Source of the DNA: Pelagicoccus sp. SDUM812005
Lineage (GTDB): Bacteria > Verrucomicrobiota > Verrucomicrobiia > Opitutales > Opitutaceae
Direction: 5' to 3'
Assembly (NCBI RefSeq): GCF_031127875.1
Contig: NZ_JARXIA010000031.1
Location: 1 to 48,147, forward strand
Length of the DNA stretch: 48,147 nucleotides
Part shown: piece by piece, positions 1 through 48,147 of the stretch
How the letters are laid out: every line of letters starts with the position of its first letter
Position numbering within the stretch: the stretch's first letter is position 1
Program-made: the position numbers and the translations under genes
The notes under the pieces: generated by a model
What the model saw: only the letters and a program-made list of their open reading frames with translations
Database searches by the model: none
What the model was told of the DNA's origin: nothing

Positions 1-216
1 TACGCGACCCCTGCCGGAGCAGGAGCTCAGAGCTCTGACCCCAGCCAACTGGAAGAAGTCAAGATCGGCCTAGGGGCAGATTTTGCACCGCTTACCAAGC
101 ATGGTACGCGGCCAGCGGAAGAGCAGGAGAGTGGGAGCAACAATCTCCTTATCCACCTATTGATCGCTTGCATCCTTACGCGTGCGTTTGTGCTGATCAT
201 GGTCAAGAAACGCTAA
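1..216 (+). CDS. C-terminal part of an unidentified membrane-anchored protein (5' end outside window)
   Basis: Frame 1 is open from the first base to a TAA at 214-216, giving 71 residues of a longer protein. The first 45 or so residues are polar and rich in Glu, Ser and Gly. The last 25 residues form one hydrophobic segment (LLIHLLIACILTRAFVLIM) followed by the basic end VKKR, as in a C-terminal membrane anchor with the basic tail in the cytoplasm. I cannot identify the family from this tail. That it is a real gene end is supported by a perfect 10-bp stem-loop terminator 18 bases after the stop. Confidence 0.6.
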   Translation, partial: YATPAGAGAQSSDPSQLEEVKIGLGADFAPLTKHGTRPAEEQESGSNNLLIHLLIACILTRAFVLIMVKKR

Positions 217-585
217 TTCATTACGGTCTTGCCGAAGCCCCTCCCCAAAAACGAGGGGCTTCTTGCTCTCAAGCGACGAGCACACTCGCACAACACTTAG
301 AGCTGGGACATAAGATGGGTTCTCTCCACAATTGACAACACGCTATTAAATGAAGCTAACACGCCAACCGGTTAGCGAACTATGTAGCAACTCCGAGGTC
401 TGTCTTCCCTTATTCTTTGTCAGGGTATCTGGAGAAGGATTGAAGGCCGTGGGGGCCTCGGCTGAGGAAGCTAAAGGTTGTTGGTGAATGTCTGGGGAGC
501 TCGGGGAGATGTTGCGTCCCTCTACCTCGATTTGCGGGCGATCTTGGTTTTGACGCGGGCGGAGGCGTCGCGCTAGTTCTGGACG
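217..585. other. Gene-free stretch between the first terminator and rarA
   Basis: Apart from the terminator I see no coding sequence. A TTGACA hexamer at 332-337 could be a -35 element, but nothing close to TATAAT stands at 16-18 bases from it. Long leftward frames here are shadows of rarA. A GGAGG at 561-565 is rather far from the rarA ATG. Confidence 0.4.
234..265 (+). terminator. Rho-independent-like terminator of the truncated first gene
   Basis: A perfect 10-bp stem (GAAGCCCCTC at 234-243 pairing with GAGGGGCTTC at 253-262) encloses a 9-base loop and is followed by a short, impure T-rich tail. It lies 18 bases past the stop of the partial gene. Confidence 0.75.
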
Positions 586-1947
586 ATGGATGATCAGGCA
601 AATTTGTTTGGCGGGGAGGAAGAGGTGTCGTTGCGGGAGGAGAGCAAGGATACGAGCTCGAGCAAGCGTCAGCCTTTGGCGGCTCGCTTGCGACCGCGTT
701 CCCTGAGCGAAGTGGTGGGGCAGGAGCACATCTTGGCGCCGGGCAAGTTGCTGCCGCGCCTGGTGGAGGCGAACACTTTTGGCAGCTTGCTTTTCTACGG
801 GCCTCCGGGCTGCGGCAAGACGAGCATGGCGGAGGCGATCGCGGGGGAGACCAAGAGCCGCTTCGTGCGGATCAACGCGGTGATGTCCAACGTGGCGGAG
901 CTGCGGGAAATCCTGTCGATCGCTCGCCGTATGGAGGATAAGGATACGGTGCTTTTCATCGACGAGATCCATCGTTTCAACAAGTCGCAGCAGGACTTGC
1001 TGTTGCCGGACGTGGAGGCGGGCAACATTCGCTTGATTGGGGCCACGACCCATAATCCGGGCTTTTATGTGAACGCTCCGCTGCTTAGCCGCAGCCATTT
1101 GTTTCGCTTGAATCCCCATACGGTGGATACGACGGCGTCGACCTTGCAGCGCGCGTTGGAGGATGCGGAGCGCGGTTTGGGCGAGCGGAAGCATACGGCG
1201 GAGGAGGGGGTGCTGCGCGGCTTGGCCAAGCTGTGCGACGGGGACTTGCGGCGGGCCTTGAACGCTTTGGAGGTGATCGCCATGGGCTTGGACGAGGGCG
1301 GCGCGATCACGGAGGAGGCGATTGGCGTATTCGCTGCGGAACGACAGATCCGCTACGATGCGGACGAGGACGAGCACTACGATACGATTTCGGCGTTCAT
1401 CAAGAGCATGCGGGGCGGCAATCCGGATGCGGCCTTGTACTGGCTGGCCAAGATGTTGGCGGGCGGGGAGGACCCGCGTTTTATCGCGCGGCGCTTGGTG
1501 ATCTTCGCCTCGGAGGACGTGGGGCTGGCGGATTCGCAGGCCTTGCCGCTGGCGGTGGCGACGCAGCAGGCTTGCGAGTTCGTGGGCATGCCGGAGTGTC
1601 GCATCAACTTGGGGCATTGCGTGAGCTACCTGGCGGCGGCGCCGAAAAGCAATTCGGCGTATACGGCGATCAACGCGGCTCTGGCTTCGATCAAGCAGGG
1701 GCCGCTGCAGGAGGTGCCGCTTTGGCTGCGGGACAGCGGGGGCAAGGCCTCGAAGCAGCTGGGCAACGCCCAGGACTACGAGTACAGCCACAGCTTTCCG
1801 GAGAACATTTCGGGGCAGGAGTTCATGGAAAAGCCGATTCGGTTTTTGGAGCCGAAGAGCGTGGGCGAGGAGACGGAGATCGCGAAGCGTCTGGCTCGCT
1901 GGGAAAAGCTGAAGGCGGAGCGGCGGAAGAAGGGAGAGGTTCGGTGA
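586..1947 (+). CDS. rarA: Replication-associated recombination protein RarA (MgsA/WRNIP1-type AAA+ ATPase)
   Basis: The 453-residue product is a clamp-loader-like AAA+ ATPase acting at stalled replication forks in the cytoplasm. Walker A is GPPGCGKT at residues 72-79, Walker B is VLFIDEIH around 122-129, sensor 1 is GATTHNP at 152-158 and the arginine finger lies in LLSRS near 166-170. The C-terminal half carries the family's tetramerisation region (LAKMLAGGEDPRFIARRL and the later SYLAAAPKSN stretch). Length and order of motifs are normal for the family. The ATG at 586 gives an N-terminus of usual length; the Shine-Dalgarno is poor. It stands alone, with interspersed repeats directly downstream. 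The identification is firm; the physiological role is taken from homologues. Confidence 0.95.
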   Translation: MDDQANLFGGEEEVSLREESKDTSSSKRQPLAARLRPRSLSEVVGQEHILAPGKLLPRLVEANTFGSLLFYGPPGCGKTSMAEAIAGETKSRFVRINAVMSNVAELREILSIARRMEDKDTVLFIDEIHRFNKSQQDLLLPDVEAGNIRLIGATTHNPGFYVNAPLLSRSHLFRLNPHTVDTTASTLQRALEDAERGLGERKHTAEEGVLRGLAKLCDGDLRRALNALEVIAMGLDEGGAITEEAIGVFAAERQIRYDADEDEHYDTISAFIKSMRGGNPDAALYWLAKMLAGGEDPRFIARRLVIFASEDVGLADSQALPLAVATQQACEFVGMPECRINLGHCVSYLAAAPKSNSAYTAINAALASIKQGPLQEVPLWLRDSGGKASKQLGNAQDYEYSHSFPENISGQEFMEKPIRFLEPKSVGEETEIAKRLARWEKLKAERRKKGEVR

Positions 1948-1974
1948 CGAGGGACAGCGGATGTTGTTCTTTTT

Positions 1975-2008
1975 TGCCCACGAAGGACACGAAGGTTCAC
2001 TAAGTGGG
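1975..2008. repeat. Interspersed repeat, family D (CACGAAGG phrase), copy 1
   Basis: A run of near-repeats of CACGAAGGA with a period of 9-10 bases, introduced by TGCCCA. Related copies lie at 21782, 26389 (inside dnaE2) and 27194. Confidence 0.75.
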
Positions 2009-2063
2009 TTTGCTTGTTCTTTTGTTTAATTGTGAGAGGGGCGGAGATTGGGGGGTGGGGAAA

Positions 2064-2090
2064 TCGCGTGACTAGCACGCTCCCACGAAA
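2064..2090. repeat. Interspersed repeat, family C, internally deleted copy
   Basis: ATCGCGTGACT joined to AGCACGCTCCCACGAAAG. Both parts match the ends of the longer family C copy inside dnaE2 (24166-24230), with about 35 central bases missing. Confidence 0.65.
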
Positions 2091-2188
2091 GAACAGTTTG
2101 ATCGCGGCACAAGGCGACTTCCCGCAATGAAGGTTGCTCGGGATTTCGGGATTGGAATCTTGGGTGAGTTGGGTGAGTTTGTGGAGCT

Positions 2189-2665
2189 ATGATCGTAGAC
2201 CACATCGACAATTGGAATCGGTACTCGCTGGGCGAGGCTTGGGAAAAGGCCTTTGGCTTTTTGGAATCTCTCTCTGCGGATGCGGAGGAGAAGGAGTATC
2301 CAATCGATGGGGACGCGATCTTTGCTCGCGTGATGAGCTACGCCACGGAGAAAGAATCGAAGCCGGGCAAGATCTTGGAGGCGCATCGCAAGTACGCCGA
2401 TATCCAGATGGCCATGATCGATTCGGAGCGGATCGGGGTGTACCCGACGCATTCGCTCGAAAGCAAGGGTCCGTATGCGGACGATCGCGACGTGGAGTTT
2501 TTTGAATACAAGGAGCCGGCTCAGCTGCAGCTGTCGATGTATCCGGGTACCTTTGCCTTGCTGCTGCCGCAGGACGCTCACATGCCGGGCTTGTTCACGG
2601 AAGCGGAGGGAGCGATGGTGAAAAAGGTGGTGGTGAAGGTGCTGCTGGAGCGCTTGAAGCTTTAG
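2189..2665 (+). CDS. YhcH/YjgK/YiaL family protein (DUF386)
   Basis: A 158-residue protein of the YhcH/YjgK/YiaL fold (cupin-like beta barrel). It starts with the family's typical MIVDHI and carries the expected conserved points: the EAHRKYADIQ segment near residues 83-92 and the PGTFALLLPQDAHMPGL segment near 119-135, whose histidines are the likely metal ligands. Members act on sugars, for example E. coli NanQ as an N-acetylneuraminate anomerase and others attached to beta-galactosidases. No sugar-catabolic genes adjoin it here, so the substrate is unknown. It is monocistronic, between two repeat-bearing spacers. Family assignment is confident, substrate is not. Confidence 0.9.
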   Translation: MIVDHIDNWNRYSLGEAWEKAFGFLESLSADAEEKEYPIDGDAIFARVMSYATEKESKPGKILEAHRKYADIQMAMIDSERIGVYPTHSLESKGPYADDRDVEFFEYKEPAQLQLSMYPGTFALLLPQDAHMPGLFTEAEGAMVKKVVVKVLLERLKL

Positions 2666-2702
2666 TGGCGATGCCTTGGCGGGGGGCGCCTGGCGGGCGT
2701 TT

Positions 2703-2797
2703 GATCCTGCAACGCGGTCGCGGGCTTCCGCCTACGCTGAAGCTCCTTCCTTCGCTTTTCGCCAAGGCTTCGGCGGACGGGGGAGCTCCGCGCTACG
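2703..2797. repeat. Interspersed repeat, family B (GATCCTGCAACGCGGTCG ... GCGCTACG), longest copy
   Basis: Shares GATCCTGCA-CG-GGTCGCGGGCTTCC, TTCGCCAAGGCTTCGGCGGA and the closing GCTACG with the copy at 27353-27414. Shorter forms lie at 22080, 28243 and 29525. It contains an internal duplication-like stretch (GCTGAAGCTCC and GGAGCTCCGCGC). Confidence 0.75.
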
Positions 2798-2847
2798 TTT
2801 TAGAGCGTTTTTCGTTTAGTTAGTCGTACTGTGTGATGAGGGAGACG

Positions 2848-2873
2848 CGGCGTGCCCGGCGGTCCCGCCCTAC
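2848..2873. repeat. GC-rich REP-like element, family G, copy 1
   Basis: GGCGTGCCCGGCGGTCCCGC ending CCTACC, with hairpin potential. A similar element ending CCCACCCTAC lies at 31406-31430. Confidence 0.4.
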
Positions 2874-2902
2874 CTTATGCGAATGATCAAACGAAAAATT
2901 CT

Positions 2903-3649
2903 CTAGTTGGCTCCGAAGTCGGAGTAGCGGAAGAGGTGCAGGTGGGAGCGTTCGTCGTGCTTGCTGGAGCAGATCTTCTGGTAGTAGTGGGGCAGGCCGG
3001 GGAGGTTGACGTTGGTGGATTGCGTTCGCACCAGCAGGAAGGTCGGCTTGTAGCGGTCGAAGTCCATGCCGTCGAGGGCGCGGTCTTCGTAGCCGGTGAG
3101 GTTGAAGACCATGAGTTCGAATTGCTTGTCGAAGTTGGCTCGGTCGAGGATGCCGGCGATGGAGTTGGTGCTGACGTAGTGGACTTTCTTGGGCTTGGCC
3201 TGGCCGGGAATGGGGGCTGCGATGGGGCGGCCCTGGAGGCGCTCCTCGGCTTCTTGGATCAAGGTCTTGCGCACGGAGGCGGCGGGCGGCTTGCCGACGA
3301 TTTCGATATAGGAGTCGCGCAGGAGCTTTTCGGAGGCGGCGACGTTGAGGGTGACGGAGGTTTTGCGGTTCTTGCGGCAGCGTTGGAAGAGGTGGGGCCA
3401 GGGCTCGATGAGCAGGCCTTTCCAGTCGAGGGCCTTTTCGAGGTAGGGGGTGAGGGAACCTTTGAGGCCGTCGCGAGCGCCGATTTCCACGAATTTGCCG
3501 CCGGGGGAGTCGAGGTGGGGGAGGATGCTGTCCACGTGGGGACGCAGGGCTCCCAGGGTGAAGGCCCGGTGGTAGGCTCGGGTCAGGAAGTTTTTTCGTT
3601 TGGTCTGTTGCTTGCTTGCCACGGTCGAGGTGTTCTCTTGTTTGCTCAT
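2903..3649 (-). CDS. FkbM-family SAM-dependent methyltransferase
   Basis: A 248-residue protein whose centre reads as an FkbM-type methyltransferase: motif I FVEIGARDG at residues 53-61, then the acidic post-motif LLIEPWP at 79-85, and the following NVAAS at 102-106, as in FkbM and related O-methyltransferases. The first 20 residues are polar and low in complexity (Ser, Thr, Lys, Gln), with no signal peptide. Such enzymes commonly methylate hydroxyls of glycans or secondary metabolites, but no glycan cluster is nearby, so the acceptor is unknown. It is flanked on both sides by non-coding DNA and seems monocistronic. Confidence 0.8.
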   Translation of the reverse strand: MSKQENTSTVASKQQTKRKNFLTRAYHRAFTLGALRPHVDSILPHLDSPGGKFVEIGARDGLKGSLTPYLEKALDWKGLLIEPWPHLFQRCRKNRKTSVTLNVAASEKLLRDSYIEIVGKPPAASVRKTLIQEAEERLQGRPIAAPIPGQAKPKKVHYVSTNSIAGILDRANFDKQFELMVFNLTGYEDRALDGMDFDRYKPTFLLVRTQSTNVNLPGLPHYYQKICSSKHDERSHLHLFRYSDFGAN

Positions 3650-3983
3650 TCGACTGAACGGGGCGTCGGTTAAGCCGGAATGCGGGAAAAGCGCCTAACG
3701 GGGCGGTTTTCGGGCTAGGAAGCGCACTCTAGGGGATTAGAGAAGGCCCTTTTCGCGTTTGAGCCCGATTTACAGCAGGCGGGCGGGCGCGCTATTCTTG
3801 GCGGCGCAGGGTCGGTGGGAGCCGTCGCTGACTTTTAGAAGAAGAGAATTTCTCCAAGCAACAGTGGAACCCGTAGCCGAGAGGCTGCGGGTTCTTTGCG
3901 TGTGGAGGGGAAAAAAGGGGTGGGGACGTTTTCTGTGAAAACTGGGGGTTGGCGCTAGGCTGCGAGGGGGCGCCAGCGGGGAG
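3650..3983. other. Gene-free stretch between the methyltransferase and TonB-receptor genes, with a stem-loop
   Basis: No convincing gene. It holds a 12-bp stem at 3867-3894 (GAACCCGTAGCC pairing with GGCTGCGGGTTC, one G-T pair) closed by a GAGA tetraloop, which may act as terminator for the TonB-receptor gene read leftwards, although no T tract follows on that strand. The A/T-rich part around 3735-3750 could hold the methyltransferase promoter, but I see no clear boxes. Confidence 0.45.
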
Positions 3984-6014
3984 CTACCATTCGAAGCTGT
4001 AGTCGAGGCTGAGGCTGCGGCCGGGGTTGGGAACGCCGCCGAGGATGATGGATTGGCTGGCGGTGTAGTATTCTTCGTCGAAGGCGTTGGTAAGGCGGAG
4101 GCTTGCGGTGTGGCCGGTGGCGATTTGGTAGCTGAGTTTGGCGTTCGCGGTCCAGTATGCGGGGAGCTTCTGGAGCTGGCTGGGGTCTGGCGTGGGGGTG
4201 CGTTGGCTGGAGTGGTAGAGGGCGCTGGCGTTGAAGTTCCAGCGGTCGGAGCTTTGGTTGATGGAGAGGGCGGCGAGCGATCGGGAGTCTCGGAAGCTGC
4301 TTTGCGGGAGGTCGAAGAAGTGGGTGGCACTGAGGCGGAGCTTCGTTTGCTCGCCGAGCTGGAGGATCATTTCCGCTTCGAGCCCGCTGCTGCTTTCTTG
4401 GGGCGCGTTTTGGAAGGTGCGCAGGTCGTTCACGAAGGCTTGCACGATGGAGTCGCGAAAGGTGTTTTCGAAGAGGCTGACGCTGGCGTAGAGCTCGCTC
4501 CAGTTTCCGCCGAAGACGAGTTCGGTGGTGGTCACGGTCTCGGGCTTGAGGGATGGGTTTCCGACTTGTAGGTTATTTGTCGATACGCTGCGTTCGGACA
4601 GGGCCGGGGCTCGGTAGGACTCTCCCCAGATGAGCTTTAGGAAGGCGGTATCGAAGAGGGGATGTACGTAGGCGATGCGGGGGCTGAGGCGGCTGGAGGC
4701 GTAGGAGAAGGTGTCGTAGCGGAGGCCGAGGGTGAGGGTGTCGTCGTCGAACCTGTTCTCGAATTGGAAGTAGGCTCCGAAGATGTCGTCGCTTTGTTTG
4801 GTGGTGGGGCCGGTGGGGCGGAATTCGCCCGCGAAGTAGGTAACGGGGAATTGGGATTGGGCGAGGGCGTTGAGATCGTAGTTGGCGAGCAGTGGGCTTG
4901 GCTCGAGCTCGGGGCTTCTGTATTCGATTCCGAATACGATGTCGTAGCTTGCGGAGGAGCGGTAGCTGCCGTCGAGCTTGAGCCAGGGCTCGTATTCGAC
5001 GACGTCGGCGCGGAGGAGGACGGGGGTGTCGCTGCTGGGTTGGCTGATGGGGGCGAGGGCGCCGATGGGGCTGGTTTGGGCTTGGATGGTGAATTGGCGT
5101 CGTTTGATTCCGCCGGAGAGGTCGAGGCTTGCTAAGGCGTCGTGCTCGAGCGAGTGGGTGAAGGCGAGCTGGGAGAATTGGTTGCGGGATTGGTTGTACT
5201 GGGGGCTTAGGTTGCCGAGCACGAGGTAGGCGTCGCTTTCGCGGTCGGTGTGGAGGAGGGAGAGGGCGCTGCGCTCCGACGAGAGCCTCAGGTCGAGGTC
5301 GAGCTTTTGGTAGGGGGCGCGGGCGGAGGCCTCGCTTTGGGCGAAAGTGTCGTAGACGCGGAGCTTTTCTCCGTGGCTCTCTTCGCGGCGGGCGTGGACG
5401 TCGATGGCGAGGCCGTGGCGGTTGCTTTGGGAGAAGTTCGCTTCGGCGGCGATGGTTTGGTGGGAGCCGTAGGAGATGCGCAGGTCGTTTCTTTGTCTGC
5501 GACTGGTGAGGTTGATGACTCCGAGGAACGCGTTCGATCCGTAGAGGGCGGAGGCGGGGCCGCGCAGGAATTCGACGGTTTCGATATTTGCGAGCGAGAG
5601 GCTGGGGATGCTGGTCGATTGTCCGCCGGAGACCGCGTTGTCGATCCTGCGTCCGTCGAGCAGGACGATGACTTCGGTGGTCGAGGTGCCGATGGCTCTT
5701 CCCCTGGCGGAGTAGGGGGTGCCGAGGGAGCTGTCGCCGCGTTTGGCGGACTGGTAGCCCGGGGCGAAGTTGACGAGCTCCTCGAGGCTGGAGACTCCTA
5801 GGTTTTGGATTTCGCCGGCGGTGAAGACGGTGACGGATCCGGGGGTGGAGTTCAGCTTTTTAGGGGAGATGCTTGCCGAGACGACTTCGATCTCGAGCAG
5901 TTCGTCGAGGGAGAGTTCGAAAAGGTCGGCCGCTTGCTTTGCTGAGGTCGTGGCGACGCTTGCGACCGAGAGGGAGAGGCTCGCGCCGGCCAGAAGGTTT
6001 CGGATGGGGGACAT
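3984..6014 (-). CDS. TonB-dependent outer-membrane receptor
   Basis: A 676-residue protein with an N-terminal signal-like segment (residues 6-25, Ala/Ser/Leu rich). A plug domain follows at about residues 45-170, with VTVFTAGEIQNLGVSSLEEL, then VIVLLDGRRI and VEFLRGPASALYGSNAFLGVINL, the standard TonB plug motifs. The rest, to the end, is alternating-hydrophobicity beta-barrel sequence with an aromatic C-terminus (LDYSFEW). Such receptors import iron chelates, cobalamin or oligosaccharides with energy from TonB. The acidic DLFELSLDELLEIEV stretch before the plug resembles the segment found in many catecholate and cobalamin-type receptors. No TonB, ABC transporter or substrate enzyme adjoins it, so the ligand is unknown. 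The FN3 gene lies about 100 bases upstream on the same strand. Confidence 0.93.
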   Translation of the reverse strand: MSPIRNLLAGASLSLSVASVATTSAKQAADLFELSLDELLEIEVVSASISPKKLNSTPGSVTVFTAGEIQNLGVSSLEELVNFAPGYQSAKRGDSSLGTPYSARGRAIGTSTTEVIVLLDGRRIDNAVSGGQSTSIPSLSLANIETVEFLRGPASALYGSNAFLGVINLTSRRQRNDLRISYGSHQTIAAEANFSQSNRHGLAIDVHARREESHGEKLRVYDTFAQSEASARAPYQKLDLDLRLSSERSALSLLHTDRESDAYLVLGNLSPQYNQSRNQFSQLAFTHSLEHDALASLDLSGGIKRRQFTIQAQTSPIGALAPISQPSSDTPVLLRADVVEYEPWLKLDGSYRSSASYDIVFGIEYRSPELEPSPLLANYDLNALAQSQFPVTYFAGEFRPTGPTTKQSDDIFGAYFQFENRFDDDTLTLGLRYDTFSYASSRLSPRIAYVHPLFDTAFLKLIWGESYRAPALSERSVSTNNLQVGNPSLKPETVTTTELVFGGNWSELYASVSLFENTFRDSIVQAFVNDLRTFQNAPQESSSGLEAEMILQLGEQTKLRLSATHFFDLPQSSFRDSRSLAALSINQSSDRWNFNASALYHSSQRTPTPDPSQLQKLPAYWTANAKLSYQIATGHTASLRLTNAFDEEYYTASQSIILGGVPNPGRSLSLDYSFEW

Positions 6015-6117
6015 GTCCTATGAGTTGGGCCTACTTGCTCAGTGGGGAGCAGGTGTAACCCTAGTCAAATTTGACGTGATTTCAACGCGTCTGGTTCGGT
6101 CTGCCGAGACGGTGGGC

Positions 6118-6927
6118 TCAGTGGCTCTGTTGGGATGCCAAGGAGACTTTGAGGCGATAGAAGCGAGTTTGGCCGTCTCGGGGAAGTTCGATCGCCTCCC
6201 AGCGGTGCAGGGAGCTTTCCCGGGTCACGGTTTTCTTGAGTGGGAGGTTGCTCCAGGTCTTGAAGTCGGAGGAGCCCTGCAGGGTGGTTTCGACTCCGAC
6301 GGAATACTTGAAGACGGCTCGCTCGATGCAGGGGACCTTGCTTCCGTCGATCACGGTGTAGGAAGGCTTGGCGAGCAGGGTGTAGTCGGGGGCGAAGGGG
6401 TTGATGCCGTGGGCGTAGCAGAGCAGGTTGGGGATTTGGGAGCCGCTGAGCGTTTCCTGAGGGGCGAGGCCTGCCACGGAGACTTTTGGGGTCGTGTCGG
6501 CCGCGAGGCTTAGGATCTCGGCGGGCGGAGGTGGAAGCGGAAGGTCGAGAGGGATTTGCTCGCTGAGAAATTGAGCGATCCAGTCTTCGTACTTGATGAG
6601 GATCGGTAGCTCGAAAAGGGAAATGTTGGTGTAGCCCGATACTCCGAAGGAGTTAAAGGCTTGGACGCGATAGCGATAGCGGACGCCCGCTTGGGTGTCG
6701 GAGTCTTCGAAGGTGGTGGTATTGGCTGGCAGGGTGGCGATTCTTTCGAAGCTGCCTCCGTTTTTGGACCGTTCTATATAGAAGCCGTCTTCGTTGTCGG
6801 AATTGTCCTGCCATGTCAGCTTGGCATTTGCATGCGAGTTTGCGGTGAATGCTAGGAACGCTCCGAACAGGAGCGCGAGCATCACTATACTGTTGCCGGA
6901 GGAGGAACGGCAGGCACGTGAGGACAT
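6118..6927 (-). CDS. Secreted fibronectin type III domain protein
   Basis: The 269-residue product begins with a signal peptide (hydrophobic core VMLALLFGAFLAFTA near residues 14-28, then NSHANA). One FN3 domain follows at about 35-105: LTWQDNSDNEDGFYIERS, then the YRYRVQAFNSFG strand. The C-terminal half, from about 155 (NLLCYAHGINPFAPD) to RFYRLKVSLA, is a beta-rich module that I recognise from the ends of many verrucomicrobial exported proteins. No catalytic motif is visible, so it is probably a cell-surface or secreted binding protein. It shares its strand with the downstream TonB-receptor gene, and co-transcription is possible but unproven. Confidence 0.75.
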   Translation of the reverse strand: MSSRACRSSSGNSIVMLALLFGAFLAFTANSHANAKLTWQDNSDNEDGFYIERSKNGGSFERIATLPANTTTFEDSDTQAGVRYRYRVQAFNSFGVSGYTNISLFELPILIKYEDWIAQFLSEQIPLDLPLPPPPAEILSLAADTTPKVSVAGLAPQETLSGSQIPNLLCYAHGINPFAPDYTLLAKPSYTVIDGSKVPCIERAVFKYSVGVETTLQGSSDFKTWSNLPLKKTVTRESSLHRWEAIELPRDGQTRFYRLKVSLASQQSH

Positions 6928-7208
6928 CGTCTTAATAGGCGATCTAGGAAAAAGGAAGGAAGGCTGACTATAATGGAACGCCTGATGCTTCAGGCAGGGT
7001 GAGAGCTAGTGGCTGCATCGCTCACGTCCACCCCAAAATATCCATTTTCCCGGATAAATTGTATTTTAACTTTCGATACGAGATGTCCTTAGGGGGATCC
7101 TATGCGAGGATTCCCGCAGGTGGACTACGCGGTTCCTGAATGTTTTTTTTCGGAACCTTTCGATGCTTTCGTGGTCGTGCCGTACCCAAGTTATGGGTAC
7201 GGGGATTT
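6928..7208. other. Spacer with three small stem-loops between the FN3 and aminotransferase genes
   Basis: Three hairpins are visible: GCCTGA/TCAGGC with loop TGCT at 6980-6995, GGTTCC/GGAACC around a T8 loop at 7131-7157, and CGTACCCA/TGGGTACG at 7181-7201. The last stands 8 bases from the aminotransferase stop and may be its terminator, though no T tract follows on that strand. The A/T-rich part at 7045-7075 is a plausible promoter region for the FN3 gene. Confidence 0.4.
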
Positions 7209-8399
7209 CTAATCGCGTTCTAGGGCAAGGACTTCCTTCAGCCAAGCGGCGTCGGCGAGGCGGAGAAGCCTTTCTCCGGCGGCGTGCAGGGTCTCTTCTT
7301 TTTTGGCGAAGTGGAAGCGGATGAAGCGATGTTCCGGCTCGCGGAAGAAGCTGGAACCGGGTACTCCGGCCACGCCGACCTTTTTAGCGAACCAGGCAGC
7401 GGCTTCGGTATCGGTGGGAAATCCGAGGGAGGAGATGTCGACCATGACATAGTAGGCCCCTTGGGGCTCGGTGAAGGGGAGTCCGGTTTGGCGGAGGTAG
7501 CTTAGGAAGACGTCCCGCTTGCGCGCGTAGCTCGTTTGCAGTTCCGCGTAGTAGCTGTCGGGCAGTTCCAATCCCGCTACGGCCGCTTCCTGCAGGGGCG
7601 CGGCGGCGCCGACGGTGAGAAAGTCGTGCACCTTGCGGGCTTGGGCGATGACGGTGGCGGAGGCGAGCACGTAGCCAAGGCGCCAGCCGGTGATGGAATA
7701 GGTTTTGGAAAGGGAGTTGCAGGTGATGACGCGTTCGAAAGCGTCGGGCAAGGCGCAGGCGTAGGTGTGGACCTGGGGCTCGTAGACGATGTGTTCGTAG
7801 GGTTCGTCCGTGATGACGTAGGCGTCGTGTTTTTTAGCGAGCTCGAGAATTTCGAGGAGTTCGTCGCGGGTGAAGACTTTACCGGTCGGGTTCGAAGGAT
7901 TGCAAACGATGATGGCCTTGGGCTTTTGCTCGAAGGCGGCTTCGAGCTCTGCGGAGTTGTATCCAAAATTTGGAGCATTGAGAGTGACGTAGATGGGCTC
8001 GGCTCCGGAGAGGATGGCGTCGGCGGCGTAGTTTTCGTAGAAGGGGGAGAAGACGATCACCTTGTCGCCCGGGTTGCAGGCGGTCATCATTGCCACCATC
8101 ATGGCTTCGGTGCTGCCACAGGTGACGACCAGGTGCTGGTCGGGGTCGACGGCGAGGCCGGTGTCGCGATTGATCTTGTTGGCGAGGGCTTTGCGAAAGC
8201 GCGGAGCGCCCCAGGTCACGGCATATTGGTGATGAGGGCCGCGGGTGGCGGTTTCGAGGGCGGCGAGCACTGCTTCGGGGGGATCGAAGTCGGGGAAGCC
8301 TTGGGAGAGGTTGATGGCCCCGCAGCTGTTGGCGAGGCGGGTCATGCTGCGGATAACGGATTCGGAAAACTGGGCGAGGCGGTTAGCGGGAGAGGGCAT
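7209..8399 (-). CDS. Class I/II pyridoxal-phosphate aminotransferase
   Basis: A 396-residue fold-type I PLP enzyme. Visible landmarks are INLSQGFPDFDPPE near residue 29, the phosphate-binding GSTEAMM around 94, CNPSNPTGKVF around 169, DEPYEHIVY near 199 and the PLP lysine in SLSKTYSITGWRLGY around 234. The INLSQGFPDF opening is typical of the subgroup holding kynurenine, glutamine and methionine aminotransferases (YbdL/KAT-like), so transamination of an amino acid such as methionine, glutamine or an aromatic one is likely. The true substrate cannot be read from sequence. It is leftward, with a peroxiredoxin-like gene 114 bases upstream on the same strand. Confidence 0.9.
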   Translation of the reverse strand: MPSPANRLAQFSESVIRSMTRLANSCGAINLSQGFPDFDPPEAVLAALETATRGPHHQYAVTWGAPRFRKALANKINRDTGLAVDPDQHLVVTCGSTEAMMVAMMTACNPGDKVIVFSPFYENYAADAILSGAEPIYVTLNAPNFGYNSAELEAAFEQKPKAIIVCNPSNPTGKVFTRDELLEILELAKKHDAYVITDEPYEHIVYEPQVHTYACALPDAFERVITCNSLSKTYSITGWRLGYVLASATVIAQARKVHDFLTVGAAAPLQEAAVAGLELPDSYYAELQTSYARKRDVFLSYLRQTGLPFTEPQGAYYVMVDISSLGFPTDTEAAAWFAKKVGVAGVPGSSFFREPEHRFIRFHFAKKEETLHAAGERLLRLADAAWLKEVLALERD

Positions 8400-8513
8400 G
8401 GATAAGTGGCGATAGGAAGGTTTGTGCTATCACGCGACTTATGGGGAGGATTTGCGGGAGGTCGAGGCTGGGATTGATCGCCGGATCCCGGGGAGCGGCG
8501 AGAGCCCGATGCC

Positions 8514-9062
8514 TTATTCGAAAGAGGGCTCGTTTTCCTGCTGGACGAGTTGCAGGACTTGGTCGAGGGACCACTGGTCGAAGGCGTGGGTGCCGTATTT
8601 GGCGGCGACGATGGTCCCAGTCGAACCGACGAGGAAGTCGGCGGGCAGGCCGAGGGGGCCGTTTTTCAGCGATAGGCCGAGCCCTTTGCGCAGGGTTCCG
8701 CGAAGGCCTTGCCAGATGGCTTGCGGGTGGAGCACGCTCAGCAGGGAGGCTTCCACTCCGAAGGCTCGGTAGTGGACCTTGTGGGGATCGGCGACCACGG
8801 AGAAGGGCAGTTTAGCATTGTGCTTGAGCAAGGCGGCTTGGCTGGAGTGGAAGAAGACGACTTCCTGAATCCCGTTTTCCTCGAGGGTGTCCGCTCTGGC
8901 GGCGAACTGCTGCAGGTGGATGTCGCAGATCGGGCAGCCGGCGAAGCGCCGAAATTGCAGGTGGGTGAAGCGGTGGCGCGGCGAAGGGACCTGGACAGTG
9001 GTTCCATCGATGCTCTCGACTTGGAAGGAAGGGAGGGGCGTGGGGGCAACGAATTTAGGCAT
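8514..9062 (-). CDS. Peroxiredoxin-like (AhpC/TSA-type thioredoxin fold) protein
   Basis: A 182-residue cytoplasmic protein with a thioredoxin-fold pattern. A CxxC (FAGCPICDIHL, Cys43 and Cys46) follows a beta strand, VVFFHSS comes near residue 78, and PADFLVGSTGTIVAAKYG near 140-157 matches the cis-proline and closing strand region. It belongs with the peroxiredoxin-like group that has a CPxC-type active site in place of the classical PxxxTxxC of AhpC, so a thiol-disulfide or peroxide-reducing role is likely but not proven. No signal peptide. It lies upstream of the aminotransferase, with a promoter presumably in 9063-9428. Confidence 0.8.
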   Translation of the reverse strand: MPKFVAPTPLPSFQVESIDGTTVQVPSPRHRFTHLQFRRFAGCPICDIHLQQFAARADTLEENGIQEVVFFHSSQAALLKHNAKLPFSVVADPHKVHYRAFGVEASLLSVLHPQAIWQGLRGTLRKGLGLSLKNGPLGLPADFLVGSTGTIVAAKYGTHAFDQWSLDQVLQLVQQENEPSFE

Positions 9063-9428
9063 AAGCCTGGGAGTCCTTGGGCGGCGCGATTATTCCACAA
9101 ACAGGAAAAGCGGCTCGTTTTTTGCGAGTTCCTATGCGTTGAGCGCTTCAGAGAAGCTTGGTGGGCGCTGCCCAGCCGTACCCGGACTTTATCAAAATTT
9201 GATTAAGCCGCTGCTCGGGTTTTACGGTATCCATAAAAAAATCTATACATCCGAATCGAAATGATGACCTGCATTCATGCGAGGCCGATTTTGGTGCTTA
9301 ATTGTGAGCGATAAGATTTTGTAAAGTGCACTATTGTAAGCACTTGCTGCTGATATTTATGCAATATTTCGATTCCTTCAGAAAGCCTTAAAGGCAGAGG
9401 GGAGGGGGTCGTTAGCTTCCTCGTCGTT
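9063..9428. other. Divergent gene-free region with an inverted repeat
   Basis: Holds the promoters of the leftward peroxiredoxin-like gene and the rightward chemoreceptor gene. An inverted repeat AAGTGC-N10-GCACTT lies at 9324-9345 about 85 bases before the chemoreceptor start and could be an operator. The region is visibly richer in A/T than the flanking genes. No gene of its own is seen. Confidence 0.5.
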
Positions 9429-10637
9429 ATGGATTTATTTGATGTAAAGGATAAGCAGTTAGCAGAGCGCTCTGCTGGTAACAAAGGGGTAAGCGTTTCC
9501 GATGAGGAAGCGGATATGAGCCTGGACCGCATTTCGGATTTGGCCCGGGACCTGAACAGCAGTATCGGGCAGGCGATCGATTTGATCACCAACGTCAACG
9601 TGCAAACGCGTTTGCTGTCCTTTAACGCCCAGATCGAAGCTGCCCGCGCCGGAGGATCGTCGGGCGCGGCTTTTGCCGTCGTGGCGCAGGCGATTCAGGA
9701 ACTGTCGGACCGGACTTCAAAGGTCGCGAAGGACATGAGCGAAGAGACTCAGGGCACGATCGAGGAGGTGGACCACATTTCCGAGGTGATGGCTTACCGC
9801 ATGTTGGGGACGCGTTTGCGGGACCTCGCTTTGAACAATATCGATTTGATCGACCGTAACCTTTACGAGCGTACCTGCGACGTGCGTTGGTGGGCGACGG
9901 ATTCTTCGCTCGTAGACGCTTTGACCAACCGAAGTCGCGAAGGCCTCGAGTATGCTTCGCGTCGACTTGGAATCATCCTTTCCGCCTACACGGTTTATTA
10001 CGACCTAGTCCTGACGGATCTCAACGGCACGGTGGTCGCGAACGGACTTCCAGACCGCTACCGCAGCCAAGGCACCGACGTTTCCGGTAGCCAATGGTTC
10101 CGCTCCGCTCGCGCCACCAGCAGCGGCGACGAATACGGATTTGAAACCTGTCATCGCTCCTCGCTGGTAGGTGGCCAGCGCGTATTGGCCTATTCTTGCG
10201 TGGTTCGAGAAGGTGGCGAATCCAATGGGAAGCCACTGGGCGTTTTGGGTATCCTTTTCAACTGGGACGAACTTGCGCAAGTGATCGTAGAGCGTACGCC
10301 TCTGCCGCAAGAGGAGTGGAGCCGCTCGCGCGTTTGCATTGTCGATCAGGATGGAAAGATCTTGGCTGACACCAAGGACCCAGACTGTAAAGGGACTTTG
10401 GATACGGAGTACACGTCGCTATTCCTGGAAGACCGCAACTACGCCTTGCTCACCAACAACGGAAAATCGTCAGTGGTCGCTCATGCGGCTGCTCCAGGCT
10501 ACGAAACGTACAGTACGGGCTGGCACTCAATCATTATTCAGGAACGTCCGGAAACGGGCACAGGCAAGAGCAAGGCCAGAGCTCGAAGTCGTTCCATGGA
10601 TACGAATCTTTCCAGCACTCGAACCAGCTTCGTCTAG
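9429..10637 (+). CDS. Soluble chemoreceptor-like protein: N-terminal MCP signalling tip, C-terminal Cache-type sensor
   Basis: The 402-residue product has no transmembrane segment. Residues about 30-115 are a short coiled-coil with the MCP hairpin tip: NVNVQTRLLSFNAQIEAARAG at 55-75, then AFAVVAQAIQELSDRTSKVA at 81-100, the surface that contacts CheA and CheW. Residues about 150-370 look like a double-Cache ligand-binding domain: DVRWWATDSSLVDAL at 151-165, VYYDLVLTDLNGTVVANG at 189-206 and the second-lobe strand VCIVDQDGKILADT. Ordinary receptors put the sensor first and outside the membrane, so this one is reversed and cytoplasmic. No che genes are in the window. The role, chemotaxis or another CheA-linked output, is inferred from family. 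Confidence 0.82.
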   Translation: MDLFDVKDKQLAERSAGNKGVSVSDEEADMSLDRISDLARDLNSSIGQAIDLITNVNVQTRLLSFNAQIEAARAGGSSGAAFAVVAQAIQELSDRTSKVAKDMSEETQGTIEEVDHISEVMAYRMLGTRLRDLALNNIDLIDRNLYERTCDVRWWATDSSLVDALTNRSREGLEYASRRLGIILSAYTVYYDLVLTDLNGTVVANGLPDRYRSQGTDVSGSQWFRSARATSSGDEYGFETCHRSSLVGGQRVLAYSCVVREGGESNGKPLGVLGILFNWDELAQVIVERTPLPQEEWSRSRVCIVDQDGKILADTKDPDCKGTLDTEYTSLFLEDRNYALLTNNGKSSVVAHAAAPGYETYSTGWHSIIIQERPETGTGKSKARARSRSMDTNLSSTRTSFV

Positions 10638-10648
10638 ATGGCGTGATG

Positions 10649-10664
10649 GCGCTTCGCGAAGCGC
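10649..10664. terminator. Perfect palindrome just after the chemoreceptor gene
   Basis: GCGCTTCGCGAAGCGC, an exact palindrome 12 bases after the stop. It could fold as a terminator hairpin, but no T tract follows. Confidence 0.35.
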
Positions 10665-10801
10665 TTCAAGTCGTCTGTTTACGCTCTCGGGAAAGTAGCT
10701 GCCCTCCTTGCGCATTTGCGGCTGCTGCTGTTTCGTAGGATCTGTTCCCGAGCGGTTGGATTTTTCAGTTCCGAGGATAACAGGGACGCGATCGCTTGGG
10801 C

Positions 10802-12343
10802 ATGCTTCCCAAAATGCCTCAATCAGATCGTACCCTTCTTGTCGTGCTCGGAGATCAGCTTTCCGACCGTCTCAAAGCTTTCTCCGGTTTCGATGCAGTG
10901 TGGATGGCGGAGGTCGCTGGGGAGTCGACGCATGTTTGGTCGTCGAAGGTTCGCACGGCGCTTTTCCTATCTGCGATGCGGCATTTCGCGGCACAGCTTC
11001 AGGAAAGGAGAACGGCGCTGCACTACCGCAAGCTTGGTGAGGGGCCACAAGTGGAATCGCTCGAAGAGGCGCTAGGCACGTTTCTGGAACGAAACGATTT
11101 CGGAAAAGTAAAGCTGACTCGCCCCGGCGACTATCGAGTGCTTGAGTCGCTCAAATCCGCCTGTCGCGCCTGCAATGTGGAGTTGGAGATCGTTGAGGAC
11201 GATTCCTTCTATTCGAGCCCGAAGGATTTCCAGCAGCATGCCGCGGGCCGCAAGCAGCTGCGCATGGAGTACTTCTATCGCGAGATGCGGAAAAAGCACG
11301 ACGTCTTGATGAACGATGGGGAACCGGCTGCGGGCAAATGGAACTTTGACGCCAGCAATCGCAAGTCCTTTGGCAAGGACGGACCCGAGCGTCTTTTTCC
11401 GCGGAAGCGCTTTTCGCCAGACGAGATCACCAAGGAGGTGATCCAAGAAGTGGATACGCGATTCGATGGTCACCCAGGGAACTTGAAGCATTTTGATTGG
11501 CCGGTGACGCGTAGCGAAGCTTTGGAAGCTCTCGATCGTTTTATCGAAAGCGAGCTTCCTCAGTTCGGAACCTATCAAGACGCGATGTGGACGGGCGAGC
11601 CTTACCTGAGCCACTCCTTGCTCGCCTCTTCCATTAACCTGAAGCTGATCGATGCCAAGGAAGTCGTGGATGCAGCGGAGAAGGCTTACCGGGACGGGAA
11701 GGTTCCGATCGAATCGGCGGAAGGTTTTATCCGGCAGATCATCGGCTGGCGCGAGTATGTGAGAGGAATCTATTGGATGCACATGCCAGATTACGTCGAT
11801 CGCAACGCTTTGGAAGCGAAGGAGCCATTGCCGCAATTCTATTGGGATGGAAGGACCGAGATGAATTGTATTCGTGAAGTGGTTACGCAGACGATGGAGC
11901 ACGGTTATGCTCACCACATCCAGCGCTTGATGGTGACGGGGCTCTACGCGCTGCTGCACGGCGTCGATCCGAAAGAGTTGCACGAGTGGTACCTTGCGGT
12001 CTATGTGGACGCGGTGGAGTGGGTGGAGCTTCCCAACACGCTTGGCATGTCGCAGTATGCGGACGGAGGCGTGATGGCTTCGAAACCTTATGTGGCGACT
12101 GGCAAGTACATCAAGCGCATGAGCAACTACTGCGATGGGTGCCGCTTCAATCCTGATAATCGAACGGGCGAGGAGGCCTGTCCGTTCACTGTCTTGTATT
12201 GGGATTTCCTCAACCGTCACCAAGGCTCGCTCAAGGGGAACCCGCGCATGGGTATGCAGCTGCGCAATTTGGAGCGGGTTTCAGGGGAGGAGCTCGATGC
12301 GATCTCGAAACGGGCTGACTCGATCCGGGCCAAGCATAGGTAG
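10802..12343 (+). CDS. Iron-sulfur photolyase/cryptochrome of the FeS-BCP (PhrB-like, prokaryotic (6-4)) group
   Basis: A 513-residue flavoprotein of the photolyase-related group. The N-terminal Rossmann-like antenna half begins RTLLVVLGDQLS. The C-terminal half carries the FAD and DNA-binding helices: FIRQIIGWREYVRGIYWMHMP, HHIQRLMVTGLYALLHG and ANTL-like LPNTLGMSQYADGG. Four cysteines fit the family's [4Fe-4S] ligands, one in MNCIREVV and three in NYCDGCRFNP...EEACPF near the end. These enzymes repair UV photoproducts with light; the Agrobacterium PhrB member is a (6-4) photolyase. A TTG at 10796 is in frame, but I chose the ATG at 10802. Neither has a strong Shine-Dalgarno. It is monocistronic. 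Confidence 0.92.
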   Translation: MLPKMPQSDRTLLVVLGDQLSDRLKAFSGFDAVWMAEVAGESTHVWSSKVRTALFLSAMRHFAAQLQERRTALHYRKLGEGPQVESLEEALGTFLERNDFGKVKLTRPGDYRVLESLKSACRACNVELEIVEDDSFYSSPKDFQQHAAGRKQLRMEYFYREMRKKHDVLMNDGEPAAGKWNFDASNRKSFGKDGPERLFPRKRFSPDEITKEVIQEVDTRFDGHPGNLKHFDWPVTRSEALEALDRFIESELPQFGTYQDAMWTGEPYLSHSLLASSINLKLIDAKEVVDAAEKAYRDGKVPIESAEGFIRQIIGWREYVRGIYWMHMPDYVDRNALEAKEPLPQFYWDGRTEMNCIREVVTQTMEHGYAHHIQRLMVTGLYALLHGVDPKELHEWYLAVYVDAVEWVELPNTLGMSQYADGGVMASKPYVATGKYIKRMSNYCDGCRFNPDNRTGEEACPFTVLYWDFLNRHQGSLKGNPRMGMQLRNLERVSGEELDAISKRADSIRAKHR

Positions 12344-12526
12344 CCTTGCCCGGTGGGAGGTCGCCCTTTAATCGCGTGGCTTCTCGGGGGGCGATGGTTG
12401 ATTGGTCGTTCGCAGGCAAAGGTTAACGGGGTTGCTAAAAGCGGATTCCTGCCGCTTCGACGCAATCGTTGCCGGAAGCGAACGTTTTCCAGTTAGATCA
12501 ATCGTTGTAGCTCCAACAAGAACGAC

Positions 12527-13075
12527 ATGAAACAGATAGCTTTTTTCTCAGCTCTACTCTTTGCCCTCGCGAACGCTATGCATGCTGACACCTCCATTTA
12601 CGACATTCCGCTCGTCGATATCGACGGGAACGAGACGACCTTGGCGAAGTACAAGGGCAAGACGCTCCTGATCGTCAACGTGGCTTCCAAGTGCGGCTAC
12701 ACCCGCCAGTACAAAGGCCTGGAAGCGCTCAACGAGCAGTACGCGGAGCGGGGCTTGGTGGTGCTGGGCTTTCCGTGCAACCAGTTTGGCGGGCAGGAGC
12801 CTGGCTCGGAGGAGGACATCAAGGAGTTTTGCTCGCTCACCTACGGCGTGAGTTTTCCGATGTTTTCCAAGATCGAGGTCAACGGAGAGAACCGCCACCC
12901 GCTTTTCGAATTGCTGGCGGGGGAGGAATCTCCCTTTCCGGGGCGGATCGGCTGGAACTTCAGCAAGTTCCTAGTGAACGGCGAGGGGAAGATCGTGGGC
13001 CGCTTCAGTTCTGCGGTAGCTCCTCGTTCCGAGAAGCTGGTTTCCGCGATCGAGGCCTCGCTGGGCGGTTCCTGA
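12527..13075 (+). CDS. Secreted glutathione peroxidase-family protein (probably thioredoxin-dependent)
   Basis: A 182-residue protein with a signal peptide (residues 1-20, cleavage after AMHA is plausible) followed by the complete GPx fold. The peroxidatic Cys56 lies in NVASKCGYT, with Gln90 in FPCNQFGGQEPG and Trp143-Asn144 in GWNFSKFLV forming the catalytic set. Cys102 in EFCSLTYGVSFPMF matches the resolving cysteine of thioredoxin-dependent, non-selenium members. It reduces hydroperoxides, here presumably in the periplasm. It is Cys, not selenocysteine. It stands alone, 183 bases after the photolyase gene, and is convergent with the next, leftward, gene. Confidence 0.93.
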   Translation: MKQIAFFSALLFALANAMHADTSIYDIPLVDIDGNETTLAKYKGKTLLIVNVASKCGYTRQYKGLEALNEQYAERGLVVLGFPCNQFGGQEPGSEEDIKEFCSLTYGVSFPMFSKIEVNGENRHPLFELLAGEESPFPGRIGWNFSKFLVNGEGKIVGRFSSAVAPRSEKLVSAIEASLGGS

Positions 13076-13139
13076 GCCGCCGGGCGGAAGGTGAATCCGG
13101 GCCTCCGCCTGAGGCGGGAGCGGTAGGGGGAAGGCGCCC

Positions 13140-13439
13140 TTAGTCTTCCTGGAATCCGGGGTGGCTGGTGTTGGGGATCTTTCCCTGCAGGAGGGCTTCG
13201 TTCTTTTGCTCGGGATTGAGCTCGTCCCAGTGGATGTAGAATCCGTCGCTACCGGCGGGCGGCGTTGCGAGAGAGAAGTCCGGTCCCTGGTGGGTCGAAA
13301 GCAGGCCGGTGGTGGTGCCGTCTTCGTAGGCGACCCATACGCTGAGACGCGTGAAGCGGTGCGGGGTGCGTCGGTCTTCGCTCTCTTGGCAGAAGAACCA
13401 GTTGTCGGCTTGGGTGATGGCTGCGATTTTCTTGTTCAT
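13140..13439 (-). CDS. Small hypothetical protein
   Basis: A 99-residue product of unknown family, without signal peptide or membrane segment. It opens MNKKIAAITQADNWFFCQ and contains aromatic beta-strand-like stretches (RLSVWVAYEDGTTTGLL, GFYIHWDELNPEQ). Codon use matches the neighbours, and it lies 44 bases downstream of the helical-repeat protein gene on the same strand, so it may end that operon. I recognise no motif and propose no function. Confidence 0.55.
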   Translation of the reverse strand: MNKKIAAITQADNWFFCQESEDRRTPHRFTRLSVWVAYEDGTTTGLLSTHQGPDFSLATPPAGSDGFYIHWDELNPEQKNEALLQGKIPNTSHPGFQED

Positions 13440-13483
13440 GGTTGGATTTCCGGTGCGAGTCGAACGGGCTGCGGAGCGCGTCG

Positions 13484-14998
13484 CTAGGGCTTTTTGGTCC
13501 TGACGCGATTTGCGCGTGTATTTTGGATACGGACGCCGCCGTTGGGCATGAAGGTCACGTTTTCCATGTCGCTGGAGAATTGCTCGAGGATCCCGTCTAC
13601 GGCGGCGACTTGATCTTGGCTGGCCTGGGTGCCGAGGCTGTCGAGGCTGCGCTTGAGGCCGATGAGGGCGCGGCGGCGGTCGTTGGCGTCTTCCAGCTGG
13701 CTGATGGCCTGGGCGTAGGGGTCGAGGCTGCCTCCTTCCTGCATGCGATTGCGCGACAGGGTGGTGAGCATGTTGGCTTGGGCTTGGGTGTCTTCGAGGC
13801 TGAAGACGTAGCTTTCGGCGCTGTCGAGGTCGTTGCGGCTCCAGTTGTAGATGGCTTTGCCGAGCGTGCGCTGGCGGAGGCGATCGTCCTCGATTTCATG
13901 AACCATAGCGAGGGTCGTTTCGGGATCGGCGGCTACGAGGTCGCTGGCGAGGTCGTAGATGGTCTTGTCGCGGTCCGGGAGGGCGTCGAGGGCATCGAAG
14001 ACTTCGTTGACTTCGAAGGCGGATGAATTGCGTAACCAACTTTTGGTTACGGCGGTGAGGGTGCCGGCTACGTTGGGGTCGCCTTGGTTTTCGAGGGCGT
14101 AGGCGAAGGCTTCGCTACCGTCGCGCTGGGCCCAGCTGCGTAGCAGGCCGTGCATGGAGCTCTTGGCGAGGCTGGGGTCGGGCAGGCTGTTGATGGCGTC
14201 CAGGGAGCTGTCGAAGTCGAAGTCGGACCAAGCGTCGAAGAGGGAGGCCATGCTGCGTTCGCGAAACTTGTCGTCGGGGATTTCCAGGGAGATATCGAGC
14301 ATGGCTTGGAAGTTTTCGGTGGACCTCAGGTTGTTGGCGAGAGTCTTGAACTCGCGGTCGCGCCGGGCGCCTTGCAGGTCATTGATCATCTGCACGGCGC
14401 TGCCGATATCGGTTTGGGCGACTTCGGCGATGACGGAGCGCAGGTTGATGCCTTGGATGGCTCCGTTGTTGGAGGCGGCAAGCAGGGCGGCCCAGGCGGC
14501 GTCGGGTTCGTTGCGGGCCCAGCCGGCGGCGAGGTGGCCGAGGCTTTTGGAGGCGTTGGGGCTGTCGTCGGACAGCATGGCGATGAAGGCGGCTTCGCCG
14601 TGGAACTGGCCGAAGGCTTTGAGGAAGGTCTCGCGTTGCTCCCGTTTGACGGGGCCATCGGGCAGGGCCTCGATTTCGGACCAGAGTCGTAGGGCGTTGT
14701 CGATGGAGGTGGAGGGGCTGAACTGGGCGATCTTGCGGGCGATGGCCTGGGACTCCGGGGAGAGCTCGACGGCTGGGGACGCGGGGGCGGTGGCTGCTCC
14801 GGGGGCGGATTGTTCCGCGGGGGAGTGGGTGGGCGTGGCTTGTCCGGGAGTTCGCTGGGAGCTGGGGGCGTCGCCTGGCGGTGCCGCGGCTTGGGCGCTT
14901 TCCGCTCCGGCGGCGAAGCCTCGCTTGTAGACGTAGGGCAGGGCGCTGAGCAGGGCGACGATAAGGATGGAGGCGAGGTAGGTAAAAGTGGATTTCAT
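13484..14998 (-). CDS. Exported helical-repeat protein of unknown function
   Basis: The 504-residue product has an N-terminal membrane segment or uncleaved signal (residues 5-25), then an Ala/Pro/Ser/Gln-rich linker to about residue 85. The remainder is built of degenerate helical repeats of roughly 30-35 residues centred on W-A/S-x-x-D/E-P motifs: AAGWARNEPDAAWAALL, FDAWSDFDFDSSLDAI, LRSWAQRDGSEAFAYAL, TKSWLRNSSAFEVNEV, IYNWSRNDLDSAESYV. This resembles the Trp-rich alpha-solenoid proteins common in Verrucomicrobia, probably scaffold or binding proteins facing the periplasm. It lies 18 bases downstream of the DUF1080 gene, so the two are likely co-transcribed. No catalytic residues are evident. 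Confidence 0.7.
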   Translation of the reverse strand: MKSTFTYLASILIVALLSALPYVYKRGFAAGAESAQAAAPPGDAPSSQRTPGQATPTHSPAEQSAPGAATAPASPAVELSPESQAIARKIAQFSPSTSIDNALRLWSEIEALPDGPVKREQRETFLKAFGQFHGEAAFIAMLSDDSPNASKSLGHLAAGWARNEPDAAWAALLAASNNGAIQGINLRSVIAEVAQTDIGSAVQMINDLQGARRDREFKTLANNLRSTENFQAMLDISLEIPDDKFRERSMASLFDAWSDFDFDSSLDAINSLPDPSLAKSSMHGLLRSWAQRDGSEAFAYALENQGDPNVAGTLTAVTKSWLRNSSAFEVNEVFDALDALPDRDKTIYDLASDLVAADPETTLAMVHEIEDDRLRQRTLGKAIYNWSRNDLDSAESYVFSLEDTQAQANMLTTLSRNRMQEGGSLDPYAQAISQLEDANDRRRALIGLKRSLDSLGTQASQDQVAAVDGILEQFSSDMENVTFMPNGGVRIQNTRANRVRTKKP

Positions 14999-15016
14999 GG
15001 GAAAAGGGGGGCCGGT

Positions 15017-15691
15017 CTAGTGGGGCGCGATTCGGATGGATCGATATTCTACGTCGGCCTTTTCGGCTTGGAAGCAGATACTGCCGGCCCGGCCGCTCGC
15101 GTTCCAGCCTTTGTTGACGAGTTCGCCGTTGATGAAGACGGTCACGTTTCCGTTGTCGGAAACGATGCGGGCATGGTTCCATTCGCCGGCGGGCTTTTCG
15201 GAGCCGTCGGTGAGGTTGTGGCGCAGGCGCACTCGCCAGTCGTTTTCACGGGCGGGATCGACCTTGGCTATTTGGGCCTCGGTGACGTCGATCGTTTCGC
15301 CGATGAAGATCAGGTCGCCGGCGTTGCCGTGGCCCAGTTGGACTTCGAGGGACTTGGGCCAGATGTTGAGGTAGCGGGGTTCGGTGCAGTAGATGAGGCA
15401 GCCGCTGTTGCCGGGCTTGCCGGGCCAGCGCCATTCGAATTCGAGCTCGAAGTTGGAGAATACCTCGCGGGTTCGCATCACTGCCACGTCCTTGCCGGCT
15501 CCGTTTACGGAGAGGATTCCGTCCTTTACGGAGTAGATGCTTTCGGGCGGGGATCCGTCCTTGATGTCGTAGGTCCAGTTGGAGAGGTCGTTGTCGTGCA
15601 GGAGGGAGGTCCACCGCGTTTCCGAGTCGGCGCAGCTGGCGAAGAGGGAGGCTGCAGCGAGGCTTAGGGCTGCGAGTGTTTTGGGGAGCAT
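15017..15691 (-). CDS. DUF1080 (3-keto-disaccharide hydrolase-like, LamG/GH16-fold) lipoprotein
   Basis: A 224-residue DUF1080 protein with a lipoprotein signal (SLFASC, Cys20). The jelly-roll domain shows the family landmarks: LLHDNDLSNWTYD near residue 30, GILSVNGAGKDVAVMRTREVF, FELEFEWRWPGKPGNSGCLIYC near 82-102, LEVQLGHGNAGD, and the closing strand IRIAPH. Homologues in related phyla are linked to 3-keto-glycoside processing, and the gene directly upstream is a Gfo/Idh/MocA oxidoreductase, the class that makes or uses 3-keto sugars. The pair therefore probably acts on a sugar or glycoside in the cell envelope. The spacing of 37 bases supports an operon. Confidence 0.87.
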   Translation of the reverse strand: MLPKTLAALSLAAASLFASCADSETRWTSLLHDNDLSNWTYDIKDGSPPESIYSVKDGILSVNGAGKDVAVMRTREVFSNFELEFEWRWPGKPGNSGCLIYCTEPRYLNIWPKSLEVQLGHGNAGDLIFIGETIDVTEAQIAKVDPARENDWRVRLRHNLTDGSEKPAGEWNHARIVSDNGNVTVFINGELVNKGWNASGRAGSICFQAEKADVEYRSIRIAPH

Positions 15692-15728
15692 TCTGTTTCC
15701 TTTTGGGGGTGGGGGCGGGAGTCGCGGC

Positions 15729-17015
15729 TTATTTCCGGCGGATTTCAGCTCCGTCGCCGGGAAGGGGGACGACGTTTTCCGGTGGGAGGACGACGCTGCC
15801 GTTTTCGAAGTCTTCGGCTTGAACGCTGACCTTGAGGTCGTAGTATTGGGATTTTGGATTCGCCATCAGGTCGCTGAAGCGGACGAAGTCGCCGGTGTAG
15901 GCTGCGTAGCGCCCCATGATGGCGACGGCGGTGGACTCGGCTATCTGCCGCGCTTCGTTGAGGGTCGAGTCGGTGCGGGCTGCCCGTATCCAGTTTATCA
16001 ATCCTTGCACGTTGCCGTCCTTGTCTTCGAAGGGGATTTCGGGGATGGAGACGTCCTTGCCTTTGAGCTTTCCGCCGCCGAGGACTTCCCCTTCGGTGCC
16101 GCGGAAGAATTCGCTGACGCGGGTGTAGGTGCCGCTGATCTGGCGGCATTGGCTGTGGATGTGCACGCCGTCGCCGTAATCGAGGTCGAGGCTGAAGAAG
16201 TCGTAGTTGTTGCCGGTTTCGCGTCGAGCCCGTCCGCCGAAGCCGACTGCGGATTGGGGGAGGCGTCCGAGGTACCAGTTGGCGACGTCGATGTTGTGCA
16301 CATGCTGCTCGCCGAGGTGGTCGCCGGACATTTCCGACCAGTTGAGCCAGTTGCGTCCCAGGTAGTCGGCGTCGGACCAGTCGGGCTGGCGTTCCTTGAT
16401 CCAGGGGACGGTGCCGTTCCAGCTCACGGTGCCGCCGAGGATTTCGCCGATGGCGCCGGCTTTGATCTTGGCGGCGTTTTCGAGGTAGCCGAAGGTGTGG
16501 CGGCGTTGGGTGCCGGAGAGGACGGAGAGGCCCTTTTGCTGGGCGATTTCGCCGGCGGCGATGATGCGGCGGCATCCGGGGGCGTCGACGGCTACCGGCT
16601 TTTGCATGAGCACATGCTTGCCGGCGGCCACCATGGCCTCGAAGTGAAGGGGGCGGAAATTGGGCGGGGTGATGAGCATGACGAACTCCGCGTCCGACTC
16701 GGCTACCTTTTTATAGGCGTCCCAGCCGACGATGCACTTGCTGCGCTCGACGCCGAGATTGTCGGCCAGCTCGAAGGCTTGGTCCTCGAAGGCGTCGGCG
16801 AGGGCGACCCATTTCGCTTCGAGCCCCAGCATTTCGCAGGCTTTCTGGAAATTGGCGCTGTCGCGCCGGGAGCGTCCCCCGCAGCCGACGATGGCGACTT
16901 TCGCTTTCTTGCGGCCGAGGGGGCGGGTAGCGGCGGAGAGGTTGCTGAGGACGGCGTTGGTAGCGACGAGCGTGCCTGCGGCCGAGGCAACGAATTTGCG
17001 ACGAGATAGGTTCAT
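15729..17015 (-). CDS. Tat-exported Gfo/Idh/MocA-family oxidoreductase
   Basis: A 428-residue NAD(P)-binding oxidoreductase with a twin-arginine signal (SRRKFVASAAGTLVATNAVL, Arg-Arg at 5-6). The Rossmann motif is VAIVGCGGRSR near residue 39-49. The family's EKP lysine motif appears here as LMQKPVAVDAPGC, with Gln in place of Glu, as in many exported members. The middle WNGTVPWIKERQPDWSDADYLGRNWLNW and HNIDVANWYLG segments are typical of the envelope group found in Planctomycetes and Verrucomicrobia. It is first of a leftward run with the DUF1080 lipoprotein and the helical-repeat protein, suggesting periplasmic sugar oxidation or keto-sugar metabolism. The exact substrate is unknown. Confidence 0.9.
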   Translation of the reverse strand: MNLSRRKFVASAAGTLVATNAVLSNLSAATRPLGRKKAKVAIVGCGGRSRRDSANFQKACEMLGLEAKWVALADAFEDQAFELADNLGVERSKCIVGWDAYKKVAESDAEFVMLITPPNFRPLHFEAMVAAGKHVLMQKPVAVDAPGCRRIIAAGEIAQQKGLSVLSGTQRRHTFGYLENAAKIKAGAIGEILGGTVSWNGTVPWIKERQPDWSDADYLGRNWLNWSEMSGDHLGEQHVHNIDVANWYLGRLPQSAVGFGGRARRETGNNYDFFSLDLDYGDGVHIHSQCRQISGTYTRVSEFFRGTEGEVLGGGKLKGKDVSIPEIPFEDKDGNVQGLINWIRAARTDSTLNEARQIAESTAVAIMGRYAAYTGDFVRFSDLMANPKSQYYDLKVSVQAEDFENGSVVLPPENVVPLPGDGAEIRRK

Positions 17016-17220
17016 CTGTTTTTTTGGGGGGGTGGGATTGGAAGATAGCCGCTAGGCGGCAGGATTCGATCGGCAGACTGGCAGGCTTTGGCAGTGGCGC
17101 CAAGCCTCTGTTTGCGGCGCTGTCGCCTTTGCAGGCTCGGGGGCGCCGCGTATGCTATCCGCTAATACGCGCTGGTGGGGGCGTGATGGCGGAGCGAAGG
17201 AGAGTTGAGTGGCGGGCTGC

Positions 17221-17619
17221 TCAATCGACGAGCTGGCCGAATCCGATGTCGTGTCCGTCGAGATCTTGGGTGCCGAACTCGCGGCATCCGTAGGGTTGCT
17301 GGCAGGGGCCGTAGTCGATGGTGGCTCCTCTGGCCACGAACTCGGCGTGGAGGGCGTCGACATCGGAGACCCAAAAGTAGATGTTCCAGAGCTTGTCGGC
17401 GACGGTCCAATGCGGCACCACGTGCTTGGGGTCGTCCGCTTGGCGGAGCATTACGTGCAATCCGTCGCGCTGCAGGATGACGAAATTGGGCGGCTCGCCC
17501 CAGAAGCGCTCGTACTGGAATCCCATGGCGTCTCGGTAGTGGTTCGCTGCTGCTACGACGTCCTTCACTAGCAGGACGGGCGAGGAGGCTGTGAGCTGGG
17601 CTTTGGGTTCGATTTTCAT
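17221..17619 (-). CDS. VOC-superfamily (glyoxalase/bleomycin-resistance-like) protein
   Basis: A 132-residue single VOC domain made of two beta-alpha-beta-beta-beta halves: SSPVLLVKDVVAAANHYRDAMGF at residues 12-34 and LWNIYFWVSDVDALHAEFVARGA near 78-100, ending GTQDLDGHDIGFGQ. The His/Glu metal positions of true glyoxalase I are only partly clear, so the reaction is unknown; it could be a dioxygenase, isomerase or drug-binding protein. It is leftward and seems to be expressed alone. Fold assignment is good, function open. Confidence 0.8.
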   Translation of the reverse strand: MKIEPKAQLTASSPVLLVKDVVAAANHYRDAMGFQYERFWGEPPNFVILQRDGLHVMLRQADDPKHVVPHWTVADKLWNIYFWVSDVDALHAEFVARGATIDYGPCQQPYGCREFGTQDLDGHDIGFGQLVD

Positions 17620-17731
17620 TTTCGTGTCGCGCTGGCGTTCGCCGGTGAAGGGTGGTCGCTTGGGGCTTGTCGTTTCTGTATTGGATTGTAACTACAAAGC
17701 AGGACGCCGTTGTCTTGGTCGACGAGGGTGT

Positions 17732-18305
17732 CTAAATTTCGGATTCGATGAGCAGGTTGCTCAGGAGGGTGTCGCCGGTTTTCCAGGCGGATTCCCATTC
17801 GCTCTCAGGGGCTTCGAAGATGTAGTACCAGAGGGTGCCGGTCTGGTCGTTGGCGATGAAGAGGTTGTGAACGATGACGTCAGGCAGCTTGGGTTGCGAG
17901 TCGAGGTGCCTCAGGGTGAACGCTTGGAAGGGGCCGGCGTTGCGGGAATCGGCGAGCAGCACCTTTTTGCTCTTTTGCATCTGCGCGATAATGGCTAGCG
18001 AGTACTGGCTGGGGGGCTAGGCCGGTGCTGCGCTCGACTTGTCTTATCACGTTCAGGGAAAGTCCGGTTTCAAACTTTCCCTCTGTGTCGATGTTTTCCT
18101 TGGATACGAAGAATCCGTCGGTGTTCTTTCCGTGCTGGGACTTGAAATGCCAACCTGCGGGGACGAGGAGGGCGGATTGCTCGTCGAGGATTTGCTTCCA
18201 GGTGTATCCGCTGGGTGGATTCGGAAGCTCGGTTCCTAGGGCGAAAGGAATCGTGAGGAGAGTGAGCAAGAGGAGGATTCGAGGCATGGCTTTGTTAGGG
18301 GACAT
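17732..18305 (-). pseudogene. Secreted protein gene broken by a one-base frameshift in a homopolymer
   Basis: Two overlapping leftward frames form one protein. The first starts at 18305 (or the ATG at 18287, which starts a clean signal peptide, MPRILLLLTLLTIPFALG) and runs through SGYTWKQILDEQSALLVPAGWHFKSQ and LNVIRQVERSTGLAP. It then enters a run of six C on the coding strand (G6 at 18011-18016). Removing one C continues in the other frame as SQYSLAIIAQMQKSKKVL and on to LLSNLLIESEI, stop at 17732. The restored product is about 190 residues with no recognised domain. It may be a real recent mutation, a phase-variable tract or a sequencing error. Confidence 0.75.
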
Positions 18306-18735
18306 TGATTGGAGGAGGGGAGCTGTATTGTTTTTTCGGTTTGATGAAAAGCTACCTCTTTGGCGGTTTGAGCAACCAGCACTTCGCAGAGGAGCTGCGC
18401 GTCCCTTTAGTCAGAGGTGTTTGTTGAGCGTGAATCGACCTCGGTGTGGTAGGCTCCTGTTTCTAGTTGGCTGTGCACTGTGTGGGAAGGGAGTGGGACG
18501 AGCTCGGGGGTGGGGCTGCGCTCGTGGGCATGGCGAAGCTTGTGTAGAGAACGGCGATCAATCGGAGTCGGTTTGTCATGGATAAGAACGTTGCGTTGTG
18601 TTTGTGTATCCGACGCATACTGACGGGTGGCTTATAAGCGATCGATTCGAAAGTCGGTTAACCCTAGTCGCTTGGGGGCTTGTAGAGACCTTTTATTCTT
18701 GCTTCTTGGGAGTGTGCATCGGACTAATAAACCTA
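18306..18735. other. Gene-poor stretch upstream of the frameshifted gene and downstream of rloB
   Basis: The only coding candidate is a broken signal-peptide-like ORF on the minus strand at 18407-18579, listed separately. The part from 18590 to 18735 becomes A/T-rich and marks the edge of the low-GC RloA/RloB island. A small inverted repeat CTAATA/TATTAG at 18724-18739 overlaps the rloB stop. Confidence 0.4.
18407..18579 (-). pseudogene. Possible small secreted-peptide gene with a frameshift
   Basis: An ATG at 18579 begins MTNRLRLIAVLYTSFAMPTSA, which reads like a signal peptide, then APPP, ending at a stop at 18463. One extra base in the C-rich tract after it would continue as ELVPLPSHTVHSQLETGAYH to a stop at 18407. 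The product would be about 58 residues. No family is recognised, and the case rests only on the signal-like start and plausible downstream composition. Confidence 0.25.
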
Positions 18736-19374
18736 TTAGAGATCGTTTAGATCCCGCAACTTTAGCACCAGCTCTTGAATGTTTGTAGATGGGTTTTCGT
18801 CCCAAAAACGTTGTGGAGAACGTTTCTTTGCCTCGTATAGCAGTTTGCTTGCATTGTTGATCGCGGCGTCCAACTTATCTACTAGCTCGTTGTATAGTTG
18901 ATCGTCGTTTTTTTGGTAAACATGGCCGAGCCGGTTCTTTGTTTTAAGGCGGTTCATCAAATCATGCCTCCCAATGCCTGTATCATGGTAGGCGAAGTGT
19001 AGAAGGTACCATAATTCGAAGCACTCGTTCGCCCATACTGCAGTCAAATCGGTGTGTTGGTTCTCCAATTCGAATGCTTGTTGGTAACGTTGAATAGGGA
19101 AATTGTCGCGGTCGAAGACACAGTAAACGTGAATAAAAGGATTACCTTCTTTTTTGGCTATCTCTTGAAGCTCAACTCCTCTCTGAACTACGCTAATTGT
19201 ATTGCCCGCACCACCCTCTGGGACTACCTCAACTCGTGTTTTATCGACTGGAAACGATAGGAAGTAGTCCAAGCTACTTTTCGAATCTTCCGAAACGATC
19301 AAGTAGCGCTTTAGCTTACGCGTTCTTGTGCGGCGGGCAGGGCTGCGTTTCTTTCGGTATTGATGTGGGGGCAT
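18736..19374 (-). CDS. RloB-family protein (AbiLii-like partner of the RloA ATPase)
   Basis: A 212-residue protein with the RloB (TOPRIM-like) pattern: an N-terminal basic stretch (RKKRSPARRTRTRKLKR), then LIVSEDSKSSLDYFL with the acidic position near residue 29, VYCVFDRDNF with Asp88 and Asp90, and the diagnostic ANECFELWYLLHFAYHD at about 115-131. Its start lies 8 bases after the RloA stop, so the two are one operon. Paired RloA/RloB proteins correspond to the AbiL abortive-infection system, in which the RloB protein is the likely nuclease effector. The gene is much richer in A/T than the chromosome around it, suggesting acquisition by transfer. Confidence 0.85.
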   Translation of the reverse strand: MPPHQYRKKRSPARRTRTRKLKRYLIVSEDSKSSLDYFLSFPVDKTRVEVVPEGGAGNTISVVQRGVELQEIAKKEGNPFIHVYCVFDRDNFPIQRYQQAFELENQHTDLTAVWANECFELWYLLHFAYHDTGIGRHDLMNRLKTKNRLGHVYQKNDDQLYNELVDKLDAAINNASKLLYEAKKRSPQRFWDENPSTNIQELVLKLRDLNDL

Positions 19375-19382
19375 AGAGGACG

Positions 19383-20654
19383 TTATACCGCAAACTCTTC
19401 TAGGGCGATACGAGGAACTGCCCCAAAAATTCCCTGTAGGTATTGACGATTAAACTTTGTGGTGTTTCGCACGTCCTGTTTGTCGAATTCGTCGAGGCAA
19501 AACAAGGTGGTTGCCCCTTGTTCATCTTTGTCACAAAACCAAATTTGGTCACGTCTCATTAGTTCTGGTGTCATCAATCCTGTATCGTGCGTAGCAAAGA
19601 CGATTTGTGCACCCTTTCGGTTTTGCGGTCCTTGGAACCATTGCAAAATTGATTTCGTGAGGTTGGGGTGTAAGCGTGCTTCAAACTCATCGATCAACAA
19701 TATAGAACCCTCTTCTATTGTGTGAAGGATTGGTCCTGCTAAAGCAACGAATTTTCGGGTACCTTCTGACTCATCCTTTTTGAGGTCAAATTCTTCTGTT
19801 GCGACGATTTTTCCACTGTTGTCGAAAACGCTATGGCTGGTTAGTATATCACTTTTGGATACAGAGCTTGATAGGAGCTTTTTTCTTATTTCAGATGAGA
19901 GAATTGGCGGTATGTCTTCATCGGTTAATGGGCCAAGCTCGCTGCGTATATCGCAGATATTGAAATCAGCCTTACGGATGAATTCTAGAAGTTCTTCTCT
20001 ATGGGATTCTTTACTTATGCGTTTAGCTGTGTAACGAACGAACCCTTCGTCGCTAAGACCGGAAATATTTCTAAACCTTCTTAGCCAATTCATTATTTCT
20101 TCGGCGAATGAGAAGTTGAATTCGGCACATACTTTGAGGAATAGTGTGTTCGGGCGTGTTCGTTCAGCGAAGGGCTTTAATCCCTTTTCTTGGGATGTGT
20201 TCGTTTTTATTTCCTGCTTTTGTCGCGAAAAGATTTCTGCGGGTTTGCTTTTCGGTCTCTTGCGGAAAAGCCATTCTTCTTGCACTCCGTTTGTGTTCAC
20301 GGCGAAACCGTAACGATAAAGAATCTCACCCACGAGAAATTCGATTTCAAAAACCGATGGCTTTTTCACCGATGATCTTTGTAACCGGAATGGCTCGACT
20401 GGTATCTCGGGTGATTCAACCTTCTCGGAGATCGCCTCGACTATGAATCGCTTCATCCAAATCATCGCATTGATGACATTGGACTTACCAGAGGCGTTCG
20501 CTCCATAGATAGCGGCTGTTTTCAGAATGCTGTTACCAGCTTTTTCCACGACATGGCTATGGGCGAGGTGGTTGTCGCCTTTGGCTGCATGCATTATGAG
20601 GGATTGCCGGTCACGAATAGAGCGAAAATTCTCAACTGAAAAAGAAATGAGCAT
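19383..20654 (-). CDS. RloA/AbiLi-like AAA15 ATPase of a two-gene defence module
   Basis: A 423-residue SMC/OLD-like ATPase. The start MLISFSVENFRSIRDRQSL is the AAA15 N-terminal strand. Walker A is GANASGKS at residues 51-58, the ABC-like signature region is DESEGTRKF at 294-302, Walker B is ILLIDEFE at 319-326 followed by ARLHP, and the switch histidine lies in FATHDTGL near 353-360. The cassette end NTTKFNRQYLQGIFGAVP is also typical. It is first in the operon, with RloB 8 bases downstream. By analogy with AbiL it is expected to sense phage infection and license its partner. Codon use is A/T-rich, unlike imuA next door. Confidence 0.88.
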   Translation of the reverse strand: MLISFSVENFRSIRDRQSLIMHAAKGDNHLAHSHVVEKAGNSILKTAAIYGANASGKSNVINAMIWMKRFIVEAISEKVESPEIPVEPFRLQRSSVKKPSVFEIEFLVGEILYRYGFAVNTNGVQEEWLFRKRPKSKPAEIFSRQKQEIKTNTSQEKGLKPFAERTRPNTLFLKVCAEFNFSFAEEIMNWLRRFRNISGLSDEGFVRYTAKRISKESHREELLEFIRKADFNICDIRSELGPLTDEDIPPILSSEIRKKLLSSSVSKSDILTSHSVFDNSGKIVATEEFDLKKDESEGTRKFVALAGPILHTIEEGSILLIDEFEARLHPNLTKSILQWFQGPQNRKGAQIVFATHDTGLMTPELMRRDQIWFCDKDEQGATTLFCLDEFDKQDVRNTTKFNRQYLQGIFGAVPRIALEEFAV

Positions 20655-20960
20655 GTTTTGTTTGGTTTATGCAGAAAAAATGCAGAAACAAGCATAAAAA
20701 CCAATAGTTATGGTTGTTCTTGTTGATTTGGTGATAGCGATCTTTGTATGGATAGCTTGTGGAATTGTGCAGATGATAAGTTTTTTCCAATTAACAACGC
20801 CCGTTTCTAGCCAAGATCCTTCCGCTTCGCTGCAGTAAGGCATGGGAGGTTTCGTCTGTAGAGGCCTTTTCTCGCTGGGGCAACGAGCACAGCCTTCTGT
20901 TGGGTTTGCTTTGGGCCTTGGACGGCGGATGTCCGAGGGGGTGGTGTAGCTTGGGGGGAG
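20655..20960. other. Divergent region between the defence module and imuA
   Basis: No gene. An A/T-rich half (20655-20800) should hold the rloA promoter and includes a short direct repeat (ATGCAGAAA twice at 20670-20690). The half towards imuA is GC-rich and ends in GGGGGGAG directly before the imuA ATG. I could not find a clear LexA-type palindrome. Confidence 0.45.
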
Positions 20961-21776
20961 ATGGCGGAAGCGGGCGAAGTGATTTTTTTTGAGGGGCAAA
21001 TTATTGGGGATGAGGAGCCTAGGAATTTGGCGGATTCGGGGGCGTTGGCGGGCGTTGACGCGGGCCCTGGGATGCAGTGGAATGATGGCATGGCGACCGC
21101 TCGTGCAGATGTGGAGTCGGCCAGTCTGGAGGAAGCCTTTGATGGGCTGGGAGTTGAGCGCGTGGCGCCGGCTGAATCGGAAACTCTAGGGACTGGTGTC
21201 GACTCGTTGGACGAAGCCCTGGATGGGGGCTTGCGCTCGGGGCTGCTCACGGAGCTGGCGGAGAGCGGGGCGAGTTCGGGCGGTCAGGTGCTGCTGTTGC
21301 ACTTGCTGGCGGGGATGCGTCGGGAGCAGAAGTTTGCGGCTTTGGTGGACGGGGCGGACGGCTTCGACCCGGAGTCGGCGCCGAGGGAGCTGCTGGAGCA
21401 CTTGCTGTGGGCGCGTTGCCGCTCGGCGGGGGAGGCCATGAAGGTGGCGGACGCGTTGCTGCGGGACGAGAATTTGGGCATGGTCTTGGTGGATGTGCGG
21501 GGCTGCGGGGAGCGGGAGTTGCGTGGAGTGAAGGCGGCGGACTGGTATCGGCTGCAGCGTTTGGCGGAGCGCTCGGGGGCTTTCGTGTGCGTGTTTACGC
21601 CGCGTCCTTTTATTCCGAGCGCCCAGGTGCGGGTGCGGCTGCAAGGGCGAATGAGTATTGAAAATATGGATATGAGCGTGAGCGAGCTGGGCGGTGGCCT
21701 GGAGTTCGAGGTGTTGAGGAAGCGTGTGCGTGAGCGCGAGGGCTTTGCCCAGCTGGTGAGGAGAGCGGTGGGGTGA
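20961..21776 (+). CDS. imuA: ImuA-like RecA-fold protein of the mutagenesis cassette
   Basis: A 271-residue protein. After a variable N-terminal 75 residues (Ala/Gly/Asp-rich) it shows the ImuA/SulA-like RecA-fold core: TLGTGVDSLDEALDGGLRSG near 75-95, LLTELAESGASSGGQVLLLHLLAGM, a VLVDVRG strand, LQRLAERSGAFVCVFTPRPFIPSAQVRVRLQ and a C-terminal VRERE. The P-loop is degenerate (ESGASSGGQ, no GKT/S), as usual for ImuA, which is thought to help recruit the ImuB-DnaE2 polymerase pair to damaged DNA. imuB and dnaE2 follow in the same direction. The start has GGGGGGAG immediately upstream. Expression is probably SOS-linked, as known for the cassette. Confidence 0.87.
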   Translation: MAEAGEVIFFEGQIIGDEEPRNLADSGALAGVDAGPGMQWNDGMATARADVESASLEEAFDGLGVERVAPAESETLGTGVDSLDEALDGGLRSGLLTELAESGASSGGQVLLLHLLAGMRREQKFAALVDGADGFDPESAPRELLEHLLWARCRSAGEAMKVADALLRDENLGMVLVDVRGCGERELRGVKAADWYRLQRLAERSGAFVCVFTPRPFIPSAQVRVRLQGRMSIENMDMSVSELGGGLEFEVLRKRVREREGFAQLVRRAVG

Positions 21777-21781
21777 TTTGT

Positions 21782-21813
21782 TTGCCCATGGAGTTCACGA
21801 AGGGGTGCGAAGG
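21782..21813. repeat. Interspersed repeat, family D, copy 2 (diverged)
   Basis: TTGCCCATGGAGTTCACGAAGGGGTGCGAAGG, beginning 5 bases after the imuA stop, written as TTGCCCATGGAGTTCACGAA then GGGGTGCGAAGG. Matches the CACGAAGG phrase of family D. Confidence 0.6.
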
Positions 21814-21840
21814 TTGGGGGAGGAGATGCTTGATAACTTT

Positions 21841-21880
21841 TTTAACCACTGATGTCACTGATTTACACAGATGATTTGGG
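21841..21880. repeat. Interspersed repeat, family E (TTAACCAC phrase), copy 1
   Basis: TTTAACCACTGATGTCACTG followed by ATTTACACAGATGATTTGG, a phrase with near-9-base periodicity of CACTGAT/CACAGAT type. Similar in opening and close to the copies at 21891, 23596 and 29430. Confidence 0.65.
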
Positions 21881-21890
21881 AGTGGGGAAT

Positions 21891-21961
21891 TTAACCACAG
21901 AAAGCGCAGAAGCCACAAAAGGAATGCCGCCTGCTTTGTGTCTTGTGTGCTTCTTGTGCTT
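21891..21961. repeat. Interspersed repeat, family E, long palindromic copy a
   Basis: A left arm (TTAACCACAGAAAGCGCAGA, then AGCCACAAAAGG) and a right arm (TTTGTGTCTTGTGTGCTTCT, then TGTGC) that is roughly its reverse complement, so the whole can fold as one imperfect hairpin. A homologous copy with the same layout lies at 23664-23731. Confidence 0.65.
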
Positions 21962-21986
21962 AAAAAATAGATACGGAGGTATATAG

Positions 21987-23579
21987 ATGTTCGCGGTGTT
22001 GCAAATTCCTAGGCTGGCGCTGCAGGCGGTTTTGAGAGGGGATGTTGGCGGCGACCTTCGAGAGGATCGGGTTGAGGGGACGCGGGCTGAAGCTCCGCGC
22101 TACGGGGATCGGCTTGAGGGGCATTGCGGCGTGGCGCGAGCGCCAGCCCTACTGGTGGTAGTGGATGCGGAGGCGCGCAAGCCGGTGGTGCTGGAGATGA
22201 CCGAGGGGGCGGAGCGGGAGGGCGTGCATGCAGGGCTGTCGGTACCGCAGGCTTTGGCGCGTTGTCCGGGGCTGGTGGTGAGGCATCGCTCGCCGCAGGC
22301 GGAGGCGTCGCTGGAGGAGTTGTTGTTCGCCTTGGCCTATTCGCTGTCGCCGCGGGTGGAGCGGGAGGGCACGGGCGAGGTGCTGGTGGATTTGCGGGGG
22401 GCGAAGCTGGAGGAGTCGCTGCAGCGTTGCGAGCGGATCGTGGCGGAGCTGGCGGGACTGAGTGTGGGCGTGGGCGTCGGCGTGGCGGAGAGCTGCGTGG
22501 TGGCGGGGCTGGCGGCGAGAACGGTGTCTGAGACGGGAGGGGGAGTGTTGCTGGTGGGCTCTGCTTCTTGGCAGGGGGCTGCATGCGTTCGAAGTGTGGG
22601 CTTGGAAGCGTTCATGGATGAGATGCCGATTGGGAATGTCGGGGGCTCGGATCGCTTGTTGGATGTGTTGGGAAAGTGGGGGGTGCGGACGGTGTCGGCT
22701 TTTGCGAAGCTGAGGCGCTCGGCGGTGGGGGCGCGGCTGGGCGTGGAGGGTTTGACGCTTTGGGATCGGGTGACGGGGCGCGAGCAGCGGGTAGTGGCGT
22801 TGGCGGAGCTGCCGGCGGAGTTTGAGGAGTCTTGGGAATTTGAATACGACGTGGATTCGGTGGATCCGTTGTTGTTCTTGTTGAGGCGTTTCTTGGATAC
22901 CTTGTGCGTGAGGATGCGGATGGCGCACAAGGTGGCGGCCTTTGCTCGGGTGGATTTGGGCTTGGCGTATGGGGAGCCGATCGTGGTGGAGCAGAAGCTG
23001 CCGGAGCCGACGGCGGATGGTGCGGCTTTGTTTTCGCTTTTGGCGTCGCGGCTGGAGGCGGTGGAAACGGATTCGCCGGTGGCGCGGATGGCCTTGTATT
23101 TGGAGGTGGTGGACTTCAAGCAGCGTCAGCTGGGCTTGTTCGAGAGCAGCTTGAAGAATCCGTATCGCTTTACCCAGACTTTGTCGCGGGTGGCGGGCAT
23201 CGTAGGGGAGGACCGGGTGGGGCGTCCGGCGCTGGAGGAGGAGGGGCGTCCGGATGGAGTGCGGCTGGAACCGCTGCCGGCCTCGGTGCCGCCGGTGGGG
23301 GAGCTGGATTTGGGGCGGATGTTCGGTCTGCCGCTAAGGCGGTATCGGCCGGGGCTGAGGGCGTCGGTGGAGTTTCAGGGGCGTCAGCCGATCTGGATAC
23401 AATGCGAAAAGGTGTCGGGCTTTGTGAAGGCGGCGCGGGGGCCATGGCTGCACTCCGGGCATTGGTGGGAAGAGGCGGGCAGTTGGAATCGCGTGGAGTG
23501 GGACGTGGAACTGAACAAGGGAGGCGTGTATCGGATTTGTAAGGACGAACAGGGATGGAGCGTGGATGGGGAGTATTGA
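21987..23579 (+). CDS. imuB: ImuB-like Y-family polymerase homologue, with a repeat-encoded insertion
   Basis: A 530-residue Y-family-like protein that bridges the beta clamp and DnaE2 in translesion synthesis. It opens MFAVLQIPRLALQAVL and continues, after an unusual stretch, with VVDAEARKPVVLEM, LSVPQALARCPGLVVRHRS, AYSLSPRVEREGTGEVLVDLRG (the catalytic D-E of active polymerases is absent, normal for ImuB), the helix-hairpin segment LDVLGKWGVRTVSAFAKL, and the C-terminal GVYRICKD-type end. Residues about 23-55 (DNA 22060-22152) are made of interspersed repeats found elsewhere in non-coding DNA and are absent from usual family members. A good GGAGG precedes the ATG. It sits between imuA and dnaE2. 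Confidence 0.92.
   Translation: MFAVLQIPRLALQAVLRGDVGGDLREDRVEGTRAEAPRYGDRLEGHCGVARAPALLVVVDAEARKPVVLEMTEGAEREGVHAGLSVPQALARCPGLVVRHRSPQAEASLEELLFALAYSLSPRVEREGTGEVLVDLRGAKLEESLQRCERIVAELAGLSVGVGVGVAESCVVAGLAARTVSETGGGVLLVGSASWQGAACVRSVGLEAFMDEMPIGNVGGSDRLLDVLGKWGVRTVSAFAKLRRSAVGARLGVEGLTLWDRVTGREQRVVALAELPAEFEESWEFEYDVDSVDPLLFLLRRFLDTLCVRMRMAHKVAAFARVDLGLAYGEPIVVEQKLPEPTADGAALFSLLASRLEAVETDSPVARMALYLEVVDFKQRQLGLFESSLKNPYRFTQTLSRVAGIVGEDRVGRPALEEEGRPDGVRLEPLPASVPPVGELDLGRMFGLPLRRYRPGLRASVEFQGRQPIWIQCEKVSGFVKAARGPWLHSGHWWEEAGSWNRVEWDVELNKGGVYRICKDEQGWSVDGEY
22060..22152. repeat. Families B and A repeats inserted in frame inside imuB
   Basis: Contains GATCGGGTTG, then GCGGGCTGAAGCTCCGCGCT (family B, 22083-22102) and GCGGCGTGGCGCGAGCGCCA with GCCCTAC (family A, 22126-22152). 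The same sequences recur at 27294, 28187, 28243 and 29485 outside genes. Translated as about 30 extra residues. Confidence 0.8.
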
Positions 23580-23595
23580 GGCTGTGTTGTTTCTT

Positions 23596-23632
23596 GCCCG
23601 CAGATGGACGCAGATGGACGCAGATGATTTGG
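23596..23632. repeat. Interspersed repeat, family E-like (CAGATGGACG tandem)
   Basis: CAGATGGACG occurs twice in tandem and is followed by CAGATGATTTGG. It begins 16 bases after the imuB stop. A short relative (GATGGACGCAGATGG) is at 28140-28168. Confidence 0.65.
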
Positions 23633-23663
23633 AGAGGATGAAGGATTGGATGGGTAATGTTGT

Positions 23664-23731
23664 TTTAACCGCAGGAGGCGCAGAAGTCACAAAGGGGGGG
23701 CTGCTTGTTTTGTGCTTTGGGTTTCTTTGTT
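23664..23731. repeat. Interspersed repeat, family E, long palindromic copy b
   Basis: TTTAACCGCAGGAGGCGCAG, AAGTCACAAAGG, then the right arm TGCTTGTTTTGTGCTTTGGG. Same order of parts and size as the copy at 21891-21961, so the imuB gene is bracketed by two copies. Confidence 0.65.
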
Positions 23732-23758
23732 TGTCGGAGTTTTGCATCTGGCTCCGTG

Positions 23759-23781
23759 TTCGCGAGCAAGGTCGCTCCTAC
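23759..23781. repeat. REP-like element immediately before the dnaE2 start
   Basis: TTCGCGAGCAAGGTCGCTCC followed by TAC, with a small stem GCGA/TCGC. It ends 5 bases before the dnaE2 ATG, where a Shine-Dalgarno would be expected. It resembles the REP sequences of pseudomonads. Confidence 0.6.
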
Positions 23782-23786
23782 CTGCT

Positions 23787-26700
23787 ATGAGTGAGGGGTA
23801 TGTGGAGTTGCATGGGCGGTCGGCGTTTTCGTTTTTGAGGGGGGCGTCGCAGCCGGACGAATTGGCGGAGGCTTGCGCGGATCGGGGCGTGGGGGCGATG
23901 GCTCTTTGCGATCGGGGCGGAGTTTATGGTTCGGCGCGCTTTCATGCGGCGTGCCGCGAGCTGGGCGTGAAGGGGATAGTGGGCTGCGAGCTTCCGATGG
24001 CGGATGGCACGGCTTTGCCGGTCATCGTTAAGTCGCGGGTGGGGTATCAGAATCTTTGTCGTTTGTTGACGGATACACATTTGGGCGATCTGGATGATCG
24101 GGTTGGTGCGGCGTGGCGCGAGCACCAGCCCTACAGGGATGGGCTTATTGAGGATCGGGTTGGGGGATCGCGTGACTCCAGCCGCCGCTCTTCGAGCTAT
24201 GGCGGACTTGCGAAGCACGCTCCCACAAAAGGCTTGAAGAAGGGGGAGGGGCGTGTGGCTTGGGAGGACTTGGCCGGACGAGTCGAGGGACTGTTGGCTT
24301 TGACGGGGGACGAGGAAGGGGTGTTGCGTCCGTATTGGGAACGTGGAGACAGGGCAGGGATGTGGGAGCGAGTGACGGAGCTAAAGGGGCTGTTTGGGTC
24401 GGGGAACGTTTTCGTGGAGCTGCAGCGGCGGCATGAGCGGGGCGAGGATCGGCTAGTGGCGGGCTTGCGGGACCTGGCGGCGGCGGAGGGGGTGTCGGTG
24501 GTGGCCACGAACGGAGTGAGCTATGCGCGGCCGCAGGGACGGGCTTTGATGGATGTGTTTACCTGCTTGCGGGAGAAGGTGACCTTGGATGGGGCGGGGG
24601 GCTTGTTGAGTCGGAATGGCCAGCGTTTCGTGAAGGTGCCGGAGGCGATGCGGCATTTGTTTCGGGATATTCCGGAGGCTTTGGACAATACGTTGCGGAT
24701 TGCGGAGCGGGTGGAGTTTGGCTTGGAGAACTTGGGTTACGAGTTTCCGAGCTATGACGTGCCGCGTGGTGAGTCGATGGATACGTTTTTGAGAAAGGTG
24801 GTTTGGGAGGGAGCCCGGAAGCGGTACCGCGGGGAGCCGAACGAGAAGACGCGGCGGCAGATGGAGCATGAGCTGGCGGTGATCGCGAAGCTGGGCTTTT
24901 CGGGCTACTTTTTGATCGTTTGGGATTTGGTGAACTTTTGTCGGGAGCAGGGGATCATGGCTCAGGGGCGGGGCAGCGCGGCGAATAGCGTGGTGTGCTT
25001 TTGTTTGGAGATCACGCCGGTGGATCCGGTGGGGGCGGGCTTGTTGTTCGAGCGGTTTTTGAACGAGGAGCGGCGGAGCTGGCCGGATATCGATATCGAC
25101 TTGCCGAGCGGGGAGCGGCGGGAGCGGGTGATCCAGGAGGTGTATCGTCGCTACGGGCGGCATGGGGCGGCCATGACGGCGAACGTGATCACGTATCGGC
25201 GCAAGAGCGCGGCCCGGGAGGTGGGGAAGGTGCTGGGCTTCGAGGAGGAGTTCTTGGGGCGCTTTTCGTCGCTGTTTGGCAGCCATAACTCTGCGCATGG
25301 GGTGGACTTCGAGGAGCAGTTGGAGAAGTCGGGTATCGAGAAGGAGCATCCGCGGGCTCGGGCTTTGGCGAAGTTGAGCTCCCAGGTATTGGGCTTGCCG
25401 CGGCATTTGGGGCAGCATTCGGGGGGCATGGTTATTTGTCAGGGAGCGTTGGATACGGTGGTGCCGCTGGAGCCGGCGTCGATGCCGGGGAGGTCGGTGT
25501 GCCAGTGGGACAAGAACGATTGCGAGGATTTGGGGATCGTGAAGGTGGACTTGCTGGGACTGGGGATGATGGCGGTGTTGCAGGACACGATCGAGACCTT
25601 GAATCGGAAGGGCGTGGATATCGATATGGCTCGTATCCCGAAGGATGATACGGCGACCTTTGAGATGATGCAGCGGGCGGATACGGTGGGGGTCTTCCAA
25701 ATCGAGAGTCGGGCCCAGATCGCGACCCTACCGCGCATGAAGCCGAAATGCTTTTATGACGTGGTGGTGGAGGTGGGGATCATTCGCCCGGGGCCGATCC
25801 AGGGGAAGATGGTGCATCCTTATTTGGAGCGGCGGGAGGATCCGAGCAAGATCGAGTACATCGACGAGCGTTTGGTGGAGGTGCTGGAGCGGACGCTGGG
25901 GGTGGCGCTTTTTCAGGAGCAGATCTTGAAGGTGGCGATGGTGATGGCGGGCTTCAGCGGGGCGGAGGCGGAGGAGCTGAGGCGGGCGGTGAGCACCTTT
26001 AGCACGAACGAGAAGCGGATGAACAAGGTGCTGGGGAAGCTGGTGAAGGCGATGCGGGATCGAGGCGTTGAGGAGCATAAGGTGAAGAGCGTGGTGCAAT
26101 CGGTGTCGAGCTTCGCTCACTATGGGTTTCCGGAGAGCCATGCGATTTCGTTCGGTCTGCTCGCTTACGTGAGCACGTATTTGAAGTGTCACTACGCGGA
26201 GGAGTTTTATGTGGGGCTGCTGAATAATCAGCCGATGGGTTTCTATGCTCCGGCGACCTTGATCCAGGACGCGAAGCGGCGGGGGATTCGGGTGAGGGCG
26301 GTTTGCGTGATGGAGTCGCGCTGGGAGTGTGTTGCCGCCGCTGGTGCGGCGAAGGGTGAAATTGGAAGAGTGAAGAGTGAAGGGCTGAGTGCCCACGAAG
26401 GACACGAAGATTCACGAAGGGGAGATGATAGGGATCGGGTTGGGGTGTCTGCTGGGACGGCGGACGCTACCGGTCTAGGGGAGATTCGCTTGGGGCTGGT
26501 GATGGTGAAGGGGCTTTCGCGGGAAAAGGGGAAGGCGTTGGTGGCGGAGCGAGACAAGCGGCCGTTTCGCTCGCTGAAGGATTTTCGCTTTCGGACGAAG
26601 TTCAATAAGGAGGAGTTGCGGCAGCTGGCTTCGATCGGGGCCTTGAATTGCTTTTGCGGGGATCGGCGCAAGGCGTTGTGGGAGGTTGAGTCGTTGTTGG

Positions 26701-27176
26701 ACGAGGATGACTTGTTCGCGTTCGTGGAGGAACCGGAGGATGAGCTGAGCCCGCTGGAGGTGATGACGCATCTGGAGCGTTTGCAGGCTGACTACGCGGG
26801 GGTGGGCGTGACGGTGGGCAAGCATCCGATGGCGTCGCTGCGCAGCGAGTTGGCCGGCGTGTGGCGCGCTTGCGATTTGGATACGACCCCGAATGGAAGT
26901 CGGGTGAAGGTGGCGGGGCAGGTGATTTGCCGTCAGCGGCCGGGCACGGCGAAGGGCTTCGTGTTTATCTCGATGGAGGACGAAACGGGCATTTCGAACT
27001 CGATCGTGTTGCCGCAGCTTTTCGAGAAGTATCGCCTGACGATTACGCAGGAGAAGTTTTTAGTGATCTCGGGCGCGCTGCAGCGACACAAGGGGGTGAC
27101 GCATGTGAAGGCGGATCGGATCGAGGCCTTGGTGGCCGGGGACACTCCGGCGGCGCGGAGCTATGATTTTCACTAG
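23787..27176 (+). CDS. dnaE2: Error-prone DNA polymerase DnaE2 (ImuC) with two repeat-encoded insertions
   Basis: A C-family polymerase of 1129 residues from the ATG at 23787. The frame is open further upstream, but MSEGYVELHGRSAFSFLRGA is the normal start. The PHP domain begins there; the catalytic acidic triad region is WPDIDIDLPSG, followed by RRERVIQEVYRRYG; further landmarks are HLGQHSGGMVI, VDLLGLGMM, FQIESRAQ, FSGAEAEELRRA and a C-terminal OB domain ending ARSYDFH. It extends primers across lesions with ImuB. Two stretches, residues about 103-149 and 855-894, break otherwise familiar sequence and are encoded by interspersed repeats, making the protein longer than usual. Codon use is GC-rich. 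The start is preceded by a REP-like element. Confidence 0.94.
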   Translation: MSEGYVELHGRSAFSFLRGASQPDELAEACADRGVGAMALCDRGGVYGSARFHAACRELGVKGIVGCELPMADGTALPVIVKSRVGYQNLCRLLTDTHLGDLDDRVGAAWREHQPYRDGLIEDRVGGSRDSSRRSSSYGGLAKHAPTKGLKKGEGRVAWEDLAGRVEGLLALTGDEEGVLRPYWERGDRAGMWERVTELKGLFGSGNVFVELQRRHERGEDRLVAGLRDLAAAEGVSVVATNGVSYARPQGRALMDVFTCLREKVTLDGAGGLLSRNGQRFVKVPEAMRHLFRDIPEALDNTLRIAERVEFGLENLGYEFPSYDVPRGESMDTFLRKVVWEGARKRYRGEPNEKTRRQMEHELAVIAKLGFSGYFLIVWDLVNFCREQGIMAQGRGSAANSVVCFCLEITPVDPVGAGLLFERFLNEERRSWPDIDIDLPSGERRERVIQEVYRRYGRHGAAMTANVITYRRKSAAREVGKVLGFEEEFLGRFSSLFGSHNSAHGVDFEEQLEKSGIEKEHPRARALAKLSSQVLGLPRHLGQHSGGMVICQGALDTVVPLEPASMPGRSVCQWDKNDCEDLGIVKVDLLGLGMMAVLQDTIETLNRKGVDIDMARIPKDDTATFEMMQRADTVGVFQIESRAQIATLPRMKPKCFYDVVVEVGIIRPGPIQGKMVHPYLERREDPSKIEYIDERLVEVLERTLGVALFQEQILKVAMVMAGFSGAEAEELRRAVSTFSTNEKRMNKVLGKLVKAMRDRGVEEHKVKSVVQSVSSFAHYGFPESHAISFGLLAYVSTYLKCHYAEEFYVGLLNNQPMGFYAPATLIQDAKRRGIRVRAVCVMESRWECVAAAGAAKGEIGRVKSEGLSAHEGHEDSRRGDDRDRVGVSAGTADATGLGEIRLGLVMVKGLSREKGKALVAERDKRPFRSLKDFRFRTKFNKEELRQLASIGALNCFCGDRRKALWEVESLLDEDDLFAFVEEPEDELSPLEVMTHLERLQADYAGVGVTVGKHPMASLRSELAGVWRACDLDTTPNGSRVKVAGQVICRQRPGTAKGFVFISMEDETGISNSIVLPQLFEKYRLTITQEKFLVISGALQRHKGVTHVKADRIEALVAGDTPAARSYDFH
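24094..24232. repeat. Families A and C repeats inserted in frame in the dnaE2 PHP region
   Basis: Family A at 24105-24134 (GCGGCGTGGCGCGAGCACCA then GCCCTAC) is followed by family C at about 24150-24230. The 38 bases at 24186-24223 are identical to 28315-28352, which is non-coding. Translated as roughly 45 extra residues between LLTDTHLGDL and the KGEGRVAWEDL that normally follows closely. Confidence 0.85.
26352..26442. repeat. Families F and D repeats inserted in frame near the dnaE2 C-terminal third
   Basis: A GTGAA-rich phrase (GGGTGAAATTGGAAGAGTGA, then AGAGTGAAGG, family F) is followed by TGCCCACGAAGGACACGAAG (family D) and GGGATCGGGTTGG. The family D part is translated AHEGHEDSRR. It separates MESRWECVA from GEIRLGLVMVKGL. 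Confidence 0.8.
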
Positions 27177-27193
27177 AGGGGGGTGAGGGGGGG

Positions 27194-27230
27194 GTGCCCA
27201 CGAAGGGCACGAAGGGAGCACGAAGTGTGG
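27194..27230. repeat. Interspersed repeat, family D, copy 4
   Basis: GTGCCCACGAAGGGCACGAA then GGGAGCACGAAGTGTGG; begins 17 bases after the dnaE2 stop. Confidence 0.75.
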
Positions 27231-27293
27231 CGTTCGGTTTTTTTGCCCTGCAGATTACTCAGATTGTTGGGTGGATCTGGGGGAGTAGGGAGA

Positions 27294-27332
27294 ACGCTGC
27301 AATGCGGCGTGGCGCGAGTGCCAGCCCTATGG
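27294..27332. repeat. Interspersed repeat, family A, non-coding copy
   Basis: TGCAATGCGGCGTGGCGCGA then GTGCCAGCCCTATGG. Non-coding counterpart of the copies inside imuB and dnaE2. Confidence 0.8.
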
Positions 27333-27352
27333 AATGGCTGGGTGATCCTGCA

Positions 27353-27414
27353 GCGTGGTCGCGGGCTTCCACCTTCGCCAAGGCTTCGGCGGACATGAAA
27401 GCTCAGCGCTACGG
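27353..27414. repeat. Interspersed repeat, family B, copy abutting the methyltransferase stop
   Basis: GATCCTGCAGCGTGGTCGCG, TTCGCCAAGGCTTCGGCGGA and AGCTCAGCGCTACG, ending 5 bases from the stop codon of the leftward gene at 27419. Closest relative is 2703-2797. Confidence 0.75.
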
Positions 27415-27418
27415 GGAC

Positions 27419-28090
27419 TTACTTGGTGGCTTGGTAGAGGACGTAGGCGGCTCGTTTGGCGCCTTCGTGGACTTTGGCGGGGATGGCTTTGACTTGGAAG
27501 CCGGCTTGCTTGAGGCGGAGGGCGAACTTTTCGTCGGGGCCGGCAGACCAGAAGATGGCGGAGCCGCCGGGCTTGAGCACGGACTTGATGGTGCGGACTC
27601 CGGATTTTGAATACAGGTTGGCATTGCCTTTTTGCACCATGGCGACGGGGCCGTTGTCGATGTCGAGCAGGATGCAGTCGTAGCTTTCGGGCTCGGCTTT
27701 GCGGAGGACGACGGTGGCGTCGGCGACTTGGAGCTGCACGCGGGGGTCGTCGATGCACTTGCCGTTGAGCTCTTGCAGGTGTTCGCGGTTCCAGTCGATG
27801 ACTTCGGGGGCGAGCTCGAGCACTTCGAGGGTGGCGTCGGGCCCGCAGTGGGCGAGGGCTTGCTGGAGGGTGAAGCCGAGGCCGAGGCCGCCGATGAGCA
27901 TGCGGCTGGGCTGGTCTTTGGGAAGGGATTCGCCGCCGAGCTTGCCGAGGAGCTTTTCTGAGGCGGAGGCCTTGGAGTGCATGAGCTCTTGGCCGCTGAA
28001 GTTGATGGAGTAGGCTCCGTCTTGCTCGTAGAGGGCGAGGATGCCTCCGGTGGCGGGATGGGTTTCGGCGAGTTTGTTGCGTGGCTTCAA
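27419..28090 (-). CDS. Spermidine synthase-like SAM-dependent methyltransferase
   Basis: A 223-residue Rossmann-fold protein of the spermine/spermidine synthase-like group. Glycine-rich motif I is LIGGLGLGF at residues 65-73, the acidic end of strand 2 is EVLELAPEVIDWNREHL near 89-105, and YDCILLDIDNGP near 137-148 is the motif with the catalytic-site Asp residues. It ends GFQVKAIPAKV with KRAAYVLYQ. It may transfer an aminopropyl or methyl group; no polyamine genes are nearby. The best start by comparison, MKPRNKLAE, uses a TTG at 28090 without clear Shine-Dalgarno, directly downstream of a repeat. Its stop is followed within 5 bases by a family B repeat. Confidence 0.8.
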   Translation of the reverse strand: MKPRNKLAETHPATGGILALYEQDGAYSINFSGQELMHSKASASEKLLGKLGGESLPKDQPSRMLIGGLGLGFTLQQALAHCGPDATLEVLELAPEVIDWNREHLQELNGKCIDDPRVQLQVADATVVLRKAEPESYDCILLDIDNGPVAMVQKGNANLYSKSGVRTIKSVLKPGGSAIFWSAGPDEKFALRLKQAGFQVKAIPAKVHEGAKRAAYVLYQATK

Positions 28091-28097
28091 GTGTTTT

Positions 28098-28168
28098 GGT
28101 TCCGGGTGCTGGGTTCTGGGCGCTGAGTTTCGGAACTTGGGATGGACGCAGATGGGGAGGGATTTGGC
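28098..28168. repeat. Mixed short repeats upstream of the methyltransferase start
   Basis: GGTTCCGGGTGCTGGGTTCT at 28098-28117 is a self-similar phrase (GGGT/GGTTCT), and GATGGACGCAGATGGGGAGG at 28141-28160 matches the family E-like tandem at 23596. Confidence 0.5.
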
Positions 28169-28186
28169 GAGGGTTTGTTTTTTGAG

Positions 28187-28223
28187 CCTGCAATGCGGCG
28201 TGGCGCGAGTGTTTAGCCCTACG
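28187..28223. repeat. Interspersed repeat, family A, non-coding copy
   Basis: CCTGCAATGCGGCGTGGCGC then GAGTGTTTAGCCCTACGG, with three changed bases in the middle relative to the 27294 copy. Confidence 0.75.
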
Positions 28224-28242
28224 GATCAAGGCTCGGTTTGGG

Positions 28243-28354
28243 ATCTTGCAATGCGGTCGCTGGCTGAAGCGCAGCGCTACGGGATCGGGTTGTGGGATAG
28301 CGTGGCCCAGCCGTCGCTCTTCGAGCTATGGCGGACTTGCGAAGCACGCTCCTA
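28243..28354. repeat. Families B and C repeats in series, non-coding copy
   Basis: GATCTTGCAATGCGGTCGCT then GGCTGAAGCGCAGCGCTACG (B) passes directly into GGGATCGGGTTGTGGGATAG and the C element; 28315-28352 is identical to 38 bases inside dnaE2. Ends 10 bases from the stop of the leftward oxidoreductase gene. Confidence 0.85.
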
Positions 28355-28363
28355 CGTCTCTGC

Positions 28364-29437
28364 TTAGAGGGTGACGGGTTTGCCGTCTTGGCGGGCGGAG
28401 GTGTAGATGGCTTCGATGAGGGCGATGGCGCGGCGGGATTCGGGGCCGTCGAGGGTGGGCTCGCGTCCCTCTGTAAGGGCCGCGGTGAATTCTTGGAAGT
28501 TACGCAGGTGCTGGCGGTAGTCGATGGAGCCGGGATCGGCCGCTCCGGCTCCGCCTTTGGGAGCGTTGGCTCCATATTTGGCGAGGATTTCTGCGTCTTC
28601 GGGGAGTTCTGTTTCGAAGTCCCAGACGGTGAGGGTTTCGTCGGTGAGGAAGATGGAACCGGTGGAGCCGCAGAGTTGGACTTGGGCGGGGTGTCCGGTT
28701 TTTGAATACGCGGTGGTGGTGCCTTCGATGGTGCCGAGGGCGCCGTTCTTGAACTTGAGGGTGGCGACGGCGAGGTCTTCGACTTCGATGCCTTGGTGGG
28801 TGGCGGTCTTCATGTAGGCGGAGACGGATTCGACGTCGCCGGCGAAATGGAGCAGCATGTCGATGGTGTGGATCGACTGGTTCATGAGGGCTCCGCCGCC
28901 GGAGAGGGACCAGATGCGGCGCCAGATGTCGGCGTCGTAGTACTCTTGGGTGCGGAACCACTTGATGTAGGCGGAGGCGAGGGTCAGCTGGCCGAGGCGT
29001 CCGGCGTCGACGGCTTTTTTGGTGGCTTCGACGGCGGGGGTGAAGCGGCGGGGGAAGATGCCGCAGATCTTGACGCCGTGCTTTTGGCAGGCGGCGAGGG
29101 CGGCGTCGGTGCGGGCGACGGTGGCTTCGATGGGCTTCTCGCAGAGGATGTGCTTGCCGGCTGCGGCTGCGGCTTCGATGGGCTCGAGGTGGTAGCCGCT
29201 GGGGGTGGCGATGGCGACGATGTCGAGCTCGGGGTTGGCGAGGAAGTCGTCGTAGTTTGAATACGCGTCGCAGGGATGCTGGGTGGCGAAGGCGTCGGCC
29301 TTGTCTTGGGAGCGGCTGTAGCAGGCGACGAGTTTGGCGTCGGCCATGTCGGCGATGGCTTTGGCGTGGAACTGGGCGATCATGCCGAGTCCGACGATTC
29401 CTATTCCGTAGGGTTGGGATGCTTTTTCTTTAACCAC
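28364..29437 (-). CDS. Gfo/Idh/MocA-family oxidoreductase (cytoplasmic)
   Basis: A 357-residue NAD(P)-dependent sugar-type oxidoreductase without signal peptide. The Rossmann motif is GIVGLGMIAQFHAKAI from about residue 13. LVACYSRSQDKADAF follows, then IATPSGYHLEPIEAAAAAGKHILCEKPIEA with the canonical EKP lysine near residue 101. The C-terminal domain includes GGGALMNQSIHTIDMLLHFAGDVESV, with the active-site His. The apparent start is a GTG at 29437 that lies inside a family E repeat (TTAACCACAGA on the plus strand); no ATG is available until well into the Rossmann motif. The substrate, probably a polyol or sugar, is unknown. Confidence 0.9.
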   Translation of the reverse strand: MVKEKASQPYGIGIVGLGMIAQFHAKAIADMADAKLVACYSRSQDKADAFATQHPCDAYSNYDDFLANPELDIVAIATPSGYHLEPIEAAAAAGKHILCEKPIEATVARTDAALAACQKHGVKICGIFPRRFTPAVEATKKAVDAGRLGQLTLASAYIKWFRTQEYYDADIWRRIWSLSGGGALMNQSIHTIDMLLHFAGDVESVSAYMKTATHQGIEVEDLAVATLKFKNGALGTIEGTTTAYSKTGHPAQVQLCGSTGSIFLTDETLTVWDFETELPEDAEILAKYGANAPKGGAGAADPGSIDYRQHLRNFQEFTAALTEGREPTLDGPESRRAIALIEAIYTSARQDGKPVTL

Positions 29438-29460
29438 AGATTTCTCGGATGTTGAGGGAT
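29430..29460. repeat. Interspersed repeat, family E, overlapping the oxidoreductase start codon
   Basis: TTAACCACAGATTTCTCGGA then TGTTGAGGG. The complementary strand's GTGGTTAA provides the GTG start codon of the leftward gene. Confidence 0.6.
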
Positions 29461-29484
29461 GTTGGGTGATCGGGTTGTCGTTTG

Positions 29485-29518
29485 CTTGGCGCGGCGTGGC
29501 CCGAGGGCCAGCACTATG
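29485..29518. repeat. Interspersed repeat, family A, diverged copy
   Basis: TTGGCGCGGCGTGGCCCGAG then GGCCAGCACTATGG, clearly related to the 27294 copy. Confidence 0.65.
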
Positions 29519-29524
29519 GATCGG

Positions 29525-29560
29525 GCTGGCGCGGTCGCTGGCTAACGCTCAGCGCTACGG
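29525..29560. repeat. Interspersed repeat, family B, supplying the end of the Nramp-family gene
   Basis: GCTGGCGCGGTCGCTGGCTA then ACGCTCAGCGCTACGG. Read on the minus strand its last part encodes Arg-Ser-Ala-Glu-Arg and the TAG stop of the transporter gene. Confidence 0.7.
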
Positions 29561-31221
29561 TTTTTGTTTTTTAGGTAGAAGTGGCCGATGACGATGGCGA
29601 TGCCGAAGCTGATGAGGAAGACCTTGCCGATGGGGAAGCCGCTGAGGCTTTTGCTCCAGGCTGTGGCGACGGAGGCGGCGCCGGTGACTACGAGGCTGGT
29701 GCCCATGAGGATATTCCAGATGAGGCGGGCCCGGCCGGTGGGGCGGGCGTCGCCGAGCAGCTTTTTGGAGTTCATCATGAGGAAGAAGGCGAGGAAGGCG
29801 ACGGGGAGCAGGGTGTATCCAAATACTGAGGTCGGCACCGCGAGGTAGGCTTTGGACGTTCCGCTCCAGAGGAAGGGCCAGAGGATGCCGACGGCCCCGG
29901 CGAGGGTGCCGAGCTTGTGGTGGATGCCGCCGTGGGGGAATTTGAACATCTCGCAGATGACGAAGCCGGAGATGAGCATGAGGATGGAGATGGTGGAGAG
30001 GGCCATGGCGAAGACGCCGAAGCCGAAGACGATGTGGGCCATGGTGGGGCCGACGAGGGGCTCGAGGGCGGTGGCGAATTGCATGTTGCTGCGGTTGAGC
30101 AGCATGGCGGCGATTTGCAGCTCGCCGTTTTCGATGGGGGCGGCTGCGAGCTCGCCGGTGGAGCGGGCGTCGAGCATGCCTTGGATCTGGGCGGCCTGGC
30201 CGGCGAGGGCGGCGTCTTGGGTGATGGCGAGGGAGCCGTTTTCTTCGACGAGCACGCCTTCGTAGGGTTGGGCGTGGAAGAGGGCGCCGGAGGCGATGAC
30301 GATACAGGCGGTGGCGATGAGGAAGGGCACGACCATGCCGGTGGAGAGGTCGAAGATGGCGAGGCCGCGGTGGGTCTTGCCCCAGCCCTTGGCTCGCATT
30401 GAGAAGGGGAGGAGGAAGGTCATGTTGATGCCGACGGCGGCGGAGGCGGCGGCGACGATGACGTCGCGTTGCTTGGAGAGGACGGTGTCGGTCCAGAATT
30501 GTTGGGCGGCGGGGTTGGCGATGCTGTCGATGAATTCGCGGTAGCCGGCGCTGGGCTCGAAGATGAGGGAGGGGTTGGGGATGAAGCCGAGGAGGATTTC
30601 GCCGAGCGGCAGGCCGTCTTCGGCGAGGGCGAGCTTGATGGCGACTCCGATGAAGGAGAAGACGATGATGCCGACGATGACTTTGAGGATGGTCTCGTAG
30701 ATTCGGATGCCGATGCCTTTGCCGCCGTAGAGGAAGGTGACTCCGACCACGGGCAGGAGGAGGACGATGGAGAAGAGGAGCTTGGTGCTGGTGGCTTCGG
30801 CGTTGCCGATGAGTCCGGGGGCGATGTTCTCGGTGATGGCGCCGTAGGCGAGGGAGAACTGGGGAAGGGCCCAGACCATGTTGGCGGCGAGGGTGGCGAG
30901 GATCCAGCCCCAGGCGAGCACGGGGTTGATCTGGGTGCGCATGCCGTGGAAGACGCTGTCCTTGATGGAGAGGGAGACGTAGCTGATGGCGGCCAGCATG
31001 ATGACGCCCATGGCGAGGGCGCACCACTGGACCCAAAGCATGGAGTAGCCGCCGACCACGCCGAGGAAGAGGGCTCCGGCGAGGGAGCCGCCGCCGAGGG
31101 TGATGGCGCTTTGCAGCCAGCCGGGGCCGGAGAGGCTGAGGTAGGTCTTGAGAGTGGCGAGGGTGCCTTGGGCTTGGGCGTCGGCGATGCGCTGGGCGGT
31201 GTTGTCAGGATCGTGGGTCAT
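29542..31221 (-). CDS. Divergent Nramp-superfamily membrane transporter
   Basis: A 559-residue inner-membrane protein with about 11 hydrophobic segments and the overall pattern of Nramp (COG1914) transporters. It has an amphipathic entry, GPGWLQSAITLGGGSLAGALF for TM1, PQFSLAYGAITENIAPG in the middle, and TM6 near GINMTFLLPFSM. The metal-binding DPGN of TM1 and the MPH of TM6 of true Mn/Fe Nramp proteins are replaced, so the cargo may differ. A soluble loop of about 75 residues (LFHAQPYEGVLVEENG to NRSNMQFA) interrupts the membrane part after the middle, unusual for Nramp. The C-terminal residues RSAER and the stop come from a family B repeat. Leftward, apparently monocistronic. Confidence 0.8.
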   Translation of the reverse strand: MTHDPDNTAQRIADAQAQGTLATLKTYLSLSGPGWLQSAITLGGGSLAGALFLGVVGGYSMLWVQWCALAMGVIMLAAISYVSLSIKDSVFHGMRTQINPVLAWGWILATLAANMVWALPQFSLAYGAITENIAPGLIGNAEATSTKLLFSIVLLLPVVGVTFLYGGKGIGIRIYETILKVIVGIIVFSFIGVAIKLALAEDGLPLGEILLGFIPNPSLIFEPSAGYREFIDSIANPAAQQFWTDTVLSKQRDVIVAAASAAVGINMTFLLPFSMRAKGWGKTHRGLAIFDLSTGMVVPFLIATACIVIASGALFHAQPYEGVLVEENGSLAITQDAALAGQAAQIQGMLDARSTGELAAAPIENGELQIAAMLLNRSNMQFATALEPLVGPTMAHIVFGFGVFAMALSTISILMLISGFVICEMFKFPHGGIHHKLGTLAGAVGILWPFLWSGTSKAYLAVPTSVFGYTLLPVAFLAFFLMMNSKKLLGDARPTGRARLIWNILMGTSLVVTGAASVATAWSKSLSGFPIGKVFLISFGIAIVIGHFYLKNKNRSAER

Positions 31222-31405
31222 GGGGAGAGGGGGTGCTGTTTGGGGGTTGATGCCGCTCCTCGATCGGGGTGGGCGGCTTGGGTAGGTGGTTCTCGTTTCG
31301 GCTTAAAAAAGGAGAACAGCTGCCGCTTGGCAACTGTTTGTTTAGTTTCTATACTTATTAGTGGCGCAGAGGGATTGAGGTTCCAGGTTTTTGGGCTGAC
31401 GGCTG

Positions 31406-31430
31406 CGGGCGGGGTGGAAGCCCACCCTAC
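31406..31430. repeat. GC-rich hairpin-forming element, family G, copy 2
   Basis: CGGGCGGGGTGGAAGCCCAC then CCTAC; the GGGTGG/CCACCC arms form a stem. It lies in the 281-base spacer between the transporter and regulator genes, where I see no gene. Confidence 0.45.
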
Positions 31431-31502
31431 TGCCTTGAAAAGGCCCTTAGTGTTACGACGTGCACCTTTGCTTGTAATGGGTGGTGCGAATGGAGGGCGC
31501 TG

Positions 31503-32510
31503 CTAATCGGAGTCGCCCAGGGTTTTGCGGTACTGCCTGGGGGACTCTTTCTCGAACTTTTTCCAGGCGCGGCTGAAGGAGGCCATGGACTGGAAGCCGC
31601 ACTCGAAGGCGGCTTCCGTTATCGAGCGATTGGGGTTCCAGAGCAGCTTCTTGCATTGCTGGACGCGAAGGCGGGAAAGGTATTCGGCGAAACCAATTCC
31701 TACCGTTTCCTTGAAGCGTTTGCTAAAGTGGAAGGGGCTAATGCCAGCTGCGTTTGCCACTTCGTGCAGGGTGATGGCCTGCTGGTAATTTTCCGCCAGA
31801 TACGCTTTTGCTTTGCGGATGGCGATGGGCTCTTGGTTGTCCAGCTCGGTGAGGATACGTTCGCTGGCGATAGAGAGCTGACGGGCGTAGTTTTTAAGTA
31901 GCGTGGTCATGGCCCGGTACTTTTCGGGCGGCACGATCGGGGTGGAAAAATAGGCTTTTTCGAGAGCTGCGACCTCCTGTTCGGGTTTGTGCTCGCTCAG
32001 TTTTGACATGGCCCGGCGAAAATTGTCGCGACTGGGTTCTTTGACCATGACCTGTCCCGTTTTGAGGAAAGCGAACAGTTGGTTGCCCGCTTTGACCGGA
32101 ACCATGGTCTCACAGAGTCCCGCGAAGCACTCGAAAGTGCGGGGTGCGTCCCCGAAAGCGCTGGAGACGGCGTTAACGCTTTCGGGGGACTTTTCGGTGA
32201 GCGTGGTCCCACTGGCGGCGCTTTGTTCGTGGGAGTCGGATTCGTCGATGCCCATTTCTCTTTCGATTCCACGGTGGAGGGCTTGGCAGGTGCTGCAGCT
32301 GTGGCCTGCCTTGTTCATCAGGGAGCAGAAGCTGGTGCGGCTCTGATGTTTGGAACAGAGGGCGAGGGTGAGCCGACTGGCCGGCTCAAGCGTTAAGGGC
32401 AGCCCCGTCGCGTCCTGAAAGGCGGTTTCGTATTCCCGGTAGTCTTCGGTGCTCATGAGCTTGGAGATCACGGTTTCGAAGTAGGCGGCATTTTCGAGGG
32501 TGAAGGGCAT
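31503..32510 (-). CDS. PocR-domain AraC-family transcriptional regulator
   Basis: A 335-residue regulator. Residues about 15-190 form a PocR-type ligand-binding domain, with the cysteine pattern SFCSLMNKAG...CSTC (Cys62, 72, 75) and ECFAGLCETMVPV (Cys128, 133) plus Cys52, and a polar insertion between them. Residues about 232-330 are the AraC DNA-binding domain: two helix-turn-helix units, AITLHEVANAAGISPFHFSKRFKE and SITEAAFECGFQSMASFSRAWKK, with the PRQYRK signature. PocR domains sense small molecules, and six cysteines make a redox or sulfur signal conceivable. The gene is divergent from the FadL-SQR-DsrC-DsrE2 operon with 106 bases between them, so that operon is its likely target. Confidence 0.88.
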   Translation of the reverse strand: MPFTLENAAYFETVISKLMSTEDYREYETAFQDATGLPLTLEPASRLTLALCSKHQSRTSFCSLMNKAGHSCSTCQALHRGIEREMGIDESDSHEQSAASGTTLTEKSPESVNAVSSAFGDAPRTFECFAGLCETMVPVKAGNQLFAFLKTGQVMVKEPSRDNFRRAMSKLSEHKPEQEVAALEKAYFSTPIVPPEKYRAMTTLLKNYARQLSIASERILTELDNQEPIAIRKAKAYLAENYQQAITLHEVANAAGISPFHFSKRFKETVGIGFAEYLSRLRVQQCKKLLWNPNRSITEAAFECGFQSMASFSRAWKKFEKESPRQYRKTLGDSD

Positions 32511-32541
32511 TCTTGACGAAAAATAGGGGAAAAGGCGGAGA

Positions 32542-32578
32542 TTCGCAACGAGTGAGGTACAGTTCGCAATTAGCGAGG
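32542..32578. promoter_or_regulatory. Direct repeats, probable AraC-type operator in the divergent spacer
   Basis: TTCGCAACGAGTGAGG at 32542-32557 and TTCGCAATTAGCGAGG at 32563-32578 match at 13 of 16 positions and start 21 bases apart, two helical turns, as expected for an AraC-family regulator bound on one DNA face. They lie between the regulator start (32510) and the FadL-type gene (32617). Confidence 0.6.
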
Positions 32579-32616
32579 AGAACTAATCTTGTGCTTGTGG
32601 TAAATTAGTAATCGTT

Positions 32617-33996
32617 ATGAAAAAGACCCCTTACCTCGTTTCACTCACCCTAGGGCTCGTCGTTTCGGCGGGAACCCTATTCGGCACTAACGGTATGAAT
32701 ATGGAGGGGTACGGCGCGAGATCAACAGCTCTCGGCGGAGCGGGTGCCGCCATTGATACCGGAACGGCTGCGCCGGTCAATAACCCTGCAACTCTTTTAT
32801 TGCAGAAGCGAGATGCTCGTTTGGATCTGGCCTTGGGGCGCTTGGGACCGGATGTTTCGGCAGCAATGTCCGGCTTCGGTTCGGTAGACTCGGCTGCAGA
32901 TGCGTTTTATATGCCGGCTTTGGGATACACCCGACGCAATGGTAAACAAGTCTACGGAGTTGCTCTTTATGGCCAAGGCGGAATGGGAACCGAGTACACG
33001 GGCAGTTCTTTTCTCGGGTTGGGCCGCGGTCTCGACAACATGACTGAAGTATCGGTGGGGCGTTTGATGATTCCCTACGCGTATCAGGTCAATGAGCACG
33101 TGGCGGTTGGTGGTTCTGTCGATTTTGTTTGGGCAGGGATGGATCTCTGCATGGCGATGTCGGGACAGCAACTCATGGACTTGGCGAATCCGATGAGTCA
33201 GATTTCGGGAAAAGCGTCGGGCTCTTTGCTTCAAGCAATGGAAGGAGCGATGCCGGAATTCGCGTACTTCGATTTCGCAAATGGAAACCCCTACTTTGGC
33301 GAAGCCAAGGGAGAAGGGTACGCAGCAAACCTGGGAGTGCTCTATGAAGTGAATCCGGAACTGCGAATTGGTGCAGTTTACCACTCGTCCACTAAGCTGA
33401 GCGATTTGACCACCAGCGATGCAAGGGTATCGGTCGGCGCCACGAGCCCCATGGGTTACATGGAAATGGGCTTGGTGGGAGACGTTGCAATCAGTGACTT
33501 TCAATGGCCCGCAACCTATGCGGTCGGCGTGATGTATCGTCCTGCCAACAGTTGGAGCGTGGTCGCCGATGTGAAGCAAGTGGAATGGTCCTCTGTTATG
33601 GATTCGTTCCGCATGAGCTTCGTCGCCAACGATGCGGCTAGCAACGGACCTATGGCGGGGATGAATTTGAACGCGGAACTGTATCAACGCTGGCATGACC
33701 AAACGGTTTACTCGATAGGCCTTGAGTATGCACCGCGCGAGTATAGCGCATTTCGGATCGGCTTTAATCATGCGTCTAGCCCAATCCCTACGCGCTACTT
33801 GAATCCGCTATTCCCCGCGACCGTGGAAGACCACATCACTTTCGGGGCAGAACATAAGGCAGGTCGCAAGGGGACCTTCAGCTGGTCAGCCTCGCTGGGT
33901 CTTAAGAATAAGGTTACGAACGAGGCCTTCGGAGTCGTTTCCAGCCACGAGCAACTGAACTTCCAAATCATGTATTCGAAGTTCTGGGGAGAGTAG
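32617..33996 (+). CDS. FadL/OmpP1-family outer-membrane protein heading the sulfur operon
   Basis: A 459-residue protein with a signal peptide (MKKTPYLVSLTLGLVVSAGTLFG) and the FadL/OmpP1 hallmark after cleavage: TNGMNMEGYGARSTALGGAGAAIDTGTAAPVNNPATL, corresponding to the hatch region. Amphipathic beta strands follow to the C-terminal aromatic strand NFQIMYSKFW. FadL-type barrels let hydrophobic compounds cross the outer membrane by lateral diffusion. Placement at the head of an SQR-DsrC-DsrE2 operon suggests a hydrophobic sulfur or thiol compound, or membrane-active sulfur, but that is inference. Its promoter region carries the direct repeats at 32542-32578. Only a weak Shine-Dalgarno is seen. 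Gap to the SQR gene is 40 bases. Confidence 0.88.
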   Translation: MKKTPYLVSLTLGLVVSAGTLFGTNGMNMEGYGARSTALGGAGAAIDTGTAAPVNNPATLLLQKRDARLDLALGRLGPDVSAAMSGFGSVDSAADAFYMPALGYTRRNGKQVYGVALYGQGGMGTEYTGSSFLGLGRGLDNMTEVSVGRLMIPYAYQVNEHVAVGGSVDFVWAGMDLCMAMSGQQLMDLANPMSQISGKASGSLLQAMEGAMPEFAYFDFANGNPYFGEAKGEGYAANLGVLYEVNPELRIGAVYHSSTKLSDLTTSDARVSVGATSPMGYMEMGLVGDVAISDFQWPATYAVGVMYRPANSWSVVADVKQVEWSSVMDSFRMSFVANDAASNGPMAGMNLNAELYQRWHDQTVYSIGLEYAPREYSAFRIGFNHASSPIPTRYLNPLFPATVEDHITFGAEHKAGRKGTFSWSASLGLKNKVTNEAFGVVSSHEQLNFQIMYSKFWGE

Positions 33997-34036
33997 GAAC
34001 TACAGGAAATATCGTTTGAAAAAGGAGAATGGAACG

Positions 34037-35302
34037 ATGAAGAAACTTTTAATACTAGGAGCTGGCACAGCTGGCACGATCATTGCCAACAAGATGGCAC
34101 GTAAACTGCCTGCGAAGGAGTGGAGTATTCAGATTGTGGATCAAGATCCGCTACACTACTATCAACCAGGGTTTCTCTTCATGCCTTTTGGCGTGTATTC
34201 GGAAAAGGATGTCGTGAAGCCGAAGTCCCGCTTTCTGTCGCAGAAGGTCGACTTGGTGATGGGAGCGATTGACCGTATCGACCCTGAGGCCAACAAGGTC
34301 CTGCTCGAGGGCGGATCGAAACTTGACTACGATTTGCTCGTTGTCGCCACAGGTGCGACTCCACGTCCTGAAGAAACGGAGGGGATGGAAGGAGAGGATT
34401 GGGGGCGTGACGTCCATGAATTCTATACCTTCGAAGGAGCGGGAAAGTTGGCCCGTCGTTTAAAGCACTGGCGGGGCGGACGCTTGGTAATAAACGTTGC
34501 GGAAATGCCAATCAAGTGTCCGGTCGCTCCGCTGGAGTTTGCTTTCCTTGCCGATTGGTGGTTGAGCAAAAACGGATTGCGCGACAAGACGGAGGTCCAG
34601 TACGTGACGCCACTTTCGGGTGCGTTTACAAAGCCTGTCGCCACTGAGCGACTACAGCATATGCTCTCCGATCGGCGCATCCACGTGGAAACGGATTTTG
34701 CGATCGGGTCGGTGGATAATTCGAACAAGCGCATCGTGTCTTGGGATGATCGTACCGTGGGTTACGATTTACTGGTCACGGTTCCAACTAACATGGGAAG
34801 CGATGCGATCGAGCGTTCCGGATTGGGCGACGAGTTGAATTTCGTTCCAACCAATAAGGAGACGCTGCAAGCAGAAGCCTACGAGAATATCTTCGTGATC
34901 GGAGATGCTGCCGATGTACCTGCTTCCAAGGCAGGTTCGGTAGCCCATTTCGAAGCGGAGATCCTCGAGGAAAACCTACTCGCTGCAGCCGCAGGAAAGG
35001 ATCTCGAAGCAAGGTTCGATGGGCACTCCAACTGCTTTGTCGAGACGGGCTTTGGCAAGGGGATGCTGATCGATTTCAATTACGAAACCGAGCCGCTTCC
35101 CGGTACCTTTCCGTTCGCGAAGGTCGGCCCCATGCCTCTGTTGGCCGAGTCGCGAATGAACCACTGGGGGAAGTTGATGTTCCGCCACGTTTACTGGCAC
35201 GCCCTGCTCAAAGGGTGGCCATTGGGATTTGGTTCGGCGATGTCCCTGAAGGGGAAACGCGTCGACCTGCTTAAGCAACCAGAACTAGCCCACGTGGGCT
35301 GA
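34037..35302 (+). CDS. Sulfide:quinone oxidoreductase-family flavoprotein
   Basis: A 421-residue FAD-dependent oxidoreductase of the SQR/flavocytochrome c family. The dinucleotide fold is LLILGAGTAGTIIANKMAR at residues 4-22, ATG (LLVVATGATPR) is at 100-110, and FVIGDAADVPASKAGSVAHFEA at 286-307 is the second FAD motif. Of the cysteines used by SQRs, the reactive pair is present (Cys161 in MPIKCPVAPLEF and Cys333 in SNCFVETG), and the third is absent. The C-terminal HWGKLMFRHVYWHALLKGWP is the amphipathic membrane-binding part. It would oxidise sulfide or a related thiol to sulfane sulfur with electrons to quinone. The ATG at 34037 has AAGGAG upstream; the in-frame TTG at 34016 is less likely. 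Confidence 0.88.
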   Translation: MKKLLILGAGTAGTIIANKMARKLPAKEWSIQIVDQDPLHYYQPGFLFMPFGVYSEKDVVKPKSRFLSQKVDLVMGAIDRIDPEANKVLLEGGSKLDYDLLVVATGATPRPEETEGMEGEDWGRDVHEFYTFEGAGKLARRLKHWRGGRLVINVAEMPIKCPVAPLEFAFLADWWLSKNGLRDKTEVQYVTPLSGAFTKPVATERLQHMLSDRRIHVETDFAIGSVDNSNKRIVSWDDRTVGYDLLVTVPTNMGSDAIERSGLGDELNFVPTNKETLQAEAYENIFVIGDAADVPASKAGSVAHFEAEILEENLLAAAAGKDLEARFDGHSNCFVETGFGKGMLIDFNYETEPLPGTFPFAKVGPMPLLAESRMNHWGKLMFRHVYWHALLKGWPLGFGSAMSLKGKRVDLLKQPELAHVG

Positions 35303-35346
35303 AAAGATAACTGTATTTAAACCGCAATTACACGAACCGTATAAAG

Positions 35347-35664
35347 ATGAAAGAAAGAGAAGTAGCAGGAAAGGTCGTCGCCTTTGACGATGAAAATTTC
35401 ATGGTAAATTACAAAGACTGGGACCTTGATGTGGCGACAGCCTTGGCAGAGGAGGAGGGACTCCAATCGCTGAATGACAGGCACTTTACGGTGTTGGAAT
35501 TTCTGCGTAGGACCTATGAAGAAAAGGGTACGGGTCCGACCATTCGTCGACTGACCAAGGAAAGCGGCGTTCCCACGAAGGAGTTGTACGCTCTATTCCC
35601 TGGAGCTCCAGCGAAGAAGGCTGCCCGTATCGCTGGGATTCCCAAGCCAAAAGGCTGTATTTAA
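35347..35664 (+). CDS. DsrC/TusE-family sulfur-carrier protein with a single cysteine
   Basis: A 105-residue DsrC/TusE/DsvC-type protein. The family core is complete: NYKDWDLDVATALAEEEGL, LNDRHFTVLEFLRRTYEEKG and PTIRRLTKESGV, then the C-terminal arm FPGAPAKKAARIAGIPKPKG ending CI. The penultimate Cys104 (CysA) is present, but the second cysteine of true DsrC, 11 residues earlier, is Ala93. By family knowledge this makes it TusE-like: able to carry one persulfide but not to form the trisulfide of dissimilatory DsrC. Its operon partners, SQR and DsrE2, argue for carrying SQR-derived sulfane sulfur, not tRNA thiolation. Confidence 0.9.
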   Translation: MKEREVAGKVVAFDDENFMVNYKDWDLDVATALAEEEGLQSLNDRHFTVLEFLRRTYEEKGTGPTIRRLTKESGVPTKELYALFPGAPAKKAARIAGIPKPKGCI

Positions 35665-35692
35665 CGATAACGATTAACTGGAGAGCTGAAAA

Positions 35693-36205
35693 ATGAGTAC
35701 TGCAATTTTGGAAGAAGAAAACGCCTTGAAGACCAAGGCCTCCGAGCCGGTAAAACGTGTATCCATAATCATATCCAAGGGGACGCTTGATGGTGTTTAT
35801 CCCGGGCTGATCATGGCGAATGGTGCCCGCATGGAAGGGATCGAAGCGACTGTCTTTTTCACCTTCTTCGGGATGAACGCCATCTTGAAAAAGAAGATGG
35901 ATAAGCTGAAGGTCGCAACGGTAGGGAATCCTGCCATGGGAATGCCCACTTTGCTTGGGGCTATACCGGGCATGTCCTCCTTCGCGACTCATATGATGAA
36001 GAAGGAAATGGATAGGCTGGATATACCGCCAGTCAGCGAGTTCATAGAAATGATCGAGGATGCGGGGGGGGAGATCTATGGCTGTAAGGCGGCCTTCGAA
36101 ATGTTTCACCTGAAGGAGGAAGACCTCTGTGCGCAGGTTAAGGAAATCATTACGGTGGGTGATTTCTATGAAAAGAGCGCAGGGGCTCAGATAATCTTCA
36201 CCTGA
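35693..36205 (+). CDS. DsrE2-like (DsrE/DsrF superfamily) sulfurtransferase
   Basis: A 170-residue DsrE2-type protein. KRVSIIISKGTLDGVYPGLIMANGARM near residues 21-47 and EATVFFTFFGMNAI near 51-64 form the first half. After a hydrophobic, Met/Gly-rich segment (AMGMPTLLGAIPGMSS, about 81-96) that may contact the membrane, the family's active cysteine is Cys131 in GGEIYGCKAAFEMF. A second one, Cys146, is less conserved. DsrE2 proteins mobilise sulfane sulfur between rhodanese, TusA and DsrC-like carriers. A clear GGAGAG lies before the ATG, 28 bases after the DsrC-like gene. It is the last gene of the operon and is followed by a strong terminator. Confidence 0.9.
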   Translation: MSTAILEEENALKTKASEPVKRVSIIISKGTLDGVYPGLIMANGARMEGIEATVFFTFFGMNAILKKKMDKLKVATVGNPAMGMPTLLGAIPGMSSFATHMMKKEMDRLDIPPVSEFIEMIEDAGGEIYGCKAAFEMFHLKEEDLCAQVKEIITVGDFYEKSAGAQIIFT

Positions 36206-36234
36206 TTGGAGCCAAGGGTATCGTTATCGTTTGC

Positions 36235-36275
36235 AAACGGGGCTATTGGTATGGCCCCGTTTCTTCGTATTTTAA
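36235..36275 (+). terminator. Rho-independent terminator of the sulfur operon
   Basis: Stem AAACGGGGC (36235-36243) pairs with GCCCCGTTT (36254-36262) around a 10-base loop, followed by TTCTTCGTATTTT. It stands 30 bases after the DsrE2 stop. Confidence 0.88.
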
Positions 36276-36392
36276 CAGACTGTCCAATTGTTCCCGTTTC
36301 TACGGGAACTCGCGCTCTTCGGTCCAAAATCTCGTTTTGCTCCTTCGAAACCGACCGATGGGACAACCGATAGGGTTGAATGCCGCTTTGGG

Positions 36393-38102
36393 TTACCGAT
36401 GGATGGGGAGTTCGATGCGCATGGTGGTCCCGGTGGGGCCGGTCTTGGATACGGAGATGTCGCCGTGGTGGCTGCGGAGGATGCGCTTGACGATGGAGAG
36501 GCCGAGGCCGGTGCCTTCGGGTTTGTCGGTGAGGAAGGAGTCGAAGACGCGTTCGACGAGGTTTGCGGGGATGCCGGTGCCGGTGTCTTCTATGAAGAGG
36601 ACGGCGTGCTTGCCTTTGTCGGTGGTTTCGGCGCGGGTGGAGATGGTGAGGCGTCCGCCGTCAGGCATGGCGTCGGAGGCGTTTATGATGAGGTTGAGCA
36701 GGACTTGCTGGAGCTGGCCTTTGTTGCCGTTGACTTTGAGGCGGCTGTCGGCGGGCTGGTGCTCGAGGTCGATCTTGAGCTGGCGCATCTTGTGGCGGAC
36801 GAGCAGGCAGGTGTCGGCTACGAGTTCGTCGATGTTCCATATGGTGAAGATGCCTTCGGGGGCTTTGCCGAAGGAGAGCACTTTGGAGACGATCTCTTCG
36901 AGCTGGTTGAACTTTTCCTTGATGACTTGTTTGTCTTTGTGGCGGGGGTCGCTCTCGGGGTAGTCGAGGCCGAGGGAACCGAAGAGGAGCTTGATGACGG
37001 TGAGGGGGTTGCGGATCTCGTGGGCGATTTCGGCGGAGAGGAGGCCGAGGGTGGTGAGGCGCTCGGACTTGCGGAGGCGTTCTTCGGAATTGAAGACGCG
37101 GGTGTAGAGCTCGGCGTTTTGGGCGGCCACGGCGGCGAGGTCTGCGAAGGCTTGCAGGAGGCGTCGTTCGCTGTTGGGGAAGCGGTGTCTTACTTTCGTG
37201 AATACGTTGAGGATGCCGGTGACCTTGCCTTCGTAGATCATGGGGGTAGAGAGGCAGGAGGTGACTTCGGAGTCGACGGGTACGTCCTTGAGGTCGAGGT
37301 AATCGGGGGTGGTGATGTTGGTGAATTCGACTTGCCGCTTGGTGCGGATGGCGGAACCGGCGAGGCTTTCGGAGAGGTCGAGTTCGCCGACTTGCTGGGT
37401 GTATTCGTTGTTGAGGGGGCGGGCGGTGAGGAGCTTGACCTTTTGGGTTTTGGAGTCGAAGAGCTGGAGGGTGCAGAGTCGGGCTCGGGTGAGCTCCATG
37501 GCCGCTTCGGTGACGGTTTCCCAGAGGGAGTGTGTTTCGAAGTTGGATACGATGTTTTGGCCGACTTCGATGAGGGCGTTGAGCTGTTCGGACTGGTTGG
37601 CGAGCTGGCGGCGATGCCAGACGGATTGGAGGACTTGGGAGGATTCGTGGGCGAGGAGCACGAGCTGGTCGAGCTCGGCTTGGGTGAAGGCGTTGACCTT
37701 GTCGCGGCTGACGCTGAGGACTCCGATGATGTGGCCGTTGGAGATCATGGGGGCGATGATCTTGGAGCGGACGCCTTCGCAGAGCTTGACGTAGCGGGGG
37801 TCGTTTAGGACGTCGCTGCAGAGCATGGGATCGCCGTTGAAGGCGACGCGGCCTTCGAGCCCTTTGCCTGGGTGGATGGAGAGCTCGCTGGTATTGGTAG
37901 GGTAGCCGAGGGCGTACTCGATCTCGAGCAGGCTTGTATTGGGATTTATGAGACTGATGGCGGTGGCGTGCGGAGCGTAGAGGCGCTGGAGTTCTCCGGT
38001 GATGACGGTGTAGGCGTCGCGGGGCGAGTAGGCTCCGCTGGCGGCTTGGCTGATGCGGTAGAGGGAGAGAAGGGTCTCGGGCTGTTCGGTAAGTGGCGTC
38101 AC
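36393..38102 (-). CDS. Two-GAF-domain sensor histidine kinase
   Basis: A 569-residue soluble histidine kinase. The first GAF domain lies at about residues 20-165 (LLSLYRISQAASGAYS to LDQLVLLAHESSQVL), the second at about 180-335 (NALIEVGQNIVSNFETHSLWE to FADLAAVAAQNAELY). The HisKA dimerisation helix has the phospho-accepting His in SAEIAHEIRNPLTVI. The HATPase domain shows the N box (NLIINASDAMPDGG), the G1 box (FIEDTGTGIP), the F box and the G2 box (EGTGLGLSIVKRIL). No membrane segment or response regulator is adjacent; the lone receiver protein at 47.2 kb is too far to pair on position alone. mtfA and mnmA are upstream in the same direction, with 48 bases between mtfA and this gene. Confidence 0.93.
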   Translation of the reverse strand: MTPLTEQPETLLSLYRISQAASGAYSPRDAYTVITGELQRLYAPHATAISLINPNTSLLEIEYALGYPTNTSELSIHPGKGLEGRVAFNGDPMLCSDVLNDPRYVKLCEGVRSKIIAPMISNGHIIGVLSVSRDKVNAFTQAELDQLVLLAHESSQVLQSVWHRRQLANQSEQLNALIEVGQNIVSNFETHSLWETVTEAAMELTRARLCTLQLFDSKTQKVKLLTARPLNNEYTQQVGELDLSESLAGSAIRTKRQVEFTNITTPDYLDLKDVPVDSEVTSCLSTPMIYEGKVTGILNVFTKVRHRFPNSERRLLQAFADLAAVAAQNAELYTRVFNSEERLRKSERLTTLGLLSAEIAHEIRNPLTVIKLLFGSLGLDYPESDPRHKDKQVIKEKFNQLEEIVSKVLSFGKAPEGIFTIWNIDELVADTCLLVRHKMRQLKIDLEHQPADSRLKVNGNKGQLQQVLLNLIINASDAMPDGGRLTISTRAETTDKGKHAVLFIEDTGTGIPANLVERVFDSFLTDKPEGTGLGLSIVKRILRSHHGDISVSKTGPTGTTMRIELPIHR

Positions 38103-38150
38103 GGCGTGGGAAAGGGAGTGAAGTTTTTAAAGTGGTTGGGTGGCGAGCTT

Positions 38151-38978
38151 CTACCAGCTGACGGGGTCGAGGCGGTAGTAGTTTTTGAGTATCTTGTAGA
38201 TCTCGGGGCGCTTGCGCTTGAGTTGCTTAGGCTTCTCGAAGAAGGCTTCGGTGGAGACGGCGAAGAATTCTGCGTAGTTGGTGGCTCCGTAGTGGTCGAG
38301 CACGCTGCGGCGCCCCTTGGTGGCTTTCTTGACCTGGATTTCGTATTCCTTGGTGAATACCTGGGACCAAGCGGTGAAGGCTGATTGTGATTGGAAAATG
38401 GGTACGCCGTCCCCGACTCCGTCTTCTTGGTCGAGCTGGTGGGCGAATTCGTGCAGGGCGACGTTGCGGCCGTCGTGGATGTTGATGGCCCCGCGTTTCG
38501 TGGAGTCCCAGGCAAGGATGACGGTGCCGGTGGTCCAAGACTCGCCGAGGCGGTAGGTGGGGTTGTCGGGATCGAAATTGGGAGCTCGCGGGGAGTCGGT
38601 GAAGGCGGAGGGGTAGATGATGACGTTTTTGAGGCGGGGGTAGCGCTTGTCTTCGCGGCCGACGGTGAGCAGGCAGGCTTGGGCGGCGACGGTGACGCGG
38701 ATTTCGTCGGTGATCTGGACGCCGCCTTGTCCCTCGAAGCTGACTTCGGCGAGGAAGAGCTTGATGTTGGTTTCGAGGCGTTGGCGAAAGTGTGAGGGGA
38801 GTTTGGATACGAGGGGTACGTTGCTCAGGAGGATGGCGTTCCAGGTGTCGGGAAAGTCGGCGGTGACGACGGCTTGCTTCTTGGCTCGGTAGCGTCGGGC
38901 GAAAAGGTATTGCCCGCCAAAGAGGAGGGCGGGGATGCCGAGGAAGACAAAGAGGAGGACGTACGTGGAGGAGGTAAT
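38151..38978 (-). CDS. mtfA: MtfA-like zinc peptidase (M90), no canonical start codon
   Basis: The reading frame encodes a membrane-anchored MtfA-type metallopeptidase. A hydrophobic segment (TYVLLFVFLGIPALLFGGQY) and basic stretch come first. Then come the conserved PHFRQRLETNIKLFLAEVSFEG-type region (here PSHFRQRLETNIKLFL), VGREDKRYP, the zinc site VALHEFAHQLDQEDG (HExxH) and NYAEFFAVSTEAFFEKP. The whole domain is intact, ending DPVSW. No in-frame ATG, GTG or TTG exists between the mnmA stop region and the peptidase core, and the product contains no methionine. An ATT at 38978 would give 275 residues starting just before the membrane segment, my working start; an ATC at 39005 is another option. 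In E. coli MtfA affects glucose uptake control. Confidence 0.8.
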   Translation of the reverse strand: MTSSTYVLLFVFLGIPALLFGGQYLFARRYRAKKQAVVTADFPDTWNAILLSNVPLVSKLPSHFRQRLETNIKLFLAEVSFEGQGGVQITDEIRVTVAAQACLLTVGREDKRYPRLKNVIIYPSAFTDSPRAPNFDPDNPTYRLGESWTTGTVILAWDSTKRGAINIHDGRNVALHEFAHQLDQEDGVGDGVPIFQSQSAFTAWSQVFTKEYEIQVKKATKGRRSVLDHYGATNYAEFFAVSTEAFFEKPKQLKRKRPEIYKILKNYYRLDPVSW

Positions 38979-39040
38979 GGGTGTTGGCTTGTTGGTTCTG
39001 AGGATAGGAGGGAATCGCGGCGCAGGGCCGCTTCGCGTGC

Positions 39041-40123
39041 TTAGTCGATCTTGGTGTAGACGCCGCCGCCGAGGAGTTTGGGGCCGTCGTAGAGGGCGAT
39101 GATTTGGCCGAGGGCGAGGGCGCGCTGGGGCTGGTCGAAGGTGATCTCGACTGTTTTTTCGTCGAGGCGTTTGTAGTGGACGGGGACGCGGGGGTCGCGG
39201 TAGCGGACCTTGACCTCGAGGCGGCAGTCGTCGGCGGGAGGCTGGCCGGTGAAGCTGAGCTCGGAGACTTCGCAGCGGCTGGAGTAGAGGCCGGGCGCGG
39301 TGGGGGCTTCGAAGGAGACGAGCAGGGCGTTGCGTTGTATGTCTTTTCCGACTACGACGTAGAAGTTGTTGTCGGAGTTGGAGGGTACGCCGATGCCGCG
39401 GCGTTGGCCGATGGTGAAGTAGTGGAGGCCGGGGTGCTCGCCGAGCGTCTTGTCGTCGTCGGCGCGGATGATGGGGCCGGGGCGGTCGGGCACGTATTCG
39501 CGGAGGAAGTCGGACATCTTGATGTTGCCGATGAAGCAGATGCCTTGGGAGTCCTTTTTGGCGGCGTTGGGAAGCTGGTGCTTTTGGGCGAGCTCGCGGA
39601 GCTGGGGCTTGAGCAGGTGTCCGACGGGGAAGTGGGCGCGGGCGACCTGCTCGGGCCGCATCATGGCGAGGAAGTAGGTTTGGTCCTTGTTGGGGTCGGC
39701 TCCTTCGATGATGGAGCGGGGCTGGCCTTCGGTTTCGCGGATTTGGGCGTAGTGTCCGGTGGCGACTTCGTGGAATCCGTTTTCGAGGGCGTAGTCGAGG
39801 AAGACGCCGAACTTGATCTCGCGGTTGCACATGACGTCTGGGTTGGGCGTGATGCCGGACTGGTAGCCGGAGAGCAGGTAGTCGACGATGCGGGTGCGGT
39901 ACTCGTGCATGAGGTTGACCACGCGGAAGGGGATGTCGAGGGCTTGGGCGACGGCGGAGGCGTCCTCGATGTCCTGCTGCCAGGGGCAGTCGCCGAGGAT
40001 CTCGTCTTCGTTGATCCAGTTTTTCATGTAGGCGCCTTCGATGGCGTAGCCTTGCTCTTTGAGGAGCAGGGTGGCTACGGCGGAGTCGACGCCTCCGGAC
40101 ATGGCGACTAGGATCTTCTTCAT
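39041..40123 (-). CDS. mnmA: tRNA-specific 2-thiouridylase MnmA
   Basis: A 360-residue ATP-pyrophosphatase that thiolates U34 of tRNA-Lys, -Glu and -Gln in the cytoplasm. The PP-loop is [10 protein letters not shown] at residues 8-17. The two catalytic cysteines are Cys99 ([12 protein letters not shown]) and Cys196 (DSQGICFIG). The GHYAQI and DQTYFLAMM motifs and the C-terminal beta barrel ([24 protein letters not shown]) are complete. Length is normal. ATG at 40123. It lies upstream of mtfA and the histidine kinase. The upstream spacer contains an interspersed repeat at 40131. The sulfur donor chain (TusA-E) is not in the window, apart from the TusE-like protein in the sulfur operon. Confidence 0.97.
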
Positions 40124-40130
40124 GGCGGGG

Positions 40131-40170
40131 AGTGAAAGATGAAATGTGGAGGGTGAAAAGTGAAATGTGG
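40131..40170. repeat. Interspersed repeat, family F (GTGAAA phrase), copy 1
   Basis: AGTGAAAGATGAAATGTGGA then GGGTGAAAAGTGAAATGTGG: two similar units in tandem. Related to the GTGAA-rich part of the second dnaE2 insertion at 26352. Confidence 0.6.
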
Positions 40171-40285
40171 GACGGGGGCGCTTGGGGCTGCCGGCGAGAG
40201 GGGGAGGCGGGCGAGGGGGAGGTTGATTTCGGGCTGGCGTTTTGCGCGTGGAAGCGCGAGTAAGGGTTTCCCCAATCTATTCTCT

Positions 40286-41014
40286 ATGAAGAGCTTGATG
40301 ACTGCTGAGACATTTACCGAAGGGCTGAAAGCGGCCTTGGGCGACCGCTTGTCGATGGTGGCCCTTTTTGGCTCGGCGGCGGTGGGGGATACGGCGGAGC
40401 GTTTCTCGGACGTGAACATTATGGTGGTGTGCACGCGCTTGGGGGTGGGGGAGCTGGACGCGATCGCGAAGCTGTCGCGGGAGTGGTCGAAGCTGGGCAA
40501 TCCGCCGCCCTTGATGTTCGCCTTGGACCGGCTGATGAATTCGTCGCACGTTTTCCCGATCGAGCTTCTAGATATAAAGGAGAACCATCGGGTGCTGTTT
40601 GGCCGCGACGTCTTGCGGGACCTGCCGATCAGCCAGGCGAACTTGCGGTTTCAGTTGGAGCACGAGCTGAAGGGGAAGCTGATCCAGCTGCGGGAGGGGT
40701 ACATGCTGGCGGCTCAGGACGGCGAGGCTTTGGTGGACCTGATGCTGCGTTCGCTTTCCAATTTCCAGATCATGCTGAAGGCGGCGCTACGCTTCTATGC
40801 GGTGAGCGTGCCGGCGAAGAAGCGGGAGGCGGTGCGGGAGCTTTCGCGGCACGTGCCTTACGACCTTTCGGTTTTCGAGGAGTTGCAGGGGATCAAGGAG
40901 GGGACGAGCTTGCCGCCGTTTAGTCGCGACGCGGCGCGGGAGTTGTTCGAGCGGTACTTGGAGGCGATCGAGCGTTCGGCGGATTTGATCGCGGCCTTGA
41001 GTCGCCGCGATTAG
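40286..41014 (+). CDS. Nucleotidyltransferase-domain protein (Pol beta superfamily)
   Basis: A 242-residue protein from the ATG at 40286 (another ATG at 40298). The N-terminal domain carries the minimal-nucleotidyltransferase signature ALFGSAAVGDTAERFSDVNIMVV at about residues 27-48. The GS and first Asp are present, and the second expected Asp is Asn44. The C-terminal two thirds is helical (ELKGKLIQLREGYMLA, LMLRSLSNFQIMLKAALRFY, ARELFERYLEAIERSADLI) and resembles HEPN-like bundles often joined or adjacent to MNT domains. Function unknown; a nucleotide-transfer or substrate-binding role is possible. Rightward, alone, after the mnmA promoter region. Confidence 0.7.
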   Translation: MKSLMTAETFTEGLKAALGDRLSMVALFGSAAVGDTAERFSDVNIMVVCTRLGVGELDAIAKLSREWSKLGNPPPLMFALDRLMNSSHVFPIELLDIKENHRVLFGRDVLRDLPISQANLRFQLEHELKGKLIQLREGYMLAAQDGEALVDLMLRSLSNFQIMLKAALRFYAVSVPAKKREAVRELSRHVPYDLSVFEELQGIKEGTSLPPFSRDAARELFERYLEAIERSADLIAALSRRD

Positions 41015-41116
41015 TTCGCTTCTTTTCTTTGGATCGAGTGGCTTTTTGCTGCATTCAGGTTAATTCTCGAACTTCCAGCCCGATTTTCTTGCTTTGGCGC
41101 GGATCGTGTTTGGTTG

Positions 41117-43582
41117 ATGGTCCTCTCACCCACAGACATGTCACCCTCTCTCGAAAGTAGACACATACGAAAAGCTTACCTGACCTCGATTACCGGGGGC
41201 GTAGTGGAGCTAAACCGGGATTGGCGCGCGTTGCGTTTGCCTCCCATCAGCATGGAAGGGCATGCCTTTGCGCATTTGCAATTGCGCACTTTGCCGCCGA
41301 TCGACTATGCGAAACGCAGCGGCTACTACGTGAGCAAGAGCGGTAAGGTTGTTTTCGTCTTCTATCCGCAGAAGTATTCGAAAATCGAGTACACGGGCGT
41401 TTCGGTCTACGTCGCCGGCAGCTTCAACGGCTGGCAGAGCGCGATCGGCGACCCGGAGTGGGAGCTCGTTCCGGAAACGATTGGCGGGAAGCGAGTGCTG
41501 ATCTTGCGCAAGGAACTCGACATCTTCACTGGCGACACGGTGTGCCAGTTCAAGTTCGTGACGGATAAGCACCATTGGTTCTTGCCGGAGCAGGAGGCGC
41601 CGAACCTCGCCTCGGACGGGATGGGCAATGCGAACTACGTTTTCCAGCCGAAGCGCACGGGCAAGCATCGCCTCGCCTTCACGCTCAAGAAGCCGATCGA
41701 GTTTTCGAATACGAACGTGCTACTCTACCACACTCGCAAGGGAGTGGAGCGTACGGAGCTTTCCTTGGGCAAGTTTTTCCTGAGCCTCAAGTCGGACAAG
41801 CCCTTGGGGGCGGTCGTAGGCAAGAAGTCGGTGACGTTTCGCCTGTTCGCTCCGCGGGCGAAGTGGGTGAAGGTCGGCTTCTTCTCGGACCTCGACGAAC
41901 CTAAGAAAGCGAACTGGCTGCTGATGAAGCGGGACAAGGATTTCGTTTGGGAGGCGACGGTCGACGAGGATCTGGCGGGGTACTACTATTGGTTCCGTCT
42001 CGACGGGCCCGACGAACATAACAGCCTCTTCGATCCGGACTTCAACGTGCTTGATCCCTACGCGAAGGCGACGGTCGGTCGCGAGGGGCCGGGGATCATC
42101 GTGGACGAGTCCGCCTACGGAAAGCCGGTTCGGACCTTTACTCCGCCGCAGTGGCAGAACCTCGTCTTGCTCGAGGGGCACGTGCGCGACTTCGTCGCCA
42201 AGCTGCCGGGGATCCAGCGCGACGACGAGCGTCCGCTCGGTTTCGCCGACCTGGCACGCTATGCGAGGCGGAAGGACTTTTATCCTAAGCGTCTCGGGGT
42301 GAATGCCATCGAGCTGCAGCCGATCCAGGAAAACGACAGCCAAAGCTACGGCGAGTACCATTGGGGCTACATGACGGCGAACTACTTCGCTCCGCATTCT
42401 GGATACGGGAGCGATCCGAAGAAGGGCTCGCAGGTACGTGAGTTCAGGGAGCTTGTGGATACCTTGCACGAGGAAGGTTTCGCGGTGATTCTCGATGTCG
42501 TTTACAATCACGTGGGCGAGCCGGCCCACCTGATGTTCGTGGACAAGCACTATTATTTCCATGCTTCTTCGGACGGAGAGCTGAGCAATTGGAGCGGCTG
42601 CGGCAACGACCTGCGCTGCGAGGCGCCGATGGCGAAGCGGCTGATCATCGACAGCTTGAAGCACCTGATGGAGTTCTACGGAGTCGACGGGTTCCGCTTC
42701 GACCTGGCGGACTTGGTTGGAAAGCCGGTGCTCAAGGAGGTGGAGAAGGAGCTCAAGAAGGTGCGTTCCGACGTGATCTTGATCGCGGAGCCATGGAGCT
42801 TTCGCGGGCACATCGGTCCGGATTTGCGAGACACTGGATTTGCGTCATGGAATGATGGATACCGCGAATTTCTCAAGGACTACGTTCGCTGCGAGGCCAG
42901 CGTGGATACGGCTCGCTATTTCATGGAAGGCTCGGTCGGGCACTATGCGACTTGGCCGTCGCAGACCGTTAACTACGTGGAGTCGCATGACGACCGGGTT
43001 TGGATCGACGACATCACCGAGCACGCGAACTTCGACGGCACCTTGCCGACCCAGCGCGACATCGCCCGCACGCGGATGATGGTTGCGATGCTGATGATGT
43101 CGGTCGGCATGCCGATGCTGCACTCCGGCATGGACTTTCTCGGCACCAAGAACGGGGTGCGCAACACCTACCAGGACGGGCCCCGCAACGCCCTCGACTA
43201 CGAGCGGGCTTTGGAGTTTTCCTCCTGTTCCAAGTACTTTTCGGATTGGGTTGCCTTTCGGCTTTCGGAGAAGGGGGGCCTCTTGCGTCACTACAATCGT
43301 GCTCCGGATGGTTTCTTCGCCTTTCTGCCGGCGGAGAGCGGCAATGCCTTCGCGTGCGTCTACAACGCTTCCGGCGAGTGGGGAGGGCGCAAGTTGCTCT
43401 TCGGCGCGAACCCTGGCCTCGGAGCGGTGCAGATTCCGCTCGGCGACTGGGGAGGGAAGGCTTGGCGGCAGATCGCCGACCACGAGCGTTTCCTCGAGCC
43501 GAAAGATCGCGCTTGGGCTAATCGTCCGGATAAGACCCTCTTTTTGCCTCGCTTGGCCTGCGGGCTTTGGGAGCTTGCGTAG
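41117..43582 (+). CDS. GH13 alpha-glucan debranching-type enzyme (pullulanase/isoamylase-like)
   Basis: An 821-residue glycoside hydrolase without signal peptide. After about 90 residues, a CBM48/AMPK-like E-set lies near 95-190 (VSVYVAGSFNGWQSAIGDPEW, then CQFKFVTDKHHWFL). A second lies near 235-310 (VTFRLFAPRAKWVKVGFFSD). The GH13 barrel follows with all four regions: VILDVVYNHVG, GFRFDLADLVG with the nucleophile Asp at about 529, LIAEPW with the acid Glu at about 558, and VESHDD with the stabilising Asp at about 625. It should cleave alpha-1,6 branches of glycogen-like glucans in the cytoplasm. A TTG at 41114 is in frame; the ATG at 41117 or 41138 is the likely start. The glycolytic cluster follows. 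Confidence 0.88.
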   Translation: MVLSPTDMSPSLESRHIRKAYLTSITGGVVELNRDWRALRLPPISMEGHAFAHLQLRTLPPIDYAKRSGYYVSKSGKVVFVFYPQKYSKIEYTGVSVYVAGSFNGWQSAIGDPEWELVPETIGGKRVLILRKELDIFTGDTVCQFKFVTDKHHWFLPEQEAPNLASDGMGNANYVFQPKRTGKHRLAFTLKKPIEFSNTNVLLYHTRKGVERTELSLGKFFLSLKSDKPLGAVVGKKSVTFRLFAPRAKWVKVGFFSDLDEPKKANWLLMKRDKDFVWEATVDEDLAGYYYWFRLDGPDEHNSLFDPDFNVLDPYAKATVGREGPGIIVDESAYGKPVRTFTPPQWQNLVLLEGHVRDFVAKLPGIQRDDERPLGFADLARYARRKDFYPKRLGVNAIELQPIQENDSQSYGEYHWGYMTANYFAPHSGYGSDPKKGSQVREFRELVDTLHEEGFAVILDVVYNHVGEPAHLMFVDKHYYFHASSDGELSNWSGCGNDLRCEAPMAKRLIIDSLKHLMEFYGVDGFRFDLADLVGKPVLKEVEKELKKVRSDVILIAEPWSFRGHIGPDLRDTGFASWNDGYREFLKDYVRCEASVDTARYFMEGSVGHYATWPSQTVNYVESHDDRVWIDDITEHANFDGTLPTQRDIARTRMMVAMLMMSVGMPMLHSGMDFLGTKNGVRNTYQDGPRNALDYERALEFSSCSKYFSDWVAFRLSEKGGLLRHYNRAPDGFFAFLPAESGNAFACVYNASGEWGGRKLLFGANPGLGAVQIPLGDWGGKAWRQIADHERFLEPKDRAWANRPDKTLFLPRLACGLWELA

Positions 43583-43666
43583 GGGTGGCTCCCCTCGTGG
43601 CGCGGCTCAAAATCGAGCACTATAACTTCTTGATTTTCTCATAGGGGTGTCATGTACTCCCGCCTC

Positions 43667-43686
43667 GCGTGGCATTTTTGCCATGC
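43667..43686. promoter_or_regulatory. Hairpin in the leader of the gap gene
   Basis: GCGTGGCA and TGCCATGC form an 8-bp stem (one G-T pair) around TTTT, about 40 bases before the gap ATG. It may be a leader stabiliser or the terminator of the GH13 gene; the sequence alone does not decide. Confidence 0.35.
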
Positions 43687-43727
43687 GAACTCACTCAATA
43701 CGTCAATATCGCAACACATAGATTACC

Positions 43728-44750
<1,023 letters not shown>

Positions 44751-44774
44751 TCGAGTGAAGGCTTAGAACTTTTC

Positions 44775-44820
44775 AGCCCTTTGCTTGCGCCCGTAACTGC
44801 GCGGGCAAGGGGCTTTTCTA
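44775..44820 (+). terminator. Rho-independent terminator between gap and pgk
   Basis: A 16-bp stem with a few G-T pairs (AGCCCTTTGCTTGCGC at 44775-44790, GCGCGGGCAAGGGGCT at 44799-44814) and an 8-base loop, followed by TTTCTATTT. It begins 25 bases after the gap stop. Confidence 0.88.
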
Positions 44821-44924
44821 TTTCCAGGGCTTGTATTCGCCGCAACCGCAGGCGAGGGCCCGCAAAGCATCCGAAATTTGGACGCCTCCGCAGAGGTCGT
44901 CCCACCTCCTTTTTATTCAAAGCT

Positions 44925-46127
44925 ATGGCTACAAAGACCATCGAAGACATCGACCTCAAGGGTAAGAAAGCGCTCATCCGCGTGGACTTCAACGTACCGA
45001 TCAAGGACGGCGAAGTCACTGACAAGACCCGTATCCTCGGCGCCTTGCCGACCATCAAGCACGTCATCGCCCAAGGCGGTACCGCAGTGCTCCTCAGCCA
45101 CCTCGGTCGCCCCAAGGGAGAAGTGAACCCCAAGTTCACGCTCGAGCCAGTCGCCAAGGCCCTGGCCGCAGAGCTGGGTCAAGCGGTCGTTTTCGTTCCC
45201 GAGTCTCGCGGCGAAGTCGCCGAAAAGGCAGTTGCCGCCCTGGAGCCCGGGTCCGTGGCGCTTTTGGAAAACGTGCGTTTCCACGCTGGCGAGGAGAAGA
45301 ACGACCCCGAGCTTTCCAAGGCTTTCGCCAAGCTCGGCGACGTGTACATCAACGACGCCTTCGGCACCGCTCACCGCGCCCACTCTTCGACGGCTGGCAT
45401 CGCGGAGTTCCTCAAGCCGGCGGTTTGCGGATTCCTGATCCAGAAGGAGCTCGAATTCCTTGGCGACAAGACCGCCAACGCGGAGCGTCCTTTCACCGTG
45501 ATCCTCGGTGGAGCGAAGGTATCCGACAAGCTCAAGGTCATCGACGCTCTGCTCGAGAAGGCCGACACTATCCTGATCGGCGGAGCGATGGCTTATACTT
45601 TCGCCCTTGCCAACGGCAAGACGGTAGGGGACAGCCTCAAGGAGGAGTCCATGGTCGAGATGACTGCGGAACTGCAGAAGAAGGCGGCTGCCAAGGGCGT
45701 GAAGCTCCTGCTCCCAGTGGACAACATTACGGTCGATTCCTTCGATTTCGGCGCCATGAAGGCCGGTAACCTCGGTACTTCCGACGAGAACGGCAACATC
45801 CCCGACGGTTGGGAAGGCGTGGACATCGGTCCCAAGACCGTAGAGCTCTACTGCGCGGAAGTGGCCAAGTCCAAGACGGTTCTCTGGAACGGTCCGATGG
45901 GAATTTTCGAGAGCGACGACTGCAACAAGGGTACCTTCGCGGTGGCCAAGGCGATCGCAGAAAACAAGGACGCGACCACTATCATCGGTGGCGGGGATTC
46001 CGTCACGGCGATCAACATGTCCGGCTACGGCGACCAAGTTTCCTTCAAGAGCACCGGCGGCGGAGCGAGCCTCGAGTTCCTCGAGGGCAAGGTGCTTCCC
46101 GGCGTGGACGCTCTCGACAAGAAGTAG
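44925..46127 (+). CDS. pgk: Phosphoglycerate kinase
   Basis: A 400-residue PGK. The start MATKTIEDIDLKGKKALIRVDFNVP carries the family signature (RVDFNVP). Other landmarks are LLSHLGRPKGE, VALLENVRFHAGEE, the hinge ALLEKADTILIGGAMAYTF, WNGPMGIFE and the phosphate-binding GGGDSVTAI near the end. It makes ATP from 1,3-bisphosphoglycerate. The frame is open for 48 codons upstream, but the ATG at 44925 gives the normal N-terminus. Codon use is that of a highly expressed gene. tpiA follows after 54 bases. Confidence 0.99.
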   Translation: MATKTIEDIDLKGKKALIRVDFNVPIKDGEVTDKTRILGALPTIKHVIAQGGTAVLLSHLGRPKGEVNPKFTLEPVAKALAAELGQAVVFVPESRGEVAEKAVAALEPGSVALLENVRFHAGEEKNDPELSKAFAKLGDVYINDAFGTAHRAHSSTAGIAEFLKPAVCGFLIQKELEFLGDKTANAERPFTVILGGAKVSDKLKVIDALLEKADTILIGGAMAYTFALANGKTVGDSLKEESMVEMTAELQKKAAAKGVKLLLPVDNITVDSFDFGAMKAGNLGTSDENGNIPDGWEGVDIGPKTVELYCAEVAKSKTVLWNGPMGIFESDDCNKGTFAVAKAIAENKDATTIIGGGDSVTAINMSGYGDQVSFKSTGGGASLEFLEGKVLPGVDALDKK

Positions 46128-46181
46128 TCGCCGTCCGCGAATCTCAGAAAGTCAGAAATTTAAAACTCAAATCTAACAAAC

Positions 46182-46949
46182 ATGTCCCGCAAATATCTCA
46201 TCGCAGGTAACTGGAAAATGAACAAGAACCCGGCCGACGGCGCGGATCTCGCGAAGGAAATCGCGGCATTCGTTTCCAAGGACGAGTCTGTGGAAGTGGT
46301 CATCTGCCCTACGGCGGTGGCGCTTGATCGCGTTTCGACCGCTATCGAAGGATCTGCCGTAAAGCTCGGCGCTCAAAACCTCTACCCGAAGGCCAGCGGC
46401 GCCTACACTGGAGAAATCTCCGCTGAGATGATCCGCGCTGTATTCGGCAAGTACGTGATCCTCGGTCACAGCGAGCGTCGCGAGTACTTCAAGGAGTCTG
46501 ACGCTTTCGTTAACGAAAAGGTTAAGTTTGCTCTGGAGAACAACCTCAACCCGATCCTCTGCATTGGCGAAACCCTCGAGCAGCGCGAAGCGGACGAAAC
46601 GCTTGAAGTGAACAAGACTCAGCTGCTGGGCGGCCTCGAAGGCGTATCCGCCGAGGATATGCCGAAGGTCGTGATCGCTTACGAACCTGTTTGGGCGATC
46701 GGTACCGGCAAGACTGCTACTCCGGAAATGGCTCAGGAAGTTCACGCGGCGATCCGCGGAGAGCTCGCAGCCAAGTATGGCGAAGCGGTTGCCGAAAAGG
46801 TCCGCATCCTCTACGGCGGTTCCATGAAGCCAGCCAACGCGGACGAGCTTCTCGCCCAAAAGGACATCGACGGCGGCCTCATCGGCGGCGCGGCTCTCGA
46901 TGCGAAGTCCTTCTTGGACCTGATCGCTTCTGCTCGCAAGGCAGACTAG
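46182..46949 (+). CDS. tpiA: Triosephosphate isomerase
   Basis: A 255-residue TIM barrel: AGNWKMNKN with the catalytic Lys near residue 13, LGAQNLYP, ILGHSERREYF with the catalytic His near 97, the signature AYEPVWAIGTGKTAT with the catalytic Glu near 169 and the mobile loop, and ILYGGSMKPAN with GGLIGGAALDA for phosphate binding. It interconverts dihydroxyacetone phosphate and glyceraldehyde-3-phosphate. Probably co-transcribed with pgk. Its end is marked by a strong terminator. Confidence 0.99.
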   Translation: MSRKYLIAGNWKMNKNPADGADLAKEIAAFVSKDESVEVVICPTAVALDRVSTAIEGSAVKLGAQNLYPKASGAYTGEISAEMIRAVFGKYVILGHSERREYFKESDAFVNEKVKFALENNLNPILCIGETLEQREADETLEVNKTQLLGGLEGVSAEDMPKVVIAYEPVWAIGTGKTATPEMAQEVHAAIRGELAAKYGEAVAEKVRILYGGSMKPANADELLAQKDIDGGLIGGAALDAKSFLDLIASARKAD

Positions 46950-46980
46950 TCGGTCCCGGATCAACGGAATTATTTGGTGG

Positions 46981-47021
46981 AAACGCTCTCGGCTGCCTAG
47001 CCGGGAGCGTTTTTGTTTTTC
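46981..47021 (+). terminator. Rho-independent terminator of pgk-tpiA
   Basis: Stem AAACGCTCTCGGC (46981-46993) pairs with GCCGGGAGCGTTT (47000-47012, one G-T pair) around TGCCTA, followed by a T-rich tail TTGTTTTT. Confidence 0.92.
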
Positions 47022-47162
47022 TAGCGGAGCTGACGCCTTGCGTCTAGGCCTGGCCTTGCCGGTTCCCGGAGCCTCGCGTTTCAGCTGGCGACCGTTGGGG
47101 CGAGATCCGTACTGGGCAGGGTAGCGCGGCGTCCCGCGGAGGGGATGTCCAGGATTTGGATA

Positions 47163-47194
47163 CAAAAAAGCCGAGAGCTTTTCCAGTTCTCGGC
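47163..47194 (-). terminator. Rho-independent terminator of the receiver-domain gene
   Basis: On the minus strand GCCGAGA and TCTCGGC (7 bp) enclose an 11-base loop and are followed by TTTTTT (plus-strand A run 47164-47169). It starts 13 bases after the stop at 47208. Confidence 0.85.
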
Positions 47195-47207
47195 GGATGG
47201 ACTGCGG

Positions 47208-47795
47208 CTAGCTCTTGCGGCGAGTGCGGACTCGGGGCCAGCTGCGCAGGAGCTGGTCCTTGATAATGGAGGCGGTGATGGGCTTCTCGAGGTAGCCGTT
47301 CATGCCGACGCGGCGGCACTTGAGGCGCGTTTCAGGAGAGACGTTTGCGGTGACGGCGATGATCTCGGTTTTGCGTTCGCTGTCGGACTCCGCCTCGCGG
47401 ATGGCTTGGGTGGTCTCTAGCCCGTCCATGTAGGGCATGTCGAGGTCCATGAAGATATAGTCGTAGTCGCCGCTCTGATACATCTTGAGGGCGTCCTCTC
47501 CGTTCTCCGCTTCGACGCAGGTGTAGCCCAGCTTTTGCAGGATGATGCGGATGATCTTACGGTTGATCTCGTTGTCGTCGGCCACGAGGATCTTGAGCGG
47601 TCGCCGCTCCGCGAAATTTTCGTCGAGGGCTTTGCTTGCGGCGGCGGGCTTGCGCGCGGTGCGGAGCTCCATGCCAGGGAGCTGGGCGCTCAATGCTTCG
47701 AGTTGGTCGCCAGTGAACAGCAGCTCCTGCGTGCTGGTTGCAGGAGGGGCACTGGTCCAAAATTCAAGCTGTCCTGGCGTGCTGCGTTTGCGCAT
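47208..47795 (-). CDS. Single-domain response regulator (REC)
   Basis: A 195-residue protein. The first 65 residues are variable and carry no clear domain. Residues about 67-188 form one receiver domain: acidic pair Asp73-Asp74 in ILVADDNEINRK, phospho-acceptor Asp117 in YIFMDLDMPYMDG, Thr149 in IIAVTAN and Lys171 in GYLEKPI. No output domain follows; the sequence ends in a basic tail RVRTRRKS. The DDNEINRK and DLDMPYMDG wording is that of receiver domains in hybrid kinases and phosphorelays, so it may be a phosphate shuttle or a diverged relay piece. No kinase adjoins; the GAF kinase at 36.4 kb is a candidate partner only by presence. Confidence 0.9.
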   Translation of the reverse strand: MRKRSTPGQLEFWTSAPPATSTQELLFTGDQLEALSAQLPGMELRTARKPAAASKALDENFAERRPLKILVADDNEINRKIIRIILQKLGYTCVEAENGEDALKMYQSGDYDYIFMDLDMPYMDGLETTQAIREAESDSERKTEIIAVTANVSPETRLKCRRVGMNGYLEKPITASIIKDQLLRSWPRVRTRRKS

Positions 47796-48019
47796 TGGGT
47801 GTTTAAAGTCCGAAACGTGTCAAAAATTCTTCATTTTGCAAGTTTTACCGGCTCGGCCCTGAGTCCTCGGGCAGGGAAAGGCTTAGGGGACAAGGGGAAA
47901 TTGGGGCTGGCGGGAGGACGGTGTCCTCGGCTGGGACTTGTTTGCGGGACGTGTGAAGGCGATGAAGAAGGGGCCTTCAAGGGGCGCGAAAAATGTGGCA
48001 AAAAAGTTCGAAACCGCAC

Positions 48020-48047
48020 TTGACTTGGAAAGGGCGCTTCCTACTTT
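48020..48047 (+). promoter_or_regulatory. Sigma70-type promoter for tRNA-Asp
   Basis: TTGACT at 48020-48025 and TACTTT at 48042-48047 are separated by 16 bases and lie about 20 bases before the mature tRNA 5' end. Confidence 0.6.
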
Positions 48048-48067
48048 CAGCGTCTCTTTCACGCCAC

Positions 48068-48144
<77 letters not shown>

Positions 48145-48147
48145 CCG

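Follow-up and report, generated by a model that had tools for sequence, protein, structure and literature searches.

Short repeats lie in frame within loops of the mutasome proteins ImuB and DnaE2 of Pelagicoccus sp. SDUM812005

Introduction

Palindromic DNA occurs in frame within many proteins as the Rickettsia palindromic elements (RPE), which the repeats described here resemble in being palindromic DNA read in frame. According to the accessible text of PMC3733652, RPE hosts include a dnaE and a uvrB. The same text describes the system closest to ours, the intragenic GTAG/CGTC REPs, which lie inside repair genes and are most numerous within genes in Opitutus terrae (Verrucomicrobia); the hosts it names include DnaE2 and the two uvrA genes of that species. 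REP heads were seen there to supply a TAG stop, and in Xanthomonas the recB REPs sit at about the same site, whereas those of other repair genes sit at different ones. The original prediction, that no such case was known in a mutagenic polymerase cassette, therefore fails, because REPs in DnaE2 and UvrA had already been described in that paper. ImuB has 0 occurrences in its text as accessible to us, and a search largely restricted to literature outside subscription journals returned no report of REPs in ImuB.

Our locus shares with that system the in-frame GTAG REPs, many of them in replication and repair genes, and differs in that sister species refill corresponding loops in DnaE2, ImuB and UvrA and that other lineages have unrelated repeats in those of DnaE2. 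As far as the accessible text of PMC6006769 goes, RAYT (tnpAREP) genes of subclass 2.4 likewise carry REPs in coding sequence with the frame intact, but there the host is the transposase gene itself. The REPINs and RAYTs of Pseudomonas fluorescens (PMC3116915, in the part accessible) likewise combine short palindromes, inverted pairs and RAYT association; nearly all of them are extragenic, with 14 16-mers overlapping genes, and 18% are singlets, whereas singlets prevail here. Tandem arrays in that species are reported to run in opposite orientations to either side of the origin, which already hinted at a strand rule. New in the present study are ImuB as a host, the refilling of loops, the repeats of other lineages in DnaE2 loops, and a strand rule for REPs.

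Results

The window, that is the whole stretch of 48,147 nucleotides analysed, carries on its plus strand an imuA-like gene (20961-21776; open reading frame with Pfam RecA, 5e-07) upstream of imuB (21987-23579; Pfam IMS, 4.1e-11), and a dnaE2 frame (23712-27176; Pfam DNA_pol3_alpha, 2.5e-83) that probably starts at 23787 according to orthologue alignment, so that a REP of family H on the minus strand (23760-23781) would lie just upstream of the gene. ImuB has QLGLF at residue 381, which we take to be a motif of the clamp-binding type. Mutasome cassettes of the imuB-dnaE2 kind are in general SOS-induced and non-essential. Away from alignment gaps, dN/dS was 0.17-0.27 for imuB (against three congeners) and 0.10-0.14 for dnaE2, with 0.09-0.27 across the analysis; outside the inserts both genes are under purifying selection.

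In-frame repeats had been noted in three segments (22060-22152, 24094-24232 and 26352-26442) and are indeed present in all of them, by repeat matches and orthologue alignment, although the orthologues draw the borders of the inserts differently. The ImuB insert spans 22038-22154 (residues 18-56, between ALQAVLR and VVVDAEARK), the first DnaE2 insert 24084-24239 (long-frame residues 125-176, flanked by LLTDTHL and KGEGRVAW) and the second 26334-26480 (residues 875-923, between WECV and EIRLGL), all on the plus strand. In AlphaFold models they coincide with loops of low confidence, pLDDT being below 50 across nearly their whole length (ImuB residues 19-52; DnaE2 residues 124-179 and 879-921). 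Repeat B is read as CGVARAPALL in ImuB and as GAAWREHQPY in DnaE2, and copies of types I and H use all three reading frames; a fixed encoded peptide was thus rejected, there being no constant frame or peptide among copies.

All repeats in the window lie on the minus strand. In imuB these are a REP of family A (22078-22107, with GTAG on that strand) and one of family B (22125-22152), and in dnaE2 another B (24107-24134), a C (24178-24226), repeat D (26391-26421) and element E (26439-26473). Downstream of dnaE2 follow D, B, a partial B, A2, C, B and A2 in the same orientation (27196-29560; starts at 27196, 27303, 28194, 28253, 28307, 29491 and 29531), and four more, D, J, I and F, are found at 1976-2875, also in that orientation. 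The C copy in dnaE2 is 96% identical to 28307-28355, and the 38 identical bases noted earlier (24186-24223 and 28315-28352) are exact, identity stopping there at both ends. Heads are GTAG in A, B, E and H and GTGG in C; D has neither and is not classed as a REP, since the GTAG head is absent. Judged from these sequences, A, B and C are REP palindromes and D an unrelated short repeat, and E appears to be a REP from its head and its copies in sister species. Against shuffled sequences A and H fold well (z -2.43 and -2.32) and C reaches z -1.45; the hairpins of B and E show no advantage (z 0.71 and 0.91) and D showed no fold in the hairpin test, both of which count against our preferred explanation given below. 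In the B copies beside a RAYT gene, stem pairing seems by eye to be kept despite changes on both sides.

Further genomic copies, on which the idea of interspersed repeats depended, were found by genome-wide BLAST (E<=0.001; counts include the segment itself): at least 47 places for 22060-22152 and at least 17 for 24094-24232, both lower bounds as scoring covered 40 of the 123 and 40 of the 46 initial candidates, and 10 for 26352-26442, of which about 26389-26424 recurs and the remainder does not. Within 1.15 Mb of own-genome sequence, chosen partly because of repeat matches, there were 47 matches to A, 28 to B, 15 to D, 10 to F, 6 to A2, 5 to H, 3 to C, 2 to J and 1 each to I and E. E thus has no second copy in that sample, a point against the preferred explanation, and has further copies of at least 30 bits in congeners (G007:C5:49718 and G003:C101:6525). 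That the inserts are ordinary fast-evolving linkers, resembling repeats by chance or composition, is scarcely credible: loop lengths do vary across the family, and the stretches between repeats in the segments have no match elsewhere, so that those residues may be read in this way, but ten repeat queries gave 50 matches at 30 bits or more in 800 kb of own genome against 0 in an equally long Markov control (55 against 1 at 28 bits or more), which excludes chance for most families. The 38 bases shared with the downstream intergenic copy, and a G007 insert that matches at 100% over up to 30 bases elsewhere in G007 and G003, also speak against it.

As anticipated, alignment with close relatives showed the segments to be absent or different in most of them. 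In seven congeners these loops hold different mixtures of repeats or no repeat at all. Three congeners (G004, G005 and G006) and five outgroups (G015, G040, G023, G056 and G038) have nothing inserted at site 1 of DnaE2; this site holds other REPs in G001, G007 and G003 and, by eye, an I-like stretch in G002. Across sister species, loops at the same places in DnaE2, ImuB and UvrA are refilled with different families. The same segments at the same places were not seen in distant relatives, and some congeners share single repeats: B sits at the same place in ImuB of G002, and E in DnaE2 of G003 and G005. Part of the sharing is therefore inheritance instead of new insertion, which counts against the preferred explanation. 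Beyond the genus, 80 named DnaE2 loci yielded 19 loop inserts longer than 12 residues, of which 18 (17 genomes, 40 candidates scored per genome, the L305 insert left out) were searched for copies in their own genomes. At least six (L274, L280, L290, L302, L303 and the second of L269) have several further places, the L304 insert has two short ones among the matches listed, and the other 11 have one or none among the matches listed. Six genomes of other lineages thus carry unrelated multi-copy repeats at these DnaE2 loops.

REPs here are mostly extragenic. Of 93 sites in 2.0 Mb from three genomes, D included, 80 were intergenic, 12 lay over gene ends and 1 was internal, by a rough gene caller, which misassigned the strand of imuB and truncated dnaE2. 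The sole clear internal site was in a helicase of the DEAD_2/Helicase_C_2 type, a class with a role in repair. Across eight species, ImuB, DnaE2 and the long UvrA hold 36 repeat matches, and within own-genome sequence a repeat with at least 150 open codons on each side, or an orthologue-supported insert, was confined to imuB, dnaE2 and long uvrA. Open stretches with at least 25 codons on each side (stop-to-stop frames) enclosed 41 of 99 sampled matches; a Pfam scan of 20 such stretches found a domain above the cut-off in 6, a sub-cut-off TPR in 1 and nothing in 13, and in 6/6 the coordinates place the repeat before the domain. At 39 repeat loci, 16/64 matches fell in a frame of at least 220 codons, only three of them, all in long uvrA, with 150 codons on each side. 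Such sites are thus rare in other sampled genes, the internal count being a lower bound because the Pfam scan covered part of the open stretches and frames.

GTAG lies on the C-rich strand in 65/71 unpaired REPs of the samples. Composition was rejected as the cause, because REPs of the families with a G-rich GTAG strand (C, F, H, I and J) also sit this way (33/37). A simple IS608-like model, in which the GTAG strand enters the lagging-strand template, predicts the opposite polarity, and this mismatch counts against the preferred explanation. We found no report of such a rule for single REPs in a search largely restricted to literature outside subscription journals, and the accessible text of PMC8266576 mentions neither the lagging strand nor strand bias. 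In five stretches, 24/95 non-D elements form inverted pairs of REPIN/BIME type (12/35, 0/18, 8/27, 2/13 and 2/2). The genome has five Y1_Tnp genes, one (C85) with B-like REPs facing each other on both sides and another (C25) surrounded by F-like REPs; C and E had no RAYT next to them, and A is near one only as a weak match (25.7 bits, 0.5 kb away), both again counting against the preferred explanation.

The strand rule, together with the local cluster at the cassette (14/18 repeat matches of the window in 22.0-29.6 kb) and the 55 places where CAACCCGATC occurs in this genome, by eye densest at imuB-dnaE2 (6) and uvrA-long (4), would fit targeted insertion, with repair loci as hot spots that the transposase or the repeat DNA encounters more frequently, for example through single-stranded DNA in damage or transcription, or through local hopping near REPs. 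We regard this as unlikely, as the inserts are confined to few loops instead of being gene-wide, which indicates filtering by protein tolerance, and as the CAACCCGATC clusters of G001 are mostly outside open frames. CAACCCGATC was also dropped as a REP tail, homing site or marker, because congeners have it, among the matches listed, without open frames and by chance, for example in the N-P-I codons of GcpE.

Discussion

We favour, at a rough probability of 0.78, the explanation that the segments consist of REPs, along with the unrelated repeat D, of a kind dispersed over this genome and those of its congeners, probably spread by RAYT-type transposases and retained where loops of ImuB and DnaE2 tolerate them. 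RAYT-type Y1 transposases, working on single-stranded DNA, would probably mobilise the REPs, and copies landing in frame within the disordered loops would be tolerated owing to the scarcity of stop codons in the elements and to the way these loops protrude from conserved folds, presumably leaving protein function unchanged. In the genus the same loops have been filled repeatedly, with different families, as other parts of both proteins stay under purifying selection. Tolerance alone does not obviously explain the prominence of repair genes among genes with flexible linkers. PMC3733652, in its accessible text, speculates that REPs are maintained by selection in genes of mutagenesis and repair, where altered activity or expression would give mutator-like states. 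This agrees with the sites in imuB, dnaE2, long uvrA and the sampled helicase, and with the unrelated repeats of six other-lineage genomes in the same DnaE2 loops. Yet the inserts have no common peptide or frame, their families differ between sister species, the site 1 insert is absent from three congeners and the proteins are under ordinary purifying selection, making this reading decidedly improbable.

The present findings show that a little-noticed pattern, REPs in repair proteins, recurs at fixed loops, and extend it to ImuB and to several sister species. Since nature provides sister orthologues whose loops are filled or empty, the old speculation is now testable, and the strand rule offers a concrete handle on REP movement. 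Here we speculate, as a long shot, that the two DnaE2 loops, one in the PHP region following LLTDTHL and the other in the turn between WxC and xIRLGL, are together with partner loops cross-phylum landing pads that repeatedly capture each genome's own short repeats in frame and may tune mutation supply. If this were true, mobile palindromes would keep remodelling the mutagenesis machinery.

Results

An imuA-like gene, imuB and dnaE2 are consecutive in the window. Relative to orthologues, ImuB is interrupted at residues 18-56, in the loop after ALQAVLR, and DnaE2 at residues 125-176 (site 1, after LLTDTHL) and 875-923 (site 2, between WECV and EIRLGL), as numbered along its long frame (23712-27176, plus strand; probable true start 23787). 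The imuB insert holds elements A and B, site 1 elements B and C, and site 2 element E, all of them headed by GTAG or GTGG on the minus strand in the manner of short palindromic repeats (REPs), and site 2 also carries on that strand a non-REP repeat, D; the family common to the imuB and dnaE2 inserts is B. Additional copies lie 5' of the probable dnaE2 start, from dnaE2 to 29.6 kb and at 2.0-2.9 kb, and all 18 window matches of at least 30 bits share one orientation. The original prediction that interspersed repeats stand in frame in both proteins was borne out by whole-genome copies and a Markov control: counting the segment itself, at least 47 places in the source genome match the imuB segment, at least 17 dnaE2 site 1 and 10 dnaE2 site 2, and ten repeat queries gave 50 matches of at least 30 bits in 800 kb of its contig C31 and 0 in the control. 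The identity of 38 bases at 24186-24223 and 28315-28352 is exact. Element E is the weak point of the repeat identifications, as 1.15 Mb of own-genome sequence searched at 30 bits or more yielded no copy beyond that of dnaE2 itself; copies are present in the congeners G007 and G003.

Named records, among which very near ones may be missing, gave best DnaE2 matches in Opitutales/Opitutaceae MAGs at no more than 63% identity, which places the source genome near Opitutales (Verrucomicrobiota). Seven congeneric genomes (G001-G007) were compared. Site 1 holds H and I in G007, J and I in G003, H in G001 and, by eye, an I-like stretch in G002, and is empty in G004, G005 and G006. Site 2 holds J, I, B and H in G007, I and B in G002, E in G003 and in G005 (31.5 bits) and a weak D in G006 (29.5 bits), with no repeat match in G001 and a short loop in G004. 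The ImuB loop carries B in G002, F in G003 and I (29.5 bits) plus H in G007, and a second ImuB loop has H in G002 and J in G007. Since different repeats occupy identical loops in different species, the loops have been filled more than once. B in ImuB of the window and G002, and E in DnaE2 of the window, G003 and G005, look inherited and would thus represent no new event. Site 1 is short in five outgroups (G015, G040, G023, G056 and G038) and long, with unrelated sequence, in two others (G010 and G031). In G004, peptides including RTKSEE and NSSLLTLNSS are repeated across several loops of a helicase (L234) and a uvrA (L162), and at the peptide level resemble a single inverted repeat read in two ways; a similar peptide, RVKSEG, occurs in site 2 of the window's DnaE2 (26359-26383).

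Among 80 named DnaE2 loci, site 1 measures 3-4 residues in 67 and site 2 5-6 residues in 64, and inserts of more than 12 residues were found ten times at site 1 and nine times at site 2, with L269 in both. When 18 of these 19 inserts were searched for copies in their respective genomes, six were multi-copy, at several places each. That of L274 (Opitutia by title) stands at site 1, and the remaining five stand at site 2, four of them in loci whose titles name Acidobacteria groups (L280, L290, L302 and L303) and the fifth in L269 (Verrucomicrobiia by title). The other 12 showed no or hardly any recurrence among the matches listed. The six repeats differ by eye from the GTAG families, and it therefore seems that repeats entered the two DnaE2 loops independently.

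Elsewhere in the source genome, 39 loci taken around repeat matches and REP-associated transposase (RAYT) genes held 49 repeat sites, of which 44 were intergenic, three lay across gene ends and two were within a UvrA-like protein. This tandem protein of 1943 residues (uvrA-long, L128, G000:C42:184154-189982) bears repeats in frame in several linkers, and the linkers of its congeneric orthologues hold different ones. The genome also encodes a shorter UvrA at a separate place, and in G006 the uvrA-long frame (G006:C6:5397354-5403255) is broken in two, a break that is either real or assembly-made. As background we used stretches picked by contig rather than by gene, some already known to hold matches (800 kb of own C31, 800 kb of G007 C5 and C50, and 400 kb of G003 C101 and C112). 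With a rough gene caller, D included, and C31 matches merged to 30 sites and the rest counted singly, 80 of 93 sites were intergenic, 12 lay across a gene end and one was internal. The latter is an H-type REP in frame (G007:C5:356474, L154) in a helicase with DEAD_2 and Helicase_C_2 domains, in a loop whose length varies among eight orthologues. The caller had called imuB itself wrongly, and a recheck by open frames and Pfam, in the part of the frames scanned, found no second clear internal site. Several REPs in the G007 and G003 samples reach a few bases into a gene end (e.g. G007:C50:167301 and G003:C101:34972), suggestive of a TAG stop codon provided by GTAG, a role described in PMC3733652.

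Across eight species, matches of at least 30 bits numbered 19 in dnaE2 frames, 7 in imuB, 12 in uvrA-long and 1 in the helicase. Two of the 19 precede the probable start, leaving 36 in 84 kb of dnaE2, imuB and uvrA-long, four of which are repeat D and three below 32 bits. A Poisson estimate, which ignores shared ancestry, caller roughness and the after-the-fact choice of genes, gave P = 4e-89 with a background of one site in 1.68 Mb of called coding sequence, and 4e-64 with that background raised fivefold. Insertion, tolerance and selection are all candidate causes of this preference for repair genes.

The predicted structures (AlphaFold2) fall below a pLDDT of 50 at ImuB 19-52 and at DnaE2 124-179 and 879-921, so that all three inserts coincide with low-confidence stretches; the DnaE2 model is weak (mean pLDDT 64.6) with more low stretches, which limits the loop argument. 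Outside gaps, dN/dS was 0.09-0.27 for imuB, dnaE2 and uvrA-long against three congeners each. Read on the strand opposite GTAG, seven of the ten repeat queries, including D, have no stops in any of three frames.

In five sampled stretches of G000, G007 and G003, 65 of 71 REPs outside inverted pairs had GTAG on the C-rich strand, and 80 of 86 once the window's 15 were added. Because elements linked by ancestry or neighbourhood are not independent, the binomial P (1.3e-17) overstates the significance. The rule is also obeyed where the GTAG strand is G-rich (C 3/3, F 5/5, H 7/10, I 9/10, J 9/9), and the six exceptions comprise two B elements (C31) and four elements of family H or I (G007 C5). On other own contigs, judged by eye with skew over 5.8-40 kb, single copies mostly conform, those on C28, C35, C48 and C107 being non-conforming. 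The leading strand is G-rich in most bacteria; if this applies here, the GTAG strand is the opposite of that expected from a simple IS608-like mechanism. The source genome has five Y1_Tnp genes, one on C85 with B-like REPs on both sides that face each other (29.5 and 35.3 bits) and one on C25 with F-like REPs around it (25.7-37.2 bits).

Discussion

The original prediction held such insertions to be without known precedent in a mutagenic polymerase cassette, but PMC3733652 reports REPs within genes, many of them repair genes and including DnaE2 and the uvrA of O. terrae, and proposes mutator effects of intragenic REPs. PMC6006769 and PMC3116915 describe, respectively, REP-associated transposase genes with in-frame REPs inside, and REP tandem arrays oppositely oriented on either side of the origin. 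Given these precedents, the observation stands as one of a kind already known, and what is new here is the repeated occupation of fixed loops.
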